Position numbers and translations under genes: made by a program
Assembly (NCBI GenBank): GCA_027023265.1
Contig: JALVVV010000049.1
Location: forward strand, 62,001-126,000
DNA from: DHVE2 group archaeon
GTDB taxonomy: Archaea; Thermoplasmatota; Thermoplasmata; Thermoplasmatales; Aciduliprofundaceae
DNA length: 64,000 bases
Direction of reading: 5' to 3'
The notes under the pieces: model-generated
Told to the model about the DNA's origin: nothing
Databases searched by the model: none
What the model saw: only the letters and a program-made list of their open reading frames with translations
In this document: positions 1-64,000 of the stretch, piece by piece
How positions within the stretch are numbered: the first letter of the stretch is position 1
Layout of the letters: every line of letters starts with the position of its first letter

Positions 1-475
1 CTACAATTCTCACTATTGCCTTGTCCCCATTCCTTAAAATTCTCTTTGACTCTTTACCGATAAGTCTCTTACCCTCAACGTCCACATCTATAATATCGTC
101 CATCACCTGACTTATGTGCAGCAGCCCGTCCAACGGACCTATCCTAAGAAACGCACCAAACTTGAGAACATCCACCACAGAACCCAAAACCACTTCCTGA
201 ATCTCTGGATGGTAAGCCAGAGCCTTGAATCTGACCTTTTGATATACCGCTCCATCTCCGGGGACAATTACTCCATCACCTATTCTTTTCAAATCCATAA
301 GTAGAACTATCACATATTTTCTCTCACCTGCATCCTTAACCTCTTCACGCGAGAATGAATAAACACTACCCTCAATTTTATCAACCGCAAGTTGCCAAAC
401 AATCTCATCAACGTCCTCGCCTAACATTGGGGGCGGTATGCGGATTACCTCCTCTCTTTCCACTATCAAATACAT
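1..475 (-). CDS. rpo7: DNA-directed RNA polymerase subunit Rpo7 (RpoE'), 3' end truncated by window
   Basis: Manual minus-strand translation MYLIVEREEVIRIPPPMLGEDVDEIVWQLAVDKIEGS...GAVYQKVRFKALAYHPEIQEVVLGSVVDVLKFGAFLRIGPLDGLLHISQ, with S1-like domain; open to the window edge. Confidence 0.9.
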   Translation of the reverse strand, partial: MYLIVEREEVIRIPPPMLGEDVDEIVWQLAVDKIEGSVYSFSREEVKDAGERKYVIVLLMDLKRIGDGVIVPGDGAVYQKVRFKALAYHPEIQEVVLGSVVDVLKFGAFLRIGPLDGLLHISQVMDDIIDVDVEGKRLIGKESKRILRNGDKAIVRIV

Positions 476-545
476 GGGTGGGCGTAAGTTTACAGTGTTT
501 ATAAATTTTCCCATTTATGTCGCAGGAAATTATCTTAAAACCCGT

Positions 546-2138
546 TCACAAGCCCAACCTTTTCCCACGATGCTCGACAATTTCTCCATTAACTATTCTA
601 TATGCCAGAATAACCCCTTTCACCTCTGTAATGTACGCAATATTTTTACCCCGTGACACAAACCATCTTTTTCCATGCTTTGAATACGGGAACTTGACCA
701 TTATTTCGCGAGGTATATCCCTCCTGCTAACCTCCACCATATTTGAGCAGGCGCTACATACTCCATTTTTGAGCTCATCTTTCCCTACGATTCTGCCACA
801 AATTTTACAGGATGATGAATGCTCTTCGCAGTACTCCTTACCGCTTAACTCAGAGATAAAAACATGCTGCTCGCACAGGGATGCATTGCATATCGAGCAA
901 TGATGTGTATGCTCATCGCACAGGGGTGCATTGCATATCGAGCAATGATGTGTATGCTCATCGCACAGGGGTGCATTGCATACGGAGCAGCGATTTATCT
1001 CATCATTCGCCAAAGCAACACCACATGTCTTGCATCGTACTTCTGGAATTACCCACTTACCACCATAGCTCTTTTCTAAGTGCTCCTTGCAGTACCATTT
1101 TCCATCAAGCTCCACTGCACAATTTTCGCAAACGTTTTTTCCACATATGGCACATTTGTGTATGTGTTCAGGGCACACATCTGAGCCACAAACATCGCAA
1201 ACTCTAACATGCATAGGACCTATCGTTGAACCGCAAACGGAACAATGATAAGTATGCTCTTCGCACAACGGCGCATTGCAAACTGAGCATCTATTAACGT
1301 GGTCAGGGCACATTTCGTTACTGCAAAATTTGCATTTGGTAGCATGCTCTGAGCAAATGGGCTCGTGACAAGTGGAGCAGTAGTGAACGTGTTCATCACA
1401 TAACGGGGCATGGCAAACTTTGCATTCTTTTGCATTAATCATAGGCTTTCCGCATTCCTTGCACTCCTTAAGGCAACTCTCACAGGATATGCCATCGACT
1501 GTGAGATAGAACTCCATTGCACTTTTTCCACAACCCTCGCACCTTAAATCGTGCTCACCAGTAAGTGTGTCAAACTTCCAGGTAAGCTCTTCATCTGCAA
1601 ATTTATTCTTGAGTCGAGAATGGTGAATTTCAACAGGCGCATGTATCTCCAAAAGGGCAACAGGCTCTATTTTAACAACAAGCTCCGGTAACTCGGCATT
1701 TTCTCTCCTCTCAATCTCAGCCTTTATCCTCTCAACCTCTTCGTATTTTTCCTCCCGCATGTTCTCTTCAAGAACCCTTTTAAGATGTGCTATAACCTCC
1801 CGTCTCTCTTTTTCGAGCTCCCTGTGAAATTTTGCCTCTTCTTTCTCTCCCCTTTCCCTGATTTCTTCTATTATCTCGGGGGGTATCTTAAACTCAGATG
1901 TTCCCTTTGAACTTTCAAACTCGGCTCCTTTCAAAATATCCGGGTTCATTTTACCATCCGGGCCCCACAGGTACTCTCTCAATTCCGTCTTGGATTCCTT
2001 ACCTATGTATCTCACCTGTATGGCAAAAGAGTGAAAAACGCGGTCCCGCTCGAAGACGTCATCCACGAGCGTGGCATTTTTAAAATCTGGCTTTTTTCTC
2101 CTGATTTTAACAGCAGAAAAGGAGTCCATGTTAAACAC
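546..2138 (-). CDS. Cys/His-rich protein with tandem B-box/zinc-ribbon-like repeats
   Basis: 530 aa ORF with many CxxC..CxxH repeats (CSICNAPLCDEHTHHC); start overlaps the end of the SNF2 helicase gene. Confidence 0.85.
   Translation of the reverse strand: MFNMDSFSAVKIRRKKPDFKNATLVDDVFERDRVFHSFAIQVRYIGKESKTELREYLWGPDGKMNPDILKGAEFESSKGTSEFKIPPEIIEEIRERGEKEEAKFHRELEKERREVIAHLKRVLEENMREEKYEEVERIKAEIERRENAELPELVVKIEPVALLEIHAPVEIHHSRLKNKFADEELTWKFDTLTGEHDLRCEGCGKSAMEFYLTVDGISCESCLKECKECGKPMINAKECKVCHAPLCDEHVHYCSTCHEPICSEHATKCKFCSNEMCPDHVNRCSVCNAPLCEEHTYHCSVCGSTIGPMHVRVCDVCGSDVCPEHIHKCAICGKNVCENCAVELDGKWYCKEHLEKSYGGKWVIPEVRCKTCGVALANDEINRCSVCNAPLCDEHTHHCSICNAPLCDEHTHHCSICNASLCEQHVFISELSGKEYCEEHSSSCKICGRIVGKDELKNGVCSACSNMVEVSRRDIPREIMVKFPYSKHGKRWFVSRGKNIAYITEVKGVILAYRIVNGEIVEHRGKRLGL
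871..1005 (-). repeat. 45-bp tandem repeat (2 near-identical copies plus a diverged third) inside the Cys/His-rich gene
   Basis: tcgcacaggg starts at 871, 916 and 961; encodes the repeated 15 aa unit (CSICNAPLCDEHTHH). Confidence 0.85.
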
Positions 2139-3798
2139 CCCCTATACCAAGGTTGAACTGAGAAAATATGGAATCGTTTAGCTCCATGCTCCTCTCGTAC
2201 CTGCTTCTTATCTTTTCAAGATCATCACCCAGCATATCAAGCCGGGTTGCAATATCTTCCCTGTCCCGAGAACTCATTATTATATCAGCTATTATACTCT
2301 CAAAATTTCTCTCAAGGGAGCCAAGTATGGCATCTACCTCGCCAACCACACTCCTGAACAGATTTATCTTCCGGTCCAATATCCAAAGTATGTGCTCTTC
2401 TATAGTATCCTCATAAGCTAAATTAACAACGTAAACGTCGCGCACCTGGCCAATCCTGTGTATCCTGCCAATTCTCTGCTCCACCTTCATGGGATTCCAA
2501 GGGAGGTCAAAATTAATCATAACGTTCTCAAATTGCAGGTTCAGACCCTCCCCACCAGAATCGGTGGCTATTAAAAAGCCCCTTTTCTTTTTGAATTCTT
2601 CAATAGTCCTACTTTTTTCTTCCCTGCTCATGCCCCCATGATAAGTTAGAACGTGATAACCGGAATCCTGCAAAAAGTCATCAATTTCGCGCATGGTCTC
2701 AAGATAGGTAGTAAAAATCACCCCACCCTCAACGCTCTCCGCCACCTTCTCAAGAAGCTCTAATTTGGTAAATGGAGAGTCCATAGCGGCTCTGTATATT
2801 TTAAGCAAAGCCTCCCGCCCATGGAGATTTTTCTCCCGTTTTAGGGCTTTCCATGCCATCTTCGCAACTGTTCTTGGAGAAGATGTAGCCGCTTTCGCGT
2901 AAGAAATAACCCGGAGTTTGTTCTCCTCACTTCGCAAAAAATCCAGTATCAAATCGTAAAGAGCACGCTCTTTTCCATCCATCCGGGCAACATGAGTCTT
3001 TACAACCCGCTCGGTAAAATCTACAAAAACGTCTCTTCTCCTATTTCTCACCATAATCTCCGATAGCTTTCTTTTCAGTTCTTCCTGATTTTTTATGCTC
3101 TGACCCTTCTTATCAGAGAAGTACTGAGATTCAAACTCTCGATATGTCCCAAATATCCCCGGCCTGAGAAGGTCTCCCAGATAGTATATTTCCTTCAGAG
3201 AATTGCTAACAGGCGTGGCAGTCAATAGAAGCATGAATTTAGAGTTTAGTTCGCGCAAAAGCCGGTAATTCTGGGTTTTAGGATTTCTAACATGATGCGC
3301 TTCATCAACCACAACCATATCCCATGACCTGCCAACAACGTTGTTCCTGTACCTTTCCCTTTTGGCCAGATGAATGGAGGCTATCACAAAGTGCTCCAGA
3401 AATTCCTCGGGAGAAGTGGCTATTGAGAAATTCATGTTGAACTTTTCCTCAAGCTCAGTTTTCCACTGCTGAACGAGGGATGCCGGTGCAAGAATGAGCG
3501 CACTGCTAACCTCATCCCTAAGTATTTTTTCTTTCAATATCAATCCCGCTTCAATAGTTTTTCCAAGCCCCACTTCGTCTCCAAGTATGGCCCTGCAATC
3601 CATGTCGTATATTACCTTCTTTGCCACCTCTATCTGATGGGGCATCGGTTTTATAGGAATACTGTTTACCACCAAAAGCTCCTCGTGTATCCTCCTCCTT
3701 GCCCTGTTTAATGCAGCAATATATCCTTCCAAAGTTCCGGATAAATTCTCTGGAAAATCCTCAACTACGAGTTTCACGGAGAGGGATTGGAGCAGCAT
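2131..3798 (-). CDS. SNF2/HepA-family DEAD-like helicase
   Basis: GDEVGLGKTIEAGL, VVDEAHHVRN, LLTATPVSN, QRIGRIHRIGQ motifs. Confidence 0.93.
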   Translation of the reverse strand: MLLQSLSVKLVVEDFPENLSGTLEGYIAALNRARRRIHEELLVVNSIPIKPMPHQIEVAKKVIYDMDCRAILGDEVGLGKTIEAGLILKEKILRDEVSSALILAPASLVQQWKTELEEKFNMNFSIATSPEEFLEHFVIASIHLAKRERYRNNVVGRSWDMVVVDEAHHVRNPKTQNYRLLRELNSKFMLLLTATPVSNSLKEIYYLGDLLRPGIFGTYREFESQYFSDKKGQSIKNQEELKRKLSEIMVRNRRRDVFVDFTERVVKTHVARMDGKERALYDLILDFLRSEENKLRVISYAKAATSSPRTVAKMAWKALKREKNLHGREALLKIYRAAMDSPFTKLELLEKVAESVEGGVIFTTYLETMREIDDFLQDSGYHVLTYHGGMSREEKSRTIEEFKKKRGFLIATDSGGEGLNLQFENVMINFDLPWNPMKVEQRIGRIHRIGQVRDVYVVNLAYEDTIEEHILWILDRKINLFRSVVGEVDAILGSLERNFESIIADIIMSSRDREDIATRLDMLGDDLEKIRSRYERSMELNDSIFSQFNLGIGGV

Positions 3799-3854
3799 AT
3801 TTTAGGGTTGCGATTCTTAAAATTATAGCAACAAATAACGATAATAGCTAAAAA

Positions 3855-3906
3855 ATGCGGGGGCTGGGATTTGAACCCAGGAACCCCTACGGGACTGGCC
3901 CCTCAA
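3855..3906. repeat. attL: 52-bp copy of the tRNA-Leu 3' half
   Basis: atgcgggggctgggatttgaacccaggaacccctacgggactggcccctcaa, identical to 28875-28926. Confidence 0.95.
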
Positions 3907-4707
3907 CCGTACCGGTTTTCTCTGGATTACGCGTCTGTAAAGGCGGATTTTACGGTATGGCTAAGCAAGAGAGTCACATCCGAAAAATACGTGAAGGCCA
4001 TCATAAGCACCCTTGATAGATTTGTTGGAACTAAAATCATTAGTGACCTCCATGAACTATGGGAAATACGAGAAAAAGCAACCGGCAAGAAGTATATAGT
4101 CCTTGCACTCCGAAATCTACTGAACTATTATGAGGAATTTGATCTCATAGACCCAGGAACCTTGGTGAAATATCGAAGGATACTGAAAGTTGTTCGCTCT
4201 AACGTGGATAATTACATCCCTTCTAATGAAGAGGTGATAAAAGCATACAACGAGATTAACGACGACAGATACCGCGCCCTGTTTTTGCTTCTTACTGTGT
4301 CTGGGTTAAGAGTCATTGAGGGAGTGCGCTTGATAAATAATTTTGATAGATCAAGAGCTCATATTGCGGATAACTTTGTTCGTTTACCAATATTCTCTTT
4401 GCGGGGTACCAAGCGTTCTTACTATGCATACATGCCTGTGAATATCTTTGAAGTTATGAATAGGTATGAAATAACCGACAGGGGCGTAACCAATTATTTC
4501 GCAAGGCGTACACTCTCAACCAAGTACCTGCGCAAGTGGAACTACAACTTCCTCATCATGCACAACGTGCCGGAGAGCGTGGCAGATTTCATTCAGGGCC
4601 GCAGTCCCGTGAGTGTTGGCTCAATGCATTATCTGGCGAAGGTGAAGCAGGCCGATTACTGGTACCCGCAGGTGGTGGATGAGATGGTAAAGGTGTTTGA
4701 ACCATAA
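3871..4707 (+). CDS. SSV-type tyrosine recombinase, C-terminal portion int(C)
   Basis: Catalytic-type motifs LLTVSGLRVIEG and a C-terminal YW/Y region; the reading frame continues into the att repeat (CGGWDLNPGTPTGLAPQ). Confidence 0.85.
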   Translation: MNPGTPTGLAPQPYRFSLDYASVKADFTVWLSKRVTSEKYVKAIISTLDRFVGTKIISDLHELWEIREKATGKKYIVLALRNLLNYYEEFDLIDPGTLVKYRRILKVVRSNVDNYIPSNEEVIKAYNEINDDRYRALFLLLTVSGLRVIEGVRLINNFDRSRAHIADNFVRLPIFSLRGTKRSYYAYMPVNIFEVMNRYEITDRGVTNYFARRTLSTKYLRKWNYNFLIMHNVPESVADFIQGRSPVSVGSMHYLAKVKQADYWYPQVVDEMVKVFEP

Positions 4708-4804
4708 TTTGGCCATGACTGTCAGAGAAACAGGATTTCATGTTGTCATATCATGAGTAGACAGTAAAAAGCAATAGTGTCCAATTATTTAGAGACACAT
4801 TTAT

Positions 4805-4824
4805 ATACCATTTTTGCATGGTAT
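4805..4824. promoter_or_regulatory. Inverted repeat ATACCAT-N6-ATGGTAT just upstream of the ATPase start
   Basis: Perfect 7-bp arms adjacent to a TATA-like ttatata; ATG at 4830. Confidence 0.4.
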
Positions 4825-4829
4825 GAAAC

Positions 4830-6023
4830 ATGGAAGAAATTCTTTACAGGTCAAACCCTTGGTGGAGTGGCGAGTTCAAGGCGCCCGGAATAAAGAGAAA
4901 TGATTACCTCTCTCAACTTTTTAGATTGCAAGGCACCAACGATGTGATTTTGATAACTGGGTTAAGAAGGGTTGGAAAGACCACCCTAATATATCAACTG
5001 GTGGAAGAACTGCTTTGTGAGGTGGACCCGAAGAGAATATTTTACGTTTCTCTTGATAATTTAGCGTTGAAGGATTACACAATACTTGAAATCGTTGATG
5101 AATACCGAAAAATACAATCTCTCAGGCACAACGACTTTGTCTATCTTTTCTTTGATGAAGTACACGTTAAGAAAGATTATGAAATACAGCTTAAGAACAT
5201 CTATGATATGGGCTCCGCAAAAATATACGCCTCCGGGTCTGCCAGTCTTGAGTTGATAATGAGAAGTCCGTATTTAACAGGGAGGCAGAGGGTGGTTCGT
5301 GTTTATCCTTTAAATTTCAAAGAATATCTACTTTTTACAAACAACGAAATTACCCCTGCGGATGCACATCTTTATCCCAAATTAGCGGAAGAGTATGCCA
5401 CAATGGGTGGGTTACCAGAATATGTAAAAACAAGGGATCTGAATTATCTCCAATCTCTTCTAGACACCATCATATACAGAGATATTGCAGGGACTCATGG
5501 GATAAGAAACGTTGAAAAACTCACGGATACTTTGGCATGCTTGGCGAAGAGTGTGGGCACACCTGCAAGCCTCAGAAAAATTGCCAGATGCGTTGGAATA
5601 TCCAAAGATGAGGTAAGCGACATACTGTATTTCTTCAAGGAGGCAAATTTGATATACGATGTGGAGAGAGAAGGAAAACTATCTGAGAGAAAGGTATCCC
5701 CAAGAAAAATATACCTTGCGGATACTGGATTTTTCACGGTAATAGTGGACAAAATAAATTTGGGAGTTATTGTGGAAAATCTGGTGTATTTAAAGCTAAG
5801 GCAGCAAGGGGAGGTGCGGTATCATCGCGCATCAGGGCTCGAAGTGGATTTTGTTCGTGACAAAATGGCATGGGAGTCAAAATACAAAGACCACATCACC
5901 GAGGATGACTTGAAGAATCTGAGAAATTTGAGGAGTTATTCTAAGACGGTTATAACCAGAACAAAAGAGGGAGATATGAACGGAGTGAAATTGATTCCGC
6001 TATGGCGGTTTCTGTTACAGTGA
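4830..6023 (+). CDS. AAA family ATPase with C-terminal DUF4143-like domain
   Basis: TGLRRVGKTTLIYQL Walker A, LFFDEVH Walker B, LEVDFV near the C-terminus. Confidence 0.85.
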   Translation: MEEILYRSNPWWSGEFKAPGIKRNDYLSQLFRLQGTNDVILITGLRRVGKTTLIYQLVEELLCEVDPKRIFYVSLDNLALKDYTILEIVDEYRKIQSLRHNDFVYLFFDEVHVKKDYEIQLKNIYDMGSAKIYASGSASLELIMRSPYLTGRQRVVRVYPLNFKEYLLFTNNEITPADAHLYPKLAEEYATMGGLPEYVKTRDLNYLQSLLDTIIYRDIAGTHGIRNVEKLTDTLACLAKSVGTPASLRKIARCVGISKDEVSDILYFFKEANLIYDVEREGKLSERKVSPRKIYLADTGFFTVIVDKINLGVIVENLVYLKLRQQGEVRYHRASGLEVDFVRDKMAWESKYKDHITEDDLKNLRNLRSYSKTVITRTKEGDMNGVKLIPLWRFLLQ

Positions 6024-6041
6024 CCCATAATATGAAGGAAA

Positions 6042-6290
6042 TTAGGAAATATCTTTTTTCTTATTTTTCTCTCGTATTTTCTTCAGCTCGTTGTAGAGCA
6101 TCATCATATATACCTTTCCATCTTCATCCGAGTGCTTGCCCTTAGCCCATGCGAGAAGCTCCGTTTCTATTATCAGAAGTTTTATTTTTTCTCCATTCGT
6201 TTCCGCGGCACTGGAGATGAGATCTTCAATTTTCTTCTCAGACTGCACAATAACAAACAGGTCTCCTTCTTTCATTTTCATTTCTTTCAC
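6042..6290 (-). CDS. Small hypothetical protein
   Basis: 82 aa ORF, charged and plausible composition. Confidence 0.5.
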   Translation of the reverse strand: MKEMKMKEGDLFVIVQSEKKIEDLISSAAETNGEKIKLLIIETELLAWAKGKHSDEDGKVYMMMLYNELKKIREKNKKKDIS

Positions 6291-6747
6291 CGCATGATAA
6301 TATGCTTTGAAAATATTTATATTTTATGTTTGATAAATTAGGCAACTGCGTAATTGCCTGATTTTTCTGGTTACGCAAGTGCGGAATGAAAAGAGTGTTA
6401 TTTTACCAAAATTGAAGTATAGTTAAAAATCGGCACACATCGTTTTTCTACGCGTTGGCCCCGCTGGCCGATATGACCGCGTGTATCTGACACGGGGGTG
6501 TGTTTTTATCTCTCTTTCTGTTGCGTGTATAATATGCCCGGCCAATGCGGCCATTATGTCCACACCCGTGTCCGCATCTGCGATTTATCTGCGAGAGCGG
6601 AGCCAAAGGCGGAGCTATCTTGCTTTTGATTTATTTTGCGCAACATAGACGAAGTAAGCACTCAATTTTTCGATTTACAATGTGGATTATATATGCAAAA
6701 TGGATAATTTTATATATTCTTTATCCATGTCCTACTAGAGGGATATT

Positions 6748-8034
6748 ATGTATTGTGAATACATATCTAATCGGACAACAGAACAAATGTTGGATAGCGT
6801 TTTGAAAAAATTGAAACATGAGCCCTACCGTGGACATAAAAATGAGGAAAAAAGAAAAACTTTTCTAAGTGAGGAGGAGTACGTTTATATCTACGACCAC
6901 TTAAGTGAATTTGCCTACGCTGCGGAGGGTCTTGATGAGCACCAAATTGAAAGCGCTTTGAAGATAGCAATAAAGAGGCAAGAAAAGATTACACCATATA
7001 TTTTCAGAGATTATAGAGTAGAAGATGATATAAATAAAGTATACGTCCGTTCATCTCATAGTTTTGAGGATGTGGGGGGATTTGAATTTTTAAAAGAATG
7101 GGCGCGAAGAAATGTGCTCTCTCCAGATACTAAAAAAGATGTGAGAATATTATTGGCAGGTCCTAGCGGATCTGGTAAAACTTGGTTTGTAGAAGGTCTC
7201 GCAGGCGAGTCATATAAGCCGATTTTTAATATGGAACATGCGTATATTCACTCGAGATATGCCCAAAGAGAAGGGATTAAATACGATCTTTTCTGGGAAG
7301 ATGTCAAAGAAATAAGGCTTTCTAAAATGCCAATTTACTTCGAAGAAATAGGAACAAATATCTCTGGGGTGAATTTTCATATACATTATATTTTAAATGT
7401 AACTAAAAACAGACACTATGAAGATTTTGTTGATGCTTTAAAAAGGCACCCAGAAGGGAAATGTCTCAAAATAATTAGGAGATTTTTTAATTATGAGAAA
7501 GAGAAAAAAATAAGCAATTTTGAGGCAGAATATCTTCAAGAGTGGATGCTTCATGGCTTTATGTCCATGCCCTCTAAAGAACAAGTAGTTATAGGCGATG
7601 TTAGACACATTCGAGAATTTCCAACCGAAGGGTTAGACTTGTGGCACTTTAATAAGATTTTTTATATGTCTCCTCCATCTTACGAAGACAGGTTAGAAAT
7701 CCTTAAAATACATGGCTTAAAACTAAGTAAACCAAAAGTTCCTTATGAAGATAGCTTTTTTGAAAAAATAAATGAAGTTATACCAATTGTATATCCTGCA
7801 GTAATAGTGAGTCTGTTAAGTGAAACAGGACATATTGCACGTTTAGAAAAAGCACAAGTAATCAAATTTGAACATTTCCAAGAAGCGTTGGATACTAGGT
7901 ATTCTGAAGAAATAAGGGGCAGAATAATAGATGACATTAGAAATGATATTGAGTATCTTGAGAGCTTACCCTCGGAATATATAGACAAAAACAGCATAAA
8001 ATATGCAGACCACGTGATAAATGAGTTTGAGTAA
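6748..8034 (+). CDS. Divergent AAA+ ATPase
   Basis: SFEDVGGFEFLKEWARR, GPSGSGKT Walker A, MPIYFEEIGT Walker B-like, FNKIFYMSPPSYEDRLEILKIHG. Confidence 0.75.
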   Translation: MYCEYISNRTTEQMLDSVLKKLKHEPYRGHKNEEKRKTFLSEEEYVYIYDHLSEFAYAAEGLDEHQIESALKIAIKRQEKITPYIFRDYRVEDDINKVYVRSSHSFEDVGGFEFLKEWARRNVLSPDTKKDVRILLAGPSGSGKTWFVEGLAGESYKPIFNMEHAYIHSRYAQREGIKYDLFWEDVKEIRLSKMPIYFEEIGTNISGVNFHIHYILNVTKNRHYEDFVDALKRHPEGKCLKIIRRFFNYEKEKKISNFEAEYLQEWMLHGFMSMPSKEQVVIGDVRHIREFPTEGLDLWHFNKIFYMSPPSYEDRLEILKIHGLKLSKPKVPYEDSFFEKINEVIPIVYPAVIVSLLSETGHIARLEKAQVIKFEHFQEALDTRYSEEIRGRIIDDIRNDIEYLESLPSEYIDKNSIKYADHVINEFE

Positions 8035-8041
8035 CTCTTTT

Positions 8042-8719
8042 TTATATTTTTAATAAATATCCATTCTCCCGCAGCCACTCTGCCCTTTCTTCGTAATCGG
8101 GTAGCACCACGCGCACCGCGTTCCAGAAATTTTTAGTGTGGTTCTTCACCCTAAGGTGCACCAGCTCGTGTACCACCACGTAGTCCACTACGTTTATCGG
8201 AGCCATTATCAGGCGCCACGAAAAGTTTATGTTGCCGCTCGGAGAGCATGAACCCCACCTGCGCCGAGCATCTGTGATGTTTATCTTGTTGTATTTTAAC
8301 CCCATCATATTTGAATAGAACTTTGCACGCTCTTCGATCTTCTCATACGCTTTACTCTTGTACCAATCCACGAACACCTCTCTAGCATTTAGAAGGTATT
8401 GTTTAGATAAATAGAAATACCCCTGCAACTTTAAAGGAACATCTTGGGACTCTACAATTTTCAACCTGTAATTGCGCCCAAGATACAAAAACCCCTCTCC
8501 ATTCACAAACTCTTTCTCTTTGAATGGCGGGTCTCTAGACTTCACCTCTTCCAATTTCTTCTTGATCCACGGTTCTTTCTCTGCAAGCATCTTTTGTATT
8601 ACCGCATCACTGGCGTTCTTGGGCGCTCTCACTTCAACAGTACCATCATCCAAAACACGAATCGCTATTGTCTTTCTGTTGGTTCTGATTATGCGGTCCA
8701 CATCCACGATGCTCCTCAC
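8042..8719 (-). CDS. YgjP/DUF45-like (M48-type) zinc metallopeptidase
   Basis: VVDYVVVHELVHLRVKNHTKNFWNAV HExxH motif with conserved RRRWGSCSPSGNINFSWRL. Confidence 0.9.
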   Translation of the reverse strand: MRSIVDVDRIIRTNRKTIAIRVLDDGTVEVRAPKNASDAVIQKMLAEKEPWIKKKLEEVKSRDPPFKEKEFVNGEGFLYLGRNYRLKIVESQDVPLKLQGYFYLSKQYLLNAREVFVDWYKSKAYEKIEERAKFYSNMMGLKYNKINITDARRRWGSCSPSGNINFSWRLIMAPINVVDYVVVHELVHLRVKNHTKNFWNAVRVVLPDYEERAEWLRENGYLLKI

Positions 8720-11700
8720 CCCCCGTACAAATGCGCTGACAGTTCCATCAGCTTTTGTGCGATTTCGTTTCTTTTCTTTAATATCTCTTTTTTGTTGGGT
8801 AACCCTCTGATTGCGGGAAGCAGAATCTTGTTAATGATATAGCTCCGCACCTTCTTCTGCGCCACATCGTTCTCCCAGAAATCTACCTGCATAACAGACT
8901 CTTTAATGAGAGAAACTATGTCTTTTGTAAGAGCTACAAGAAGATCTATGTCCTCCTTTTTCATTTTTTCCGTGTCTATTTTTCCAAATATCTCCCTCTT
9001 TAACAACCCAAAATACGGCATCTCTTTTTGCGGGTCTAACCCGAACGTGTTTTCTGCAGCCCTGCCTCGCTTCATCTTTTCTCGCAATATCTTTAGCTGC
9101 TCTGAAAGCAGTTCCCAGTTACTTTTGTACTCTTCAATTATTCTTTTTAAAATCTCAGAGAACCTTTCGTACAACTCTGGGTCTTCTTCAAAATGCTTGA
9201 TTATGTACTCTCTAATTGCATACTCCAGCTCCTGTGCCCTAGGTTTTGCTGGCTTTTCATCTAATTTATCTATAAAATCGTCTGCGAATAATGGGGTGGG
9301 TGGAATCTTTGGATTTACTCCCTTCGACACCAGATACTCTTCCACAATCTCTCTTATCTTCTTGCTTGCATCTCTCAAGCTCAGCTTATCGTCTCTGTAC
9401 TGATTTCTAGCACTTGCTTTTATGTAATTGAGAATTTTCAAGTCTGGAGCGTACTTGAGCGCTTTTGGATCTGGCAAAACCTTATCCATAGCGCGGTTAA
9501 ATCTCCGCACCAGCGCAATAAACTCGTTTCGAGTCTCTTCGTCAACAAGCAGATCCACGCTTTCTTCTATGTCCCCCCTCCAGTTTTCTACTCCGTATTT
9601 TTTGAAAAATCCCTCTATTTCCGCGTGAATTAGCTCCAGTTCATCGTAAGCTTTGTTCTTGTTCATTACCACCGAAGAAATCTCATCCACGTCCTCGTTG
9701 GCGTATATGGCCAGTGCCTTACGCAGGTGCTTGAGCACTCCCACATAGTCAACCACAAACCCGCAGCTCTTGTTTTCGTATACTCTATTCACCCTTGCAA
9801 TAGCCTGCAGCAGGTTATGGTCCCTCAACACGTTGTCCAGATACATTACCTGCTCAATGGGCGCATCGAACCCAGTTATGAGCATCTTGTTCACTACAAT
9901 TATGCCCACATCCCCAGATATGCCCCGCTCGTCATGCGTATTAAACGGAATCTTGAAACTCTTGATTATCATATCGTGCTTGCTGGGATCCGTGTACTTT
10001 TTCATCTCTGGGTCATCGTTTGGTGAGCCGGATATTACCACTTCTATGCGCATCTTTTTGAGAGTGTCTAAATCTATGTTCTTCGGATTGCGCTTTTCCA
10101 GCTCTTCTATCTTCTGTTTTAGCGCCTCTTCCAGTGCAAGCTTGTATCTGATCGCCGCGAGCCTCGATACAGCCACTACTTGAGCTTTGAAGCCGTTTGG
10201 ATAAACATGGGTGAGATAATGCTCAATCATATCCTTCGCTTTGTCTTTTATTACATTATTATCTTCCAGATACGCTTTCCATGTGTACCGGCCCATTATT
10301 TTTGCTCGCTCGTCTTTGTCCACGGCGGCAAACACATCTTCAAACTTGGCGTTGGCCGCCTCTTCGTCACTGAGCTCGGCACTATGCACCCGACCCTCGT
10401 ACACTATCTCCACAGTGACTCCGTCTTCCACCGCCTGCCGGATGCTGTATTTGTCTATGTAATCTCCAAACGTTCTCTCAGTCTTGTCGATGGGCGTGCC
10501 CGTGAACGCCAATCTCGTAGCGCGGGGAAGCGCCTTTCTCAGATTTGCGCCCAGATATTTGTATTGTGTTCTATGCGCCTCGTCAATCATTATTAAAATC
10601 TTCTCAGAGGGATTCAATACAGGAAACTCAGATTTCAATTCTCTCTCTTGAAACTTATGCACCATGCCCATCACTATGTCCGGGGTATCGGTGCGAAGCA
10701 GTTCTTTTAAGTGCTGTATGCTCGATGCCAGATTGACCGTGTACCCTATGCTGCCAGCAGTATCCTTTAACTGCTTTTGCAGCGATTTTCTATCTGTTAT
10801 GAGAACAACTTTCCAGCCACGGAGCTCTTCGTCGTGATTCATTGCGCGGATGGTAAACACCATTGTAAGCGATTTGCCCGAGCCCTGTGTGTGCCAGATT
10901 ATGCCCCCGCGCTCTTCGGGAGTTTTTCCCTCTTTTAATCGCTTTATTATTTTCTTCACTGCTCTATACTGCTGGTACCGGGGCACTACCTTTATCGTTT
11001 TATCTTCATCATCTTTGAACACGGTGAACGTGTGCAGTATGTCCACGAGGTTGGATTTGGAGAGCATGCCAAGAATCAGCACCTGCTGACTAGTGTAAGC
11101 GGAGGTGTCCATATTTATGTCCTGAAGCTTGTGGGGGTACGGGTCTTTCCACTCTACAAAGTGCTCGGGATTGGCCGTGATTGAGCCGTACTTTGCCACC
11201 TGATTGGTAGTCGCAATCATGAACAGATTGTACCAGAACAGCTTCTCGTTTCCTTCTTTTACCCCTCTGCGATTTGAATAGCGCATGAGCTGCGTTATGG
11301 CTTCATTTATCGGGTCGGATATTGCCGGAGACTTGCACTCTATAACAACGAGAGGCATGCCGTTCACGAATAGCACGATGTCCGGAATGATATGGGTTTC
11401 CTTGCCTGTGATGTTTACCTTGTACTGCGATATCGCAACGAAGGAGTTGTTCTCCGGATGCTGGAAATCTATGTAATGCGCAACTGCGTTCTTCTCTCCC
11501 GTCTCTTTGCTCTCGCCCACCGCATAGCCTTCTAAAAGCAGATCGTGAATCTCGCGATTCGACTCAATAAGTGAATTTGCCTCAGGCGTGGTTATTCTCC
11601 TCACCGCCTGAGCAATCTGCGTCTCGTCCATCCACGGATTGATTCGTTTCAGAGATTCTCGCAGTTCGTCTTCAAGAATTACGGTTCTAAAACTCTCGCG

Positions 11701-11874
11701 AAATTTTATCTTTTTTCCATAAACCGGCTCGCCCCTGCTGTTAAACTTTACTATCTCTCTCACATCCCGCGGGTCTCCCTTGTTCTGCCTGTAAACTTTC
11801 CAGCCCTGCCTAAGCAGTTGCTGAAGAAACGTATTTTCCACGTAATGTTCCTCATCCAGCTTGGCGTAGGTCAT
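8716..11874 (-). CDS. hsdR: Type I restriction enzyme R subunit
   Basis: PDIVLFVNGMPLVVIECKSP nuclease motif, WHTQGSGKSLTM, MIDEAHRTQ, LAFTGTPID. Confidence 0.95.
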   Translation of the reverse strand: MTYAKLDEEHYVENTFLQQLLRQGWKVYRQNKGDPRDVREIVKFNSRGEPVYGKKIKFRESFRTVILEDELRESLKRINPWMDETQIAQAVRRITTPEANSLIESNREIHDLLLEGYAVGESKETGEKNAVAHYIDFQHPENNSFVAISQYKVNITGKETHIIPDIVLFVNGMPLVVIECKSPAISDPINEAITQLMRYSNRRGVKEGNEKLFWYNLFMIATTNQVAKYGSITANPEHFVEWKDPYPHKLQDINMDTSAYTSQQVLILGMLSKSNLVDILHTFTVFKDDEDKTIKVVPRYQQYRAVKKIIKRLKEGKTPEERGGIIWHTQGSGKSLTMVFTIRAMNHDEELRGWKVVLITDRKSLQKQLKDTAGSIGYTVNLASSIQHLKELLRTDTPDIVMGMVHKFQERELKSEFPVLNPSEKILIMIDEAHRTQYKYLGANLRKALPRATRLAFTGTPIDKTERTFGDYIDKYSIRQAVEDGVTVEIVYEGRVHSAELSDEEAANAKFEDVFAAVDKDERAKIMGRYTWKAYLEDNNVIKDKAKDMIEHYLTHVYPNGFKAQVVAVSRLAAIRYKLALEEALKQKIEELEKRNPKNIDLDTLKKMRIEVVISGSPNDDPEMKKYTDPSKHDMIIKSFKIPFNTHDERGISGDVGIIVVNKMLITGFDAPIEQVMYLDNVLRDHNLLQAIARVNRVYENKSCGFVVDYVGVLKHLRKALAIYANEDVDEISSVVMNKNKAYDELELIHAEIEGFFKKYGVENWRGDIEESVDLLVDEETRNEFIALVRRFNRAMDKVLPDPKALKYAPDLKILNYIKASARNQYRDDKLSLRDASKKIREIVEEYLVSKGVNPKIPPTPLFADDFIDKLDEKPAKPRAQELEYAIREYIIKHFEEDPELYERFSEILKRIIEEYKSNWELLSEQLKILREKMKRGRAAENTFGLDPQKEMPYFGLLKREIFGKIDTEKMKKEDIDLLVALTKDIVSLIKESVMQVDFWENDVAQKKVRSYIINKILLPAIRGLPNKKEILKKRNEIAQKLMELSAHLYGG

Positions 11875-11881
11875 GCTGCAC

Positions 11882-12802
11882 TCACTTGTCTCCTCTATTC
11901 ATTAACTCCTCCAAAGCATTTAAACATTTTTCTGTAACATCTAGTATGAAATGCTCCTCTTTCACAAAATTGTATTTTTCAGGCAAGTACTCCCATGGCT
12001 CCGGCGCCTTCTCATTCTCACAGCGAGGGTAACGAGTAAATGCCTCATGCGGAAATGTTAGAGCGGAGAGCATATAAAGTGTAACTGTGAGGGGGACAGT
12101 GATAGCAACATCTGCAACTTCTTTTGTGACCACATCCCTTTTATCAATTAGCATAACCCTTAATTCCTCTGGAATATCTTCATTTTCTAAAGTTCTGTAT
12201 GCCTCTTCAATAATTTTGTTGATTTGCTTGTAGTCCATAGAATTGTCAAAAGCCACAGACGCTCCTTTCAAAAATTCTTTGAAATAATTGTCTAAATCCA
12301 TGAGTTCTCTTCCTTCTTTCAAATCTTTAACAACTTCGAAAGCCTTATGAAACTTCCTTTTTTCTTCCTTTGGAATTAGCTGCTTTCCCGTTGCCTCTTT
12401 ATGGATTTTATCTATTCTTTCCATCACCTCATTAAACATTTTAATTATTAGTTTAACGCTTTCATGTGTGCGTGCTTTGTTGTCTATGCAGAAATCATTG
12501 GACGTGAGTTTTCCAAGCATTATCAGTAGTGCTTTAACCATCTTCTCAATGGCCTGCTCTAGATGATATACAGATAAGTTATAAATTCTGCAATCGTAGA
12601 GGATTCGGGCAGCTTTTATATCATCTCTGGCAACTTTCAGAAAACCCTCTGCAAACTCCCTGTCCCTCGGGGCAGGCTCTTTAAGGGAAATTGTCTCTAC
12701 AAGCTCCTGAAACTTGCGCTCATCAGCCATAGCGATATTTGCGGCCCCCTCAATAAGAAGTTCAGTTTTTCCCTCAACTGGATCTTTCTTTTCCATTACC
12801 AT
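11882..12802 (-). CDS. HEPN-domain protein in the hsd operon
   Basis: FLKVARDDIKAARILYDCRIYNLSVYHLEQAIEKMVKALL, typical HEPN N-terminus, with ARTHESVKLI. Confidence 0.75.
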   Translation of the reverse strand: MVMEKKDPVEGKTELLIEGAANIAMADERKFQELVETISLKEPAPRDREFAEGFLKVARDDIKAARILYDCRIYNLSVYHLEQAIEKMVKALLIMLGKLTSNDFCIDNKARTHESVKLIIKMFNEVMERIDKIHKEATGKQLIPKEEKRKFHKAFEVVKDLKEGRELMDLDNYFKEFLKGASVAFDNSMDYKQINKIIEEAYRTLENEDIPEELRVMLIDKRDVVTKEVADVAITVPLTVTLYMLSALTFPHEAFTRYPRCENEKAPEPWEYLPEKYNFVKEEHFILDVTEKCLNALEELMNRGDK

Positions 12803-14105
12803 CTCCTCCGTTCAGCAGCTGCGTAACCCTCACCCTCCCAGTGAGCAGGTCTTCCATCAATCCTCTTTTTTCCCTCTCTAGCTTTTCTTTATACATCTCC
12901 TCCTTCTCAATCACCGCGTCAATCTGAGATAGGATCTCAGCGATGCGCTTCTGCTCGGGGAGCGGGGGGAGAGGAAGTTTGAATTTTACAAAATCTCTCT
13001 GATATAGATGGTTTATTGTAGAACCTGCTTGAAGTATATCTATAAATCTATCAAAAATGGGTGAAGTTAACACGTAATACAAATATTTGGGATAATACGC
13101 ATTTTCTAATGGCCTTAAAATGAAAACTCCAGTGCCTAATGTTGCAGGTTTAGGGAGCTTATCAATATATGCCACTTTTCCTATTGTCCCATCTTTTGTA
13201 ACTAAAACTTCATTTCCTTTAAGTTGAATATTTTTATCCATTTCATATCTTCTTCTCGTCACATATACACATGTTTCCCAATCAATTTGACCATTTTTAA
13301 AATTTATTCCAGTCACTAAATAGTATTTACCATCTTCCAGATATTCTTGGGTAGTCAACCCTTGCCAGCCAATTCTTCCCTTTAAAAAGCTTATCTTACC
13401 CAATTCCACAACCTCCCACTCCTCTGGAATCCTGCCCAGTGGCGAGTCCTTGAACCTGTGCGTCTCCTTGCTGCGGCTCTTTCCGTTCTCATCAATGCCC
13501 CGTGTCAGCAAGTCCTGCATCAGGCCATACTTAATGCGCTTGTACTTCTCAATGATTGCGTCCGTCTTCTCTATGGCCCGGTCCACCGTCTCCAGAATCT
13601 CCGCGATCTTGCGCTGCTCGGGGAGAGGTGGTTTTAGTACATAAAAATTCTTGATAAAACTGGAAGGTAGACCTGGTTGAGCAGAGCCAGTAATTCTATC
13701 TTTTATTTGTTTTTGTCCAAATGATGATAAAAACCAATAAAATAAATATTTCTGATCAAAAAGTTTAGTACTCCTTACGATGAATAGGTGTTCATTTATT
13801 GCAATTTCAGGAGAGAACATTTCTCTAACTATTGCTACTTTGCCTGTATTTGCCCCATCTTTGTTTATTAGAATATCCCATCTTTTTACTTTTCCTTTTC
13901 TCATCTTTCTGAAAAAACTCTCAGGAATGTATTTTGCATTATCTTCTGTAAATTTAACTCTCCCGTCGTTTGTTATATGCTCGCCACCTAAACTTGGAAT
14001 CTGGCCTTCATCCAAAGCCCCCCCTGAGGGTCGGATGCCTGATATTAAAACAACATCACGCTCTATCGATACTTTTCTCCAGTCTTGGGGAATATTCACT
14101 AACAT
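12774..14105 (-). CDS. hsdS: Type I restriction specificity subunit
   Basis: Two target-recognition-type halves each ending PPLPEQ(R/K)(K/R)IAEIL; start probably MLVNIPQDW at about 14105 (ORF open to 14186). Confidence 0.93.
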   Translation of the reverse strand: MLVNIPQDWRKVSIERDVVLISGIRPSGGALDEGQIPSLGGEHITNDGRVKFTEDNAKYIPESFFRKMRKGKVKRWDILINKDGANTGKVAIVREMFSPEIAINEHLFIVRSTKLFDQKYLFYWFLSSFGQKQIKDRITGSAQPGLPSSFIKNFYVLKPPLPEQRKIAEILETVDRAIEKTDAIIEKYKRIKYGLMQDLLTRGIDENGKSRSKETHRFKDSPLGRIPEEWEVVELGKISFLKGRIGWQGLTTQEYLEDGKYYLVTGINFKNGQIDWETCVYVTRRRYEMDKNIQLKGNEVLVTKDGTIGKVAYIDKLPKPATLGTGVFILRPLENAYYPKYLYYVLTSPIFDRFIDILQAGSTINHLYQRDFVKFKLPLPPLPEQKRIAEILSQIDAVIEKEEMYKEKLEREKRGLMEDLLTGRVRVTQLLNGGDGNGKERSS

Positions 14106-14112
14106 ATCTTTG

Positions 14113-14655
14113 CTAAATCCTCTCACCCCCTTCAAAAAATTGCACATCTGTAACTTCATTCTTGCCAAACTCAAGATAAATGCCATATTTATAGTTCAAT
14201 TCCTTAGTAAACGCTTTTAATTTTTTAAAGTCTTTGAAATCATCATTTTTATTTTGAGTTGCAGGGTTGCTTGCTTTCTTCACCTCTATAACTAAAAAAT
14301 TATGTTTATTTGTCCCTCTTTTGTGCACAATTATGTCAGGAAAGACAGTATTTCCATTAGGATCGTCCGAGGATGTGTTTTCTACCTCTAGATTTAATCT
14401 TTTTACAACATATTCCCTGTCCATAACTCTATCCGGCATTCTATTGTACTCACAATCTACATTATATTCAGGATACTCCCTTTGTAGATATTCCGCGAGC
14501 TTATGCGTTATCGTCCTTTCATTGAGTTCATTCTCAAGTAAAAAACTCTCATTTTTAGAAAAATCTTTAACAGCGTTTACAAAACCGCTCATATTTTCCC
14601 ATGTCTCTGGGATTTTTTCGATTTTTGTCACACTATATCTTTCCTCGTCTCCCAT
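14113..14655 (-). CDS. PD-(D/E)XK nuclease-like protein in the hsd operon
   Basis: FPDIIVHKRGTNKHNFLVIEVKKAS pattern. Confidence 0.6.
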   Translation of the reverse strand: MGDEERYSVTKIEKIPETWENMSGFVNAVKDFSKNESFLLENELNERTITHKLAEYLQREYPEYNVDCEYNRMPDRVMDREYVVKRLNLEVENTSSDDPNGNTVFPDIIVHKRGTNKHNFLVIEVKKASNPATQNKNDDFKDFKKLKAFTKELNYKYGIYLEFGKNEVTDVQFFEGGERI

Positions 14656-14656
14656 C

Positions 14657-14980
14657 TCACACCACCAGTATTATAATTCCCACGATTACAGAGCAATATG
14701 CCCAATTAATTACATAGAATATTTCGGGAAGGCTCTCTTTGACACCATAGGAGATAATTGCAATAATACCCACTATTAACCCAATATCTGCATATACAAC
14801 AAGCCAAAAGTTCTCTATGCCACGTGTGGCAAGGTATGTGTTTAGAGCTATTACATTGACAAAGGTCGCTGGCCTAGACACAAACTCCTTTTCCACGAGG
14901 AAACCTATCAAAAGCATACTCAATGGGCCAATTTTGTCGAGCCACACGGGTGGAATTGCAGAGAACCATAGCCAGCTCAT
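14657..14980 (-). CDS. Small multi-TM membrane protein in the hsd operon
   Basis: 107 aa with about three hydrophobic segments, tightly packed between hsdM and the PD-(D/E)XK-like gene. Confidence 0.65.
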   Translation of the reverse strand: MSWLWFSAIPPVWLDKIGPLSMLLIGFLVEKEFVSRPATFVNVIALNTYLATRGIENFWLVVYADIGLIVGIIAIISYGVKESLPEIFYVINWAYCSVIVGIIILVV

Positions 14981-14983
14981 ATA

Positions 14984-17476
14984 TCACACCCCGTAATACC
15001 CTAACCTCTCCAGGAACTCGTTCAGCTTTTGCACCTCTCCATCCCTCTCTTTCCGCAACTGCGTAATTGGCACGTGGTACTTGTCCCAGAGCTTCTCGAT
15101 TATACGCACCAGCTCCTTCTTCTCCCCGTTGAGGTACTTCTCCAAGTACTTTGCAATCGTGTCGTGGAACTTCTCAAGAATGAGCTCCTTTGCCTCATCG
15201 TCGCTCAGGCTCTTTCTCTTTATATCCACCAGTCCCTCCTTAACTTTGACCATCTGTTTCGTTCCCTCTTCCTTCTTGTACTTGCCCCGCAGTTCCTCCT
15301 CCTTCTTCTTCAGCGCCCTCTTTACTTTGCTCAGCTCCTTGTTCTTGGCGTCAATCTTCATCATAAGCTCCTGCAGCTTTCTTATCTCCCGCTCGGCAGA
15401 TTCTCCGCTGTACGCGCTCAGGTCTTTGATCTGCGATTTCAGGAACTCCATAACCTTCTTGGCGCTCTTCTTTCCGTTCTCTTCCTCGTCCCACTCTTCC
15501 ACTTCCTCAAGCAGCTCGTTCAACTCTCCCTCCAGCTCTGCTACCTTCGCCTCCAACTCTTCTATCTCCTCCTTCATTGCGGAGAAGTATTTCCTCTCAA
15601 TTCTCTCATCCTCTATCAATTTCCTGCTCCATCCCGAGGCGACCACCGACTTGAAATCGTACCTCAAATCTTCCCACCAGTTTGCAAACACGCCCGCAAC
15701 TTTGAACTCGTCCAGCACGCCGAGTGGAAGCAGCATTTCTTCCAAGCGGCTCATCGCCCTGCCCCTGAACTCCCATAAGTTGTTGTTATCCGGAAATTTC
15801 TCAATCTCTTTGTTTACCTCTCTCCACCACTCATCCAGCTTGGTGAAATGCTCTCTGTAAACCTGCATCACTCCTTCTTGCTCTTCAACCAACTCTCGAA
15901 TTCTGCTTTTGTCATCAATTTCTCCTCTGAACTTAAAGTATTTTTCATCTTTGTCCACGAAGAACGCACTCGCGGAAACCCTGAACTTGTCCATCTCTCT
16001 TCGATATCGCTCCACCTCGCGCTTTGGCACACCGCCAACGAGATGCGCGTGCACATCCTCTATCTCCGGGTCTGGGGAGTTGTCTACGTATCTACGGATA
16101 TTAAGATTGAAATCATTCTCTTCAATCTCTTTAATATCCACGAGTCGTGAGTACTTGGGAATCTCCAGCTTGTTATAAAACACGGTAACTATCTTTTCGA
16201 TATCCTCCGGACGCAAATAGTTCTGGTTCCGGCCCTCGCCGTATTCTCTATCTGCGTTGATGAACAAAATCTTGTTTTTCATCTCCTTCGGTTTGTTCTT
16301 GTTTATAACTACCACACATGCGGGTATGCCCGTGTTGTAGAACAGCTTCGGTGGGAGCCCGATAATCGCCTCAATTATGTCATCCCTAACTATTCCCTCG
16401 CGTATGAGCTTCTCTGGACCACCGCGGAAAAGCACGCCGTGGGGCATTACTGTTGCCATTATGCCATCATCTTTCAAGCTTGCAATCATGTGCTGCAAAA
16501 ACATCAGGTCCGCTTTCTTGCTGCCCTTGGGCACTGAGCCGTACTTGAAGCGCTCAGGATACCGTACTTGCTCATTTGGAAAAACTTGCGAGAACGGCGG
16601 ATTTGCCAACACGCGATCAAATTGCTTGATGTAGCCGTTCTCCACAAATTTTGGAGTGACAAGCGTGTCATCGTTTTCAATGTGCGCGTCTGCGATGCCA
16701 TGCAGAATCATGTTCATCTTGCATATGGACCATGTCACCCCGTTATACTCTTGCCCATAGAGTGCAAGCTTGGATGGGTCTTCCCCCCTTTCTTCCACAT
16801 AGTGCCGCGCTTCAATTAGAAATCCTCCAGAGCCTACCGTTGGATCGTAAACGGTCATGCCTTCCCGTGGCTTGACCAGCCGCACCATGAGTTTCTTCAC
16901 ATGAGCGGGCGTGTAGAACTCTCCTCCCTTCTTGCCTGCAGAGTCGGCAAATTCTTTGAGCAAGTACTCGTAGGCAGCCCCAAGCAAGTCCGGAAACTCG
17001 AAATCTTCATTTCTTAATCGGTACTTGTTAAAATGGTGAATTAGATCCACAAGTTGCTTATCTTTTAACCGCGTCTTACCTTTTTGCTTGGTGAAATCTA
17101 TTGATTTAAGTACTCCGTCGAGCGTGTGGTTTGCCTCTTCAATGGCAGCAAGTGCTTTGTTCAGTTCCGAGCCCACATTCTCCTTGAGTTGCAATATGTT
17201 TTTCCATCGCGCCCGCTCAGGGACAAAGAAGGTCTCTCCGTAAATAGTATGGTCTTCAAGCAGTTCTTGAATATCGTCATCCGAGTATCCCAATTCACGA
17301 TAGTACTCTTCTAACTCCTCTCTTTTAGCATCAAACACATCGGAGAGACGCTTTAAAAACAGCATACCAAAGATGTATTCTTTGAACTCAGATGGGTCCA
17401 TCTTTCCGCGTAAAATGTCCGCAGCGGCAAATAAGTGATTCTCAAGCTGTTTAAGCGTAATTTTGTTGTTTGGCAT
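14984..17476 (-). CDS. hsdM: Type I restriction-modification DNA methyltransferase subunit
   Basis: [23 protein letters not shown]; HsdM N-terminal domain; coiled-coil C-terminus. Confidence 0.95.
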
Positions 17477-17544
17477 GTTTTAACACCCTGTCGTATTAGT
17501 TAAGGAATAAAGGGAATAAAAAGGTTATGGCGAAGTTTTTATGA

Positions 17545-17799
17545 TTATATTCCAAAATCATCGCCTATATCTGGTGTCTTTCTATCTTCATCTGCGCTTT
17601 TATTAATCTCTTTCGATAGCTTAATTCTTTCTAATGTAAGGTCTACATAATTATCCATAGTACTCACAACTTCTCTTATCACATTCATAATTTCTTCTTC
17701 GTCAGATATGTCCAATTCATTTTTCACAGCAAGATATAATTTCTGAAGTAATTCATGTGATATCATATTTATAAAATCATTTTTTGTCTTATCATTCAT
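17545..17799 (-). CDS. Small hypothetical acidic protein
   Basis: 84 aa ORF; start overlaps the stop of the upstream ORF, implying coexpression. Confidence 0.55.
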   Translation of the reverse strand: MNDKTKNDFINMISHELLQKLYLAVKNELDISDEEEIMNVIREVVSTMDNYVDLTLERIKLSKEINKSADEDRKTPDIGDDFGI

Positions 17800-18354
17800 T
17801 TTTTCTCACCTCCCATAGATTAGCATAGTAGAATGTGTAAAACTTCTTCGCCTTTTTGATATCCCACAATATTTTAAGTCTAACAAAATCCGGAATTGCA
17901 CATTTATATTCATCATCTGGCCCTTTTAGTTCAGATTCGATATTTTTGCCATCATTTCTGTAAATGAATATATATTTGTTATAATTCTTTAAGTTTAGAA
18001 TGTATATCACTAAGACATGATCCCCGTAAACAAATTTTTTTGAAGGGATAACCTCGACGATTTTAATAATTCGCAGATATATGAATTTATATAAATTATC
18101 ATATTCACCACCAATCTCCCTAATCATATGAATACGTTGTCTAAATCTTTCAAGACCAAGGTGTATGATATGACCACTAAACTTTGAAAATGAAATTTCT
18201 CCACTTTCATTCAGGACTTTAGTCACATATTCTTTGTATACTGGATCTTTTAAATTTTCATATTCCTTTCTTAACTCATCTTCAGCAGCTTTGGAGGTAT
18301 ATATATCTCCTCTTCCTGCAGATGGACCTATAACGGGTAATCGTCAATAACCAT
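17792..18354 (-). CDS. Hypothetical protein, probable frameshift near the 5' end
   Basis: ORF 17792-18226 is open upstream; a one-base frameshift near 18334 would join it to ATG at 18352-18354 (MVIDDYP/VIGPSAGRGDIYTSKAAEDELRKEYENLKDPVYKEYVTKVLN...). Confidence 0.5.
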
Positions 18355-18412
18355 TAAAATTTTTGCGTAGCATCTCACGTACTTTTACTTTTTGTATTAA
18401 ATATTTAAATCT

Positions 18413-18433
18413 TACCCCTCACAAGTGGGGGTA
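18413..18433. promoter_or_regulatory. Palindrome TACCCC-N9-GGGGTA between divergent TATA-like boxes
   Basis: TATA-like atttaaat (minus) about 18397-18408 and ttaatata (plus) about 18439-18446 flank it. Confidence 0.45.
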
Positions 18434-18468
18434 GAAGTATTAATATAATGCAGAATGCCATATAATAT

Positions 18469-19503
18469 ATGAGACAAAAAAAAGAAATATCGGATTTCGA
18501 AAGGCATATCGCAATCTTGGGCCACCGTGATTTTTATGGCCTCTTCGCCGGGCGCCCGGAACTTGTGAATGATATCGCGTGGAGAGTGCCAGAGAGTTCG
18601 CCATACAAGCGCTGGGAATGGGTGAAAAGAGAGGAACTGCTGGAGCGCGTAGAAGAATACCAACAGCTTGGATGGACAGTGTGGATCTCTCTGAATGACA
18701 TGGAGCCAGGGCATATGATAGTAGATAGTGTGCGTCGTATCTCCGTTATATGGTTTGATGTGGACGCACCACGCTCGGACAAAACAAGGCCTGCAGACGA
18801 GGAAGAAAAGCTGATTGCAAAGTTAGAGACAGAGAAGTTGAATAATTTCCTCCAAAGGAAGTACAAAGCAAAGTGCTTCTTAGCATGCAGCGGAAATGGA
18901 TGGCACTTGTACTGCCCGATACAAACCATAGAGCTACCAACTGCAAAGCACTCTTGGGATTTCAATGCACGGTTGAGAGAGTGGATGAAGAGAGTAAAAG
19001 AAGAAAGCGGCGTTGAATTCGACCATACTTACAACATAAATCGACTGGTGCAGCCGATCGGATTTCCAAATCTGAAGATTCCACATCACCCGCTGCCTAC
19101 TTACTGGTATGACAAATTTGACATGGGGGACATAGAAAACGCCAGAGAACAGAATGCGACACTTCTTGAGAGCATTTTAAATGTGACGGGAGAGAGCACG
19201 AATAAGATAAACAAGAGCATTTCGCAGCCCACTCGCAAGCATCCAACCATCGAGGAACTCATGCATAGGGACAAGTGGTGTCGTGATATCTACGAAGGCA
19301 GGTGGGCCCAGGACGGGTACCCGAGTCGTAGTGAAGCTGAACTTGCCTGCGTACGTGAGCTTGTGTATCAGGGCTTCACGGACGCTGAGATCAACGAAGT
19401 GATGATGCGCTGCGGCATCGGCAAATGGCAAGCGGCGGGAGAGAGCTACCGTCGTAATACCATCCGAAAAGCGAGATTATGGGAATCAAGAAAAAGGAGG
19501 TGA
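18469..19503 (+). CDS. PrimPol-type archaeo-eukaryotic primase
   Basis: IWFDVDAP (DxD), CSGNGWHLYCPI (sxH), RLVQPIGFPNLKIP motif III-like, C-terminal SRSEAELACVRELVYQGFTDAEINEVM helical domain. Confidence 0.8.
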   Translation: MRQKKEISDFERHIAILGHRDFYGLFAGRPELVNDIAWRVPESSPYKRWEWVKREELLERVEEYQQLGWTVWISLNDMEPGHMIVDSVRRISVIWFDVDAPRSDKTRPADEEEKLIAKLETEKLNNFLQRKYKAKCFLACSGNGWHLYCPIQTIELPTAKHSWDFNARLREWMKRVKEESGVEFDHTYNINRLVQPIGFPNLKIPHHPLPTYWYDKFDMGDIENAREQNATLLESILNVTGESTNKINKSISQPTRKHPTIEELMHRDKWCRDIYEGRWAQDGYPSRSEAELACVRELVYQGFTDAEINEVMMRCGIGKWQAAGESYRRNTIRKARLWESRKRR

Positions 19504-19507
19504 AAGA

Positions 19508-21127
19508 ATGGAAAAGAAGAAGGTGAAAAAAGAGAAAAAAGATTATGAAGAGGCAGTTTTTGTAGAGACACAAGATGGAATATATCTGGCAGTGCGCGGA
19601 GGAGCCGAGAAGTATTACTTCGCGTACTTAGATGAAGACCAAGGAAAAGTAGCACTTGTTGAAGAACTGAAAATAGACGGAAAGAAATACCGACCACTTG
19701 TGCCAAAGCTCGACAAGAAAGGGCACCGGTTACCCGTTGAGTACCCAACAACCAACATAGTTAACGCGGAGCATATAGAAACACCGGAACTATTCACGAA
19801 AATAAAGGAACACCTGAGAAAATATGTGGACCTGCCTGAGAATGAACTCGAGCTTGTAGTGTTCTTTATACTTTTTACGTGGTTTTACAGAAAATCGAAC
19901 ACGGTTGCGTATCTCCGCTTCCTTGGTGACAGTGGAAAGGGCAAATCGAGAATGCTCACGGTTACGGGAGATTTGTGTTTTTATCCCCTGATGTTGGCAG
20001 GCACGGCGACTCGCAGTGCGATTATGCGAGTGCAGGAGATTGCAAAAGGGACACTCGTGCTCGATGAGGCCGATTTCAAAGGTGATAAAGAAAATGATCT
20101 TGTGAAATTCATAAACGCGGGCTTCGAAAGGAGGAAAGTAGCCATAATGAGCAAACGTAATGACCCATCGAAAATCGAGGCTTTTGACCCGTTCTCACCT
20201 AAGATATTTGCCATGCGAGAGCCATTCAGGGACGCTGCAACAGAAGGGAGAATTTTATCAATATCTCCGTACGAGACAAACCGTAGGGACATTCCACCGG
20301 TGCTACCAACTACATATTTTGAAGAGACAGAGAGGCTTAGGGATATGATAGCATCATGGTGTTTAAGAAACTGGAGAAGAGTTAATGACGAGAAAATCGA
20401 GCTTGTTCAGCAGCTGCCCGTGGAGCCAAGACTCAAGCAGCTGGCGGCTCCCCTTTCTATCATTCTTCCACTTTTCGGGGACGGCATCATACAAAACTCC
20501 TTCGTTAAATGGCTTCTGGAAAGGCAGAAAAAGATTGCCGAGCAAAGAGCAAACAGTGCGGAGGGCCAGATATTCAATGCAATAGTTGATATTGCACAGG
20601 GCATAATCCACGGCAAGGATTTGCCAGAGAAATTCAAAAAATACATAACTTACGCGTATTACGAAGACACCGAAGGCGAGGGAAAGATTGTTGCGATTAC
20701 AGCAGGCATGTTAGCGGAGATAACTGGAATGAGCAATGCAAAAATTAGTAGGCTAATGCAAGAGCTCGGATTCCACACGAAAAGAAGAACCATAACAATA
20801 GGGGACGCAAAGGTGCGTGGTAGATATATTTATCTTACTGATACGCGGAGATGGGTTGAAGGATGGAGAAAGTACAGGGCAAATGAGTCCATAATGGAGA
20901 TTCCCGAGATTATAAAGGATCCGGAAATTGACTACGAATCCTTGCTTGATTTACTGCCAGAGCCCACGGAAATAGAACTGGAGATTTTAATCAATGAGCT
21001 ATGCAAGGAGGAAAACACAGTCAACTGCCGCGTGTTAGAGCCGTTCTCTTGGTACTCTGAGGTGTTGGGGAAAAGATGTGCTCCTACCGGCTGGCTCAGT
21101 GTTGAAGTGCCCAATAGAATTGGCTGA
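19508..21127 (+). CDS. P-loop ATPase/replicative helicase-like protein
   Basis: RFLGDSGKGKSRML Walker A, TLVLDEADF Walker B, downstream of PrimPol; C-terminal winged-helix-like segment AEITGMSNAKISRLMQELGF. Confidence 0.7.
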   Translation: MEKKKVKKEKKDYEEAVFVETQDGIYLAVRGGAEKYYFAYLDEDQGKVALVEELKIDGKKYRPLVPKLDKKGHRLPVEYPTTNIVNAEHIETPELFTKIKEHLRKYVDLPENELELVVFFILFTWFYRKSNTVAYLRFLGDSGKGKSRMLTVTGDLCFYPLMLAGTATRSAIMRVQEIAKGTLVLDEADFKGDKENDLVKFINAGFERRKVAIMSKRNDPSKIEAFDPFSPKIFAMREPFRDAATEGRILSISPYETNRRDIPPVLPTTYFEETERLRDMIASWCLRNWRRVNDEKIELVQQLPVEPRLKQLAAPLSIILPLFGDGIIQNSFVKWLLERQKKIAEQRANSAEGQIFNAIVDIAQGIIHGKDLPEKFKKYITYAYYEDTEGEGKIVAITAGMLAEITGMSNAKISRLMQELGFHTKRRTITIGDAKVRGRYIYLTDTRRWVEGWRKYRANESIMEIPEIIKDPEIDYESLLDLLPEPTEIELEILINELCKEENTVNCRVLEPFSWYSEVLGKRCAPTGWLSVEVPNRIG

Positions 21128-21165
21128 GCAACTGCTAATTTCTGGAAAGATAGATGTGATTGAAG

Positions 21166-21339
21166 ATGACGAGGCAAACGTACGCTAGAGTGAAATGCAT
21201 TCGGGACTTTCGGATAGCATTGCCCAAAGATGATCTTACAGCAAAAGAGGGAGAAATAATCGTTGTAGACCTCAAATTTGCGGTGCTAATGGAGAAGTAC
21301 GGACTTGGTAAGATTCTATGGCTGACGCAGAGGGAGTGA
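21166..21339 (+). CDS. Small hypothetical protein (57 aa)
   Basis: Manual translation MTRQTYARVKCIRDFRIALPKDDLTAKEGEIIVVDLKFAVLMEKYGLGKILWLTQRE; below the ORF-track cutoff. Confidence 0.5.
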   Translation: MTRQTYARVKCIRDFRIALPKDDLTAKEGEIIVVDLKFAVLMEKYGLGKILWLTQRE

Positions 21340-21614
21340 GAGCCATGAGCTTCGAATCACTGGACAGGAAGATATGGAAACTGTGGAAACAGGGAAAATC
21401 GTTGACTGAAATTGTGAACGATATCGCAGAATACACACGCTGGTCCAGATACATGGCGCTGGTGCACGTGGTGCGGTACCTGCACAAGAAAAAGAAAATC
21501 ACATTCACCATTGAGCAGCTGCGTAAAGCGTTCGAGCAAACCACCGGCGACTTTGACCCGGAGGACGAGGAAGGCTCGTGGGAGTTCCTGCTGGAGAAAG
21601 CGGAGATCAGTTAG
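21318..21614 (+). CDS. Hypothetical protein (98 aa)
   Basis: ORF following the replication module; start probably MSFESLDRKIWKLW. Confidence 0.6.
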   Translation: MADAEGVRAMSFESLDRKIWKLWKQGKSLTEIVNDIAEYTRWSRYMALVHVVRYLHKKKKITFTIEQLRKAFEQTTGDFDPEDEEGSWEFLLEKAEIS

Positions 21615-21675
21615 GAATCCCTCCATCTCTTTTTATATACCATCTGAAGTTTCGTTACCTATTCAAATGAAAAAA

Positions 21676-24600
21676 TTAGGAATATTTACGATATTTCTCA
21701 AATAAAATCATAGAAATTAGTGTGAAGATCACTGTCCAAATTCCTGCAGATAATTCTGGAATTGTTCCAGGTGGTGTGGCTTGCACCTCGTTGCTAGGGT
21801 TACTCTCCCCGGCGGAGTTGATAGCGGTTACATAATACGTGTATGTTTGCCCACCAACTACATTGGTATCATTGTAGTATGTTTGATTCGGTGATACTGT
21901 TACGACAAGTACTCCGTTTTTGTAGATATTGTAACCTTTAATGGGGTACCCACCATCACTCACTGGAGGTTGCCATGTCAAATTAACATACCCATCACCA
22001 ACTGTTGCATTAAGATTAGTTGGACTCTCAGGTTTTCCAACAGGCCTGGCGGTTACATTCTCACTGGGTTTGCTCTCAAAGAACTGATTCAACTGTGTGA
22101 GATAGTATGTGTAATTCACTCCATTCACAACATTTTTATCAACATAGTTTGTAGTGTATGAATCTACCTTCTTTAAGAAAACTCCATTTCTGTAAATGTT
22201 TATTCCCTTACGGTATGCACCGTCTCCACCCCACGAAGATATACTCCACGTAAGGGTTACTTCTCCATCCCCGGCTACAGCCTTAACGTTCTTTGGTGGG
22301 TCAGGTGGATTTACAATTATAACATTCACTGTGTTGCTTGGAGGGCTCTCCGTAGCAGCCACCGCACTTACATAATAGAAGTATTTGTAACCATTGGATA
22401 CACTTGTATCATTGTACCACAATTGATTTGCATCCACCGTTGCAATGCGCTGAGTTGAGTACCATCCACCCACACCATTGGTATAGTACCTATAAACGTA
22501 ATACTTTTTAATGGGAACACCACCATCGGAGATAGGTGCTTTCCAGCTAAGGTTTACATAGGTGTTGTTAACGCTGTAGTTTGATAGGGTCAGATTCAAT
22601 GGAGCGGACGGATCTCGCAAAATTATTGGATATTTTAAAGGATAGGGATCAGATACATATGCATTTATAGAGAGATCTTCTTTAATTCTGTATGGCCAGT
22701 CCACAAAACCATCACCATTCTGATCATTGGTATCGTTATTATTTGCCCAGTCATACCAGTAATTTCCATATCCTCCCTCTGAATACCATTTATTATAATA
22801 TGAGGCATCATAAATTCTAGCCTGAACATGGGAACTGTTGTATGTACCATTGGACCCCCTATTGTAATAGAAGAAATTATCGTATATTTTAAGTCCTCCG
22901 CATTCATATAAATATATGCCCGGACCTCTGTTTTTCCAAAGTGTATTCGATCTTATAACAGTATAATACTTCTCTAACTCACTGGCCCCTTTGAAATAGA
23001 TGCCAACACTTTCAGTATATGTATTGTTTGTAAATGATACGTTGTTTAATTCTATGAGAGAATTACTTACACTGTGAATATCTATCCCGTACTCGGATGA
23101 ATGAGATATGTTGTTATATCTAACCAGATTGTATTTACCACCACTCATATACAAACCCATGCTTGTGTTGTATACTGTGTTATTTATAATTTTAACATTG
23201 GATGATGATTCCACATCAATTCCCGTGGTCATATTTATGAACAGGTTATCTCTTATTGTCACGTTGGCACTTAAATATTTAGCAGAGATACCTTTTGTTA
23301 GCACATCTTTTATTGTGTTTCTGGATACTATGATGTCTCTTCCTTTGTAAATATAGAAGGGTTCAGAATATACGTTGGGTATGTGCTCGATTCTGTTGTA
23401 TTCTACCGTGATGTTCTTGGAAGATGCGAAATCTATTATGTGGTAGGGCTGGTAATATACATATATGTTTTTACCTGTAAATCGATTTCCTTGCAAAGAC
23501 ATGTTTTCAGAATCTAAAACAATAACTCCGTTTTTGGTTATGTTCAGCAAGGTGTTGTTGGTAATGCTTGTATTTCCAGAGTCTTTAATATAAATTACCG
23601 TGTTTTGCGTGTAAGTGAATGTGAAATTCGCTATTTTAATCCAGTTGGAACCTTCCACAAAGAACCCATAAGAGGAATTTGTAACATTTCCATGTTCAAA
23701 ATAACCATTGGTGGAATTATGACTCATTACCCCCCTGCTAACCGATTCAATACTCATATTATAAACATTTATTTCCGTAGAGTTGTAGTCAAATATTCCA
23801 TAGTAAGATTCATTTATTGTAATTTGGCCAATACTTATATTTTTGCTGTAGGCCAAGAGAAAACCCTCGTATTCATTGGAGATTTTTCTCCCGATGAAAG
23901 TTATATCGCTACAGTTAACCAGACCTATGAAACCGTAATCCCCTGAAATGGATGTTCCACTAACATTGGTAAGATATAAAACCTCTTTACCGTCAACAGT
24001 ATTCGTTTTGTCAATCCTCTGAAAATAGTGAGACTCTTTGTTTCCAATAATACCCAGATTGTATCTGTTTCCAGACATGTTATTCATTGACATAGTATTT
24101 GGATTTGCATAGTATATCATGATTCCAACCACACTACTGTTAGATATACTGTTGTTTCTTAATTCATTGTGATACGTCGAATTTGCAATGTACAGACCAA
24201 ATTCCGTGGATAAGAAAATTGTGTTGTTATTTATCCTATTACCATATCCACCTTCCACGTCTACACCCCTACTGCAGTTCAAATATACATTAGATTCATC
24301 TTTAACACCAGAGGATGAATCGATATATGTCCCATATTTAGATACATTTGAGAAGTTATTTTTTAGTACTATTACATCACTCACATTGACCACATAAACT
24401 CCAGCAGTATCGTTTGAAAATGTGTTTGCATTAACATTAATGGCGGAAGAGTTTTTCGCAAAGACTCCATAGTTCATACTATCAACCTTACATCCGTTTA
24501 TTGTTACTGAACTATCTCCATAAAGTATTACCCCTGCATTTCCCCTTTTCATCATATCTTTTTCAACTGTTATACTGGTGCTATTCGTAATATTGTATCC

Positions 24601-26442
24601 TGTGGTATTTTCCACCGTGTTTTGATGTAAATAAAGGCTGTTTGCGCCATCTGCGAATACCATGGTGTTTGAATCCACCGCTTTTATTTCCGTTCCGTTT
24701 ATGTTCTCAGATTTGTAGATAAACACTCCGTACATACTGTTGTTTATGAAATTGGATTTTAATTTTATATTACTGGTGAATGCGATGAGCATGCCCTGAT
24801 ATCCATGGGAGATTTTTTTATTCCATACCGTGATATTCATACAGTTTACCAAACCTACAAAGGCATAATCTCCTGTTATGTTCACATTTTCATCATTTAA
24901 TAGATAAAGGATTTCACGGCCATCTATTGTATTGGATGTATCAACTGACTGTATGTAATTCTCTAATTGCGTTCCCCACACTCCAAAATTGTAACGGTTA
25001 TTGTTCATACTGTTTCTATAAAATTTGTTCTCCTTCGCATTGTAGATGTACATGGCAACCCACGTGGATCCAGTAATCCTGTTATTTTCAATCCTATTGT
25101 TGTATGCATTTCCTGTTACGTATATTCCATAGCGTGTGGAGTTTTGCACAGTGTTATTGGCAATCTCATTGCCTGTGGAATTGAAATCAACGTTTATACC
25201 TATCTTACATTTGAAATAATTATTTAGAATCACATTAATTGCTGAAGAATCCGTCAAATGCACACCATTGGTATTATAATCCAACTCATTATACTCAACG
25301 GTAACATCCTTTGTGTTGTATATGCGAATTCCATCATCGTTTTTAAAAACATGGTTTCCCTTTACCATATTGCTGCTGCTCGAAATATATATGCCGTACT
25401 GCTGAGTATAATATGAAGAAGTTGAATGCACCGTGTTGTTTGTGATAGTATTGTGCGAAGCGTATATGTTTATTCCACCGAGATAGTTGTTGTAAACATC
25501 GTTACCCTTTATGAGATTTTCAGAAGATGAACCGGTTACATATATTCCGTACTCGTTTGAGTAGACGGTATTATTTAAAACAAGATTGTTTGTAGAATCT
25601 TTCAGGAAAATACCTTTCTTATAATTGTCGTATACGTTATTTTTTGAAACGGTTATATTGTTTGAACTTATCAGATTAATCCCGTTGGCGTTGCTGTACC
25701 AATAAGAGTACGCGTTGCTTACATTATTTTTATAGATTAGGGAGTTATTTGATTCGTAAAATTCAATGTTACCGTACTGAGATGAGCCGGTCATGGTTGA
25801 ATTGGATATTGTGATTTGATGAGAATTTGAGATTTCAACATTGTAATTTGAGTTATGCAAAGAAAGATGATCCAGCAAAATCTTTGAGGAATTATAGATG
25901 TAAACCCCATGCCATCCGTTATACTTTATGGTCGTTGAAATTATTGTTATGTTGAAGGAATTTTGTATATTTACCCCACACTCCTGAACATTGGTGTTAA
26001 GTGTTGATTTGTTGATCAGGATATTATGAGAGTTCACAATATGCACACCCGTATTCTCGTTGTTATGGATGTTATCCTTGTATATTACCGCGTTGCTGAC
26101 ATTGACCAACATAATGCCGTCCTTGGAGGCACCCAAAATTTCGGAGTTCTCTATTTTGAAATATACTGTTGTGTTTGCTATGTAAATACCGTAGGCCTTA
26201 TTGGATAAATCCAAATAGTACCCTGAAAGGATGTACGGGTTATCTTTAGTTCCATTTCCCGGAATACTGTTGTTTTCTGCGTACTGTTTGAACTCTTGGT
26301 TGCTTTCTATCATTATGGCAGCCGATACTCCCCGTAACCTCACAATCTCATGACTATTTGCATTGTTATTCCCAAATCCAACTCCAAGAGAACTGAGTAG
26401 AAATACTACTAACATTCCTACAATCACAATCCTCCCTTTCAT
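21676..26442 (-). CDS. Large cell-surface protein: signal peptide, NosD/PbH1 beta-helix repeats, three FN3-like domains, C-terminal TM anchor
   Basis: MKGRIVIVGMLVVFLLSSLGVGFG; many NNxxx/NSSxNxI repeats; three PxPP..L(T/N)WxxPxSDGG..YYV blocks; IPELSAGIWTVIFTLISMILFEKYRKYS. Confidence 0.9.
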   Translation of the reverse strand: MKGRIVIVGMLVVFLLSSLGVGFGNNNANSHEIVRLRGVSAAIMIESNQEFKQYAENNSIPGNGTKDNPYILSGYYLDLSNKAYGIYIANTTVYFKIENSEILGASKDGIMLVNVSNAVIYKDNIHNNENTGVHIVNSHNILINKSTLNTNVQECGVNIQNSFNITIISTTIKYNGWHGVYIYNSSKILLDHLSLHNSNYNVEISNSHQITISNSTMTGSSQYGNIEFYESNNSLIYKNNVSNAYSYWYSNANGINLISSNNITVSKNNVYDNYKKGIFLKDSTNNLVLNNTVYSNEYGIYVTGSSSENLIKGNDVYNNYLGGINIYASHNTITNNTVHSTSSYYTQQYGIYISSSSNMVKGNHVFKNDDGIRIYNTKDVTVEYNELDYNTNGVHLTDSSAINVILNNYFKCKIGINVDFNSTGNEIANNTVQNSTRYGIYVTGNAYNNRIENNRITGSTWVAMYIYNAKENKFYRNSMNNNRYNFGVWGTQLENYIQSVDTSNTIDGREILYLLNDENVNITGDYAFVGLVNCMNITVWNKKISHGYQGMLIAFTSNIKLKSNFINNSMYGVFIYKSENINGTEIKAVDSNTMVFADGANSLYLHQNTVENTTGYNITNSTSITVEKDMMKRGNAGVILYGDSSVTINGCKVDSMNYGVFAKNSSAINVNANTFSNDTAGVYVVNVSDVIVLKNNFSNVSKYGTYIDSSSGVKDESNVYLNCSRGVDVEGGYGNRINNNTIFLSTEFGLYIANSTYHNELRNNSISNSSVVGIMIYYANPNTMSMNNMSGNRYNLGIIGNKESHYFQRIDKTNTVDGKEVLYLTNVSGTSISGDYGFIGLVNCSDITFIGRKISNEYEGFLLAYSKNISIGQITINESYYGIFDYNSTEINVYNMSIESVSRGVMSHNSTNGYFEHGNVTNSSYGFFVEGSNWIKIANFTFTYTQNTVIYIKDSGNTSITNNTLLNITKNGVIVLDSENMSLQGNRFTGKNIYVYYQPYHIIDFASSKNITVEYNRIEHIPNVYSEPFYIYKGRDIIVSRNTIKDVLTKGISAKYLSANVTIRDNLFINMTTGIDVESSSNVKIINNTVYNTSMGLYMSGGKYNLVRYNNISHSSEYGIDIHSVSNSLIELNNVSFTNNTYTESVGIYFKGASELEKYYTVIRSNTLWKNRGPGIYLYECGGLKIYDNFFYYNRGSNGTYNSSHVQARIYDASYYNKWYSEGGYGNYWYDWANNNDTNDQNGDGFVDWPYRIKEDLSINAYVSDPYPLKYPIILRDPSAPLNLTLSNYSVNNTYVNLSWKAPISDGGVPIKKYYVYRYYTNGVGGWYSTQRIATVDANQLWYNDTSVSNGYKYFYYVSAVAATESPPSNTVNVIIVNPPDPPKNVKAVAGDGEVTLTWSISSWGGDGAYRKGINIYRNGVFLKKVDSYTTNYVDKNVVNGVNYTYYLTQLNQFFESKPSENVTARPVGKPESPTNLNATVGDGYVNLTWQPPVSDGGYPIKGYNIYKNGVLVVTVSPNQTYYNDTNVVGGQTYTYYVTAINSAGESNPSNEVQATPPGTIPELSAGIWTVIFTLISMILFEKYRKYS

Positions 26443-26480
26443 GAATATTACATATCACATAATACAATAAATATTTTTCC

Positions 26481-26495
26481 GCAATCACGCTACTG
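26481..26495. repeat. Target site duplication, left copy
   Basis: gcaatcacgctactg, identical to 27690-27704. Confidence 0.85.
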
Positions 26496-27689
26496 TGTGT
26501 TATACACAAAGATGTGTCACAGGTCACTGCACTGTAGTTCATATACCTCACCTATTTAAACCCTATGGGTTACAAACCTCAGATAGGGTATAAAGTAAAC
26601 TTTCTTTCTCACCTTCACATCACCAAAACTCCAGTACTGATAGGTGAAATGTATCCTTGAATAGTTGTGGTATTCCACAAAATTCTCTATTTCCTACAGT
26701 ATTGTATCTTTATCAAGCTCTTTTAATTCCATTCCATATTTTTCTTCCAGATACTCTTTTACAGTTCTGAACTTTCTTTCAACCTTCCCATTTGTCTGTG
26801 GATGTCTCACTCCTGCAAGAATATGCTCTATTTCTCTTTCAATACAGAATATATCAAACGTGCTTACTCCACCACGCACTGCATAGAACTGCGAGCCGTG
26901 ATCTGTGAGAATTTCTCTCGGCGTACCATATCTTTTTATTAACTCTTCCAATAATTCAAAAGTGTCATTCACGTTCGGAGTTTTCATAGTTTTGTAGCCT
27001 AAGATAAAGCGAGAATGGTCATCTATCACTAAGAGAAGGTATAGCTCATCCTTTAACTCCGAGAAATCCATCTGCCATAGTGTGTTTGAATGTGTTCTTT
27101 CAAAATGTCTGAACACTATCTTTCTCTTCTTTTTTCCCGTGTTTAATCCTGCTTCTTTCAGAATATTATTCACTGTTGTGGGAGATATCCCTAACTCTAT
27201 TGCTGCTCTTCTCGCATCCAATCCTAAATCTCTTTCTTATCTCTATCACTTTTCTCTTTATTTCATCACTTATTTTCCTTGGATTCTTTGGTCTTTTGCT
27301 TTTTGGCAAAAGTCCTTCTATTCCTTCTTTCATATATCTCTTGCGCCATCTGTATATTGTTCTCGGACTTACTCCGAATTTCTCCGCTGCTTTTTGGGAG
27401 TATGTTTCTCCGCATACCAGACCGCTTTCTCTCTCCTTCTTGCTGTTACCCAGGGATCATTACCCTTCTTTTTCAGTTTCTTCGCCCAGTTGTGCATACT
27501 CTTTTTATACTTCTTTTTACATTCTCTTCCCGGAGTATGGGTCATTTTAACTCACCTCCATATGGTGTGTCAGAGACCTGTGACCCATGCTCCCTGTATT
27601 TCTATGCTGCTTTTTACTTTTTTTCACTGCTTTATCGTGATTTTGGGAGCATCTCTCATCTCTTGTGACAGATGTTTCTGTATAACACA
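26496..27689. mobile_element. IS element, IS481-like, 1194 bp
   Basis: 26-bp terminal inverted repeats (tgtgttatacacaaagatgtgtcaca vs tgtgttatacagaaacatctgtcaca, 23/26) and 15-bp flanking duplication. Confidence 0.88.
26556..27545 (-). pseudogene. Degraded DDE (rve-type) transposase
   Basis: Reading frame broken by two frameshifts (about 27410 and about 27230) and an in-frame TAG at 26694-26696; DFSELKDELYLLLVIDDHSRFILG and LTDHGSQF core. Confidence 0.8.
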
Positions 27690-27704
27690 GCAATCACGCT
27701 ACTG
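27690..27704. repeat. Target site duplication, right copy
   Basis: gcaatcacgctactg. Confidence 0.85.
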
Positions 27705-28022
27705 GGATGTACATATGGTCAAAGAAGATAAAACATGCAATCATAAATCATAGCAAGATAGTTCCGCCCTAACGGGCTTCACTCTCGCATAAAAAATCAA
27801 TGTGGCGATGCACTCCTTAAAATCTCTGCATTCGATAAATCAAAACCCTAAAAGGCAAGATAAATCTGCCAACGCACTTTAAATCAACAATCACCGCTAT
27901 GGCCACGATGGACGGGTTGGCCGCAATATATATACGGACACGGGTGTGGAAAAGATATAAAATATGCCCGTGTGTTTTTTACTTGGCCAAAGAGGTCACC
28001 GCGGCCGCACCACCGTGTCCGA

Positions 28023-28493
28023 TCAACCCGTGGAGAGCTTTTGTGTGAGTTTGGCGATTGCGTAAACCGTGTCCTCGCTGTCTTGGGTGTGCATAACAAA
28101 TATCGCGTTTCTGATGCACCACTCTTCCACGCCGATGAGCGTGTGCCTCTTCACTGGATCATCCGGCAGTTCTCCCTCTATAACCAGAATCGGAACTCTT
28201 TTCTCTCCCTTCAGTTTAAGCAGTTGCGTAAATAACCGTCTCTCCCTTCCTTCCTTTTTGGGTTCTCCGTGTTCGTACACGTTCCTTGAAAGAGATATGA
28301 ACAGATCATTAATTGTCTTTCGCTCAATATGATACTCAATTGAGGAAGTTTTTATTACGTAATCCCCTCCATCCTTGCGAAGATCTTTTACAATCAGCTG
28401 TATGCCGAGTTCCTCGAGCTTTTCTTTCAATTTCTCTTTTATCTTTGCAGGTTCGTAAGCGTCCACGAAAACATTAACAGTCATTGATTTCAT
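28023..28493 (-). CDS. Stand-alone ERCC4/XPF-like nuclease domain protein
   Basis: DGGDYVIKTSSIEYHIERKTINDLFISLSRNVYEH (GDYxI..ERKxxxDL pattern). Confidence 0.75.
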   Translation of the reverse strand: MKSMTVNVFVDAYEPAKIKEKLKEKLEELGIQLIVKDLRKDGGDYVIKTSSIEYHIERKTINDLFISLSRNVYEHGEPKKEGRERRLFTQLLKLKGEKRVPILVIEGELPDDPVKRHTLIGVEEWCIRNAIFVMHTQDSEDTVYAIAKLTQKLSTG

Positions 28494-28544
28494 AATGTAA
28501 GCATTCGATTTGAAAGTTTATCCCTCCTACATCACTCGTTAAGG

Positions 28545-28798
28545 GTTGCACAACCTTTAATACGAATGTCAGCTAAGGACAACCATGGATCTCGCGGCGT
28601 ATGAGGAGATAGGAAAATGCAAGATATCCCTTAAAAGAGCGAAGAAAAACATTTCTTATCCCATGGTTCGGTTTCCCCACGAGTATCTCCATATAGCGGG
28701 CAAACAGGCGAGGATTTACCGTGTGGACAATAACTCCTACTTGGTCGTGATTCAGGACGACGAAGAGTTGCACAACCAACCCAAAAAGTTGCACAACC
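28545..28798. repeat. Three copies of GTTGCACAACC near the att site
   Basis: Copies at 28545-28555, 28767-28777 and 28788-28798. Confidence 0.8.
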
Positions 28799-28926
28799 CG
28801 AAGGGCATATTATCTATGAGAGAAAATTCAAATGATGTCACAGAAATCCGCAAAAATACCCAAAACCCCAAGGGATGCGGGGGCTGGGATTTGAACCCAG
28901 GAACCCCTACGGGACTGGCCCCTCAA
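28585..28926 (+). CDS. SSV-type integrase, N-terminal portion int(N)
   Basis: MDLAAYEEIGKCKISLKRAKKNISYPMVRFPHEYL...NPKGCGGWDLNPGTPTGLAPQ enters the att repeat in the same frame as int(C). Confidence 0.8.
28875..28926. repeat. attR: 52-bp repeat overlapping intact tRNA-Leu
   Basis: Identical to 3855-3906. Confidence 0.95.
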
Positions 28927-28960
28927 GCCAGCGCCTTTGGCCAAGCTCGACAACCCCCGC
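28877..28960 (-). tRNA. tRNA-Leu (GAG anticodon)
   Basis: GCGGGGGTTGTCGAGCTTGGCCAAAGGCGCTGGCTTGAGGGGCCAG...GGTTCAAATCCCAGCCCCCGC; anticodon loop TTGAGGG; long variable arm; paired acceptor stem. Confidence 0.95.
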
Positions 28961-29047
28961 TCAGGTGGTGTATGAAAAACATATTAATTTACCTTTCGCT
29001 TTGTACCGGGGAGCACGGCATAGCTATTTGAAGTATAACTTTATCAA

Positions 29048-29443
29048 TTGAGCACAAAAATAACAGAAATATACTTATACTTCAGCCAGATATTGAATAG
29101 TATGATAAGGGACATAGATAGTTTGATTAAAAAATCGAACAAGCTTTTACCTTCCGAAGACCTTTTTTTCGATGCAATGCATGATTTCATGAAAGATGAG
29201 ATAAAACTATACATGCGGGAAAAGCTAAACGAGAACCCTGAAATTAGAGAGAGAATCAGGGAAGCCATGATAGAGTATGTGGAAGCAAAGGTTAAAGAAT
29301 CAGAAGCCATGGCAAAGCTGGTAAAGGCCTACGCCGAGCTGGGAATAATAACTCTACCCCCGGAGTTGAGGGAAGAGATAATAAAATCCATGTACGGCAC
29401 CTTTCAGGAAGAAATAGATGAGATAATTGAAAAAACGCTTTAA
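29048..29443 (+). CDS. Hypothetical helical protein
   Basis: 131 aa ORF with good coding character. Confidence 0.6.
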   Translation: MSTKITEIYLYFSQILNSMIRDIDSLIKKSNKLLPSEDLFFDAMHDFMKDEIKLYMREKLNENPEIRERIREAMIEYVEAKVKESEAMAKLVKAYAELGIITLPPELREEIIKSMYGTFQEEIDEIIEKTL

Positions 29444-30012
29444 TCGATTATTTTAACTTTTCCCTCTTTTATCTCGATATTCACTATTGTTTTTATCTTC
29501 TTGCCTATTTTCTCTTCTATCGCTTCAATATTCTTACTTTTGTTCACTATAACCACTATATCAGCTATATCCGCTCCGGTCTTCCTTATTCCTTCTACCA
29601 CAGATATCATCGTGCCCCCGGTGCTGAGAACATCATCCACAAGCAGTAATTTTTCACCAGGACCAATTGAATTTATAAACAGTCTTCCAGAAGAATACCC
29701 TGTTTTCTGAGAAACCTCCACCTCTCCTGGCAACCCGTAAGCTCGCTTTCTGACCACAGTCATAGGCTTTTCAAGAACCATGCTGAGAGCCACACCTATT
29801 GGCAACCCCATGGCCTCCACAGTGAGAATCTTGTCAAAAGAATCAATATCAATGCGTTTTATTATCTCGTTAACTGCGTCTTTCAAAACGGCGGGGTCTA
29901 TCTGTGGTATTCCATCTGTTAGAGGATGGATAAAATACGGGTAATCTCCCTTCATAATGACAGGCGCATTTTCTAAAGATTCCCTCAACCTCTTCATTGT
30001 ATCAGCTCCCAC
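29440..30012 (-). CDS. Purine phosphoribosyltransferase (adenine/hypoxanthine type)
   Basis: LLLVDDVLSTGGTMISV PRPP-binding motif. Confidence 0.88.
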   Translation of the reverse strand: MGADTMKRLRESLENAPVIMKGDYPYFIHPLTDGIPQIDPAVLKDAVNEIIKRIDIDSFDKILTVEAMGLPIGVALSMVLEKPMTVVRKRAYGLPGEVEVSQKTGYSSGRLFINSIGPGEKLLLVDDVLSTGGTMISVVEGIRKTGADIADIVVIVNKSKNIEAIEEKIGKKIKTIVNIEIKEGKVKIID

Positions 30013-30650
30013 TTCCCACTGTTTCTTTCAACTATTCTCCTATCCTTCAGGTCCCGGAGCACTTCGCCTATAACGCGCATGCTCACATTTATATCAAACT
30101 GCTCCAACAAAGAGTTCTTTATCGCCTTTATATTCTTAGGTTCGTAAAGCGTCTTTTGAACCAAATTTCTAAGGTCTTCGTAAACATTCCATGGAAATAT
30201 GAACCATGTCCAGTTATCCTCAGGCACTTCTTCCGAATAGAAATCAGGCACATACTTAGAATGCGTTATGTGCAGGAGCGTGGCAGTTTTAGCTTCCGCA
30301 GGCTCATGTCCTACTACGTGCTCCAGGGCAAGCTTTAGGCTCTGTCCAGTATCCGTTACATCGTCCACCACTAAAACTCGTTTTCCCTTTATACTAACCT
30401 GAAGCCCCTGCGCCAATTTAGCCTTTCCATCGGGCGTTGCGGTTAATCCCCAGTGCTCCGTCTTAACCGCGTACAAATCTTTTATGTTAAGGTAATCGGA
30501 AATTAACCGGGCTGGAACGAGTCCTCCGCGCGCAAGACCAATCACTATCTCCGGGTTGTATCCGCTTTTCTTAACCTTTCGCACAATATCCTTGCTCCAG
30601 TTTTCAATGTCCCTCCATGTGACGAGCCGGCAGTGAAACTTTTCAACCAT
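29994..30650 (-). CDS. Phosphoribosyltransferase with C-terminal winged-helix-like region
   Basis: VLVVDDVTDTGQSLKLAL PRPP motif. Confidence 0.85.
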   Translation of the reverse strand: MVEKFHCRLVTWRDIENWSKDIVRKVKKSGYNPEIVIGLARGGLVPARLISDYLNIKDLYAVKTEHWGLTATPDGKAKLAQGLQVSIKGKRVLVVDDVTDTGQSLKLALEHVVGHEPAEAKTATLLHITHSKYVPDFYSEEVPEDNWTWFIFPWNVYEDLRNLVQKTLYEPKNIKAIKNSLLEQFDINVSMRVIGEVLRDLKDRRIVERNSGKWELIQ

Positions 30651-30722
30651 TCAATCACCGCGTGGCTATGCTAATAGAAGTAATAAAAATTTCGTTGCAC
30701 TTCAAAAATTATGCATTGTGCA

Positions 30723-32573
30723 TTAATTTTTAGGCAACTCAATAACGAACACGCTTCCCTTTGGCTCATTATCTCTCACAAGTATGCGGCCGTTGTGCAT
30801 GGCAACAATCCTTTTAACGATGGATAGTCCGAGTCCGGTACCCCCCTTACCGTACTTGACGAAAGAGTCGAATATTTTATCTTTCAATTCGTCTGGAACA
30901 CCCGGTCCGTTATCCGCAACGCTGATATTAATGGTTTTATCATCTTCAAAAACTTTTATTTTCACCTCGCTTGCACCGTGCTTGAACGCGTTAATAACAA
31001 GGTTAAACACCGCTTCCCTCAACAGAGCAGAGTACCCAACATACTCAATATTCTCATCGCACTCAACTTCTATCTTTGCATTTCTAAATCTGCTCCTGGC
31101 AGAATCGGCAACGACTTTTAATATGCTAATTACGGAAAATCTCTCCTTAGCATCATTTATTTTGCCCATGTCCAGCTTTGAAAGCATGTTAACATCCTGT
31201 ATGAGCTTCAAGGCATTTTCCACAGCATCTTCTATTGTATCAAGATACGCAGGCTCGAAATCCTCCCGGAGAATGTCCACGTATCCCTGAATGACCGAAA
31301 GGGGAGTTTTCAGGTCATGGGTTACTACGTGAAGCAGCGTACGCTGGAATTCTCTGGCTTCAATAAGCTTGTTTTCCAGCTCCTTTCTCTTGGATATATC
31401 AAGCACAGTGGCCATCGTGCCCATTATATTTCCCGAGTCATCTCTGAGAGGAGAAGCGTAAATAAGCGCAGGCATGGAAGAACCGTCTTTCTTAATCAGG
31501 TAAGCTTCGTATGAATCAGATATGCCCATTTTCCTTCTTTTTATCCCTTCTAAAACTGCATTGCGGCTCTTTTCATCAATAAAATCAAGGATGGACCGGC
31601 CAATCATCTCATCTTCCATATAACCCAGCATATTGCACATCGCTTTATTCACAAAAGTAATCCTGTTTTCCAAATTTGTGGATACTATCCCCGTAAGAGT
31701 GCTGCTAACCAGGCTCTTGTACTTCTCCTCTTTGTCCATCAATTCCTTATAAAGCTGTGCGTTGTGGATTATCATCGATAGATACGTTGATATTAACCTG
31801 AGAACCCGGATATCCCTCTCTGAAAAAGCGGCGACCTTTTTGCTTTGAACACTCAACACACCCAGAACCATGTCTCGATAGACCAAGGGTATGCCAACCC
31901 ACGAGCGCATGGGCGTGCCGAGCAATTTTGGATTTGACGGCAAAGGGTCTTTAGAAAAATCCCTTATATAAACTTCCTTTTTGTGTAAAATAACCCATCC
32001 AGTTAGCGTGTCACGGTCATTTAGAGGAGCACTCGTTTTAGGATACCTCCTGTTTTCCCCCACCACAAATTCCGCTATAACCTGATTTTTCTCGTAATCG
32101 ACCGTGGATATGACAAAGGCATCTACGTTGTCAATAACTCTGGATATTTTCTCATATGCAATCTCAAATATCCTTTCAAGGTCGGTGACCACGCCCATGT
32201 TTTTAGCAAATTCGTAAGCCACTTGCAGTTCTCCGTTTTTCTCTTTAAGCTCTTCCTTGGCAAATACAATTTTATCAAAATCAATTATTGTAATTGCAAC
32301 ATAATTCCCGAGTTTGGACGCACTCAGATGAATCCATACCCCTTTGTCCTTAACCTGCGCTCTAACTATTATTCTACGTTCAATCCCGGTTTTTGCCTTT
32401 TCAATCATATCTACCGTTTCACTTCTGTATTCTGGAACCACAAAATCCATAAAGTTTTTTCCAATTACCTCATCTCTGCGAATGTTAGCCTTTATCTCAA
32501 TCTCCCGATTTATATACTTCACAGTGTAATTATCGTCCACAAGCACAATACCTATACCTATCGAATCAAACAT
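30723..32573 (-). CDS. PAS-GAF-PAS sensor histidine kinase
   Basis: VVTHDLKTPLSVIQGYV H-box, NAFKHGASE N-box, GTGLGLSIVKRIV G-box; start uncertain (ORF open to 32753). Confidence 0.9.
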   Translation of the reverse strand: MFDSIGIGIVLVDDNYTVKYINREIEIKANIRRDEVIGKNFMDFVVPEYRSETVDMIEKAKTGIERRIIVRAQVKDKGVWIHLSASKLGNYVAITIIDFDKIVFAKEELKEKNGELQVAYEFAKNMGVVTDLERIFEIAYEKISRVIDNVDAFVISTVDYEKNQVIAEFVVGENRRYPKTSAPLNDRDTLTGWVILHKKEVYIRDFSKDPLPSNPKLLGTPMRSWVGIPLVYRDMVLGVLSVQSKKVAAFSERDIRVLRLISTYLSMIIHNAQLYKELMDKEEKYKSLVSSTLTGIVSTNLENRITFVNKAMCNMLGYMEDEMIGRSILDFIDEKSRNAVLEGIKRRKMGISDSYEAYLIKKDGSSMPALIYASPLRDDSGNIMGTMATVLDISKRKELENKLIEAREFQRTLLHVVTHDLKTPLSVIQGYVDILREDFEPAYLDTIEDAVENALKLIQDVNMLSKLDMGKINDAKERFSVISILKVVADSARSRFRNAKIEVECDENIEYVGYSALLREAVFNLVINAFKHGASEVKIKVFEDDKTINISVADNGPGVPDELKDKIFDSFVKYGKGGTGLGLSIVKRIVAMHNGRILVRDNEPKGSVFVIELPKN

Positions 32574-32706
32574 TGCAAATTTTTGCTCCTCGCTCACAGA
32601 CGAGTATGTAACAAAACAAATATAACCTTTTCTTTCCCCAAGAGCATTTGCATTACCTAAAAACGAGTTATTTGAAATAGAGAAAAATATGCAAATCCAT
32701 GCTTCA

Positions 32707-33186
32707 TTAAGAGGTATCGTTAAGAGGAGTTTTATAAATCTGCACAGTAACATCTGCGTTATTCGGGAGGGAATACATAATTATCCATTTCCCGTAAGGT
32801 CCGTTCATTGGTGTCTCTAAATTTATTGTCACACCAGATTTATATGTAGTTCCACGAGGCACGTTACTATATGTAACGCCGAAATCCTGTTGAAGAAAAA
32901 CGTGAGGGTCATAGAGACGTACATAACTATCCTTACTCACAGTGCTTGGGTCAAATATAACCAGAACCCCAACCATTCTCCATGTCTCGTTCACCTCTAA
33001 TCCCTTCAAACCATCCCCAGAGATGTTAAACGTTTCAACCAAAACACCGGGCATAGACACAAAATCAGGAGCTTGAGTAACCTCCTCATTCTTAGGCACG
33101 AACAATGTACCCGCAATTACAAGGTAGCCAAATACAAGCAAAATAACCACAATCCCAGCAAGCACCGTGTACTTTCTTTTGGTCAT
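32707..33186 (-). CDS. Membrane-anchored hypothetical protein
   Basis: N-terminal TM TVLAGIVVILLVFGYLVIAG; start inferred. Confidence 0.65.
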   Translation of the reverse strand: MTKRKYTVLAGIVVILLVFGYLVIAGTLFVPKNEEVTQAPDFVSMPGVLVETFNISGDGLKGLEVNETWRMVGVLVIFDPSTVSKDSYVRLYDPHVFLQQDFGVTYSNVPRGTTYKSGVTINLETPMNGPYGKWIIMYSLPNNADVTVQIYKTPLNDTS

Positions 33187-33369
33187 CACCACCATCTCGT
33201 TGACCATATATAGCATAGAAGGACATATACCTAACGGATGGTACAAAGAAATACAGAAATATACATCATCAATCAAATTAGAAGATGAATACGCAACTCA
33301 AATTTCTTCAATTAGTTCTCATACAATGCACTCTTAAATTGTTTAATACCCGAATAACATGAGGTCTCG

Positions 33370-34647
33370 GTGATGGCAATGGTGGAAATCAAACCATTTA
33401 AAGCGATACATTACAACGAAGAGGAAATAGGCAAAGATTTGAGCGACGTGATAACTCAGCCCTACGATAAGATTGATGCGAAGATGCAGGACTCGTATTA
33501 CAAGAAAAGCGAGTACAACTTTGTGAAGCTGATTCTCCCGAAGGAAGAGAACAGGTACGAAATCGCAGCTAAAAGGCTGAAAGAGTGGAAAGAGAACGGG
33601 ATTTTAAAGAGAGACGAAAAACCGGGAATTTACATTTATACGCAGGAGTTCGAGCTCCGCGGGAAGAAGTACACACGAAGAGGATTCATCGCCGCCATGC
33701 GCCTGCATCCCTTCGAAGAGCGCGTGGTACTTCCGCATGAGAAGACTCACAAAGGTCCCAAGGAAGACAGATTGAACATGCTCAGAGCGACAAAAACCAA
33801 TTTAGAAGCTGGATTCGTTCTGTTCAAAGACGACGGAAGAGTGCGAGAAATAATCGACGAAGTAGTCAGAGGAGAGCCTGATTTTTACGGCACTGATGAA
33901 TTCGGCACACTCACCAAATTGTTCAAAGTAGAGGATGAAGAGAAGATAAAAATAATTCAAGAGGTTCTCAAGGATGAGCAAGTGGTCATAGCGGACGGGC
34001 ATCACCGCTATGAAACGGCGGTGTTCTTCCGGGACGAGATGAGAAAGAATCATAAAAGGTGGAAAGAAAACAACGCGTTCAATTACCGCATGACTTACAT
34101 GGTTCCCCTCGACGATCCCGGGCTAATTGTTCTCCCCACCCATCGCCTTCTGCTGAAGGAAAAGATGCCCAGCGATGTATTCGAGAAACTGAAGAAATAT
34201 TTCAGCGTGGAAGAAATCGAAAAGGAAGATGCGGAAAGATGGCTGAAAAATAACGCTGACACGAATTCTTTCGTTATGTACCAGGACGGCAAAGCGTACG
34301 GGCTGCGCAGGTTCAGGGACGTGTCCGATATAATACGCGGAGAGTGGAGTGACGAGTACAAATCCTTGGATGCGGTGGTTCTAAGGGAAGTAATATTGAG
34401 GAGCATGGGAGTGGAAAACCCGAAGATAGATGAAGACATAGCGTACGAGAGATGGATTGAGGACGCAATTGCAAGAGTGGACAATGGAGAGGCGAAGGTC
34501 GCATTTCTTATGAATCCCACGCCGCCAGAGAAAGTGTTAGAGGTCGCGAAGAACTTAGAGCGCATGCCTCAGAAAACCACGGATTTCTACCCAAAGGTCA
34601 TCTCCGGGTTCACAATGATGCCCGTTTCGGAGGACGAGCTCCTCTGA
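33370..34647 (+). CDS. DUF1015 family protein
   Basis: EIKPFKAIHYN..DVITQPYDKID; VIADGHHRYETA. Confidence 0.9.
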   Translation: MMAMVEIKPFKAIHYNEEEIGKDLSDVITQPYDKIDAKMQDSYYKKSEYNFVKLILPKEENRYEIAAKRLKEWKENGILKRDEKPGIYIYTQEFELRGKKYTRRGFIAAMRLHPFEERVVLPHEKTHKGPKEDRLNMLRATKTNLEAGFVLFKDDGRVREIIDEVVRGEPDFYGTDEFGTLTKLFKVEDEEKIKIIQEVLKDEQVVIADGHHRYETAVFFRDEMRKNHKRWKENNAFNYRMTYMVPLDDPGLIVLPTHRLLLKEKMPSDVFEKLKKYFSVEEIEKEDAERWLKNNADTNSFVMYQDGKAYGLRRFRDVSDIIRGEWSDEYKSLDAVVLREVILRSMGVENPKIDEDIAYERWIEDAIARVDNGEAKVAFLMNPTPPEKVLEVAKNLERMPQKTTDFYPKVISGFTMMPVSEDELL

Positions 34648-34649
34648 TT

Positions 34650-35948
34650 TTATATTTTCTTCATTTCCTTCAGGTAAATTTTCCACGAGAACCCGTCGTA
34701 ATAGATATTGCGAACTTCATTTTCCACCTCGCCCACCTGATTGTCCACCGGGTCCGAGCGCCAGAATTTCTTCTTGGGGTAGAATTCTTCCGCAATATCG
34801 TCGTTGGCAATCATTCTAAACGCGTCCAAATTTCCGAAGTAAAACTCGTTCTCCACCATCGTATGTCGCTTCAAATTTCCGAAGGACGCGTCCACGGGAT
34901 ACCATTTTCCGTCGATGTTCACCTGAGCCCAATCATGAGAGCCCGCGTAATACGGAGTGATGAACCAGCCGCTCTGCCATTTCGCCGGAATACCGGAGAT
35001 TCTCGCAAGTACAATGAAAAGAATTGCGTGAAATCCGCAATCTCCTTTCAAATTAGTGGCCGCATACTCCCCTATGTTCTCGTATGTTCCGTAATTTTTA
35101 ACGTAAAAATAGCGCATGTGCGATGTCACCCATTCATAAATTCTCCTCGCTTTTTCCAGCTCGCTATCGATGCCCTCAGTAATGGTGTTCGCTATATTTT
35201 TCAGATAAGGAGAGAAAATAATGTGCGGGTATTTCTCCCGCGTATATTTTTCCTCTATTTTTCCTTCAATTCCCCCGGAGACCTCGGAAATTTCGTACGA
35301 AAACTCCAACTTTATTTCTCGCTTCCTCGTTTCGAAATACGCAGTTTTCTGCTCTCCGTCGTTCACGTAAAGATATTCAGGTGATGAGGAAATTACTCTT
35401 ACATTATTTATTTGAAAATTCTCCTTGGGCACGGGAAGCCACACGCGGAACCTCTCGCCTTCGTATTTTTTCCTTATTCTCATCTTTATTCCCGCGGTAA
35501 TTCTGTACCTTTTTATCTCCCACGTATTCATCCTTATCAAAGTCCCCAAAAGAAGCTCGTTCGTCCTCGTATCTTTCTTTTTCACCCTTCTATTCGAAAG
35601 CGATGGGGAGGAAAAAATAAGGTTATCTTCGAACCTGTTAAAGCATCTCATTTTTTTATCTATTTTTCGGCAATCTAACCAGCCATTGTCCAGCCAAGCG
35701 TCTATTTCGGATTCTTTTACCCCGCGAATATCCCTTTTTAACATTTCCCGAGCTTTCTCCATGGTTATTGAATACTCCTTGCGCAATCTAAAAATTCTCT
35801 CTTTCTCGTATCGCAATCGCAGAACCATGCATGGCGGAAGGTTCATTGAGAGATATTCATTTATTTTTTTCACCGCAGTCCTGAAATCCCCCATGTTCTC
35901 TAAGATTTCAATTTCTTCGGGAAGGGATGCGATGAGAAAATCAATCAT
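34650..35948 (-). CDS. Transglutaminase-like domain protein
   Basis: GDCGFHAILFIVLARISGIPAKW...SHDWAQVNIDGKWYPVDAS (Cys/His/Asp). Confidence 0.88.
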   Translation of the reverse strand: MIDFLIASLPEEIEILENMGDFRTAVKKINEYLSMNLPPCMVLRLRYEKERIFRLRKEYSITMEKAREMLKRDIRGVKESEIDAWLDNGWLDCRKIDKKMRCFNRFEDNLIFSSPSLSNRRVKKKDTRTNELLLGTLIRMNTWEIKRYRITAGIKMRIRKKYEGERFRVWLPVPKENFQINNVRVISSSPEYLYVNDGEQKTAYFETRKREIKLEFSYEISEVSGGIEGKIEEKYTREKYPHIIFSPYLKNIANTITEGIDSELEKARRIYEWVTSHMRYFYVKNYGTYENIGEYAATNLKGDCGFHAILFIVLARISGIPAKWQSGWFITPYYAGSHDWAQVNIDGKWYPVDASFGNLKRHTMVENEFYFGNLDAFRMIANDDIAEEFYPKKKFWRSDPVDNQVGEVENEVRNIYYDGFSWKIYLKEMKKI

Positions 35949-36469
35949 GAAATCTCCTTTGCAAGGTTCATCAGCCCGCCATGGTCGTAGATGTCCATGG
36001 CCACCTTTGACATTGGCTTGCCCTGAATTATTAATTTTCCATCTTTCTTAATTTCCCCAGTCTCCAAATTAACTTCAATCTCATCTCCATTCTTCAATTC
36101 GGTGTCGAATATCCCCGGTGCCTCGATTAAAGGCAATCCAGAATTTATGACGTTTCTCTTGTAAATTGCGCCGAAGCTCTCTCCGATAATTAAAGATATG
36201 CCCAGCGAGATGAAACAGTCCACGGCTTGCTGCCTCGATGAGCCAGAGCCGAAATTTCTGCCGACCACGAGGATGTCGCCGGGCTTCGCCTCCTGTGGAA
36301 AATCCTCCCAGCCCGGAAGATTGGAAAATGCGTGCTTGCCCATCTCCTTCAAATCGGTAATGTAAAGGAATCTATTGTGAAAAATCATGTCGGTGTCTAT
36401 GTTATCTATCCTTTTTCCGTTCTCGTCCTCAATTTTCCATATTCTTCCTTTGATAACCCTGGGTTTCAT
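35945..36469 (-). CDS. Aconitase/isopropylmalate dehydratase small subunit-like
   Basis: VVGRNFGSGSSRQQAVDCFISLGISLIIGESFGAIYKRN. Confidence 0.88.
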   Translation of the reverse strand: MKPRVIKGRIWKIEDENGKRIDNIDTDMIFHNRFLYITDLKEMGKHAFSNLPGWEDFPQEAKPGDILVVGRNFGSGSSRQQAVDCFISLGISLIIGESFGAIYKRNVINSGLPLIEAPGIFDTELKNGDEIEVNLETGEIKKDGKLIIQGKPMSKVAMDIYDHGGLMNLAKEIS

Positions 36470-36555
36470 AAGTGGATATTACATTGCTTTAATTAAACCT
36501 TACTACACTCATCTGAACAAAAATGTTATATGTATTACACACATACCACCCTTAA

Positions 36556-36786
36556 ATGCCTTCAGAATACAGCGCTAAAATCGAAGAGATTATGGTTCGG
36601 GAGCTGGGTCAATTGGGCAAGTTCGTTATAAAAAAGCAGTGCAGAGACTTGGGCATAGACCCCGACAACATTAGAGATGTGGACATTCCCAAATTAGCAA
36701 AAGCATTGGGTAAAGTTATGGTCACGTTCGGAGGGGAGGAAAAGGCGAGGGACATAGAACTGGAGATTAGCAGACTCATACGTTGA
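36556..36786 (+). CDS. Small conserved-type hypothetical protein
   Basis: 76 aa ORF in the intergenic space, overlapping the convergent taw1 gene by 11 bp. Confidence 0.6.
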   Translation: MPSEYSAKIEEIMVRELGQLGKFVIKKQCRDLGIDPDNIRDVDIPKLAKALGKVMVTFGGEEKARDIELEISRLIR

Positions 36787-37726
36787 TTTTCTCTGGATTG
36801 CTTTTGCTGGATAACAGCACAACTCTGCTGTCTTCTTTTTCATCCACATAGTAATAGCCTGTTTTTTCTCCCAGTTCCCTGGAAAATTCGCGTATCTCTT
36901 CGTGGGACGGCATATTGGTAACGTTAAGTCTTTCCCGGGAATAACCCACAAACACATAGCCTTTAGGTTCTATGAACATAGGCTCTGCTTTGGAATCAAG
37001 CTTAGCATAGTCATCCAAGTAATCCATGTTCCAGCCCTTAACCAATGTATGCCGTATGACCGTTCTCGTGTCCAAAGATGGAAGAAGCTCTAAAGTTCTC
37101 ATCAACCGTTCCCATCCATTCTTTATAAGCGGCACCAAAAGCTTTTTGTAAATACCCTCGTTAGGTGCTGCAAGAGTAACATACAGTTGAGTTGGAAGCG
37201 GATCTAAATTTTCCAAAACATCGGGCATGGTTCCGTTGGTCACCAAAAAAGTGGTGAATCCTCTCTTGTGATACTCTTCTATCAGTTCACCAAGACGGGG
37301 ATAAAGAGTAGGCTCGCCAGTCAAAGATATTGCCACGTGCTTGGGTTCCATGGCCTCTTCCCATTTTTTTCTGTCCACTCGTGAATCGCCTTTGTACCCC
37401 ACAATTAGTCTCCTTTGCTGCCTTATACTCTCCTCCACAATGAACTCGGGGTCATCCACCTCTTTCAAATACACTTCACTGAACCCCTGAAAGCGCCAGC
37501 AAAACAGGCAATTTTGCGTGCAGTTATTAACAGTCGGGGTCATCTGAAGGCACCTGTGCGTCTTTATCCCATAAAACTGCTGCTTGTAGCAAAACCTATT
37601 GCGAAGTAAACTTTCGCGGAGCCAGTGGCAGAGCTTGACCGCACTGTGATTGCCAACCATGGCATATCCCTGCCGCTCCAAAATCCTCCTTGTATCCACG
37701 TCCATAGCGCCATGGTATAAATCCAC
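36776..37726 (-). CDS. taw1: tRNA 4-demethylwyosine synthase (radical SAM)
   Basis: CLQMTPTVNNCTQNCLFCWRFQGF, AISLTGEPTLYP, TFLVTNGTMPDVL. Confidence 0.93.
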   Translation of the reverse strand: MDLYHGAMDVDTRRILERQGYAMVGNHSAVKLCHWLRESLLRNRFCYKQQFYGIKTHRCLQMTPTVNNCTQNCLFCWRFQGFSEVYLKEVDDPEFIVEESIRQQRRLIVGYKGDSRVDRKKWEEAMEPKHVAISLTGEPTLYPRLGELIEEYHKRGFTTFLVTNGTMPDVLENLDPLPTQLYVTLAAPNEGIYKKLLVPLIKNGWERLMRTLELLPSLDTRTVIRHTLVKGWNMDYLDDYAKLDSKAEPMFIEPKGYVFVGYSRERLNVTNMPSHEEIREFSRELGEKTGYYYVDEKEDSRVVLLSSKSNPEKINV

Positions 37727-37730
37727 TTAT

Positions 37731-38375
37731 TTAACTTTGTTGTTCCTCTTCTTCTTTCTGCCCCTCATCAGAACCTTCAACATTCTCTCCATTTTCCTCA
37801 TTTTTGATATATCTCTTGCAAATTATATACGTCTCCGAGCTGCTTGGCTTAGATGCCTTTGGTTTGTGCACCTTCACCAGTTCAAACTCTTTTTTGAGTT
37901 TTCGCACAAAGCCCCTGAGCATGTCCCCCTGAAAAACCTTTACAACCATATGCCCTCTTTCCTTCAAGAAAATCCTCGCCATTTCTTCCGCTCTCTCTGC
38001 AAGCTCCATGGACCTCGCGTGGTCCCAGGAACTCACACCTGAAATCTTGGGAGCCATGTCCGAGATGATTACATCAACCTCATTTACCCTCGCCCTTATT
38101 CTATTTACAACATCATCGCTGAATATATCACCGCGAACAAACTCCACACCTTTAATCCTCAAAGGATTGAGATCAACGGCAATCACACGACCAGCGTCGC
38201 CAACAAGTTCCCTCGAAACCTGGCTCCACCCACCAGGGGATGCCCCAAGGTCAAGGACCACATACCCTCTCTTAATCACGTAAAAACGCTCGTTAATTTG
38301 GATTAACTTGAACGCCGCGCGGCTAACATAACCCTTCTTTTTCGCCAAAAAATAATAATAATCGTTTTTTTTCAA
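37731..38375 (-). CDS. rlmE: 23S rRNA 2'-O-methyltransferase RlmE/FtsJ family
   Basis: SRAAFKLIQINERF, VLDLGASPGGWSQV, DVIISDMAPKISG. Confidence 0.93.
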   Translation of the reverse strand: MKKNDYYYFLAKKKGYVSRAAFKLIQINERFYVIKRGYVVLDLGASPGGWSQVSRELVGDAGRVIAVDLNPLRIKGVEFVRGDIFSDDVVNRIRARVNEVDVIISDMAPKISGVSSWDHARSMELAERAEEMARIFLKERGHMVVKVFQGDMLRGFVRKLKKEFELVKVHKPKASKPSSSETYIICKRYIKNEENGENVEGSDEGQKEEEEQQS

Positions 38376-38761
38376 TGGTTCTTCTCCTCTTCTTCCACAA
38401 ACTTGGTATATTCTTCCGCGTCCATTAACTCTTTTGCTTCATCAGGGTTCTCCAGCTCTACTTCTATGAGCCAGTTCTGGTACGGGTCCTCGTTTAGCAG
38501 CTCCGGCTGGTCCACAACCATGTCATTTATGGCCACAACCTTACCTGACAGGGGCATGTACACGTCGCTTGAGCTTTTAACCGATTCAACAACACCGAAA
38601 GGCTCGCCCTTCTTTATGGTTGCGCCAACCTCAGGAAGCTCCACGTAAACAATATCGTTTAGTTGCTCCTGTGCGTAATAAGTAATCCCAATTTTTGCCT
38701 TGTTTCCCTCTATCTTCGCCCACTCGTGGCTCTTCGTGTATTTCAAATCTTCAGGATACAT
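38372..38761 (-). CDS. gcvH: Glycine cleavage system H protein
   Basis: YTKSHEWAKIEG, lipoyl motif GVVESVKSSSDVYMPLSG; start MYPEDLKY. Confidence 0.93.
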   Translation of the reverse strand: MYPEDLKYTKSHEWAKIEGNKAKIGITYYAQEQLNDIVYVELPEVGATIKKGEPFGVVESVKSSSDVYMPLSGKVVAINDMVVDQPELLNEDPYQNWLIEVELENPDEAKELMDAEEYTKFVEEEEKNH

Positions 38762-38863
38762 GCATATCACCTGCGGGGATAAATGAATTTCACGATAAAA
38801 ATCTTTGCTTATTGCAGAAATGTACATATCCTTGCATGCTATACCCCTATCAAGGTGATAACC

Positions 38864-41284
38864 ATGCCACCAAAGAATTATAAAGCAATGAGTGCGGAAG
38901 AAACACTCAGGGACCTCAACACTTCGCTGGAAAGGGGTCTCAGCGAAGAAGAGGCAAAAAAGAGACTGGAGAAATACGGATACAACGAGATTCCAGAAAA
39001 GAAAAAGAACCCCATTTTAAAGTTCCTTTCATATTTCTGGGGACCTATTCCCTGGATGATAGAAATCGCTGCAATACTGTCCATAGTGGTGCAACACTGG
39101 GAAGATTTCTGGATTATATTATCTCTGCTCCTGCTCAACGCTGTTGTGGGATTCTGGGAAGAGAAAAAAGCTGAAGATGTAATGGAATTCCTGAAGAGCA
39201 AAATGGCAGTGAGGGCAAGGGTACTGCGCGACGGAAAGTGGAAAGTCATACCCGGAAGAGAAATCGTGCCGGGAGATATCATCAGAATAAGAATGGGTGA
39301 CATAATCCCCGCGGACATAAAATTATTGGAAGGTGAGTACCTGAGCGTTGACCAGTCCGCACTTACAGGAGAATCTCTACCAGTTAGCAAAAAGGTCGGG
39401 GAAATCGTGTTCTCTGGCACAATAGTAAAGAAGGGTGAAATGACCGGTGTGGTCACAGCTACGGGAATGAACACGTATTTCGGAAAAACCGTAAAATTGG
39501 TGGAGGATGCAAAAACAGTAAGCTCTTTCCAGAAAATGATAGTAAAAGTGGGCAATTACCTTATAATACTCGCTTTGATATTAGTTGCAGCGGTTTTCTT
39601 CGTGGCACTTTACAGGCACGAGAGCATACTTGAAACCCTCAGGTTTAGCCTTGTGCTCACCGTCGCCGCAATTCCCGCAGCTATGCCCGCGGTGCTGTCG
39701 GTAACCATGGCAGTCGGTGCTTACAACCTCGCCAAAAAGAAGGCAATTGTCAGAAAACTCACGGCAATAGACGAGCTCGCGGGAGTGGATATACTCTGTT
39801 CTGACAAAACGGGTACTCTAACACAAAACAAGCTTACACCTGGGGATCCTGTGAGTTTCGGCAACTTTGAAAGAGAAGATACCATTTTTTACGGCGCACT
39901 TGCATCAAGGGAAGAGGACAATGACCCGATAGATATGGCCATTCTGAACTCCCTTGAAAAATACGGTCTAAAAGAGAAAATTTCGAAATACAAGCAGACG
40001 AGCTTCGTGCCATTTGATCCTGTGAGAAAGAGAACTGAGGCTGAAGTGGAAATAGACGGCAAAAAGTTCTGGGTTTCAAAGGGAGCACCACAGGTAATAA
40101 TGAGCATGTGCAAAATGAGCGATGATGATAGAGAAAAAGCGGAGAAAATAGTTGAGGGATACGCCAAGCATGGGTTCAGGACCCTGGGTGTGGCCATAAA
40201 AGAAGAAGACACATGGAAATTTGTGGGTATAATTCCTCTGTTTGACCCCCCACGCAACGACGCTCCGCAAGCAATCAAGGCCATCAAGTTCATGGGCGTT
40301 AAAGTCAAGATGGTAACCGGAGACCACGGCTCCATTGCAAAGCACATAGGCGAGATGCTGGGTATCGGAAAGAAAGTAGTATCCATGAGAGAACTGGAAG
40401 AATTGAGGAAAAAAGGAAGAGATGTTGCTACGGTTGTTGAGAACGCAGACATATTTGCGGAGGTGTTTCCAGAGCACAAGTTTGAAATCGTAGACGCACT
40501 GCAAAAGAAAGGACACCTGGTCGCCATGACAGGAGACGGGGTAAACGACGCTCCGGCTTTGAAGAAAGCTGACTGCGGCATTGCCGTTAGCGGAGCAACG
40601 GATGCTGCAAGAGCCGCGGCCGCCGTGGCATTGCTGGAACCGGGATTGACAGTTATAGCTGATGCTATTAAAGAGGCACGCAAAATATTTGCAAGAATGG
40701 AAAGTTACGTCATTTACCGCATAACCGAGACAATAAGAGTGCTTTTCTTCATCACGCTGTCTATTATGATTTTCAACTTCTATCCCATAAACGCACTCAT
40801 GATTGTCATGCTGGCACTTCTAAACGACGTGCCAATCCTGGCAATTGCCTATGACAACGTCAACGTTCACGACAAACCGGTGAAGTGGCACATGCACAAG
40901 GTCATCATACTGTCAAGCATACTGGGAATAGGTGGTGTGGTAAGCTCCTTCCTGCTGTTCTACATAGCCAAGGATTACCTCATGCTAAGCGCAGCAGCAA
41001 TACAGACCTTCGTGTTCCTGAAATTAGCGGTGGAAGGTCATCTAACGATATTCGTGTCCAGAACTGAGAAGCACCTGTGGTCCAAGCCATTGCCCAGCGG
41101 AGCGCTATTCTGGGCAGCAGTGATTACAAAGTTGATAGCAACAGCCATAGCAGGATTCGGATTGCTCGTGGCCCCGATAAGCTGGTGGCTCATTGGAGTG
41201 ATTTGGGCATGGGCACTCACATGGATGTTCGTCCTCGACCAGTTGAAAGTCTGGTACGTGAAATCAACGAAGTCCATGTACTGA
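38864..41284 (+). CDS. P-type proton ATPase (plasma-membrane H+-ATPase type)
   Basis: CSDKTGTLTQNKL, VKMVTGDHGSIAKHIGEMLGIG, MTGDGVNDAPALKKADCGIAVSGATDAARAAA; start MPPKNYK. Confidence 0.93.
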   Translation: MPPKNYKAMSAEETLRDLNTSLERGLSEEEAKKRLEKYGYNEIPEKKKNPILKFLSYFWGPIPWMIEIAAILSIVVQHWEDFWIILSLLLLNAVVGFWEEKKAEDVMEFLKSKMAVRARVLRDGKWKVIPGREIVPGDIIRIRMGDIIPADIKLLEGEYLSVDQSALTGESLPVSKKVGEIVFSGTIVKKGEMTGVVTATGMNTYFGKTVKLVEDAKTVSSFQKMIVKVGNYLIILALILVAAVFFVALYRHESILETLRFSLVLTVAAIPAAMPAVLSVTMAVGAYNLAKKKAIVRKLTAIDELAGVDILCSDKTGTLTQNKLTPGDPVSFGNFEREDTIFYGALASREEDNDPIDMAILNSLEKYGLKEKISKYKQTSFVPFDPVRKRTEAEVEIDGKKFWVSKGAPQVIMSMCKMSDDDREKAEKIVEGYAKHGFRTLGVAIKEEDTWKFVGIIPLFDPPRNDAPQAIKAIKFMGVKVKMVTGDHGSIAKHIGEMLGIGKKVVSMRELEELRKKGRDVATVVENADIFAEVFPEHKFEIVDALQKKGHLVAMTGDGVNDAPALKKADCGIAVSGATDAARAAAAVALLEPGLTVIADAIKEARKIFARMESYVIYRITETIRVLFFITLSIMIFNFYPINALMIVMLALLNDVPILAIAYDNVNVHDKPVKWHMHKVIILSSILGIGGVVSSFLLFYIAKDYLMLSAAAIQTFVFLKLAVEGHLTIFVSRTEKHLWSKPLPSGALFWAAVITKLIATAIAGFGLLVAPISWWLIGVIWAWALTWMFVLDQLKVWYVKSTKSMY

Positions 41285-41363
41285 TTTTCTAATTTATTTT
41301 TTATTTTCATTTCTGGTTTAATGCGTGTAAAAACACATATACCACTTTTGCATATCTGCTCCC

Positions 41364-44300
41364 GTGAACACTGCAAAATTCGTAAACAGGGTAAAAGAAC
41401 TCACGCGACTATCATCAAATCTTGAAAAAGTAAGGAAGGGGGAAGGCAGGATTGTACTAATCGAAGGGGCTGCAGGAGTGGGCAAAACAGCGCTTGCCAG
41501 AAAATTCTTATCACAGGTGAAAGATGCTGAAATTCTTGGTGCAAGGGCAACAACAGATACGCGATACACACCATACCACCTGTTTACACAGGCACTCAAA
41601 AATTACGGAGACTTGCATTCAATAAAAATAGAACAGGAGAGAAGGAAAATAGAGGATTTAAGCCAGGACCTTGTTGTGCGCCCCAGAATGATTTTTGTGG
41701 ATGAAATAGAAAACGGAGCAGGGCGCTTTCTCTTCAATAATCTGACTGCAGAAGTGCCGGGCATTCACGTGGCAGTTAAAATGCCCGAAAAAAATCATAG
41801 CCTCTGGCTAACAGAGGCGCAAACAGAGATTCCAAGGGCCAGTCCAACTAACATAGAATTTGACATACTTCCAAAGATATACGACTTAACAGGAAAACAA
41901 AAAGAGAATGTTATTTTCATAGAAGATATTAACTACCTTATCTACGTGAATGGCATAGACCGGGTTGTGGAGTTCCTACATTCTCTATATTCATTCGCAG
42001 GTGGAAAAAACATAGTAATCGTATCAGGCCATTCAGAACATCTTGATGATGAAGAAAAGAGCAAGTTATTCTCATGCTTTGACGAGATTGTTTCTCTGGA
42101 TATACACTACGAAAGGGAAACAAAAACACTATTTTTCGTTTCCAGCATAGATGATATCAATTCACAAAACACGGTAATTTACACTTCCAAGAAAGGAATT
42201 AAAGGTAAGAGAATTGGTGAGCCGCCACTCACCCCTCATCGCTTAGATTTTGAAATATATGAGAGCGTAATCCAAGAAATCGAAAATGGAAAAGATGTGA
42301 TTTTAGACTGTATACCGTACTTAATTCATTACCACGGCGTGAGAAAGATATACATTTGGCTAAAATCCGTAGCCGATTTTGCTGCAGTCAAAGGCAGAAG
42401 GATTTACGTGGGTACCACCGGTTTAAGTGAACACAACATAGATGTGCTCAAAAACATAGTGGATGTCTCGAACATAGAGAAGAAAACTTCTTACGAAGAG
42501 TTGGACGAGACAAGCGCAATCAAGTTTTATGATTACATTCTCGGTTTTCTTGAGTACAACTCAAAGAAAGTAATGGAAGTCATTTTTCTCGAGGACCTTC
42601 AATGGGCTGACAAAAGCTCCTTAGAACTGCTTCTTTACCTTGCGAGAAACATTGGAAGAAGCCGCATATTTATCATTGCCACATATCGCGGTCATGATTT
42701 GGTTAGCGACGAGGAGGCATCTGAACTAATAGAGAATATTCAAAATCTCGATACTGCTGATTTAATACGTTTAAGGAACCTTACAAAAGACAGTATCCAC
42801 GAACTCTTAAAAAGTGTTAACCCCGAAATTTCAGAAGGGGATGTGGAGTACATCTTCGAAAAAAGCGAGGGAAATCCACTTCTGGCGCTGACAATTCTCG
42901 ACCAAATAGACAAGGAAGATATCAGGGTTCCGGAAACAATACGGGAAAGTGTGGAGATACAGTTAGATAAACTTGACGATAGAACTCTTCACTTTTTGAC
43001 CTACCTCGCAGTAATTGGAGACATGGTTCCTACATATATTCTGGATAAAGTGTATCCAAAATGGAGAGAACGTATAAAGAAAGTGGAAGGGAAATTTGTA
43101 AAGTTGAACGAAGACCACGTGGAATTCACGTACAGCATATATAGAGAAATCATTTACAAACTTACATCCAAGGACACAAGAACGGACATTCATAGAGAGA
43201 TTGCAGAAGTCTATGAAAAGATGGGAGATGTAGCGCGTGCAGCCAATAACTACTACTTTGCAGGAGATGTACGAGCACTTAATCTACTAAAGAAAGCGGC
43301 GGAGGCAAGCATAAGGGACCTGGCAATAAGAGATGCCGTGGATTATTGCAAGATGGCACTGGACATTGCCAAGAAATACAAATTGAAAGAAGAAATAATC
43401 CAGATATACGAAAGAACCGGTGATTACTACAGAATGACTGGGGAGTATCAAAAGGCAATAGAAATGTATGAAAGCACGCTTAGGGAAGGAAATCCCAACA
43501 CGGTATCGATAGGCACAAAGATAGGAGAATGTTACGAGCGACTTGGCAACTACGATAAAGCATATGTGATACTACAAAAGTACCTGCAAATAGCAAGTGG
43601 GCTGGAGAAAGGAAGGATTACTGGTAAAATAGGCATAATAAAATGGCACATAGGGGAATTCGAAGAGGCTCGCACGTACCTGGAAGAATACCTCAAAGTT
43701 GCAAAGAAGTACAACAGTCTGGAAGACGAAGCTGAAGCTTACAGAAACATAGCAATAATATTCTATTACTATTCAAAGTACGATGAAGCTCTGGGATATG
43801 CTAAAAAAGCGCTTAGCAAAGCAATAGAATCTGGAAAATACGATATAATTGCAAATTCGTACAATGTAATTGGCGTTATATACAACCACAAGCATATGAT
43901 TGATGAGGCCCTGGAGTACTTCAAAAAATATCTGGACATAGCGGAAAAGATGGGAAACTATGACTATATATCCAAAGCTTACAACAACCTTGCACTCATT
44001 TACGACTACAAAGGCAATTTCGCCCTGGCAAAGAGCTATTATCTGCGTTCCCTTGAGATGAACTTCAAGCTTGGTAATAAAAGAGACCTGTCAATCTCAT
44101 ACAACAACGTGGCAGTTATAGAAAGCGAGTACGGGGACATTATGAAAGCCATTGAATACCTTAAAAAGAGCCTGAAATATGCCTCAGAAATTGGTGACAC
44201 TTACAACCTGTGCGGCTCCTACATAAATCTGGGCTCATTTTACATGCAGGCAAGGTATTACGAGGAGGCTATTAATTCCCTTAAAAGCGCAATAAAGATA

Positions 44301-44843
44301 GCAGAAAGGGAGGACTACTTCTCATCACTGGTGGGCTCGTACTCCCTGATGACTAAAATTCACGTAGAATTAGGAAAAATAAGTGATGCTGAAAAATACC
44401 TGAAACTCGCTGAAAAATACGTGGGAAAGTCTGAAGATATATACGACAAGCTCACGTTCTTAGAAATAAAAATAGATTATCTAATTGCTGAAAACAGAAT
44501 AAACGAGGCTGAAGATTTACTGGAAGATTCTATAAAGATAGCAATGGAACTGAAAGACGACAACGAACTGAACATTTTGGACGAGTACCGGGCAAGGATA
44601 AGATGCGTTCGTGGAGACTACAACACATCCGAGATTTACTTTGAAAGAGTTATTGAATATCTAAAAATCAAAAACAGAAAAAAACAGTTGGCGGAAGCAT
44701 ACAGATATTACGCAGAATGCCTGGAAAATTACAGAAAATATGACGCTAAGAAGTACTATCAACTGGCACACACACTTTACAAATCCCTGAACAACCAGAG
44801 ATGGGCCGAGGAAATAGAGAAAAAGCTGGAAAACATTAAATAA
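41364..44843 (+). CDS. AAA ATPase with inserted DUF835-like repeats and TPR array
   Basis: GAAGVGKTALARKF, IFLEDLQWADKSSLELLLYL, then about 10 TPR-like units. Confidence 0.85.
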   Translation: MNTAKFVNRVKELTRLSSNLEKVRKGEGRIVLIEGAAGVGKTALARKFLSQVKDAEILGARATTDTRYTPYHLFTQALKNYGDLHSIKIEQERRKIEDLSQDLVVRPRMIFVDEIENGAGRFLFNNLTAEVPGIHVAVKMPEKNHSLWLTEAQTEIPRASPTNIEFDILPKIYDLTGKQKENVIFIEDINYLIYVNGIDRVVEFLHSLYSFAGGKNIVIVSGHSEHLDDEEKSKLFSCFDEIVSLDIHYERETKTLFFVSSIDDINSQNTVIYTSKKGIKGKRIGEPPLTPHRLDFEIYESVIQEIENGKDVILDCIPYLIHYHGVRKIYIWLKSVADFAAVKGRRIYVGTTGLSEHNIDVLKNIVDVSNIEKKTSYEELDETSAIKFYDYILGFLEYNSKKVMEVIFLEDLQWADKSSLELLLYLARNIGRSRIFIIATYRGHDLVSDEEASELIENIQNLDTADLIRLRNLTKDSIHELLKSVNPEISEGDVEYIFEKSEGNPLLALTILDQIDKEDIRVPETIRESVEIQLDKLDDRTLHFLTYLAVIGDMVPTYILDKVYPKWRERIKKVEGKFVKLNEDHVEFTYSIYREIIYKLTSKDTRTDIHREIAEVYEKMGDVARAANNYYFAGDVRALNLLKKAAEASIRDLAIRDAVDYCKMALDIAKKYKLKEEIIQIYERTGDYYRMTGEYQKAIEMYESTLREGNPNTVSIGTKIGECYERLGNYDKAYVILQKYLQIASGLEKGRITGKIGIIKWHIGEFEEARTYLEEYLKVAKKYNSLEDEAEAYRNIAIIFYYYSKYDEALGYAKKALSKAIESGKYDIIANSYNVIGVIYNHKHMIDEALEYFKKYLDIAEKMGNYDYISKAYNNLALIYDYKGNFALAKSYYLRSLEMNFKLGNKRDLSISYNNVAVIESEYGDIMKAIEYLKKSLKYASEIGDTYNLCGSYINLGSFYMQARYYEEAINSLKSAIKIAEREDYFSSLVGSYSLMTKIHVELGKISDAEKYLKLAEKYVGKSEDIYDKLTFLEIKIDYLIAENRINEAEDLLEDSIKIAMELKDDNELNILDEYRARIRCVRGDYNTSEIYFERVIEYLKIKNRKKQLAEAYRYYAECLENYRKYDAKKYYQLAHTLYKSLNNQRWAEEIEKKLENIK

Positions 44844-44898
44844 TTGATAAAAAGTTAATAAAGTTAGTATAATCATTTCAAGAAAGAGGCGGAAAATT

Positions 44899-45417
44899 AT
44901 GAAAGTGGCTCTTACAGGCACGCCCGGAACCGGCAAAAGCAGTATTTCGGGAATATTATCTAAAAAGTATAAGGTAATTCATCTCGGAGACATCACAGAG
45001 GCAAGAGTGGAATACGATGATACTCGCGATTCTTACGTTGTAGACACCGACATGTTAAGAAATAAAGTAGATGGCATAAAAGATGAGGAAATCATCATAG
45101 TAGAAGGACATTACGCACACGACATGGCGGTGGACATGGTAATAGTGCTGAGATGCCATCCTGATGTTTTGAAAAACAGATTAGAAAAGAGAGGATACAA
45201 AGCAAGTAAGATTAGGGAGAACATGGAGGCAGAGGCCATGGGGATAATTGTAGATGAAGCGCTTGGCAGGTATCCAGAAAATAAAGTGTATGAAGTGGAT
45301 ACATCTAAGATAAATCCGGAAGAAGGTGCTGCCATTGTGGAGAAAATCATAAATGGAAGAGGAGAAGAATACCTGAAAAGAATAAGCTACATGGAGGAGA
45401 TTTTAAAATGGTACTGA
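44899..45417 (+). CDS. Adenylate kinase-like NMP kinase (Fap7/AK6 type)
   Basis: MKVALTGTPGTGKSSISGILSKKYKVIHLGDI; VEGHYAHDM. Confidence 0.9.
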   Translation: MKVALTGTPGTGKSSISGILSKKYKVIHLGDITEARVEYDDTRDSYVVDTDMLRNKVDGIKDEEIIIVEGHYAHDMAVDMVIVLRCHPDVLKNRLEKRGYKASKIRENMEAEAMGIIVDEALGRYPENKVYEVDTSKINPEEGAAIVEKIINGRGEEYLKRISYMEEILKWY

Positions 45418-45992
45418 ACAACTACAGGGCAAAGGTAGATGGCGTGCTAACCGCAATATCCATGCCGTTCATGAGATTGAGCCCAAATTCAATAACTGCC
45501 ATTTCTCTGCTCATCGCAATCCTGGCAGGGCTCTCTTACTATTTCAACATGCTAATACTTGCTTTTATCCTGATTGTCTTTTCAGCCATTCTCGATGCTG
45601 TGGACGGCAAAGTAGCAAGGATGAGAAAAATAGCATCTAAAAAGGGAGATTTCTTAGACCATGCCGTGGACAGGTACGCTGATACGGCGATATTGCTGGG
45701 CATAATGTTCAGCCAGTATGCAACCTTGTGGATTGGGGTGTTCGCACTGGTAGGCGTGTATCTAACAAGCTATATAGGTACCCAGGCACAGGCAATTGGA
45801 TTGCACAGAATATACGGGGGCATATTAGGACGAGCTGATAGACTGGTTATCCTCATGCTGCTCCCCATAGTACAGTTTTTATGGTGGGGCTACTATTTTT
45901 CGGTGACTGACTGGGTTCTGATAACCTTCGCAGTGCTTGGCAATATCACTGCTCTTCAGCGCTTTTATTCTGTTTGGAAGGCGCTTTCTTAG
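45408..45992 (+). CDS. CDP-alcohol phosphatidyltransferase
   Basis: DAVDGKVARMRKIASKKGDFLDHAVDRYADT signature. Confidence 0.92.
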   Translation: MVLNNYRAKVDGVLTAISMPFMRLSPNSITAISLLIAILAGLSYYFNMLILAFILIVFSAILDAVDGKVARMRKIASKKGDFLDHAVDRYADTAILLGIMFSQYATLWIGVFALVGVYLTSYIGTQAQAIGLHRIYGGILGRADRLVILMLLPIVQFLWWGYYFSVTDWVLITFAVLGNITALQRFYSVWKALS

Positions 45993-47010
45993 ATTTTGAT
46001 TCTTTCTTTATTTTGTAATACAGTAGCGGGTGAGTCATCCATTTTTTCTCGCACAGTTTATCCTTAACCACGTGCTTGACACATAGCCCGTTAGCCTGCA
46101 TAGTGGCACATTTGGGAACCGAGTACTCTTTTCCGGAAATCTCCCCAGTTATGTGCTTTATCTGGTATTCAGTTATATCTTTTCTAAAATCAGGCACGGT
46201 AGCAAATATGCTTAGTATATCATCGTTGCTCATTCCAATCTTGTGAAGAAAAGCGACCATGGAGAACCTTGCTTCGTGGGACACATTAATTCCCTGCTTA
46301 ATTTTATTGATAATAGTTTTCATACATGGTGGAAAAGCATCTGCATCTACTTTTCCAAGGTCAAAGGAGGTGTAATTGGAAACGTATTCATCTTTTAAAT
46401 TTTCCAGTTCCCGAAGCTCATCTTTCACGTATTTTTCAATGTACTTACCATATTCCTTCTGGGACTCTACCTCATTCACAAACCGCTCCACAAACGCCTC
46501 CCGTATTAGCAATACAAAATCATGCCTGTTTATTGGTAACCAGCCACGGTTCACCTGCTGCTTTATAAGCCTGAACCTTTCATCACTGAAATTCTTTGCA
46601 TACTTTATGAAGTCAATAAAATGTATAACGTAGCCATTCTCATCGTTCCTGAAACGTATTTCAAAAGTACTTGCAATAAGGTCAATGTCCTCCGGCACCT
46701 CTGTTAAACTCTTCACCAATTTATCGCGCTCAACATTTGCAAATCTCCGTATTACAAGAGGATCATCGAGAGCAATAAGTATTAGTTTGGCAACGAAAAA
46801 AGATAGAAATATCACCTTTTGTCCGCTCTCCCTCGCAATTGAGGGCATGGTCACAGGCTCTCCAGTTATCGATGACCTCACCCTCAAAAAACCAAGAGCC
46901 CGAGCATCTTCGTAAATCTCAGATGTGAACAGCTCGTCAAGGGATATTCCACTTAATATATTCCTTGCCTCAGGAAGAAATGGATATCTTGCCAGCATAA
47001 GCAGCGACAT
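45946..47010 (-). CDS. priL: DNA primase large subunit PriL
   Basis: C-terminal Fe-S region VPKCATMQANGLCVKHVVKDKLCEKKWMTHPLLYY. Confidence 0.85.
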   Translation of the reverse strand: MSLLMLARYPFLPEARNILSGISLDELFTSEIYEDARALGFLRVRSSITGEPVTMPSIARESGQKVIFLSFFVAKLILIALDDPLVIRRFANVERDKLVKSLTEVPEDIDLIASTFEIRFRNDENGYVIHFIDFIKYAKNFSDERFRLIKQQVNRGWLPINRHDFVLLIREAFVERFVNEVESQKEYGKYIEKYVKDELRELENLKDEYVSNYTSFDLGKVDADAFPPCMKTIINKIKQGINVSHEARFSMVAFLHKIGMSNDDILSIFATVPDFRKDITEYQIKHITGEISGKEYSVPKCATMQANGLCVKHVVKDKLCEKKWMTHPLLYYKIKKESKSKKAPSKQNKSAEEQ

Positions 47011-47014
47011 TCAG

Positions 47015-47087
47015 GGCCGGGACCGGGATTTGAACCCGGGTCAGGGGATCCACAGTCCCCCAGGATAGCCCCTACCCTATCCCGGCC
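47015..47087 (-). tRNA. tRNA-His (GTG anticodon)
   Basis: GGCCGGGATAGGGTAGGGGCTATCCTGGGGGACTGTGGATCCCC...GGTTCAAATCCCGGTCCCGGCC; loop CTGTGGA; G-1 appears encoded. Confidence 0.93.
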
Positions 47088-47210
47088 ATTGCAGTGGGGA
47101 ATGTAAAAACATACTTATATCTTTTTCCCAGGTAAGCCATGATGTATAACATAAAAACAGCCAATAGCAAAAATAAAAAGATAGAGAATCAGAACAACTC
47201 ACTGCGTATT

Positions 47211-47705
47211 CTACTCTCTATTTCCCTGATTCTTTATGTATTCAATTATTCCACCAGCCTTTATTATGTCCATCACGTATCCTTCAAATGGTGGAAATCT
47301 CACCTCAAATCCCTTGGTTTTGTTTGTGATCACTCCATTTTCTATGTCAACCTCAACCTCATCTCCCGCATCAAATTTGTCAATATCCTCTTTCTTGAGG
47401 GTTATGGCTGGCAATCCGAGGTTTATGCAATTCCTGTAATATATTCTGGCAAAACTCTCCGCAATGATAGCTTTTATACCCGCAGCCTTAAGGCACTTCA
47501 CAGCCTGTTCCCTGGAAGAGCCGTACCCCCAGTTTGTACCTGCAACTATAACATCGCCCTCTTTCACATTCTTTGCGAAATTGGGATCAAGATCTTCAAG
47601 AGCGTGGGATGCCATCTCCTCATCACTCATAATCTTGTAAGTGTATTTACCCGGGAATATAACATCGGTGTTCACATCATTTCCGTACTTCCATACCTTT
47701 CCCAT
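47211..47705 (-). CDS. leuD: 3-isopropylmalate dehydratase/homoaconitase-family small subunit
   Basis: GTNWGYGSSREQAVKCLKAAGIKAIIAESFARIYYRNCINLGLP. Confidence 0.9.
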   Translation of the reverse strand: MGKVWKYGNDVNTDVIFPGKYTYKIMSDEEMASHALEDLDPNFAKNVKEGDVIVAGTNWGYGSSREQAVKCLKAAGIKAIIAESFARIYYRNCINLGLPAITLKKEDIDKFDAGDEVEVDIENGVITNKTKGFEVRFPPFEGYVMDIIKAGGIIEYIKNQGNRE

Positions 47706-48962
47706 TTAAAGCACCTCCCTCGGATCTGCAATTCTGCCCTTCAAAGCGGTGGCCGCTGCCGTAGCAGGGGAACCAAGATATATTTCAGCATTTGGATTAC
47801 CCATTCTCCCTTTGAAATTGCGGTTTGCGGTGCTCAAGCACTTTTCCCCATCTGCCAAAACTCCCTCGTGAGCTCCAAGGCATGGACCACATCCGGGATT
47901 CATAACCATAGCGCCTGCATCTGCAAGGGTCCTCAATATACCCTTTTCATCAGCTTCTCTCCACACCTCCCAGGAAGCGGGGAACACCAGCATTCTCACG
48001 TCTGGATGGATTCTCTTGCCCTTGAGTATCCTGGCAGCTATTTCCAAGTCCTCGACTCTCCCATTAGTGCATGTTCCCAGGAAAACCTGGTTAATCTCTA
48101 TATCTTCCGCCTTGTCTATGTCATGCACATTGTCAACAGTATGGGGAAACGCAATCTTTGGAACCAAATCCGACGCGTCATATTCGTACCTTCTCTCGTA
48201 ATTAGCGTCCTCGTCTGGATGGAAGACCTTGTAAGGAGCCTTCTTCCTCTCCTTTATGTACTCCTCCGTTTTCTTATCTGCCTCTATTATTCCATTTTTT
48301 GCACCCATCTCTGCGCTCATGTTGGTGAGAACCATACGCGATGCTATTGTCATATCCCTTATCGTCTCTCCCTTGAACTCAACAGCTTTGTAAACCGCTC
48401 CTCCAGCAGTAACATCTCCAATTATGTGCAGAGCGAGGTCCTTTGCAAACACGCCTTTTGGTAGCTTCCCATTAACTATTATCTCGTAGCTCTCTGGAAC
48501 TCTCAGCCATATCTTGCCAGTTGCCCATATGGCTGCAACTTCGCTTCTTCCTATTCCAGCTGCAAAAGCTCCAAATGCCCCGGGAGTTGTTGTATGGGAG
48601 TCTGCACCAACTATCACAGCACCTGGCAAATCGTAACCCTTCTCAGCCATAACTTGATGGCATATTCCTGTGTTCATATCCCAGAAATTAACAATTCCCT
48701 GCTCCTTAACAAAGTTTCGTATGCTCCTGTGATTATTGGCGTATTCAGCTGTTGGCGGAGGTACTGTGTGGTCGAGTATTATAACCACTTTTTCAGGGTC
48801 CCATACCTTCTTAACTCCAGTTTTTTTGAATTTCAAAAGTATAGCCGCAGAATTGTCGTGGCTCATCACCCAGGTTGGCTCAACGGTAACAATCTCTCCA
48901 GGTGCTACTTCTTTCTTACCAGCTTTGTTTGCCAAAATCTTTTCTGTAAGGGTCATCCCCAT
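47706..48962 (-). CDS. leuC: 3-isopropylmalate dehydratase/homoaconitase-family large subunit
   Basis: VGADSHTTTPGAFGAFAAGIGRSEVA, FLGTCTNGRVEDL, NPGCGPCLG. Confidence 0.92.
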   Translation of the reverse strand: MGMTLTEKILANKAGKKEVAPGEIVTVEPTWVMSHDNSAAILLKFKKTGVKKVWDPEKVVIILDHTVPPPTAEYANNHRSIRNFVKEQGIVNFWDMNTGICHQVMAEKGYDLPGAVIVGADSHTTTPGAFGAFAAGIGRSEVAAIWATGKIWLRVPESYEIIVNGKLPKGVFAKDLALHIIGDVTAGGAVYKAVEFKGETIRDMTIASRMVLTNMSAEMGAKNGIIEADKKTEEYIKERKKAPYKVFHPDEDANYERRYEYDASDLVPKIAFPHTVDNVHDIDKAEDIEINQVFLGTCTNGRVEDLEIAARILKGKRIHPDVRMLVFPASWEVWREADEKGILRTLADAGAMVMNPGCGPCLGAHEGVLADGEKCLSTANRNFKGRMGNPNAEIYLGSPATAAATALKGRIADPREVL

Positions 48963-49110
48963 GGTATCACCAGATTCTTAAACGCAAAGTCGTATATTAT
49001 CTTTCTTTTTATCACAACCTGAATATTGCTTACCATAGTTCAAATCAATAATTTAAAACGGGCAGGAAAATTTTAGAATATGATTACCACATAACATATA
49101 TATAGCTCAT

Positions 49111-49126
49111 TTGCATTAGCATGCAA
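49111..49126. promoter_or_regulatory. Palindrome TTGCATtagcATGCAA over the predicted transcription start of the MFS gene
   Basis: TATA-like acatatatata at about 49095; ATG at 49129. Confidence 0.4.
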
Positions 49127-49128
49127 TA

Positions 49129-50307
49129 ATGGTTCTCAAAGTCTTCAGGGACATCTCTACGATTCTTCGCGGAAACGTGCTCATATTATTCACAACATGG
49201 ATTCTTCTAAGCTTCGGTGAAAACATGGTTCACAGGTTTGACGGGATTTATTTCTCGGCACTTGGGGCATCGGATGTCATATTGGGATACATGGCATCGC
49301 TTACTTTTGGAATGATGGCCTTACTGCAACTCCCGGGTGGCCATTTAGCGGACACGTTAGGCAGAAAAAAAGTAATAGTGACCTTCACATTTGTCATGGC
49401 GTTCTCAATGCTGATATTCGCCTTCGCACCTAACTGGCAGTTTATAGTAATAGGGCTTGTGATTTCAAACATCTCCATGCTGTACCAGCCTGCACTGTTT
49501 TCCATTATCATGGACTCGCTACCTCCAGGAAGACGTGCAGAGGGATTTGCCATAACCAATCTTTCATCACTACCCGCCCTGATTGCCCCCGCGGTAGGTG
49601 GGTACGTGTTGTACACCATGGGCGTAATTCCTGGAATGCGACTGGGATACATCATCCTGTTCATCTTGGCATTCACTGCGGGAATACTGCGCCTGTTTCT
49701 CAAAGAAACGGTGAAAAAGAACAAGGAAGAAAGAGACAAGTTTGCAGCATACTTCAAAGTTCTCAAGAGCATCAATTTCAGGGCAAAAGGAATAATCGTA
49801 GTGGGGAGTTTGATTTCAGCATCAAGCGGCATGGTTAATTACTTTGTAATAAAGTACTCCTATTCCTATACCTCATCGCTAATTTTTGGAATAGCCATGG
49901 GGATTTCCATGCTAATCTCTGCGGTGGTAGGTATATTCATAGGACGTATGGGCGATTCTCATGGTAAAGAGAGATTCTACATAGCTGGAATACTTCTTCT
50001 CACCCTATCTCTTACAATTTTTATATTTCCAGCTGCAATTTTTCTTTTCACATATGCAATAATATCCGGTCTGGGCTCAGCGTTCTTCCAGCCTTCAAAC
50101 CAGGGACTAATAGCTGATCTGGTAAGCATAGAAAAAAGAGGAAGATTCACAGGAGTGTTCCTTTTCATCTCTTATCTGTCTGCCATGGCATTCAGTATGT
50201 GCTCAGGATACTTATACAGCATTTCTCCGGTTATCCTGTTCACGTTCTCAGCAGTGCTTTCATTAATCGCAGGATTAATAGCCATTAAAATATTCATCCA
50301 CGATTGA
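49129..50307 (+). CDS. MFS transporter
   Basis: 12-TM-like; GGHLADTLGRKKVI and FIGRMGDSHGKERFY loop motifs. Confidence 0.92.
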   Translation: MVLKVFRDISTILRGNVLILFTTWILLSFGENMVHRFDGIYFSALGASDVILGYMASLTFGMMALLQLPGGHLADTLGRKKVIVTFTFVMAFSMLIFAFAPNWQFIVIGLVISNISMLYQPALFSIIMDSLPPGRRAEGFAITNLSSLPALIAPAVGGYVLYTMGVIPGMRLGYIILFILAFTAGILRLFLKETVKKNKEERDKFAAYFKVLKSINFRAKGIIVVGSLISASSGMVNYFVIKYSYSYTSSLIFGIAMGISMLISAVVGIFIGRMGDSHGKERFYIAGILLLTLSLTIFIFPAAIFLFTYAIISGLGSAFFQPSNQGLIADLVSIEKRGRFTGVFLFISYLSAMAFSMCSGYLYSISPVILFTFSAVLSLIAGLIAIKIFIHD

Positions 50308-51736
50308 GTCGATTGCGTAGAGAAACGGGAACTATAACGAGGAGTAACACCGAAAAAACAGGATTTAGCTCAGGCACCACCCTTCCAACATGAATTACAA
50401 GGTACATGGTATAGTTTATGTGATAATAAGTTGAGTAAAAAGTCAGGGATATTGTGTAATTCCCCTGAGCATCGCTTGGAATGGTTATCACTGCAGTTTC
50501 ATTGAGCCAGTCATAAACACTGGTACGGTTCCAAGATGGAGTTTCGTTGAGGGAAACGTACAGGGGACCATGTGGTATTATGTGAAAATATGTGTCGTTC
50601 TTCGCACCGCCATTAGCCAGATACACATTAATTTTCACACTATCGCCCGGAAGAGCATAATAACTCCAGTTCTCAATGAAACCATCGGGAATATAATACG
50701 GCGCGTCACCATACTTGTAAATAGTATTGAAGTATCCTGCAAAGAAGTTGGCAACGCTGGCGTTGTGGATGATTACACCAACAGTGTGCGTCTCATTATC
50801 AAGGTACTCATAATCCCAGTTAGCATCACCTATGTACACGGAGTCATCGGAGATTACCATCTTCAGATGGGTTATGGTTGATGAAGAATCGTAGATTACA
50901 TTCACCCCGCTATTTTTTAGATAGTTGTAAGCGTTTTCACTGTCATGGTCATCCAAAACCACCTTAGCTATGCTTCCCTTATCCACAACTTCATCAATCA
51001 GGTTATCCACACGAGATTCTGTAGAATTTGGGTCTGAGTAATAAGCCATAGTGTATAGTCCAACGTACAACCTATCTCTCGCCGATGCAATCAGATTGTA
51101 TAGAGAGGAATAGGTGTAACCGTCATAAGTGGTCTCCACGCTCAGGTTGCCAGCGGATTCACTAACTTCCCCTATTTCAGGCGTAATATTGGCATCATTC
51201 CATAATGAATTGAAATATGAAACGTAGAATTCTGCAATGGTGGAATTAAATATAAACACACCAAACTCGTTGTTCTTGCCCAGAGCGTAAGGGCTCCAGT
51301 TATGAGAACCTATGTACACAACTTTTCCATCGATTACAACCATCTTGGTATGAAGGAAAGTGTTAGACGAATCGTTTTTAACGTTTACCCCCTGCTCCCT
51401 TAGATAATTCACGGCATACCAGTTTGAAGATATCTCCCCTTCAAAGAGAACACGGACATCCACCCCACGATTTTTCGCAGCGATTAAAGAATTGAGAAGT
51501 GTTTTCACAGGCTCATAGTCACTTATAACGTTCATCGAGATAAAAATTGAAGATGTGGCATTATCTATAAGATGCTTAACAATGGGCGCGTAGCCATAGT
51601 TTTCCACGGGAACAATATTCAAACCATCATCAGTAACTGCTCTGATAACATTTGCAGAGGAATAGTGGAACATTGATAAAAACAGGGCGGAAATTATCAC
51701 CAGAGATAACATCAAAGCATATTTTGAAATTCCCAT
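50294..51736 (-). CDS. Membrane-anchored phospholipase D-like protein
   Basis: Two HxK motifs: FLHTKMVVIDGKVVYIGSHNWS and ITHLKMVISDDSVYIGDANWD; signal peptide and C-terminal TM. Confidence 0.9.
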   Translation of the reverse strand: MGISKYALMLSLVIISALFLSMFHYSSANVIRAVTDDGLNIVPVENYGYAPIVKHLIDNATSSIFISMNVISDYEPVKTLLNSLIAAKNRGVDVRVLFEGEISSNWYAVNYLREQGVNVKNDSSNTFLHTKMVVIDGKVVYIGSHNWSPYALGKNNEFGVFIFNSTIAEFYVSYFNSLWNDANITPEIGEVSESAGNLSVETTYDGYTYSSLYNLIASARDRLYVGLYTMAYYSDPNSTESRVDNLIDEVVDKGSIAKVVLDDHDSENAYNYLKNSGVNVIYDSSSTITHLKMVISDDSVYIGDANWDYEYLDNETHTVGVIIHNASVANFFAGYFNTIYKYGDAPYYIPDGFIENWSYYALPGDSVKINVYLANGGAKNDTYFHIIPHGPLYVSLNETPSWNRTSVYDWLNETAVITIPSDAQGNYTISLTFYSTYYHINYTMYLVIHVGRVVPELNPVFSVLLLVIVPVSLRNRLNRG

Positions 51737-51773
51737 ACAAAACGAATGGTATTAAAAGACATAAACCTTTTTA

Positions 51774-53907
<2,134 letters not shown>

Positions 53908-54207
53908 TTACCCCCGTACATACGGCAAGAGAAAATGCCTCATTGCTCTCAAAGAGTTTATATCCTTGGACAAAATCTTTATATCACCCGTGTCAAAATC
54001 CACGATAAGTAAACCACTCTCGTCAATTAACACATCCCTGATACTATTTGATGGAATTTCATACCATGTCTCATCGCTGTTCAACACAATGCCCTCCACA
54101 GACAGGTACAACTGGCCTTTCTTCCACAAAAACCGAATTTTATCCGGCTTTTTGTCCATATCGATTACATATTCAACCTTGCTTATGCGCTTTACCTTCA
54201 AGCACAT
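53908..54207 (-). CDS. Hypothetical archaeal protein
   Basis: ORF from MCLKVKRISK; ATGA overlap with the upstream gene. Confidence 0.7.
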   Translation of the reverse strand: MCLKVKRISKVEYVIDMDKKPDKIRFLWKKGQLYLSVEGIVLNSDETWYEIPSNSIRDVLIDESGLLIVDFDTGDIKILSKDINSLRAMRHFLLPYVRG

Positions 54208-56003
54208 CACCTGATGTGACCCAAGCTGAAAGAGCCAAGCTGTATCCCACTCTTGGAAGCCGTTACCTCTATCCAACCCCTGCTCTGCACTTCGGTTATA
54301 CCCTTAACAGATAGGAAGGTCTTGTGAGATTCCATCTTGAATTCAATCATACCTTCCATCAAGCTACCAACCATCTGTATCTCGTTCTCACTGTGCAAAC
54401 CCTTTTCCACAAGATAAAGAGAAACTGCCTTGTCCCTCTTGCGCCATGATGTGAATATCTGGAGAAACTTTAGAAGGTCCTGCTGGTTCATGTAAGCCAT
54501 AATCGTGGACAGACTCATGAATGCCATCCGGTAATACGGATACTTCTCTTTTAATTTCTTGGATATTTCCGCAGTTTTGTTGAGCAAACCATCAACATCC
54601 GTCTGATTATCTAAATATATAACGCCCTCCAATTCCTCTGTCTCCCCTATGCTCTTGGAGTATGCATCTATGTAATAAACCAGTTCCATCTTCTCATACT
54701 GCTCATAGGTAGGAAGCACGAAGCTCATTGCCTCTCGAATCTCCAACGCAGTCTTGTCCGTGAGAATCCAGATTATTGGAATACCCTTTTTGAGCCCTTC
54801 AGCCATGAATGAGTATATCAAAATCTCCTTCTTGCTATAAGGTGGACCGTAAATAATAATATTCGAACCTATGGGAAATCCCCCATAAAGGAGATCATCA
54901 AGTCTCCGCGTTCCGGTCTTTACCTTTTTCTCCTTAATCTCAGATTTTATTTCTTCTTCAGCCATCGCTATTTCCTCTTCAACGAGACCTTCCATCTTGG
55001 CTTTGAGCTCCCTCTCCTTCGCTTCTAAGTATTTCATCTTGATTCTGAGTTCTTCCTCCTTTCTATTAATTTCTTCCTGCAGATCCTCCAACCTGCGCTT
55101 GAGCTCGAGCTCGTCCATATCCCCCATTTCGCTCTTTGCCATTTCCAAATTCCGCAGCTCTTTTTCCAATTTTTTCTCACGGAACATCAAATCCTGCTCT
55201 CTCCGGGTAAGCTCCTCCTCCTTGTATTTTATCATATCCTGCAATTTCTTCATTTCCTCTTCTTTTACCTTTATGTCACTTTTCAATTCAGCAATGAGCT
55301 TCTCCTTCTCTGCAAGCTGCTCCGTCAAATCTTTTATTCTATCCAGAAGCTCCTTGGTATTCGCATCCCTGGCAAGATTTTTAAGCTCATCTAACTGGTC
55401 AGTGGAAATTGCAGTCAAACTTGTGGTTTCCAGAGCCAATCTCTTCTCCTTCATCTCCAGTTCTATTTCCTTCTGTTTGAGCTCCATCTCCAGCATTTTG
55501 AGCTCCCTGGCATCCTGGGGCAATTCCTTAACCGCTTCCTGCTTCAGTATTTCAAGTTCTTTACGGAGCTTTTCAACCTCATCTTCAAGCTCTTCCCTCT
55601 TTGCGCTCTCAACTTCGAGAAGACTTTTCAGGCGAAGATTTTCCTTAATAACATTGTCAATATTTACCCCTCCACCTTCAACCGATTCCTTTATCTCCTC
55701 GGCCTTCTCCTTCAATTCTTCAACTTTTTCCCCACCTATGGCCATCTCATCCGACCAATCCAAAAATGCTTCCTCGTCCCCCTCCAACCACTTTTTGAGT
55801 GCCTCTGCGTCAGCCTCTTCGTCTTCAAGGAGAATCTCCGATTCGTCCCCACCCAAAAGCCATGACTTGAGAGATTGCTCGTTTTTAAGAGATTCGTACT
55901 CTTCTTTAGTGTACTGCGTACCACAATTATTACATTTCAAGGTCTTCGGGTCAATTATCCCGCCGCACTTGGGGCAAATAACCTCCTGGTCACTCATACT
56001 CAT
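54207..56003 (-). CDS. Zinc-ribbon, long coiled-coil and KaiC/RecA-like ATPase protein
   Basis: ICPKCGGIIDPKTLKCNNCGTQ; more than 250 aa coiled-coil; TGTRRLDDLLYGGFPIGSNIIIYGPPYSKKEIL. Confidence 0.85.
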   Translation of the reverse strand: MSMSDQEVICPKCGGIIDPKTLKCNNCGTQYTKEEYESLKNEQSLKSWLLGGDESEILLEDEEADAEALKKWLEGDEEAFLDWSDEMAIGGEKVEELKEKAEEIKESVEGGGVNIDNVIKENLRLKSLLEVESAKREELEDEVEKLRKELEILKQEAVKELPQDARELKMLEMELKQKEIELEMKEKRLALETTSLTAISTDQLDELKNLARDANTKELLDRIKDLTEQLAEKEKLIAELKSDIKVKEEEMKKLQDMIKYKEEELTRREQDLMFREKKLEKELRNLEMAKSEMGDMDELELKRRLEDLQEEINRKEEELRIKMKYLEAKERELKAKMEGLVEEEIAMAEEEIKSEIKEKKVKTGTRRLDDLLYGGFPIGSNIIIYGPPYSKKEILIYSFMAEGLKKGIPIIWILTDKTALEIREAMSFVLPTYEQYEKMELVYYIDAYSKSIGETEELEGVIYLDNQTDVDGLLNKTAEISKKLKEKYPYYRMAFMSLSTIMAYMNQQDLLKFLQIFTSWRKRDKAVSLYLVEKGLHSENEIQMVGSLMEGMIEFKMESHKTFLSVKGITEVQSRGWIEVTASKSGIQLGSFSLGHIR

Positions 56004-56218
56004 CCAACTAAAGTCATTCTCACTACGTTGTTCCCCCGCAATATCACAACTCCGAGTTTCCGCGTCATTTCTGAAGTTCTCTCTTCAGTGTCCTCAAGAA
56101 CCATATTCATGTAATCGTCAAATCCCACGAGCTTGCCCACCAACTCGCGATTATCCTTGAGCAAAAGGGATATTCTCTTGTTCATAAAGCTTTCCAGCAT
56201 CTTTAACGGCATTGTCAT
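56000..56218 (-). CDS. LSm (Sm-like) RNA-binding protein
   Basis: MNKRISLLLKDNRELVGKLVGFDDYMNMVLEDTEER...VILRGNNVVRM. Confidence 0.93.
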   Translation of the reverse strand: MTMPLKMLESFMNKRISLLLKDNRELVGKLVGFDDYMNMVLEDTEERTSEMTRKLGVVILRGNNVVRMTLVG

Positions 56219-56260
56219 TTTTCCACCACCTTCCTTAATTTATAACACCCATATAAACCT

Positions 56261-56416
56261 TTAGTTGAAATCAAAGAAATCCTCCTCATCACCGCTGTTG
56301 CTCTCCACTATTTCCTGAAGGAGACTTCTCAACAGCTTTTTCATCTCGTCCATCTCCCTGCGGAGATGCTTTACCTCCCTGGCCAACTGGTTAACATCCA
56401 CTTCTTCAGGCACCAT
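56261..56416 (-). CDS. Small coiled-coil protein (51 aa)
   Basis: Manual translation MVPEEVDVNQLAREVKHLRREMDEMKKLLRSLLQEIVESNSGDEEDFFDFN; below the ORF-track cutoff. Confidence 0.6.
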   Translation of the reverse strand: MVPEEVDVNQLAREVKHLRREMDEMKKLLRSLLQEIVESNSGDEEDFFDFN

Positions 56417-56460
56417 ATCTCTCAATTCTCCTTATTGTATTTAAGGTTACCTGTGAATCT

Positions 56461-56682
56461 TCAATCGTAAGGTATTACCTCGTCAATGAGGTCAACATGG
56501 CTGAGAATCATCCTCCTGCAGCAGTACCGCTCGACCCCAAGCTCGTCAAATATTTTTTCTATCTCCTCCGAAGTGGGCTCCCTTTTCTCGTTCTCCCTTA
56601 TGAACTTTACCCTGTTGACAAAGGCAACATAGTCAGAGGCAATAACCCGACCGCAGGAAAAACAACGTACAGGGATAATCAT
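56461..56682 (-). CDS. rpo10: DNA-directed RNA polymerase subunit Rpo10 (RpoN)
   Basis: [18 protein letters not shown]...[25 protein letters not shown]. Confidence 0.95.
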
Positions 56683-56686
56683 GGTA

Positions 56687-57085
56687 TCACCTGTACGACT
56701 TCTGCCTGCGTTTTCTAGCACCGCGGCCAAGCGGCAGCTTTGGCAGCTTGCGGCGCACATCATTTACAAGCAAACTCCTGTCATACTCTTTGAACAGAGA
56801 TTCTATGCTCGGGTCCTCAAAGTATTTCGCAAGAGCACGGGCAACGGCTGTCCTCGCGGCTTCGGCCTGACCAACAACCCCGCCACCGCGAACCTTCACA
56901 TCGATATCCACATTATTCGCCCTGTCTCCTACCAAATACACGGGCTCCAAAACAGAATACCTGGCAATTTCCGGCTCGTAAATCTCAAAAGGCCTGTGAT
57001 TTATCCTGAACCTGCCCTTGCCATCCTTAACCACTGCCTTTGCAACGGCGGTCTTTCTCTTACCACTTGCAACAACTACCTTCAC
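56687..57085 (-). CDS. rpsI: 30S ribosomal protein S9
   Basis: [18 protein letters not shown]...[22 protein letters not shown]...[11 protein letters not shown]. Confidence 0.96.
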
Positions 57086-57089
57086 AATA

Positions 57090-57515
57090 TCACCTCACCT
57101 TGGCACCCAGCTGTACGGACAAGTCTTTAAGGGTAGTGTACCCCTTCAACTTTGTGTTTTTAGCATCCTCGTACTGAAAAGCATTCTTCACGCCCAAATC
57201 CTTAGGAACGCCCATATAAACTTTCAATCTCCTGTAAGCATCAACGCCCCTGGACTTCTTCATGGGGAGCATCCCCCGCACCGTCCTTCTGAGTATGCGA
57301 TCTGGACTCTTGGGATAATAAGGACCCTTTCTAACACTCCCTATTTCTCTACGGGAAGTGTACTTCTCAATTATGTTATCCTTGTTTCCAATTATCACGG
57401 CTTTTTCGGCATTAATAACCACGATTTCCTCGCCGTTGAGCAGGTCCCTTGCTATTTTACTTGCAAGGCGCCCTAACACCATATTACTTGCGTCAACAAC
57501 CTTCACAAGAATCAC
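57090..57515 (-). CDS. rplM: 50S ribosomal protein L13
   Basis: VLGRLASKIARDLLNGEEIVVINAEKAVIIG...RTVRGMLPMKKSRG. Confidence 0.96.
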   Translation of the reverse strand: MILVKVVDASNMVLGRLASKIARDLLNGEEIVVINAEKAVIIGNKDNIIEKYTSRREIGSVRKGPYYPKSPDRILRRTVRGMLPMKKSRGVDAYRRLKVYMGVPKDLGVKNAFQYEDAKNTKLKGYTTLKDLSVQLGAKVR

Positions 57516-57865
57516 CCCATAATCCTAACATTTGAGCCTTTCGGATTCTCCATCATAAGCTGACTAATGCTGATTACCCTGCCGCCAGCGTTCTTAACCT
57601 TTTCCTCGGCTTTCTTGGAAAACTTCCAGGCTGCCACAGTTACCTTTTTATCAAGGGCTCCAGACCCGAGAAGTTTTCCGGGCACAACCAAAACCTCACC
57701 ATCTTTGGCGTATCTCTGTATCCTGCTAACGTTCACTTCCGCGTGATTGCTGCTGGGACTTTCAAGCCTCATAGCTATATCCTTCCAGATTTTAGCGTTA
57801 TTTTCTCTAGCTTTATTTTTAAGCTCTCGTATGAGCTCCATCAGTTCAGGGTTCTCCTTCTTCAT
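57512..57865 (-). CDS. rpl18e: 50S ribosomal protein L18e
   Basis: NHAEVNVSRIQRYAKDGEVLVVPGKLLGSGALDKKVTVAAWKFSKKAEEKV. Confidence 0.95.
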   Translation of the reverse strand: MKKENPELMELIRELKNKARENNAKIWKDIAMRLESPSSNHAEVNVSRIQRYAKDGEVLVVPGKLLGSGALDKKVTVAAWKFSKKAEEKVKNAGGRVISISQLMMENPKGSNVRIMG

Positions 57866-57931
57866 ATTGAATCCCCCGCTTTGCACACTGCAATAGGCAT
57901 TTCCTTTATAAATGTTTTCATATTACCCGCG

Positions 57932-58783
57932 GTGGAAAACCTGAAGTATGTGATAGGATTGATATCCGTCTCACTGATTTGGGGCGCAACATTTCCCTTG
58001 GTAAAAGTATCACTGGATTACATCTCTCCCATCGGGTTTTTATCGCTTCGCTTTCTGCTTGCTTTTGCAATTTTACTTGGTATTTACTTCAGGAGGATTA
58101 TGAAGCACAGAGATGCGATTAAAGCATCCATGATTTTGGGAATTTTTCTGTTCATGGGATACGCATTTCAAACAGTTGGATTGAAATACACCACCTCTTC
58201 CAACGCAGGTTTCATCACGGGGCTATACGTGGTTTTCACGCCAATATTTTCTCATTTTACCGTGAAGGAGCGCATTGGTAAAAGAGTGGTCCTCGCTCTT
58301 TTGCTATCTCTATCGGGATTGTACCTTTTATCTGGAATCAGCGGGTTCAACATCGGGGATATTTTGGAACTGTTCTGCGCCGTGGCATACGGCGTGCATG
58401 TGGCACTGATAGGAAAATTCAGCAGAGAGAAAGACGCAGTAACGCTGACAATGATGCAGCTATTCTTCGTGTTTCTCTTATCATCGGCATGGTGGGCGGG
58501 AGAGGGACCAAAAATCAATCCCGTTCCCGTACTGTTATTTGGCATAGTGTTCACGGGCATATTCGCATCGGCAATTGGAATACTGGTTCAGGTTCACGCA
58601 CAGAAACACATTCCACCGTCCAGAGCTGCCATAATATTCACCACAGAGCCAGCATTTGCAGGGGTGTTCTCGTACGCGTTTCTTGGAGAAGGATTCTCCT
58701 GGTTAGGAATAATCGGTGCAGTCCTGATACTCATAGCGATGCTTCTTGTAGCTTTAGAAAAAGAGCCCAGAGAATTTCTGTAG
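57932..58783 (+). CDS. EamA/DMT family transporter
   Basis: LISVSLIWGATFPLVKVSLDYISPIGFLSLRFLLA; 10-TM pattern; GTG start inferred. Confidence 0.88.
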   Translation: MENLKYVIGLISVSLIWGATFPLVKVSLDYISPIGFLSLRFLLAFAILLGIYFRRIMKHRDAIKASMILGIFLFMGYAFQTVGLKYTTSSNAGFITGLYVVFTPIFSHFTVKERIGKRVVLALLLSLSGLYLLSGISGFNIGDILELFCAVAYGVHVALIGKFSREKDAVTLTMMQLFFVFLLSSAWWAGEGPKINPVPVLLFGIVFTGIFASAIGILVQVHAQKHIPPSRAAIIFTTEPAFAGVFSYAFLGEGFSWLGIIGAVLILIAMLLVALEKEPREFL

Positions 58784-59471
58784 CTTTGCCTCGAAAAACG
58801 CAGTCTGCGACTTCTGACACGGGGGTGCTTTCAACGTTTATTTCAACGACAAACGCACCGTGCTCTTTGGCTACAAAAGGCAGGGACGCGGCTGGATACA
58901 CCCTGGCGGATGTGCCAATCACAAAGAACACCTCGGAGTTTTCTGCTATTTCAAACACATCCTGGATTTTATTCACCGGCTCCCCGAACCACACCACATC
59001 CGGCCTGAGCATAGAGCCGCATTTTGGACATCTTGGGGGAATCTCGCTCAGAGGAGTTTTGTAGTTTGTCTCCACATGAGAACAGGATGTGCACCTGAAT
59101 CTCCAGATGCTGCCGTGCAACTCTATCACATTCTTGCTTCCTGCGAGAAAATGTAAGCCATCTATGTTTTGCGTGATTACCCACATATCAAAGTACTTCT
59201 CCATCTCCGCCAATACTTCGTGCGCGCGGTTGGGCTTTTTACCTTTCATATTCACCCGCCGCTCATCGTAAAACTTCCAGACGAGAAGAGGGTCATCACG
59301 AAACCCCTCAACGCTGGCAACCTTCTCCATGGGGTAATTTTCCCATAGCCCACCGTTGCCCCTGAAAGTTGGAATGCCGCTCTCAGCGGAGATTCCCGCC
59401 CCTGTGAGAGCCGCAACGCGCCGGGAATTTTTAAGAACATCAACCAAGCCGTTTATAGAAGAACACACCAT
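58731..59471 (-). CDS. Sir2-family NAD-dependent deacylase
   Basis: VAALTGAGISAESGIPTFRG, VITQNIDGLH, CxxC...CPKCG, VVWFGEPV. Confidence 0.95.
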   Translation of the reverse strand: MVCSSINGLVDVLKNSRRVAALTGAGISAESGIPTFRGNGGLWENYPMEKVASVEGFRDDPLLVWKFYDERRVNMKGKKPNRAHEVLAEMEKYFDMWVITQNIDGLHFLAGSKNVIELHGSIWRFRCTSCSHVETNYKTPLSEIPPRCPKCGSMLRPDVVWFGEPVNKIQDVFEIAENSEVFFVIGTSARVYPAASLPFVAKEHGAFVVEINVESTPVSEVADCVFRGKATEILWALFLKLQEASL

Positions 59472-59514
59472 ATCAAAAAAAATCGGGAGAAAGTATTTTT
59501 TATTTTCGGAAAAA

Positions 59515-60807
59515 TCATAGAGAGGACAGGAACCTGTACGCTTCGTCTTCCTGGTAACAGTAGCGCACCCTGTTGAACTCCCTCTTCATCTCCTTTACTT
59601 CCTCGCGAGCCTCGTCTATTTTCCCGTCCATGGCCACTTTCTTTATGAGCTCGGCCACGTGCTTCATCTCTCCCTCTTTCATTCCCAAACGGGTTAGTTC
59701 CTGCACGCCCAATCTTATTCCGCTGGGATTTCTCGGCTTCTTCGGGTCATCGTAGGGCAGAAGATTGTAGTTGCAAATTATGTTCGCCTTCTCTAAATCT
59801 TCGGCAACTTTCCTTCCGCCACCCTGGGCAACGACATCCACTAAAACGGTATGCGATTTCGTGAATCCGTTTTTCTCACCCAAAACCTTGAAACCTAAGC
59901 TGTGAAGCTCTTCCGCAAGGGTTTGAGCGTTCTTCACTATTTGCTCCGCGTACTGCCTTCCGAACTCAATGTGCTCCGCGAGGGAAATTGCAAGAGCTGC
60001 CATGTGGTGCAGGTGGTGATTGCTTATCACCCCCGGAAATACCCCCCGCTGAATTTTTTTCCACAATTTTTCCCTCTGTTCCTCGTCCCCCTTCGGGTTG
60101 CCCAGTATTATACCGCGCTGCGGACCCGGCAGGGTTTTGTGCGTTGAGCCGGTCATCACGTCTGCGCCTTCGTGCAGCGGGTCCTGGAACTGCCCACCAG
60201 CAATTAAACCGAGCACATGGGCGCCATCGTACCAGACCTTTGCGCCTACCTCATCAAGAGCATCGCGCAATTCTTTTATCGGCGCTGGAAACAGGAAAAC
60301 GCTCCTTCCGAACAATGCAACCTTCGGCTTCACTATTTTTATCAATTTCGCAGTCAAATCCACATCTAAATTCATCTCGTCCACGTCAAAGGGATACTCT
60401 ATCTTGTTCACGCCGCGCATGCCAACCGCACCGAATTTCGCGCTGCTTATGTGCGCACCGCCCTGAAGCGGGGGACCGGTCATGACATCTCCCGGCTTTA
60501 GAAGGGAGAAAATAACCGCCTGATTCGCGTTGGTGCCGCTTATGGGACGAACATCCGCATACGGAACGTTGAAAAGTTTTTTCGCAAGCTCGGTGGTTAT
60601 TCTTTCGATTTCGTCCACATATATATTCCCCTGATAATATCTCTTTCCCGGCAGGCCTTCAGCGTAGCGATTGTGCAAATCCGAGACGAGATATTTCATC
60701 GCCGCAGGACTGAGAAGATTCTCCGATGCAATCATCGGCAAAGAGTCCCGGAACCAATCCGTGTGCTTCTTTACCAGCTCCTCGAGTTTAACAGCTTCGT
60801 CGAGCAT
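59515..60807 (-). CDS. glyA: Serine hydroxymethyltransferase
   Basis: SENLLSPAAMKYLVSDLHNRYAEGLPGKRYYQG; TGSTHKTLPGPQRGIILG. Confidence 0.95.
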   Translation of the reverse strand: MLDEAVKLEELVKKHTDWFRDSLPMIASENLLSPAAMKYLVSDLHNRYAEGLPGKRYYQGNIYVDEIERITTELAKKLFNVPYADVRPISGTNANQAVIFSLLKPGDVMTGPPLQGGAHISSAKFGAVGMRGVNKIEYPFDVDEMNLDVDLTAKLIKIVKPKVALFGRSVFLFPAPIKELRDALDEVGAKVWYDGAHVLGLIAGGQFQDPLHEGADVMTGSTHKTLPGPQRGIILGNPKGDEEQREKLWKKIQRGVFPGVISNHHLHHMAALAISLAEHIEFGRQYAEQIVKNAQTLAEELHSLGFKVLGEKNGFTKSHTVLVDVVAQGGGRKVAEDLEKANIICNYNLLPYDDPKKPRNPSGIRLGVQELTRLGMKEGEMKHVAELIKKVAMDGKIDEAREEVKEMKREFNRVRYCYQEDEAYRFLSSL

Positions 60808-60887
60808 TTTATCACCATGCCATCATGGCCGCAAGGTATTATAATGTTTCACTGAAATTTTTAACTTGAAAGTTTCTTTTTTGGAAT

Positions 60888-61346
60888 TTACGGCAGGCGA
60901 ACCGGAGACCATATCTCGCGCCCGTAGCAGAGGATGCGCATTCCTATCCCATCATTGCTCGTGAATTTTTTTGAGAGAGATTGCACCACTAAGAAATCTC
61001 CGGAGTCCACAACGCTGTTATTGTTTTTGTCGATGATTTCTGCGGTGTAATTTTCAGATACCCATATGTTTTTCGTGGGATTGTATTTCAACGCTTCCAC
61101 ATTTCCGCTCGAGTTAACCAGTATGGTTATCCAGCTTATGTTGGTGACATGATATGGGTTATTGAGGTATATCTCGAACTCCACCGTTTTTCTATCTTCT
61201 GATATGGAGTATTGCGTTAATCTTCCGTTTATGAAATTGCAGGAGCACCCACCAACGCCTGCAACCATGATGTACACCGTCACCGCCAGAACCACGACAG
61301 CGATTATAACCGCAATGGGAATCAATATTTTCAGGAATTTTCTCAT
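60888..61346 (-). CDS. Divergent type IV pilin-like protein with CxC motif
   Basis: MRKFLKILIPIAVIIAVVVLAVTVYIMVAGVGGCSC; IIDKNNNSVVDSGDFLVV. Confidence 0.7.
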   Translation of the reverse strand: MRKFLKILIPIAVIIAVVVLAVTVYIMVAGVGGCSCNFINGRLTQYSISEDRKTVEFEIYLNNPYHVTNISWITILVNSSGNVEALKYNPTKNIWVSENYTAEIIDKNNNSVVDSGDFLVVQSLSKKFTSNDGIGMRILCYGREIWSPVRLP

Positions 61347-61350
61347 TTTA

Positions 61351-61809
61351 TCACCCCAGAAATATCGGCACATATATATTGCTGCAAATCCCGTAAACGT
61401 AAATCATTACACCATCGCCGGTTTTGAACGGGGCACCACTGGCATGAATCACGAGATAATCTCCAGAATCGATGGCACCGTCGCCGTTGATGTCGTAAAT
61501 TTTAGCGGTGTAGTTCCCCATAACCCATGTTTTTTGTGAGCCGGGATACTGATGTCCAAAATAATGACCGGATATGTTGAGTGTTATTACGAGGTGCGTC
61601 CAGTTAATCACTTTCTCCGGATATTCGAGAATAATTTCGAATTTCACCGTGCGGTTATCCCCCGACATAGATTTTTCCTTCAAACTCCCCTTTATTTTTT
61701 CGCAGTGGCAGCCACCAATGGGAGTCATAACAAGATACGCCATCCCGGCAACCAGCAAAGCGGAAATCACGGCGAAAATCACCAGAGCAACAACAGTGGA
61801 ACTTCTCAT
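61351..61809 (-). CDS. Divergent type IV pilin-like protein with CxC motif
   Basis: MRSSTVVALVIFAVISALLVAGMAYLVMTPIGGCHC; YDINGDGAIDSGDYLVI. Confidence 0.72.
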   Translation of the reverse strand: MRSSTVVALVIFAVISALLVAGMAYLVMTPIGGCHCEKIKGSLKEKSMSGDNRTVKFEIILEYPEKVINWTHLVITLNISGHYFGHQYPGSQKTWVMGNYTAKIYDINGDGAIDSGDYLVIHASGAPFKTGDGVMIYVYGICSNIYVPIFLG

Positions 61810-61893
61810 ATTCAAATCCCCCACGCGCGTGGATAGAAAACAACAATACTTAAAACCATCGCCCCGCCCATCCATTCAAAAAATAAAAAGGGG

Positions 61894-62409
61894 TTAAATT
61901 TGTATCACGCCGCTGGCCGTGCCATGGTATCCCACTATGCTGAACAAAACCTGGTCCCCGGTGTGAAATACCGGAGGAACAACGGAATCTGCAGGATTAT
62001 CGTCCACGATGCACACGCATAACTTGTCCCCGTCGCTGAACTCTCCGTTTCCGTCCAGGTCGTCCAGCTTAGCTTCGATATGCCACTTCCCGCCGGAAGT
62101 CGCATTGCTCCATATTCCTTTTTCGCCGTCGTATTTCAAAGCGGTAACCGTGTTGTTAAGCACAACCACAATCCTGACGTTGCTGCAGGCGGTTTTTTCC
62201 GGGATTGTCATGGTTATTGTGAAATTCACGCTCCGGGCAAAAGAAGAGCTCGGAATTTCCGTCAGGCTTCCCGTCACTTTGGCCGTGGAAGCGGTTCCAC
62301 CCAGCATGTTCGTGCCCACCAAAACGTACAGCGTGGCAGCGAGAACAACTGTTATGGCAACCATCAAAATCGTGGCAATCACGGGACTCACGCCCTCCTC
62401 TCTTGCCAT
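61894..62409 (-). CDS. Archaeal type IV pilin
   Basis: MAREEGVSPVIATILMVAITVVLAATLYVLVG class III signal/N-terminal pilin domain; LDDLDGNGEFSDGD. Confidence 0.88.
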   Translation of the reverse strand: MAREEGVSPVIATILMVAITVVLAATLYVLVGTNMLGGTASTAKVTGSLTEIPSSSFARSVNFTITMTIPEKTACSNVRIVVVLNNTVTALKYDGEKGIWSNATSGGKWHIEAKLDDLDGNGEFSDGDKLCVCIVDDNPADSVVPPVFHTGDQVLFSIVGYHGTASGVIQI

Positions 62410-62450
62410 TTAAAAACACCCCAAAAAATAAAAAATAGTGGAAGTTGGGA

Positions 62451-62939
62451 TTACTGGGTGGGTATAGTTGTCTGCGCATTTCCAGAATAGCCAGCAATGC
62501 TAACAGACACAGTATATCCACTGAGAGATCCACCAGATATCACAAGCATATCTCCATCGGATAGCTGCCCATTACCATCCAGATCCTGCACGCTTACGGT
62601 GTATGTTGTACTTCCTATCGTGATAGTACCTCCCCCAGTGGTATTCAACGTAGTTTTACCTCCGGTACCAGTTGCAGGTGTGAGCACAACAGTAACCTTG
62701 GTAAAGGCGGCACTTGATGGATTGCTCATAGCAACCCTCAAATAAACAGGTCCGCTACTTGGATTAGACTGCTGCTGGTCATAAGTCAAGCTCGCAATCA
62801 TCTTGTTCGTTCCGCCGGTTCCCATTCCTGCGACCATTATGTACACGGTCGCTGCCAGCACTACCGTAATTGCCACCATCAATATGGTAGCGATTACGGG
62901 GCTCACGCCTTCTTCCTTTTTGTTATATATCTTCTTCAT
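62451..62939 (-). CDS. Archaeal type IV pilin
   Basis: MKKIYNKKEEGVSPVIATILMVAITVVLAATVYIMVAG; VQDLDGNGQLSDGDMLVI. Confidence 0.9.
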   Translation of the reverse strand: MKKIYNKKEEGVSPVIATILMVAITVVLAATVYIMVAGMGTGGTNKMIASLTYDQQQSNPSSGPVYLRVAMSNPSSAAFTKVTVVLTPATGTGGKTTLNTTGGGTITIGSTTYTVSVQDLDGNGQLSDGDMLVISGGSLSGYTVSVSIAGYSGNAQTTIPTQ

Positions 62940-63161
62940 TTTGTTCAGTCCTCCTGCCCGATTGGGCATGTGATATATATTCCCACCCATACTTAAACAT
63001 TTCGCTAAAATCAAGGCATATTTTGAAAATTTTACCGTGATATATGTTATCACTGGGCGTATTTTTAAATTCTAAAATTTAATACAAATTAAATTTTTAA
63101 ACAAGACCACGGGCGTTATTTTTAGAAAATCTTTAAATCCGCAGTTTCATTATCCACCATC

Positions 63162-63812
63162 ATGTATATTATCGTGATAGGTGGCGGCAGGATCGGGGAG
63201 TACCTGGTGAGCATGCTCATTGAAGAGGGCCACGATATCGCGCTCATCGAGAAAGATATTGAGAGGGCAAAGCACATGGCGGAAAATTACGATATTCTTG
63301 TTATCAACGGGGATGGGGGCGAGGCTAAATTCCTTGAAGATGCGGGAATACACAAGGCTGATGTGCTGGTGGCGTGCACGGGGAACGACCAGATTAACTT
63401 CGTGGCCTGCCAGCTTGCTAAGAGCTCTTATTCCGTAAAAAAGGTAATTGCGAGAACAACAAACCCGAGCAACAAAATACTTTACGAGAAGTTAGGCGTG
63501 GACGTGGTGGTCAGCACCACCGAGGCCTCGGCCAAGGCAATTTACGCGGGCATAAAAGGATTCTCCGCTGTTTTGACTTTCAGCAGGGACGTGGAGCTCA
63601 TTTACGCAAGGATTTCAAAAGACTCTCCCCTCAATTCCGCAAAAGTTGGAGACCTGCACATGCCGTGGGGCAGCGTTCTTGCAGCCATTCTGAGAGATGG
63701 TAACATAATGATTCCCACGGAAGACATAGAGCTTAAGGAAGGTGACGAAATAGTGGTAATAAACAAGAAGGGTGTGGAAAGCAAGGTTAGAGAGCTCATC
63801 GGTGGAAAGTAA
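63162..63812 (+). CDS. trkA: TrkA-type potassium channel/uptake regulatory protein
   Basis: MYIIVIGGGRIGEYLVSMLIEEGHDIALIEKD; VINGDGGEAKFLEDAGIHKADVLVACTGNDQINF. Confidence 0.93.
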   Translation: MYIIVIGGGRIGEYLVSMLIEEGHDIALIEKDIERAKHMAENYDILVINGDGGEAKFLEDAGIHKADVLVACTGNDQINFVACQLAKSSYSVKKVIARTTNPSNKILYEKLGVDVVVSTTEASAKAIYAGIKGFSAVLTFSRDVELIYARISKDSPLNSAKVGDLHMPWGSVLAAILRDGNIMIPTEDIELKEGDEIVVINKKGVESKVRELIGGK

Positions 63813-63813
63813 G

Positions 63814-64000
63814 ATGATTAGCAAGGTATGGTATCTGGTTCTGAAACTCATAACGTACATCACTCCTTTCATGATTTTTGACGCCGTTTACGCGTTGCTG
63901 GTTGACCACAGCACCATGCTATCTCTATCATTTCTGTTTCCGGCCATATGGGTCATATTTCTATGGACATTGTTCATGAACAATCCTCCGCCGGAAAAGC
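63814..64000 (+). CDS. N-terminus of membrane protein, probably TrkH-type K+ transporter, truncated by window
   Basis: MISKVWYLVLKLITYITPFMIFDAVYALLVDHSTMLSLSFLFPAIWVIFLWTLFMNNPPPEK; follows trkA directly. Confidence 0.6.
   Translation, partial: MISKVWYLVLKLITYITPFMIFDAVYALLVDHSTMLSLSFLFPAIWVIFLWTLFMNNPPPEK

Follow-up and report, generated by a model that had tools for sequence, protein, structure and literature searches.

Are the two halves of a self-destroying integrase gene, parted by the integration that the enzyme itself performed, really dead? This question is raised by a 64,000-nt stretch of DNA (the window; assembly GCA_027023265.1, contig JALVVV010000049.1, positions 62,001 to 126,000, forward strand) from a deep-sea DHVE2 group archaeon (Thermoplasmatota; Thermoplasmata; Thermoplasmatales; Aciduliprofundaceae), the assembly of which comprises 1.64 Mb in 59 contigs. 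A sequence-only reading had proposed that ORFs at 28585 and 3871 share an att repeat and a reading frame and that, when joined, they restore a single gene. The window does contain a perfect 52-bp repeat, the two copies of which bracket a 25.0-kb element (Table 1), and a 31-base core of this repeat is found at two sites only in the 1.64-Mb host assembly, both of them the att copies. Joining 28585–28926 to 3907–4707 yields 1,143 nt in a single open frame, encoding 380 aa plus a stop, and the identical 380-aa protein is obtained with the junction placed at the repeat end. This join, together with the pairing of homologous halves in a sister genome, confirms the proposed reconstruction. The boundaries of the two ORFs need adjustment. 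The ORF at 28585 does enter the att repeat, but it does not stop there and runs on to 29031 (148 aa), antisense to a tRNA; similarly, the right-hand ORF leaves the repeat in frame, but position 3871 is a TTG inside the repeat and the frame is open from 3829.

The tRNA identity of the repeat was absent from that reading. Apart from one base, the 52 bp correspond to nucleotides 35–85 of an 85-nt minus-strand tRNA-Leu(GAG). The tRNA gene is intact at the intN side, and a 3′ fragment of it remains at the intC side. With the repeat copies so placed, the element is about 25.0 kb in length and the tRNA is kept whole beside intN. Two features of SSV-type integrases are found here: the att site lies within a tRNA gene that is left intact (40–50 bp in the class, 52 bp here), and attP lies inside the integrase gene, integration yielding int(N) and int(C). 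Judged from the sequence, an exact 52-bp repeat flanking a domain-bearing gene is not the product of chance.

Table 1. Features of the split integrase locus and its element, in window coordinates
Feature	Position	Strand	Evidence
att, IntC side; 52-bp 3′ fragment of tRNA-Leu(GAG)	3855..3906	.	Exact repeat of 28875-28926
intC; C-terminal 266 codons + stop, core-binding and catalytic domains	3907..4707	+	PF16795; SSV1 Int structures by sequence and fold
Type I restriction-modification island	8042-17476	- for 8716..17476	PADLOC, Pfam
HsdR	8716-11874	-	PADLOC/Pfam
HEPN protein	11882-12802	-	PADLOC/Pfam
HsdS	12774-14186	-	PADLOC/Pfam
Nuclease-like protein	14113-14655	-	PADLOC/Pfam
HsdM	14984-17476	-	PADLOC/Pfam
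Primase-like replication protein	18469..19503	+	PHROG 1829 DNA primase, 1e-8
ATPase/helicase-like replication protein	19508..21127	+	~50% identity to part of C30 944-aa Rep
ERCC4/XPF-type nuclease, divergent from intN	28023..28493	-	PF02732
GTTGCACAACC copy 1; intN promoter, 40 bp before ATG	28545..28555	+	Motif search
intN; N-terminal 114 codons, last 17–18 att-encoded	28585..28926	+	In-frame join with intC; homologues by intact tRNA genes
GTTGCACAACC copy 2; inside intN, 108 bp before att	28767..28777	+	Motif search
GTTGCACAACC copy 3; inside intN, 87 bp before att	28788..28798	+	Motif search
att, IntN side; within intact tRNA gene	28875..28926	.	Exact repeat of 3855-3906; ARAGORN tRNA call
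tRNA-Leu(GAG), intact target; att = nt 35–85	28876..28960	-	ARAGORN

The joined protein matches Pfam PF16795 (Phage_integr_3) across residues 217–372 with E = 1.2e-44 and 152.5 bits (cut-off 27), a domain by which 'suicidal' integrases of the SSV, pTN3 and pT26-2 families are recognized (PMC8371274). An alignment of 14 IntCs identified the catalytic set as R249, K283, K320xxR323, R346 and Y356 in the numbering of the joined protein, which is the IntC numbering plus 102; in IntC numbering, R147, K181, R221, R244 and Y254 are invariant among the 14 relatives and K218 is nearly so. Aligned to SSV1, these residues follow the class pattern R..K..(K/A/H)xxR..Y. The set that had been anticipated, R..HxxR..Y, is therefore present in full except that its box is KxxR, as in SSV1, and not HxxR. 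IntC and IntN were modelled as separate chains. The best solved matches to the IntC model (pLDDT 84) are the SSV1 Int catalytic domain structures 3uxu and 3vcf (E = 2e-7; TM-score on target, 0.84), and so the suggested comparison with SSV1 Int by structure prediction, made here with this half only, bears out the expected relationship. Over IntC, the closest named integrases are those of pT26-2 (36%, 2e-38) and Archaeoglobus profundus pleomorphic provirus 1 (36%, 1e-38). The PF16795 domain, the antisense att slot and the SSV1-like fold of IntC agree with the original proposal that the integrase is of the SSV type and was parted by the integration that it carried out. With the repeat, frame, domain, catalytic residues, intact tRNA and sister-species arrangement all directly observed, we regard the 25-kb segment as almost certainly a plasmid-like element that integrated at tRNA-Leu(GAG) by means of an archaeal suicidal (SSV-type) integrase, the gene of which was split there. 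The integrase-splitting design is already known in other archaea, and the example here comes from the Aciduliprofundum/DHVE2 lineage.

The structure model of IntN is of low confidence (pLDDT 64). No fold match to it was found in the PDB, and no match to the protein was found in Pfam, NCBIfam or PHROG. An AbrB-like fold had been guessed from the sequence pattern, but hhalign with an AbrB-type domain encoded in this genome returned no match, and IntN is assigned no fold. Our homology searches met the IntN family only in Aciduliprofundaceae, where homologues adjoin intact tRNA genes in genomes G230, G409, G350, G411 and G407.

The closest comparison is offered by the sister genome G230 (DHVE2 group archaeon isolate S142_16; contig C62, WAOD01000062.1), in which the element copy is partly assembled. 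Its IntC (95%) adjoins the same host helicase gene as in the window, and its IntN (85%) and tRNA-Leu(GAG) adjoin the same phosphoribosyltransferase genes. Because each half thus lies beside matching host genes, the same split gene with the same junctions is present in two species. In the other genomes, the tRNA beside intN is tRNA-Leu(GAG) (G409 and G350), tRNA-Phe (G411) or tRNA-Ser (G407). None of the relatives compared shows an unoccupied site between these neighbours: G230 shares the insertion, and in the others the left host genes are on one contig and tRNA-Leu(GAG) is on another. Further arrangements were seen among other IntCs. In another DHVE2 MAG (L036; WAOY01000182.1, 3215-3812), a truncated and frameshifted IntC lies by phosphoribosyltransferase and histidine kinase genes and is a decayed remnant of a related element. 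A tandem IntC pair (L037; G248:C11, 5326-10816), each member following a tRNA-Ala-like att (46-bp repeat), is accompanied by a third partial copy and represents repeated integrations at a single tRNA gene. Finally, an apparently intact PF16795 integrase (L053; G375:C5), with a frame that has no tRNA-derived stretch and with no tRNA nearby, is possibly a non-suicidal member of the family.

A second split PF16795 integrase is present in the host genome itself, in an element of about 6 kb (the C30 element; G000:C30:7927-14050, L046 2928-9051). The copies of its 56-bp direct repeat lie 6.0 kb apart, one end holds an intact tRNA-Leu(TAG), and the integrase halves join to 386 aa, counted from ATG. 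Its att site is the 5′ half of tRNA-Leu in sense orientation, the pTN3 type; one genome thus holds an att of each geometry, the 3′ part of a tRNA in antisense and the 5′ half in sense. The C30 element encodes a 944-aa primase/helicase-like Rep, part of which is about 50% identical to the ATPase/helicase-like protein of the window. Besides the window and C30 integrases, the host genome has no PF16795 match; because both are split, no intact PF16795 gene was found that could excise either element. Eight PF00589-type matches are also present in the genome, and nothing points to their acting on the window att.

Because int lies antisense to tRNA-Leu(GAG), the peptide that separates IntN from IntC, GGWDLNPGTPTGL, is translated from the antisense strand of the T-arm. 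An antisense tRNA peptide fills the same slot of int in SSV1, pT26-2, TPV1 and pGE2. In related IntCs of other Thermoplasmatota, the att peptides derive from several tRNAs, and an IntC of G417 (L034; G417:C71, 272-1111) that has the same tRNA-Leu(GAG) att reads this DNA in a different frame from the window. The change of frame shows that the sequence of the linker is not conserved and, with this variety of peptides, suggests that the att-encoded stretch may be a tolerant one. In the circular form of the element, int would run without interruption from 28926 into 3907, with attP inside the gene and the antisense of the tRNA 3′ half acting as the linker that joins the N-terminal domain to the catalytic part. 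The integrase would have recombined attP with the tRNA-Leu(GAG) gene, and strand exchange most likely took place at the anticodon loop, because it is in this loop that the repeat reaches its IntC-side end; this agrees with SSV1, for which exchange at the loop has been shown (PMC8371274). Recombination would have restored the whole tRNA beside intN and parted intN from intC by 24 kb. Autonomous excision would have been lost in this way, and excision would depend on an incoming related integrase, possibly with help from IntC. The need of a trans source for excision is established for the suicidal-integrase class (PMC8371274), and such a requirement here would fit the finding of no intact PF16795 gene in the host genome.

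The cargo of the element is listed in Table 1. An ERCC4/XPF-type nuclease gene lies beside intN in G230 and G350 as well, and the type I restriction-modification island was not seen in the assembled part of the G230 copy. A YgjP-like metallopeptidase gene lies inside the island, with the HEPN gene. Positions 21676-26442 encode a predicted surface protein of 1588 aa with right-handed beta-helix/NosD repeats and three FN3 domains; the G230 relative carries one.

Constraint on the two halves was compared between the window and G230, a single genome pair with few changes. IntC exhibits dS of 0.26, dN of 0.021 and dN/dS of 0.08, and its ratio of synonymous to replacement changes (39:13) is similar to that in four host genes (264:77; Fisher P = 0.72). 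By contrast, IntN exhibits dN/dS of 0.84 and a ratio of 4.5:15.5, which sets it apart both from IntC (P between about 3e-5 and 3e-4) and from the host genes (P = 2e-6). Along the element, dS is 0.08 for IntN, 0.18 for the ERCC4 gene, 0.26 for IntC and 0.50 for the helicase, and it is 0.35 for host genes. These values are suggestive of an IntC that may have been constrained after integration and an IntN that may have been relaxed. Because dS of IntN is 0.08 and that of the host is 0.35, simple neutral drift of IntN since the host split is excluded; its pattern would also follow if the IntN half had recently been re-integrated or exchanged.

What has preserved the halves can be read in more than one way. 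The chances are about even that they belong to a family of elements that keep circulating, with an integrase that is complete only across many hosts. Selection would then have acted while the copies were free, integration at this tRNA would have happened independently and more than once, and the conservation of the halves would not reflect a function of the fragments. The occurrence of one IntN family beside three different tRNA genes in relatives, the unevenness of dS along the element (0.08 to 0.50) and the lack of the restriction-modification island from what is assembled of the G230 copy are consistent with such circulation, but the identical host junctions of the window and G230 are not readily accommodated by it, and dS of IntC is near that of the host, as inheritance in place predicts. 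A less probable reading, held tentatively, is that IntC is still made and used alone, aiding excision by an incoming integrase or acting as a weak recombinase, and that IntN is a decaying or repurposed fragment. The host-like dN/dS of IntC and its difference from IntN point in this direction. In TKV4, IntC is apparently expressed, with in vivo evidence that it can be made and can matter, and SSV1 and SSV2 IntC are weakly active in vitro (PMC8371274). However, the asymmetry comes from one genome pair with few changes, dS of IntN is below that of the host and re-integration or exchange of IntN also fits. Moreover, the only start codons before the catalytic part are the TTG inside att or a GTG at 3991, the tRNA promoter points away from intC, and the L036 IntC is broken. 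The notion that an unrelated ORF pair happens to abut copies of a tRNA fragment, by chance or through misassembly of a genome in 59 contigs, has a negligible probability and is refuted for practical purposes by the frame and PF16795 domain, by the paired homologues in the separately assembled G230 and by the C30 element of the same design in the host genome.

For an integrase split by its own integration, our preferred reading of the locus, a motif at intN raises a further possibility. With up to one mismatch allowed, GTTGCACAACC occurs at three sites in the 64-kb window, all exact and all at intN. The count itself is unremarkable, since at least three sites occur in 7 of 100 whole-window shuffles; the clustering at intN is remarkable. 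All three sites are retained in G230 and G409, one of them mismatched. In G350 and G407, in which IntN is diverged, GTTTTAAAAC is found instead, both in the promoter and inside intN, and in G411 GTTGCACAAC is found inside intN only. In the window, G350 and G407, promoter and coding sequence have no longer word in common than the motif (11 bases each), with shuffle P values of 0.0055, 0.018 and 0.0115 (combined P = 1e-4), values to be read with the motif having been noticed first and tested afterwards, and with G350 and G407 as partly independent tests. No such shared promoter/intN word is present in SSV1, pTN3, TPV1 or the C30 element. The motif is palindrome-like, and its flavour changes in concert between the promoter and the att-proximal sites. 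We read these as candidate binding sites of a protein that the element encodes, the simplest choice being the N-terminal domain of the integrase, with arm-type sites beside attP and an operator in its own promoter. For archaeal integrases, the terms arm-type and autoregulation do not appear in the text of a 2021 review (PMC8371274); a report on the bacterial KplE1 intS concerns tight regulation of an integrase gene and is taken as a lead only (PMC2951348). A fuller scheme, in our view unlikely, is that the N-terminal domain binds the palindrome-like sites in the promoter and the pair by attP, that after integration orphan IntN, which keeps its promoter, represses int of incoming related elements, and that IntC is kept for trans-assisted excision. 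If true, the splitting of the integrase would be a functional switch and not plain suicide. The motif and the asymmetric constraint on IntC and IntN could be new and are put forward as hypotheses; the constrained IntC, the seemingly relaxed IntN and a motif that co-varies between the promoter and the flank of att lead to concrete predictions.

The 2021 review tabulates the host groups with published cases, and the Aciduliprofundum/DHVE2 lineage is not among them (PMC8371274). A search that mostly did not reach subscription literature found no paper on SSV-type integrases in Thermoplasmata, and a first report is not claimed. Among named systems, the integrase of the element resembles those of pT26-2 (a plasmid of Thermococcus sp. 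26-2) and pGE2 in the PF16795-type catalytic part (36% IntC identity to pT26-2) and in an att that is the antisense 3′ part of a tRNA at the same position in int. The element differs from pT26-2 in the N-terminal domain, IntN having given no match to pT26-2, in the tRNA used and the replication genes, and in its host (Thermoplasmatota versus Thermococcales). Integrase subfamilies have been delimited in a network at identity of at least 30% over 60% of the protein (PMC8371274); pT26-2 matches the 278-aa IntC query at 36% over 99%, or about 70% of the joined protein, which is a pairwise figure, whereas the subfamily criterion is one of network clustering. Archaeoglobus profundus pleomorphic provirus 1 is likewise 36% identical, and its intC is immediately preceded by an att that resembles tRNA-Leu(GAG), but it is pleolipovirus-like and only its C-terminal part is annotated as integrase. 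With SSV1 (Fuselloviridae), the window integrase shares the split on integration, the KxxR box, the catalytic fold and an in-gene site antisense to a tRNA, the SSV1 record annotating a 44-bp integration site within int; identity is about 25%, and SSV1 is a virus, whereas the window holds a plasmid-like element with restriction-modification cargo. The suicidal design and the PF16795 relationship are also common to pTN3 and TKV4, but identity is only 26% and the window att is the 3′ part of the tRNA, in antisense; the pTN3-like arrangement, in which att is the tRNA 5′ half and the tRNA is read from the int promoter, is not that of the window, and its 5′-half feature is found in C30. These comparisons extend the suicidal-integrase design to the Aciduliprofundum/DHVE2 lineage of Thermoplasmatota, twice in one genome, and make the persistence of self-destroying integrases testable in a new setting.
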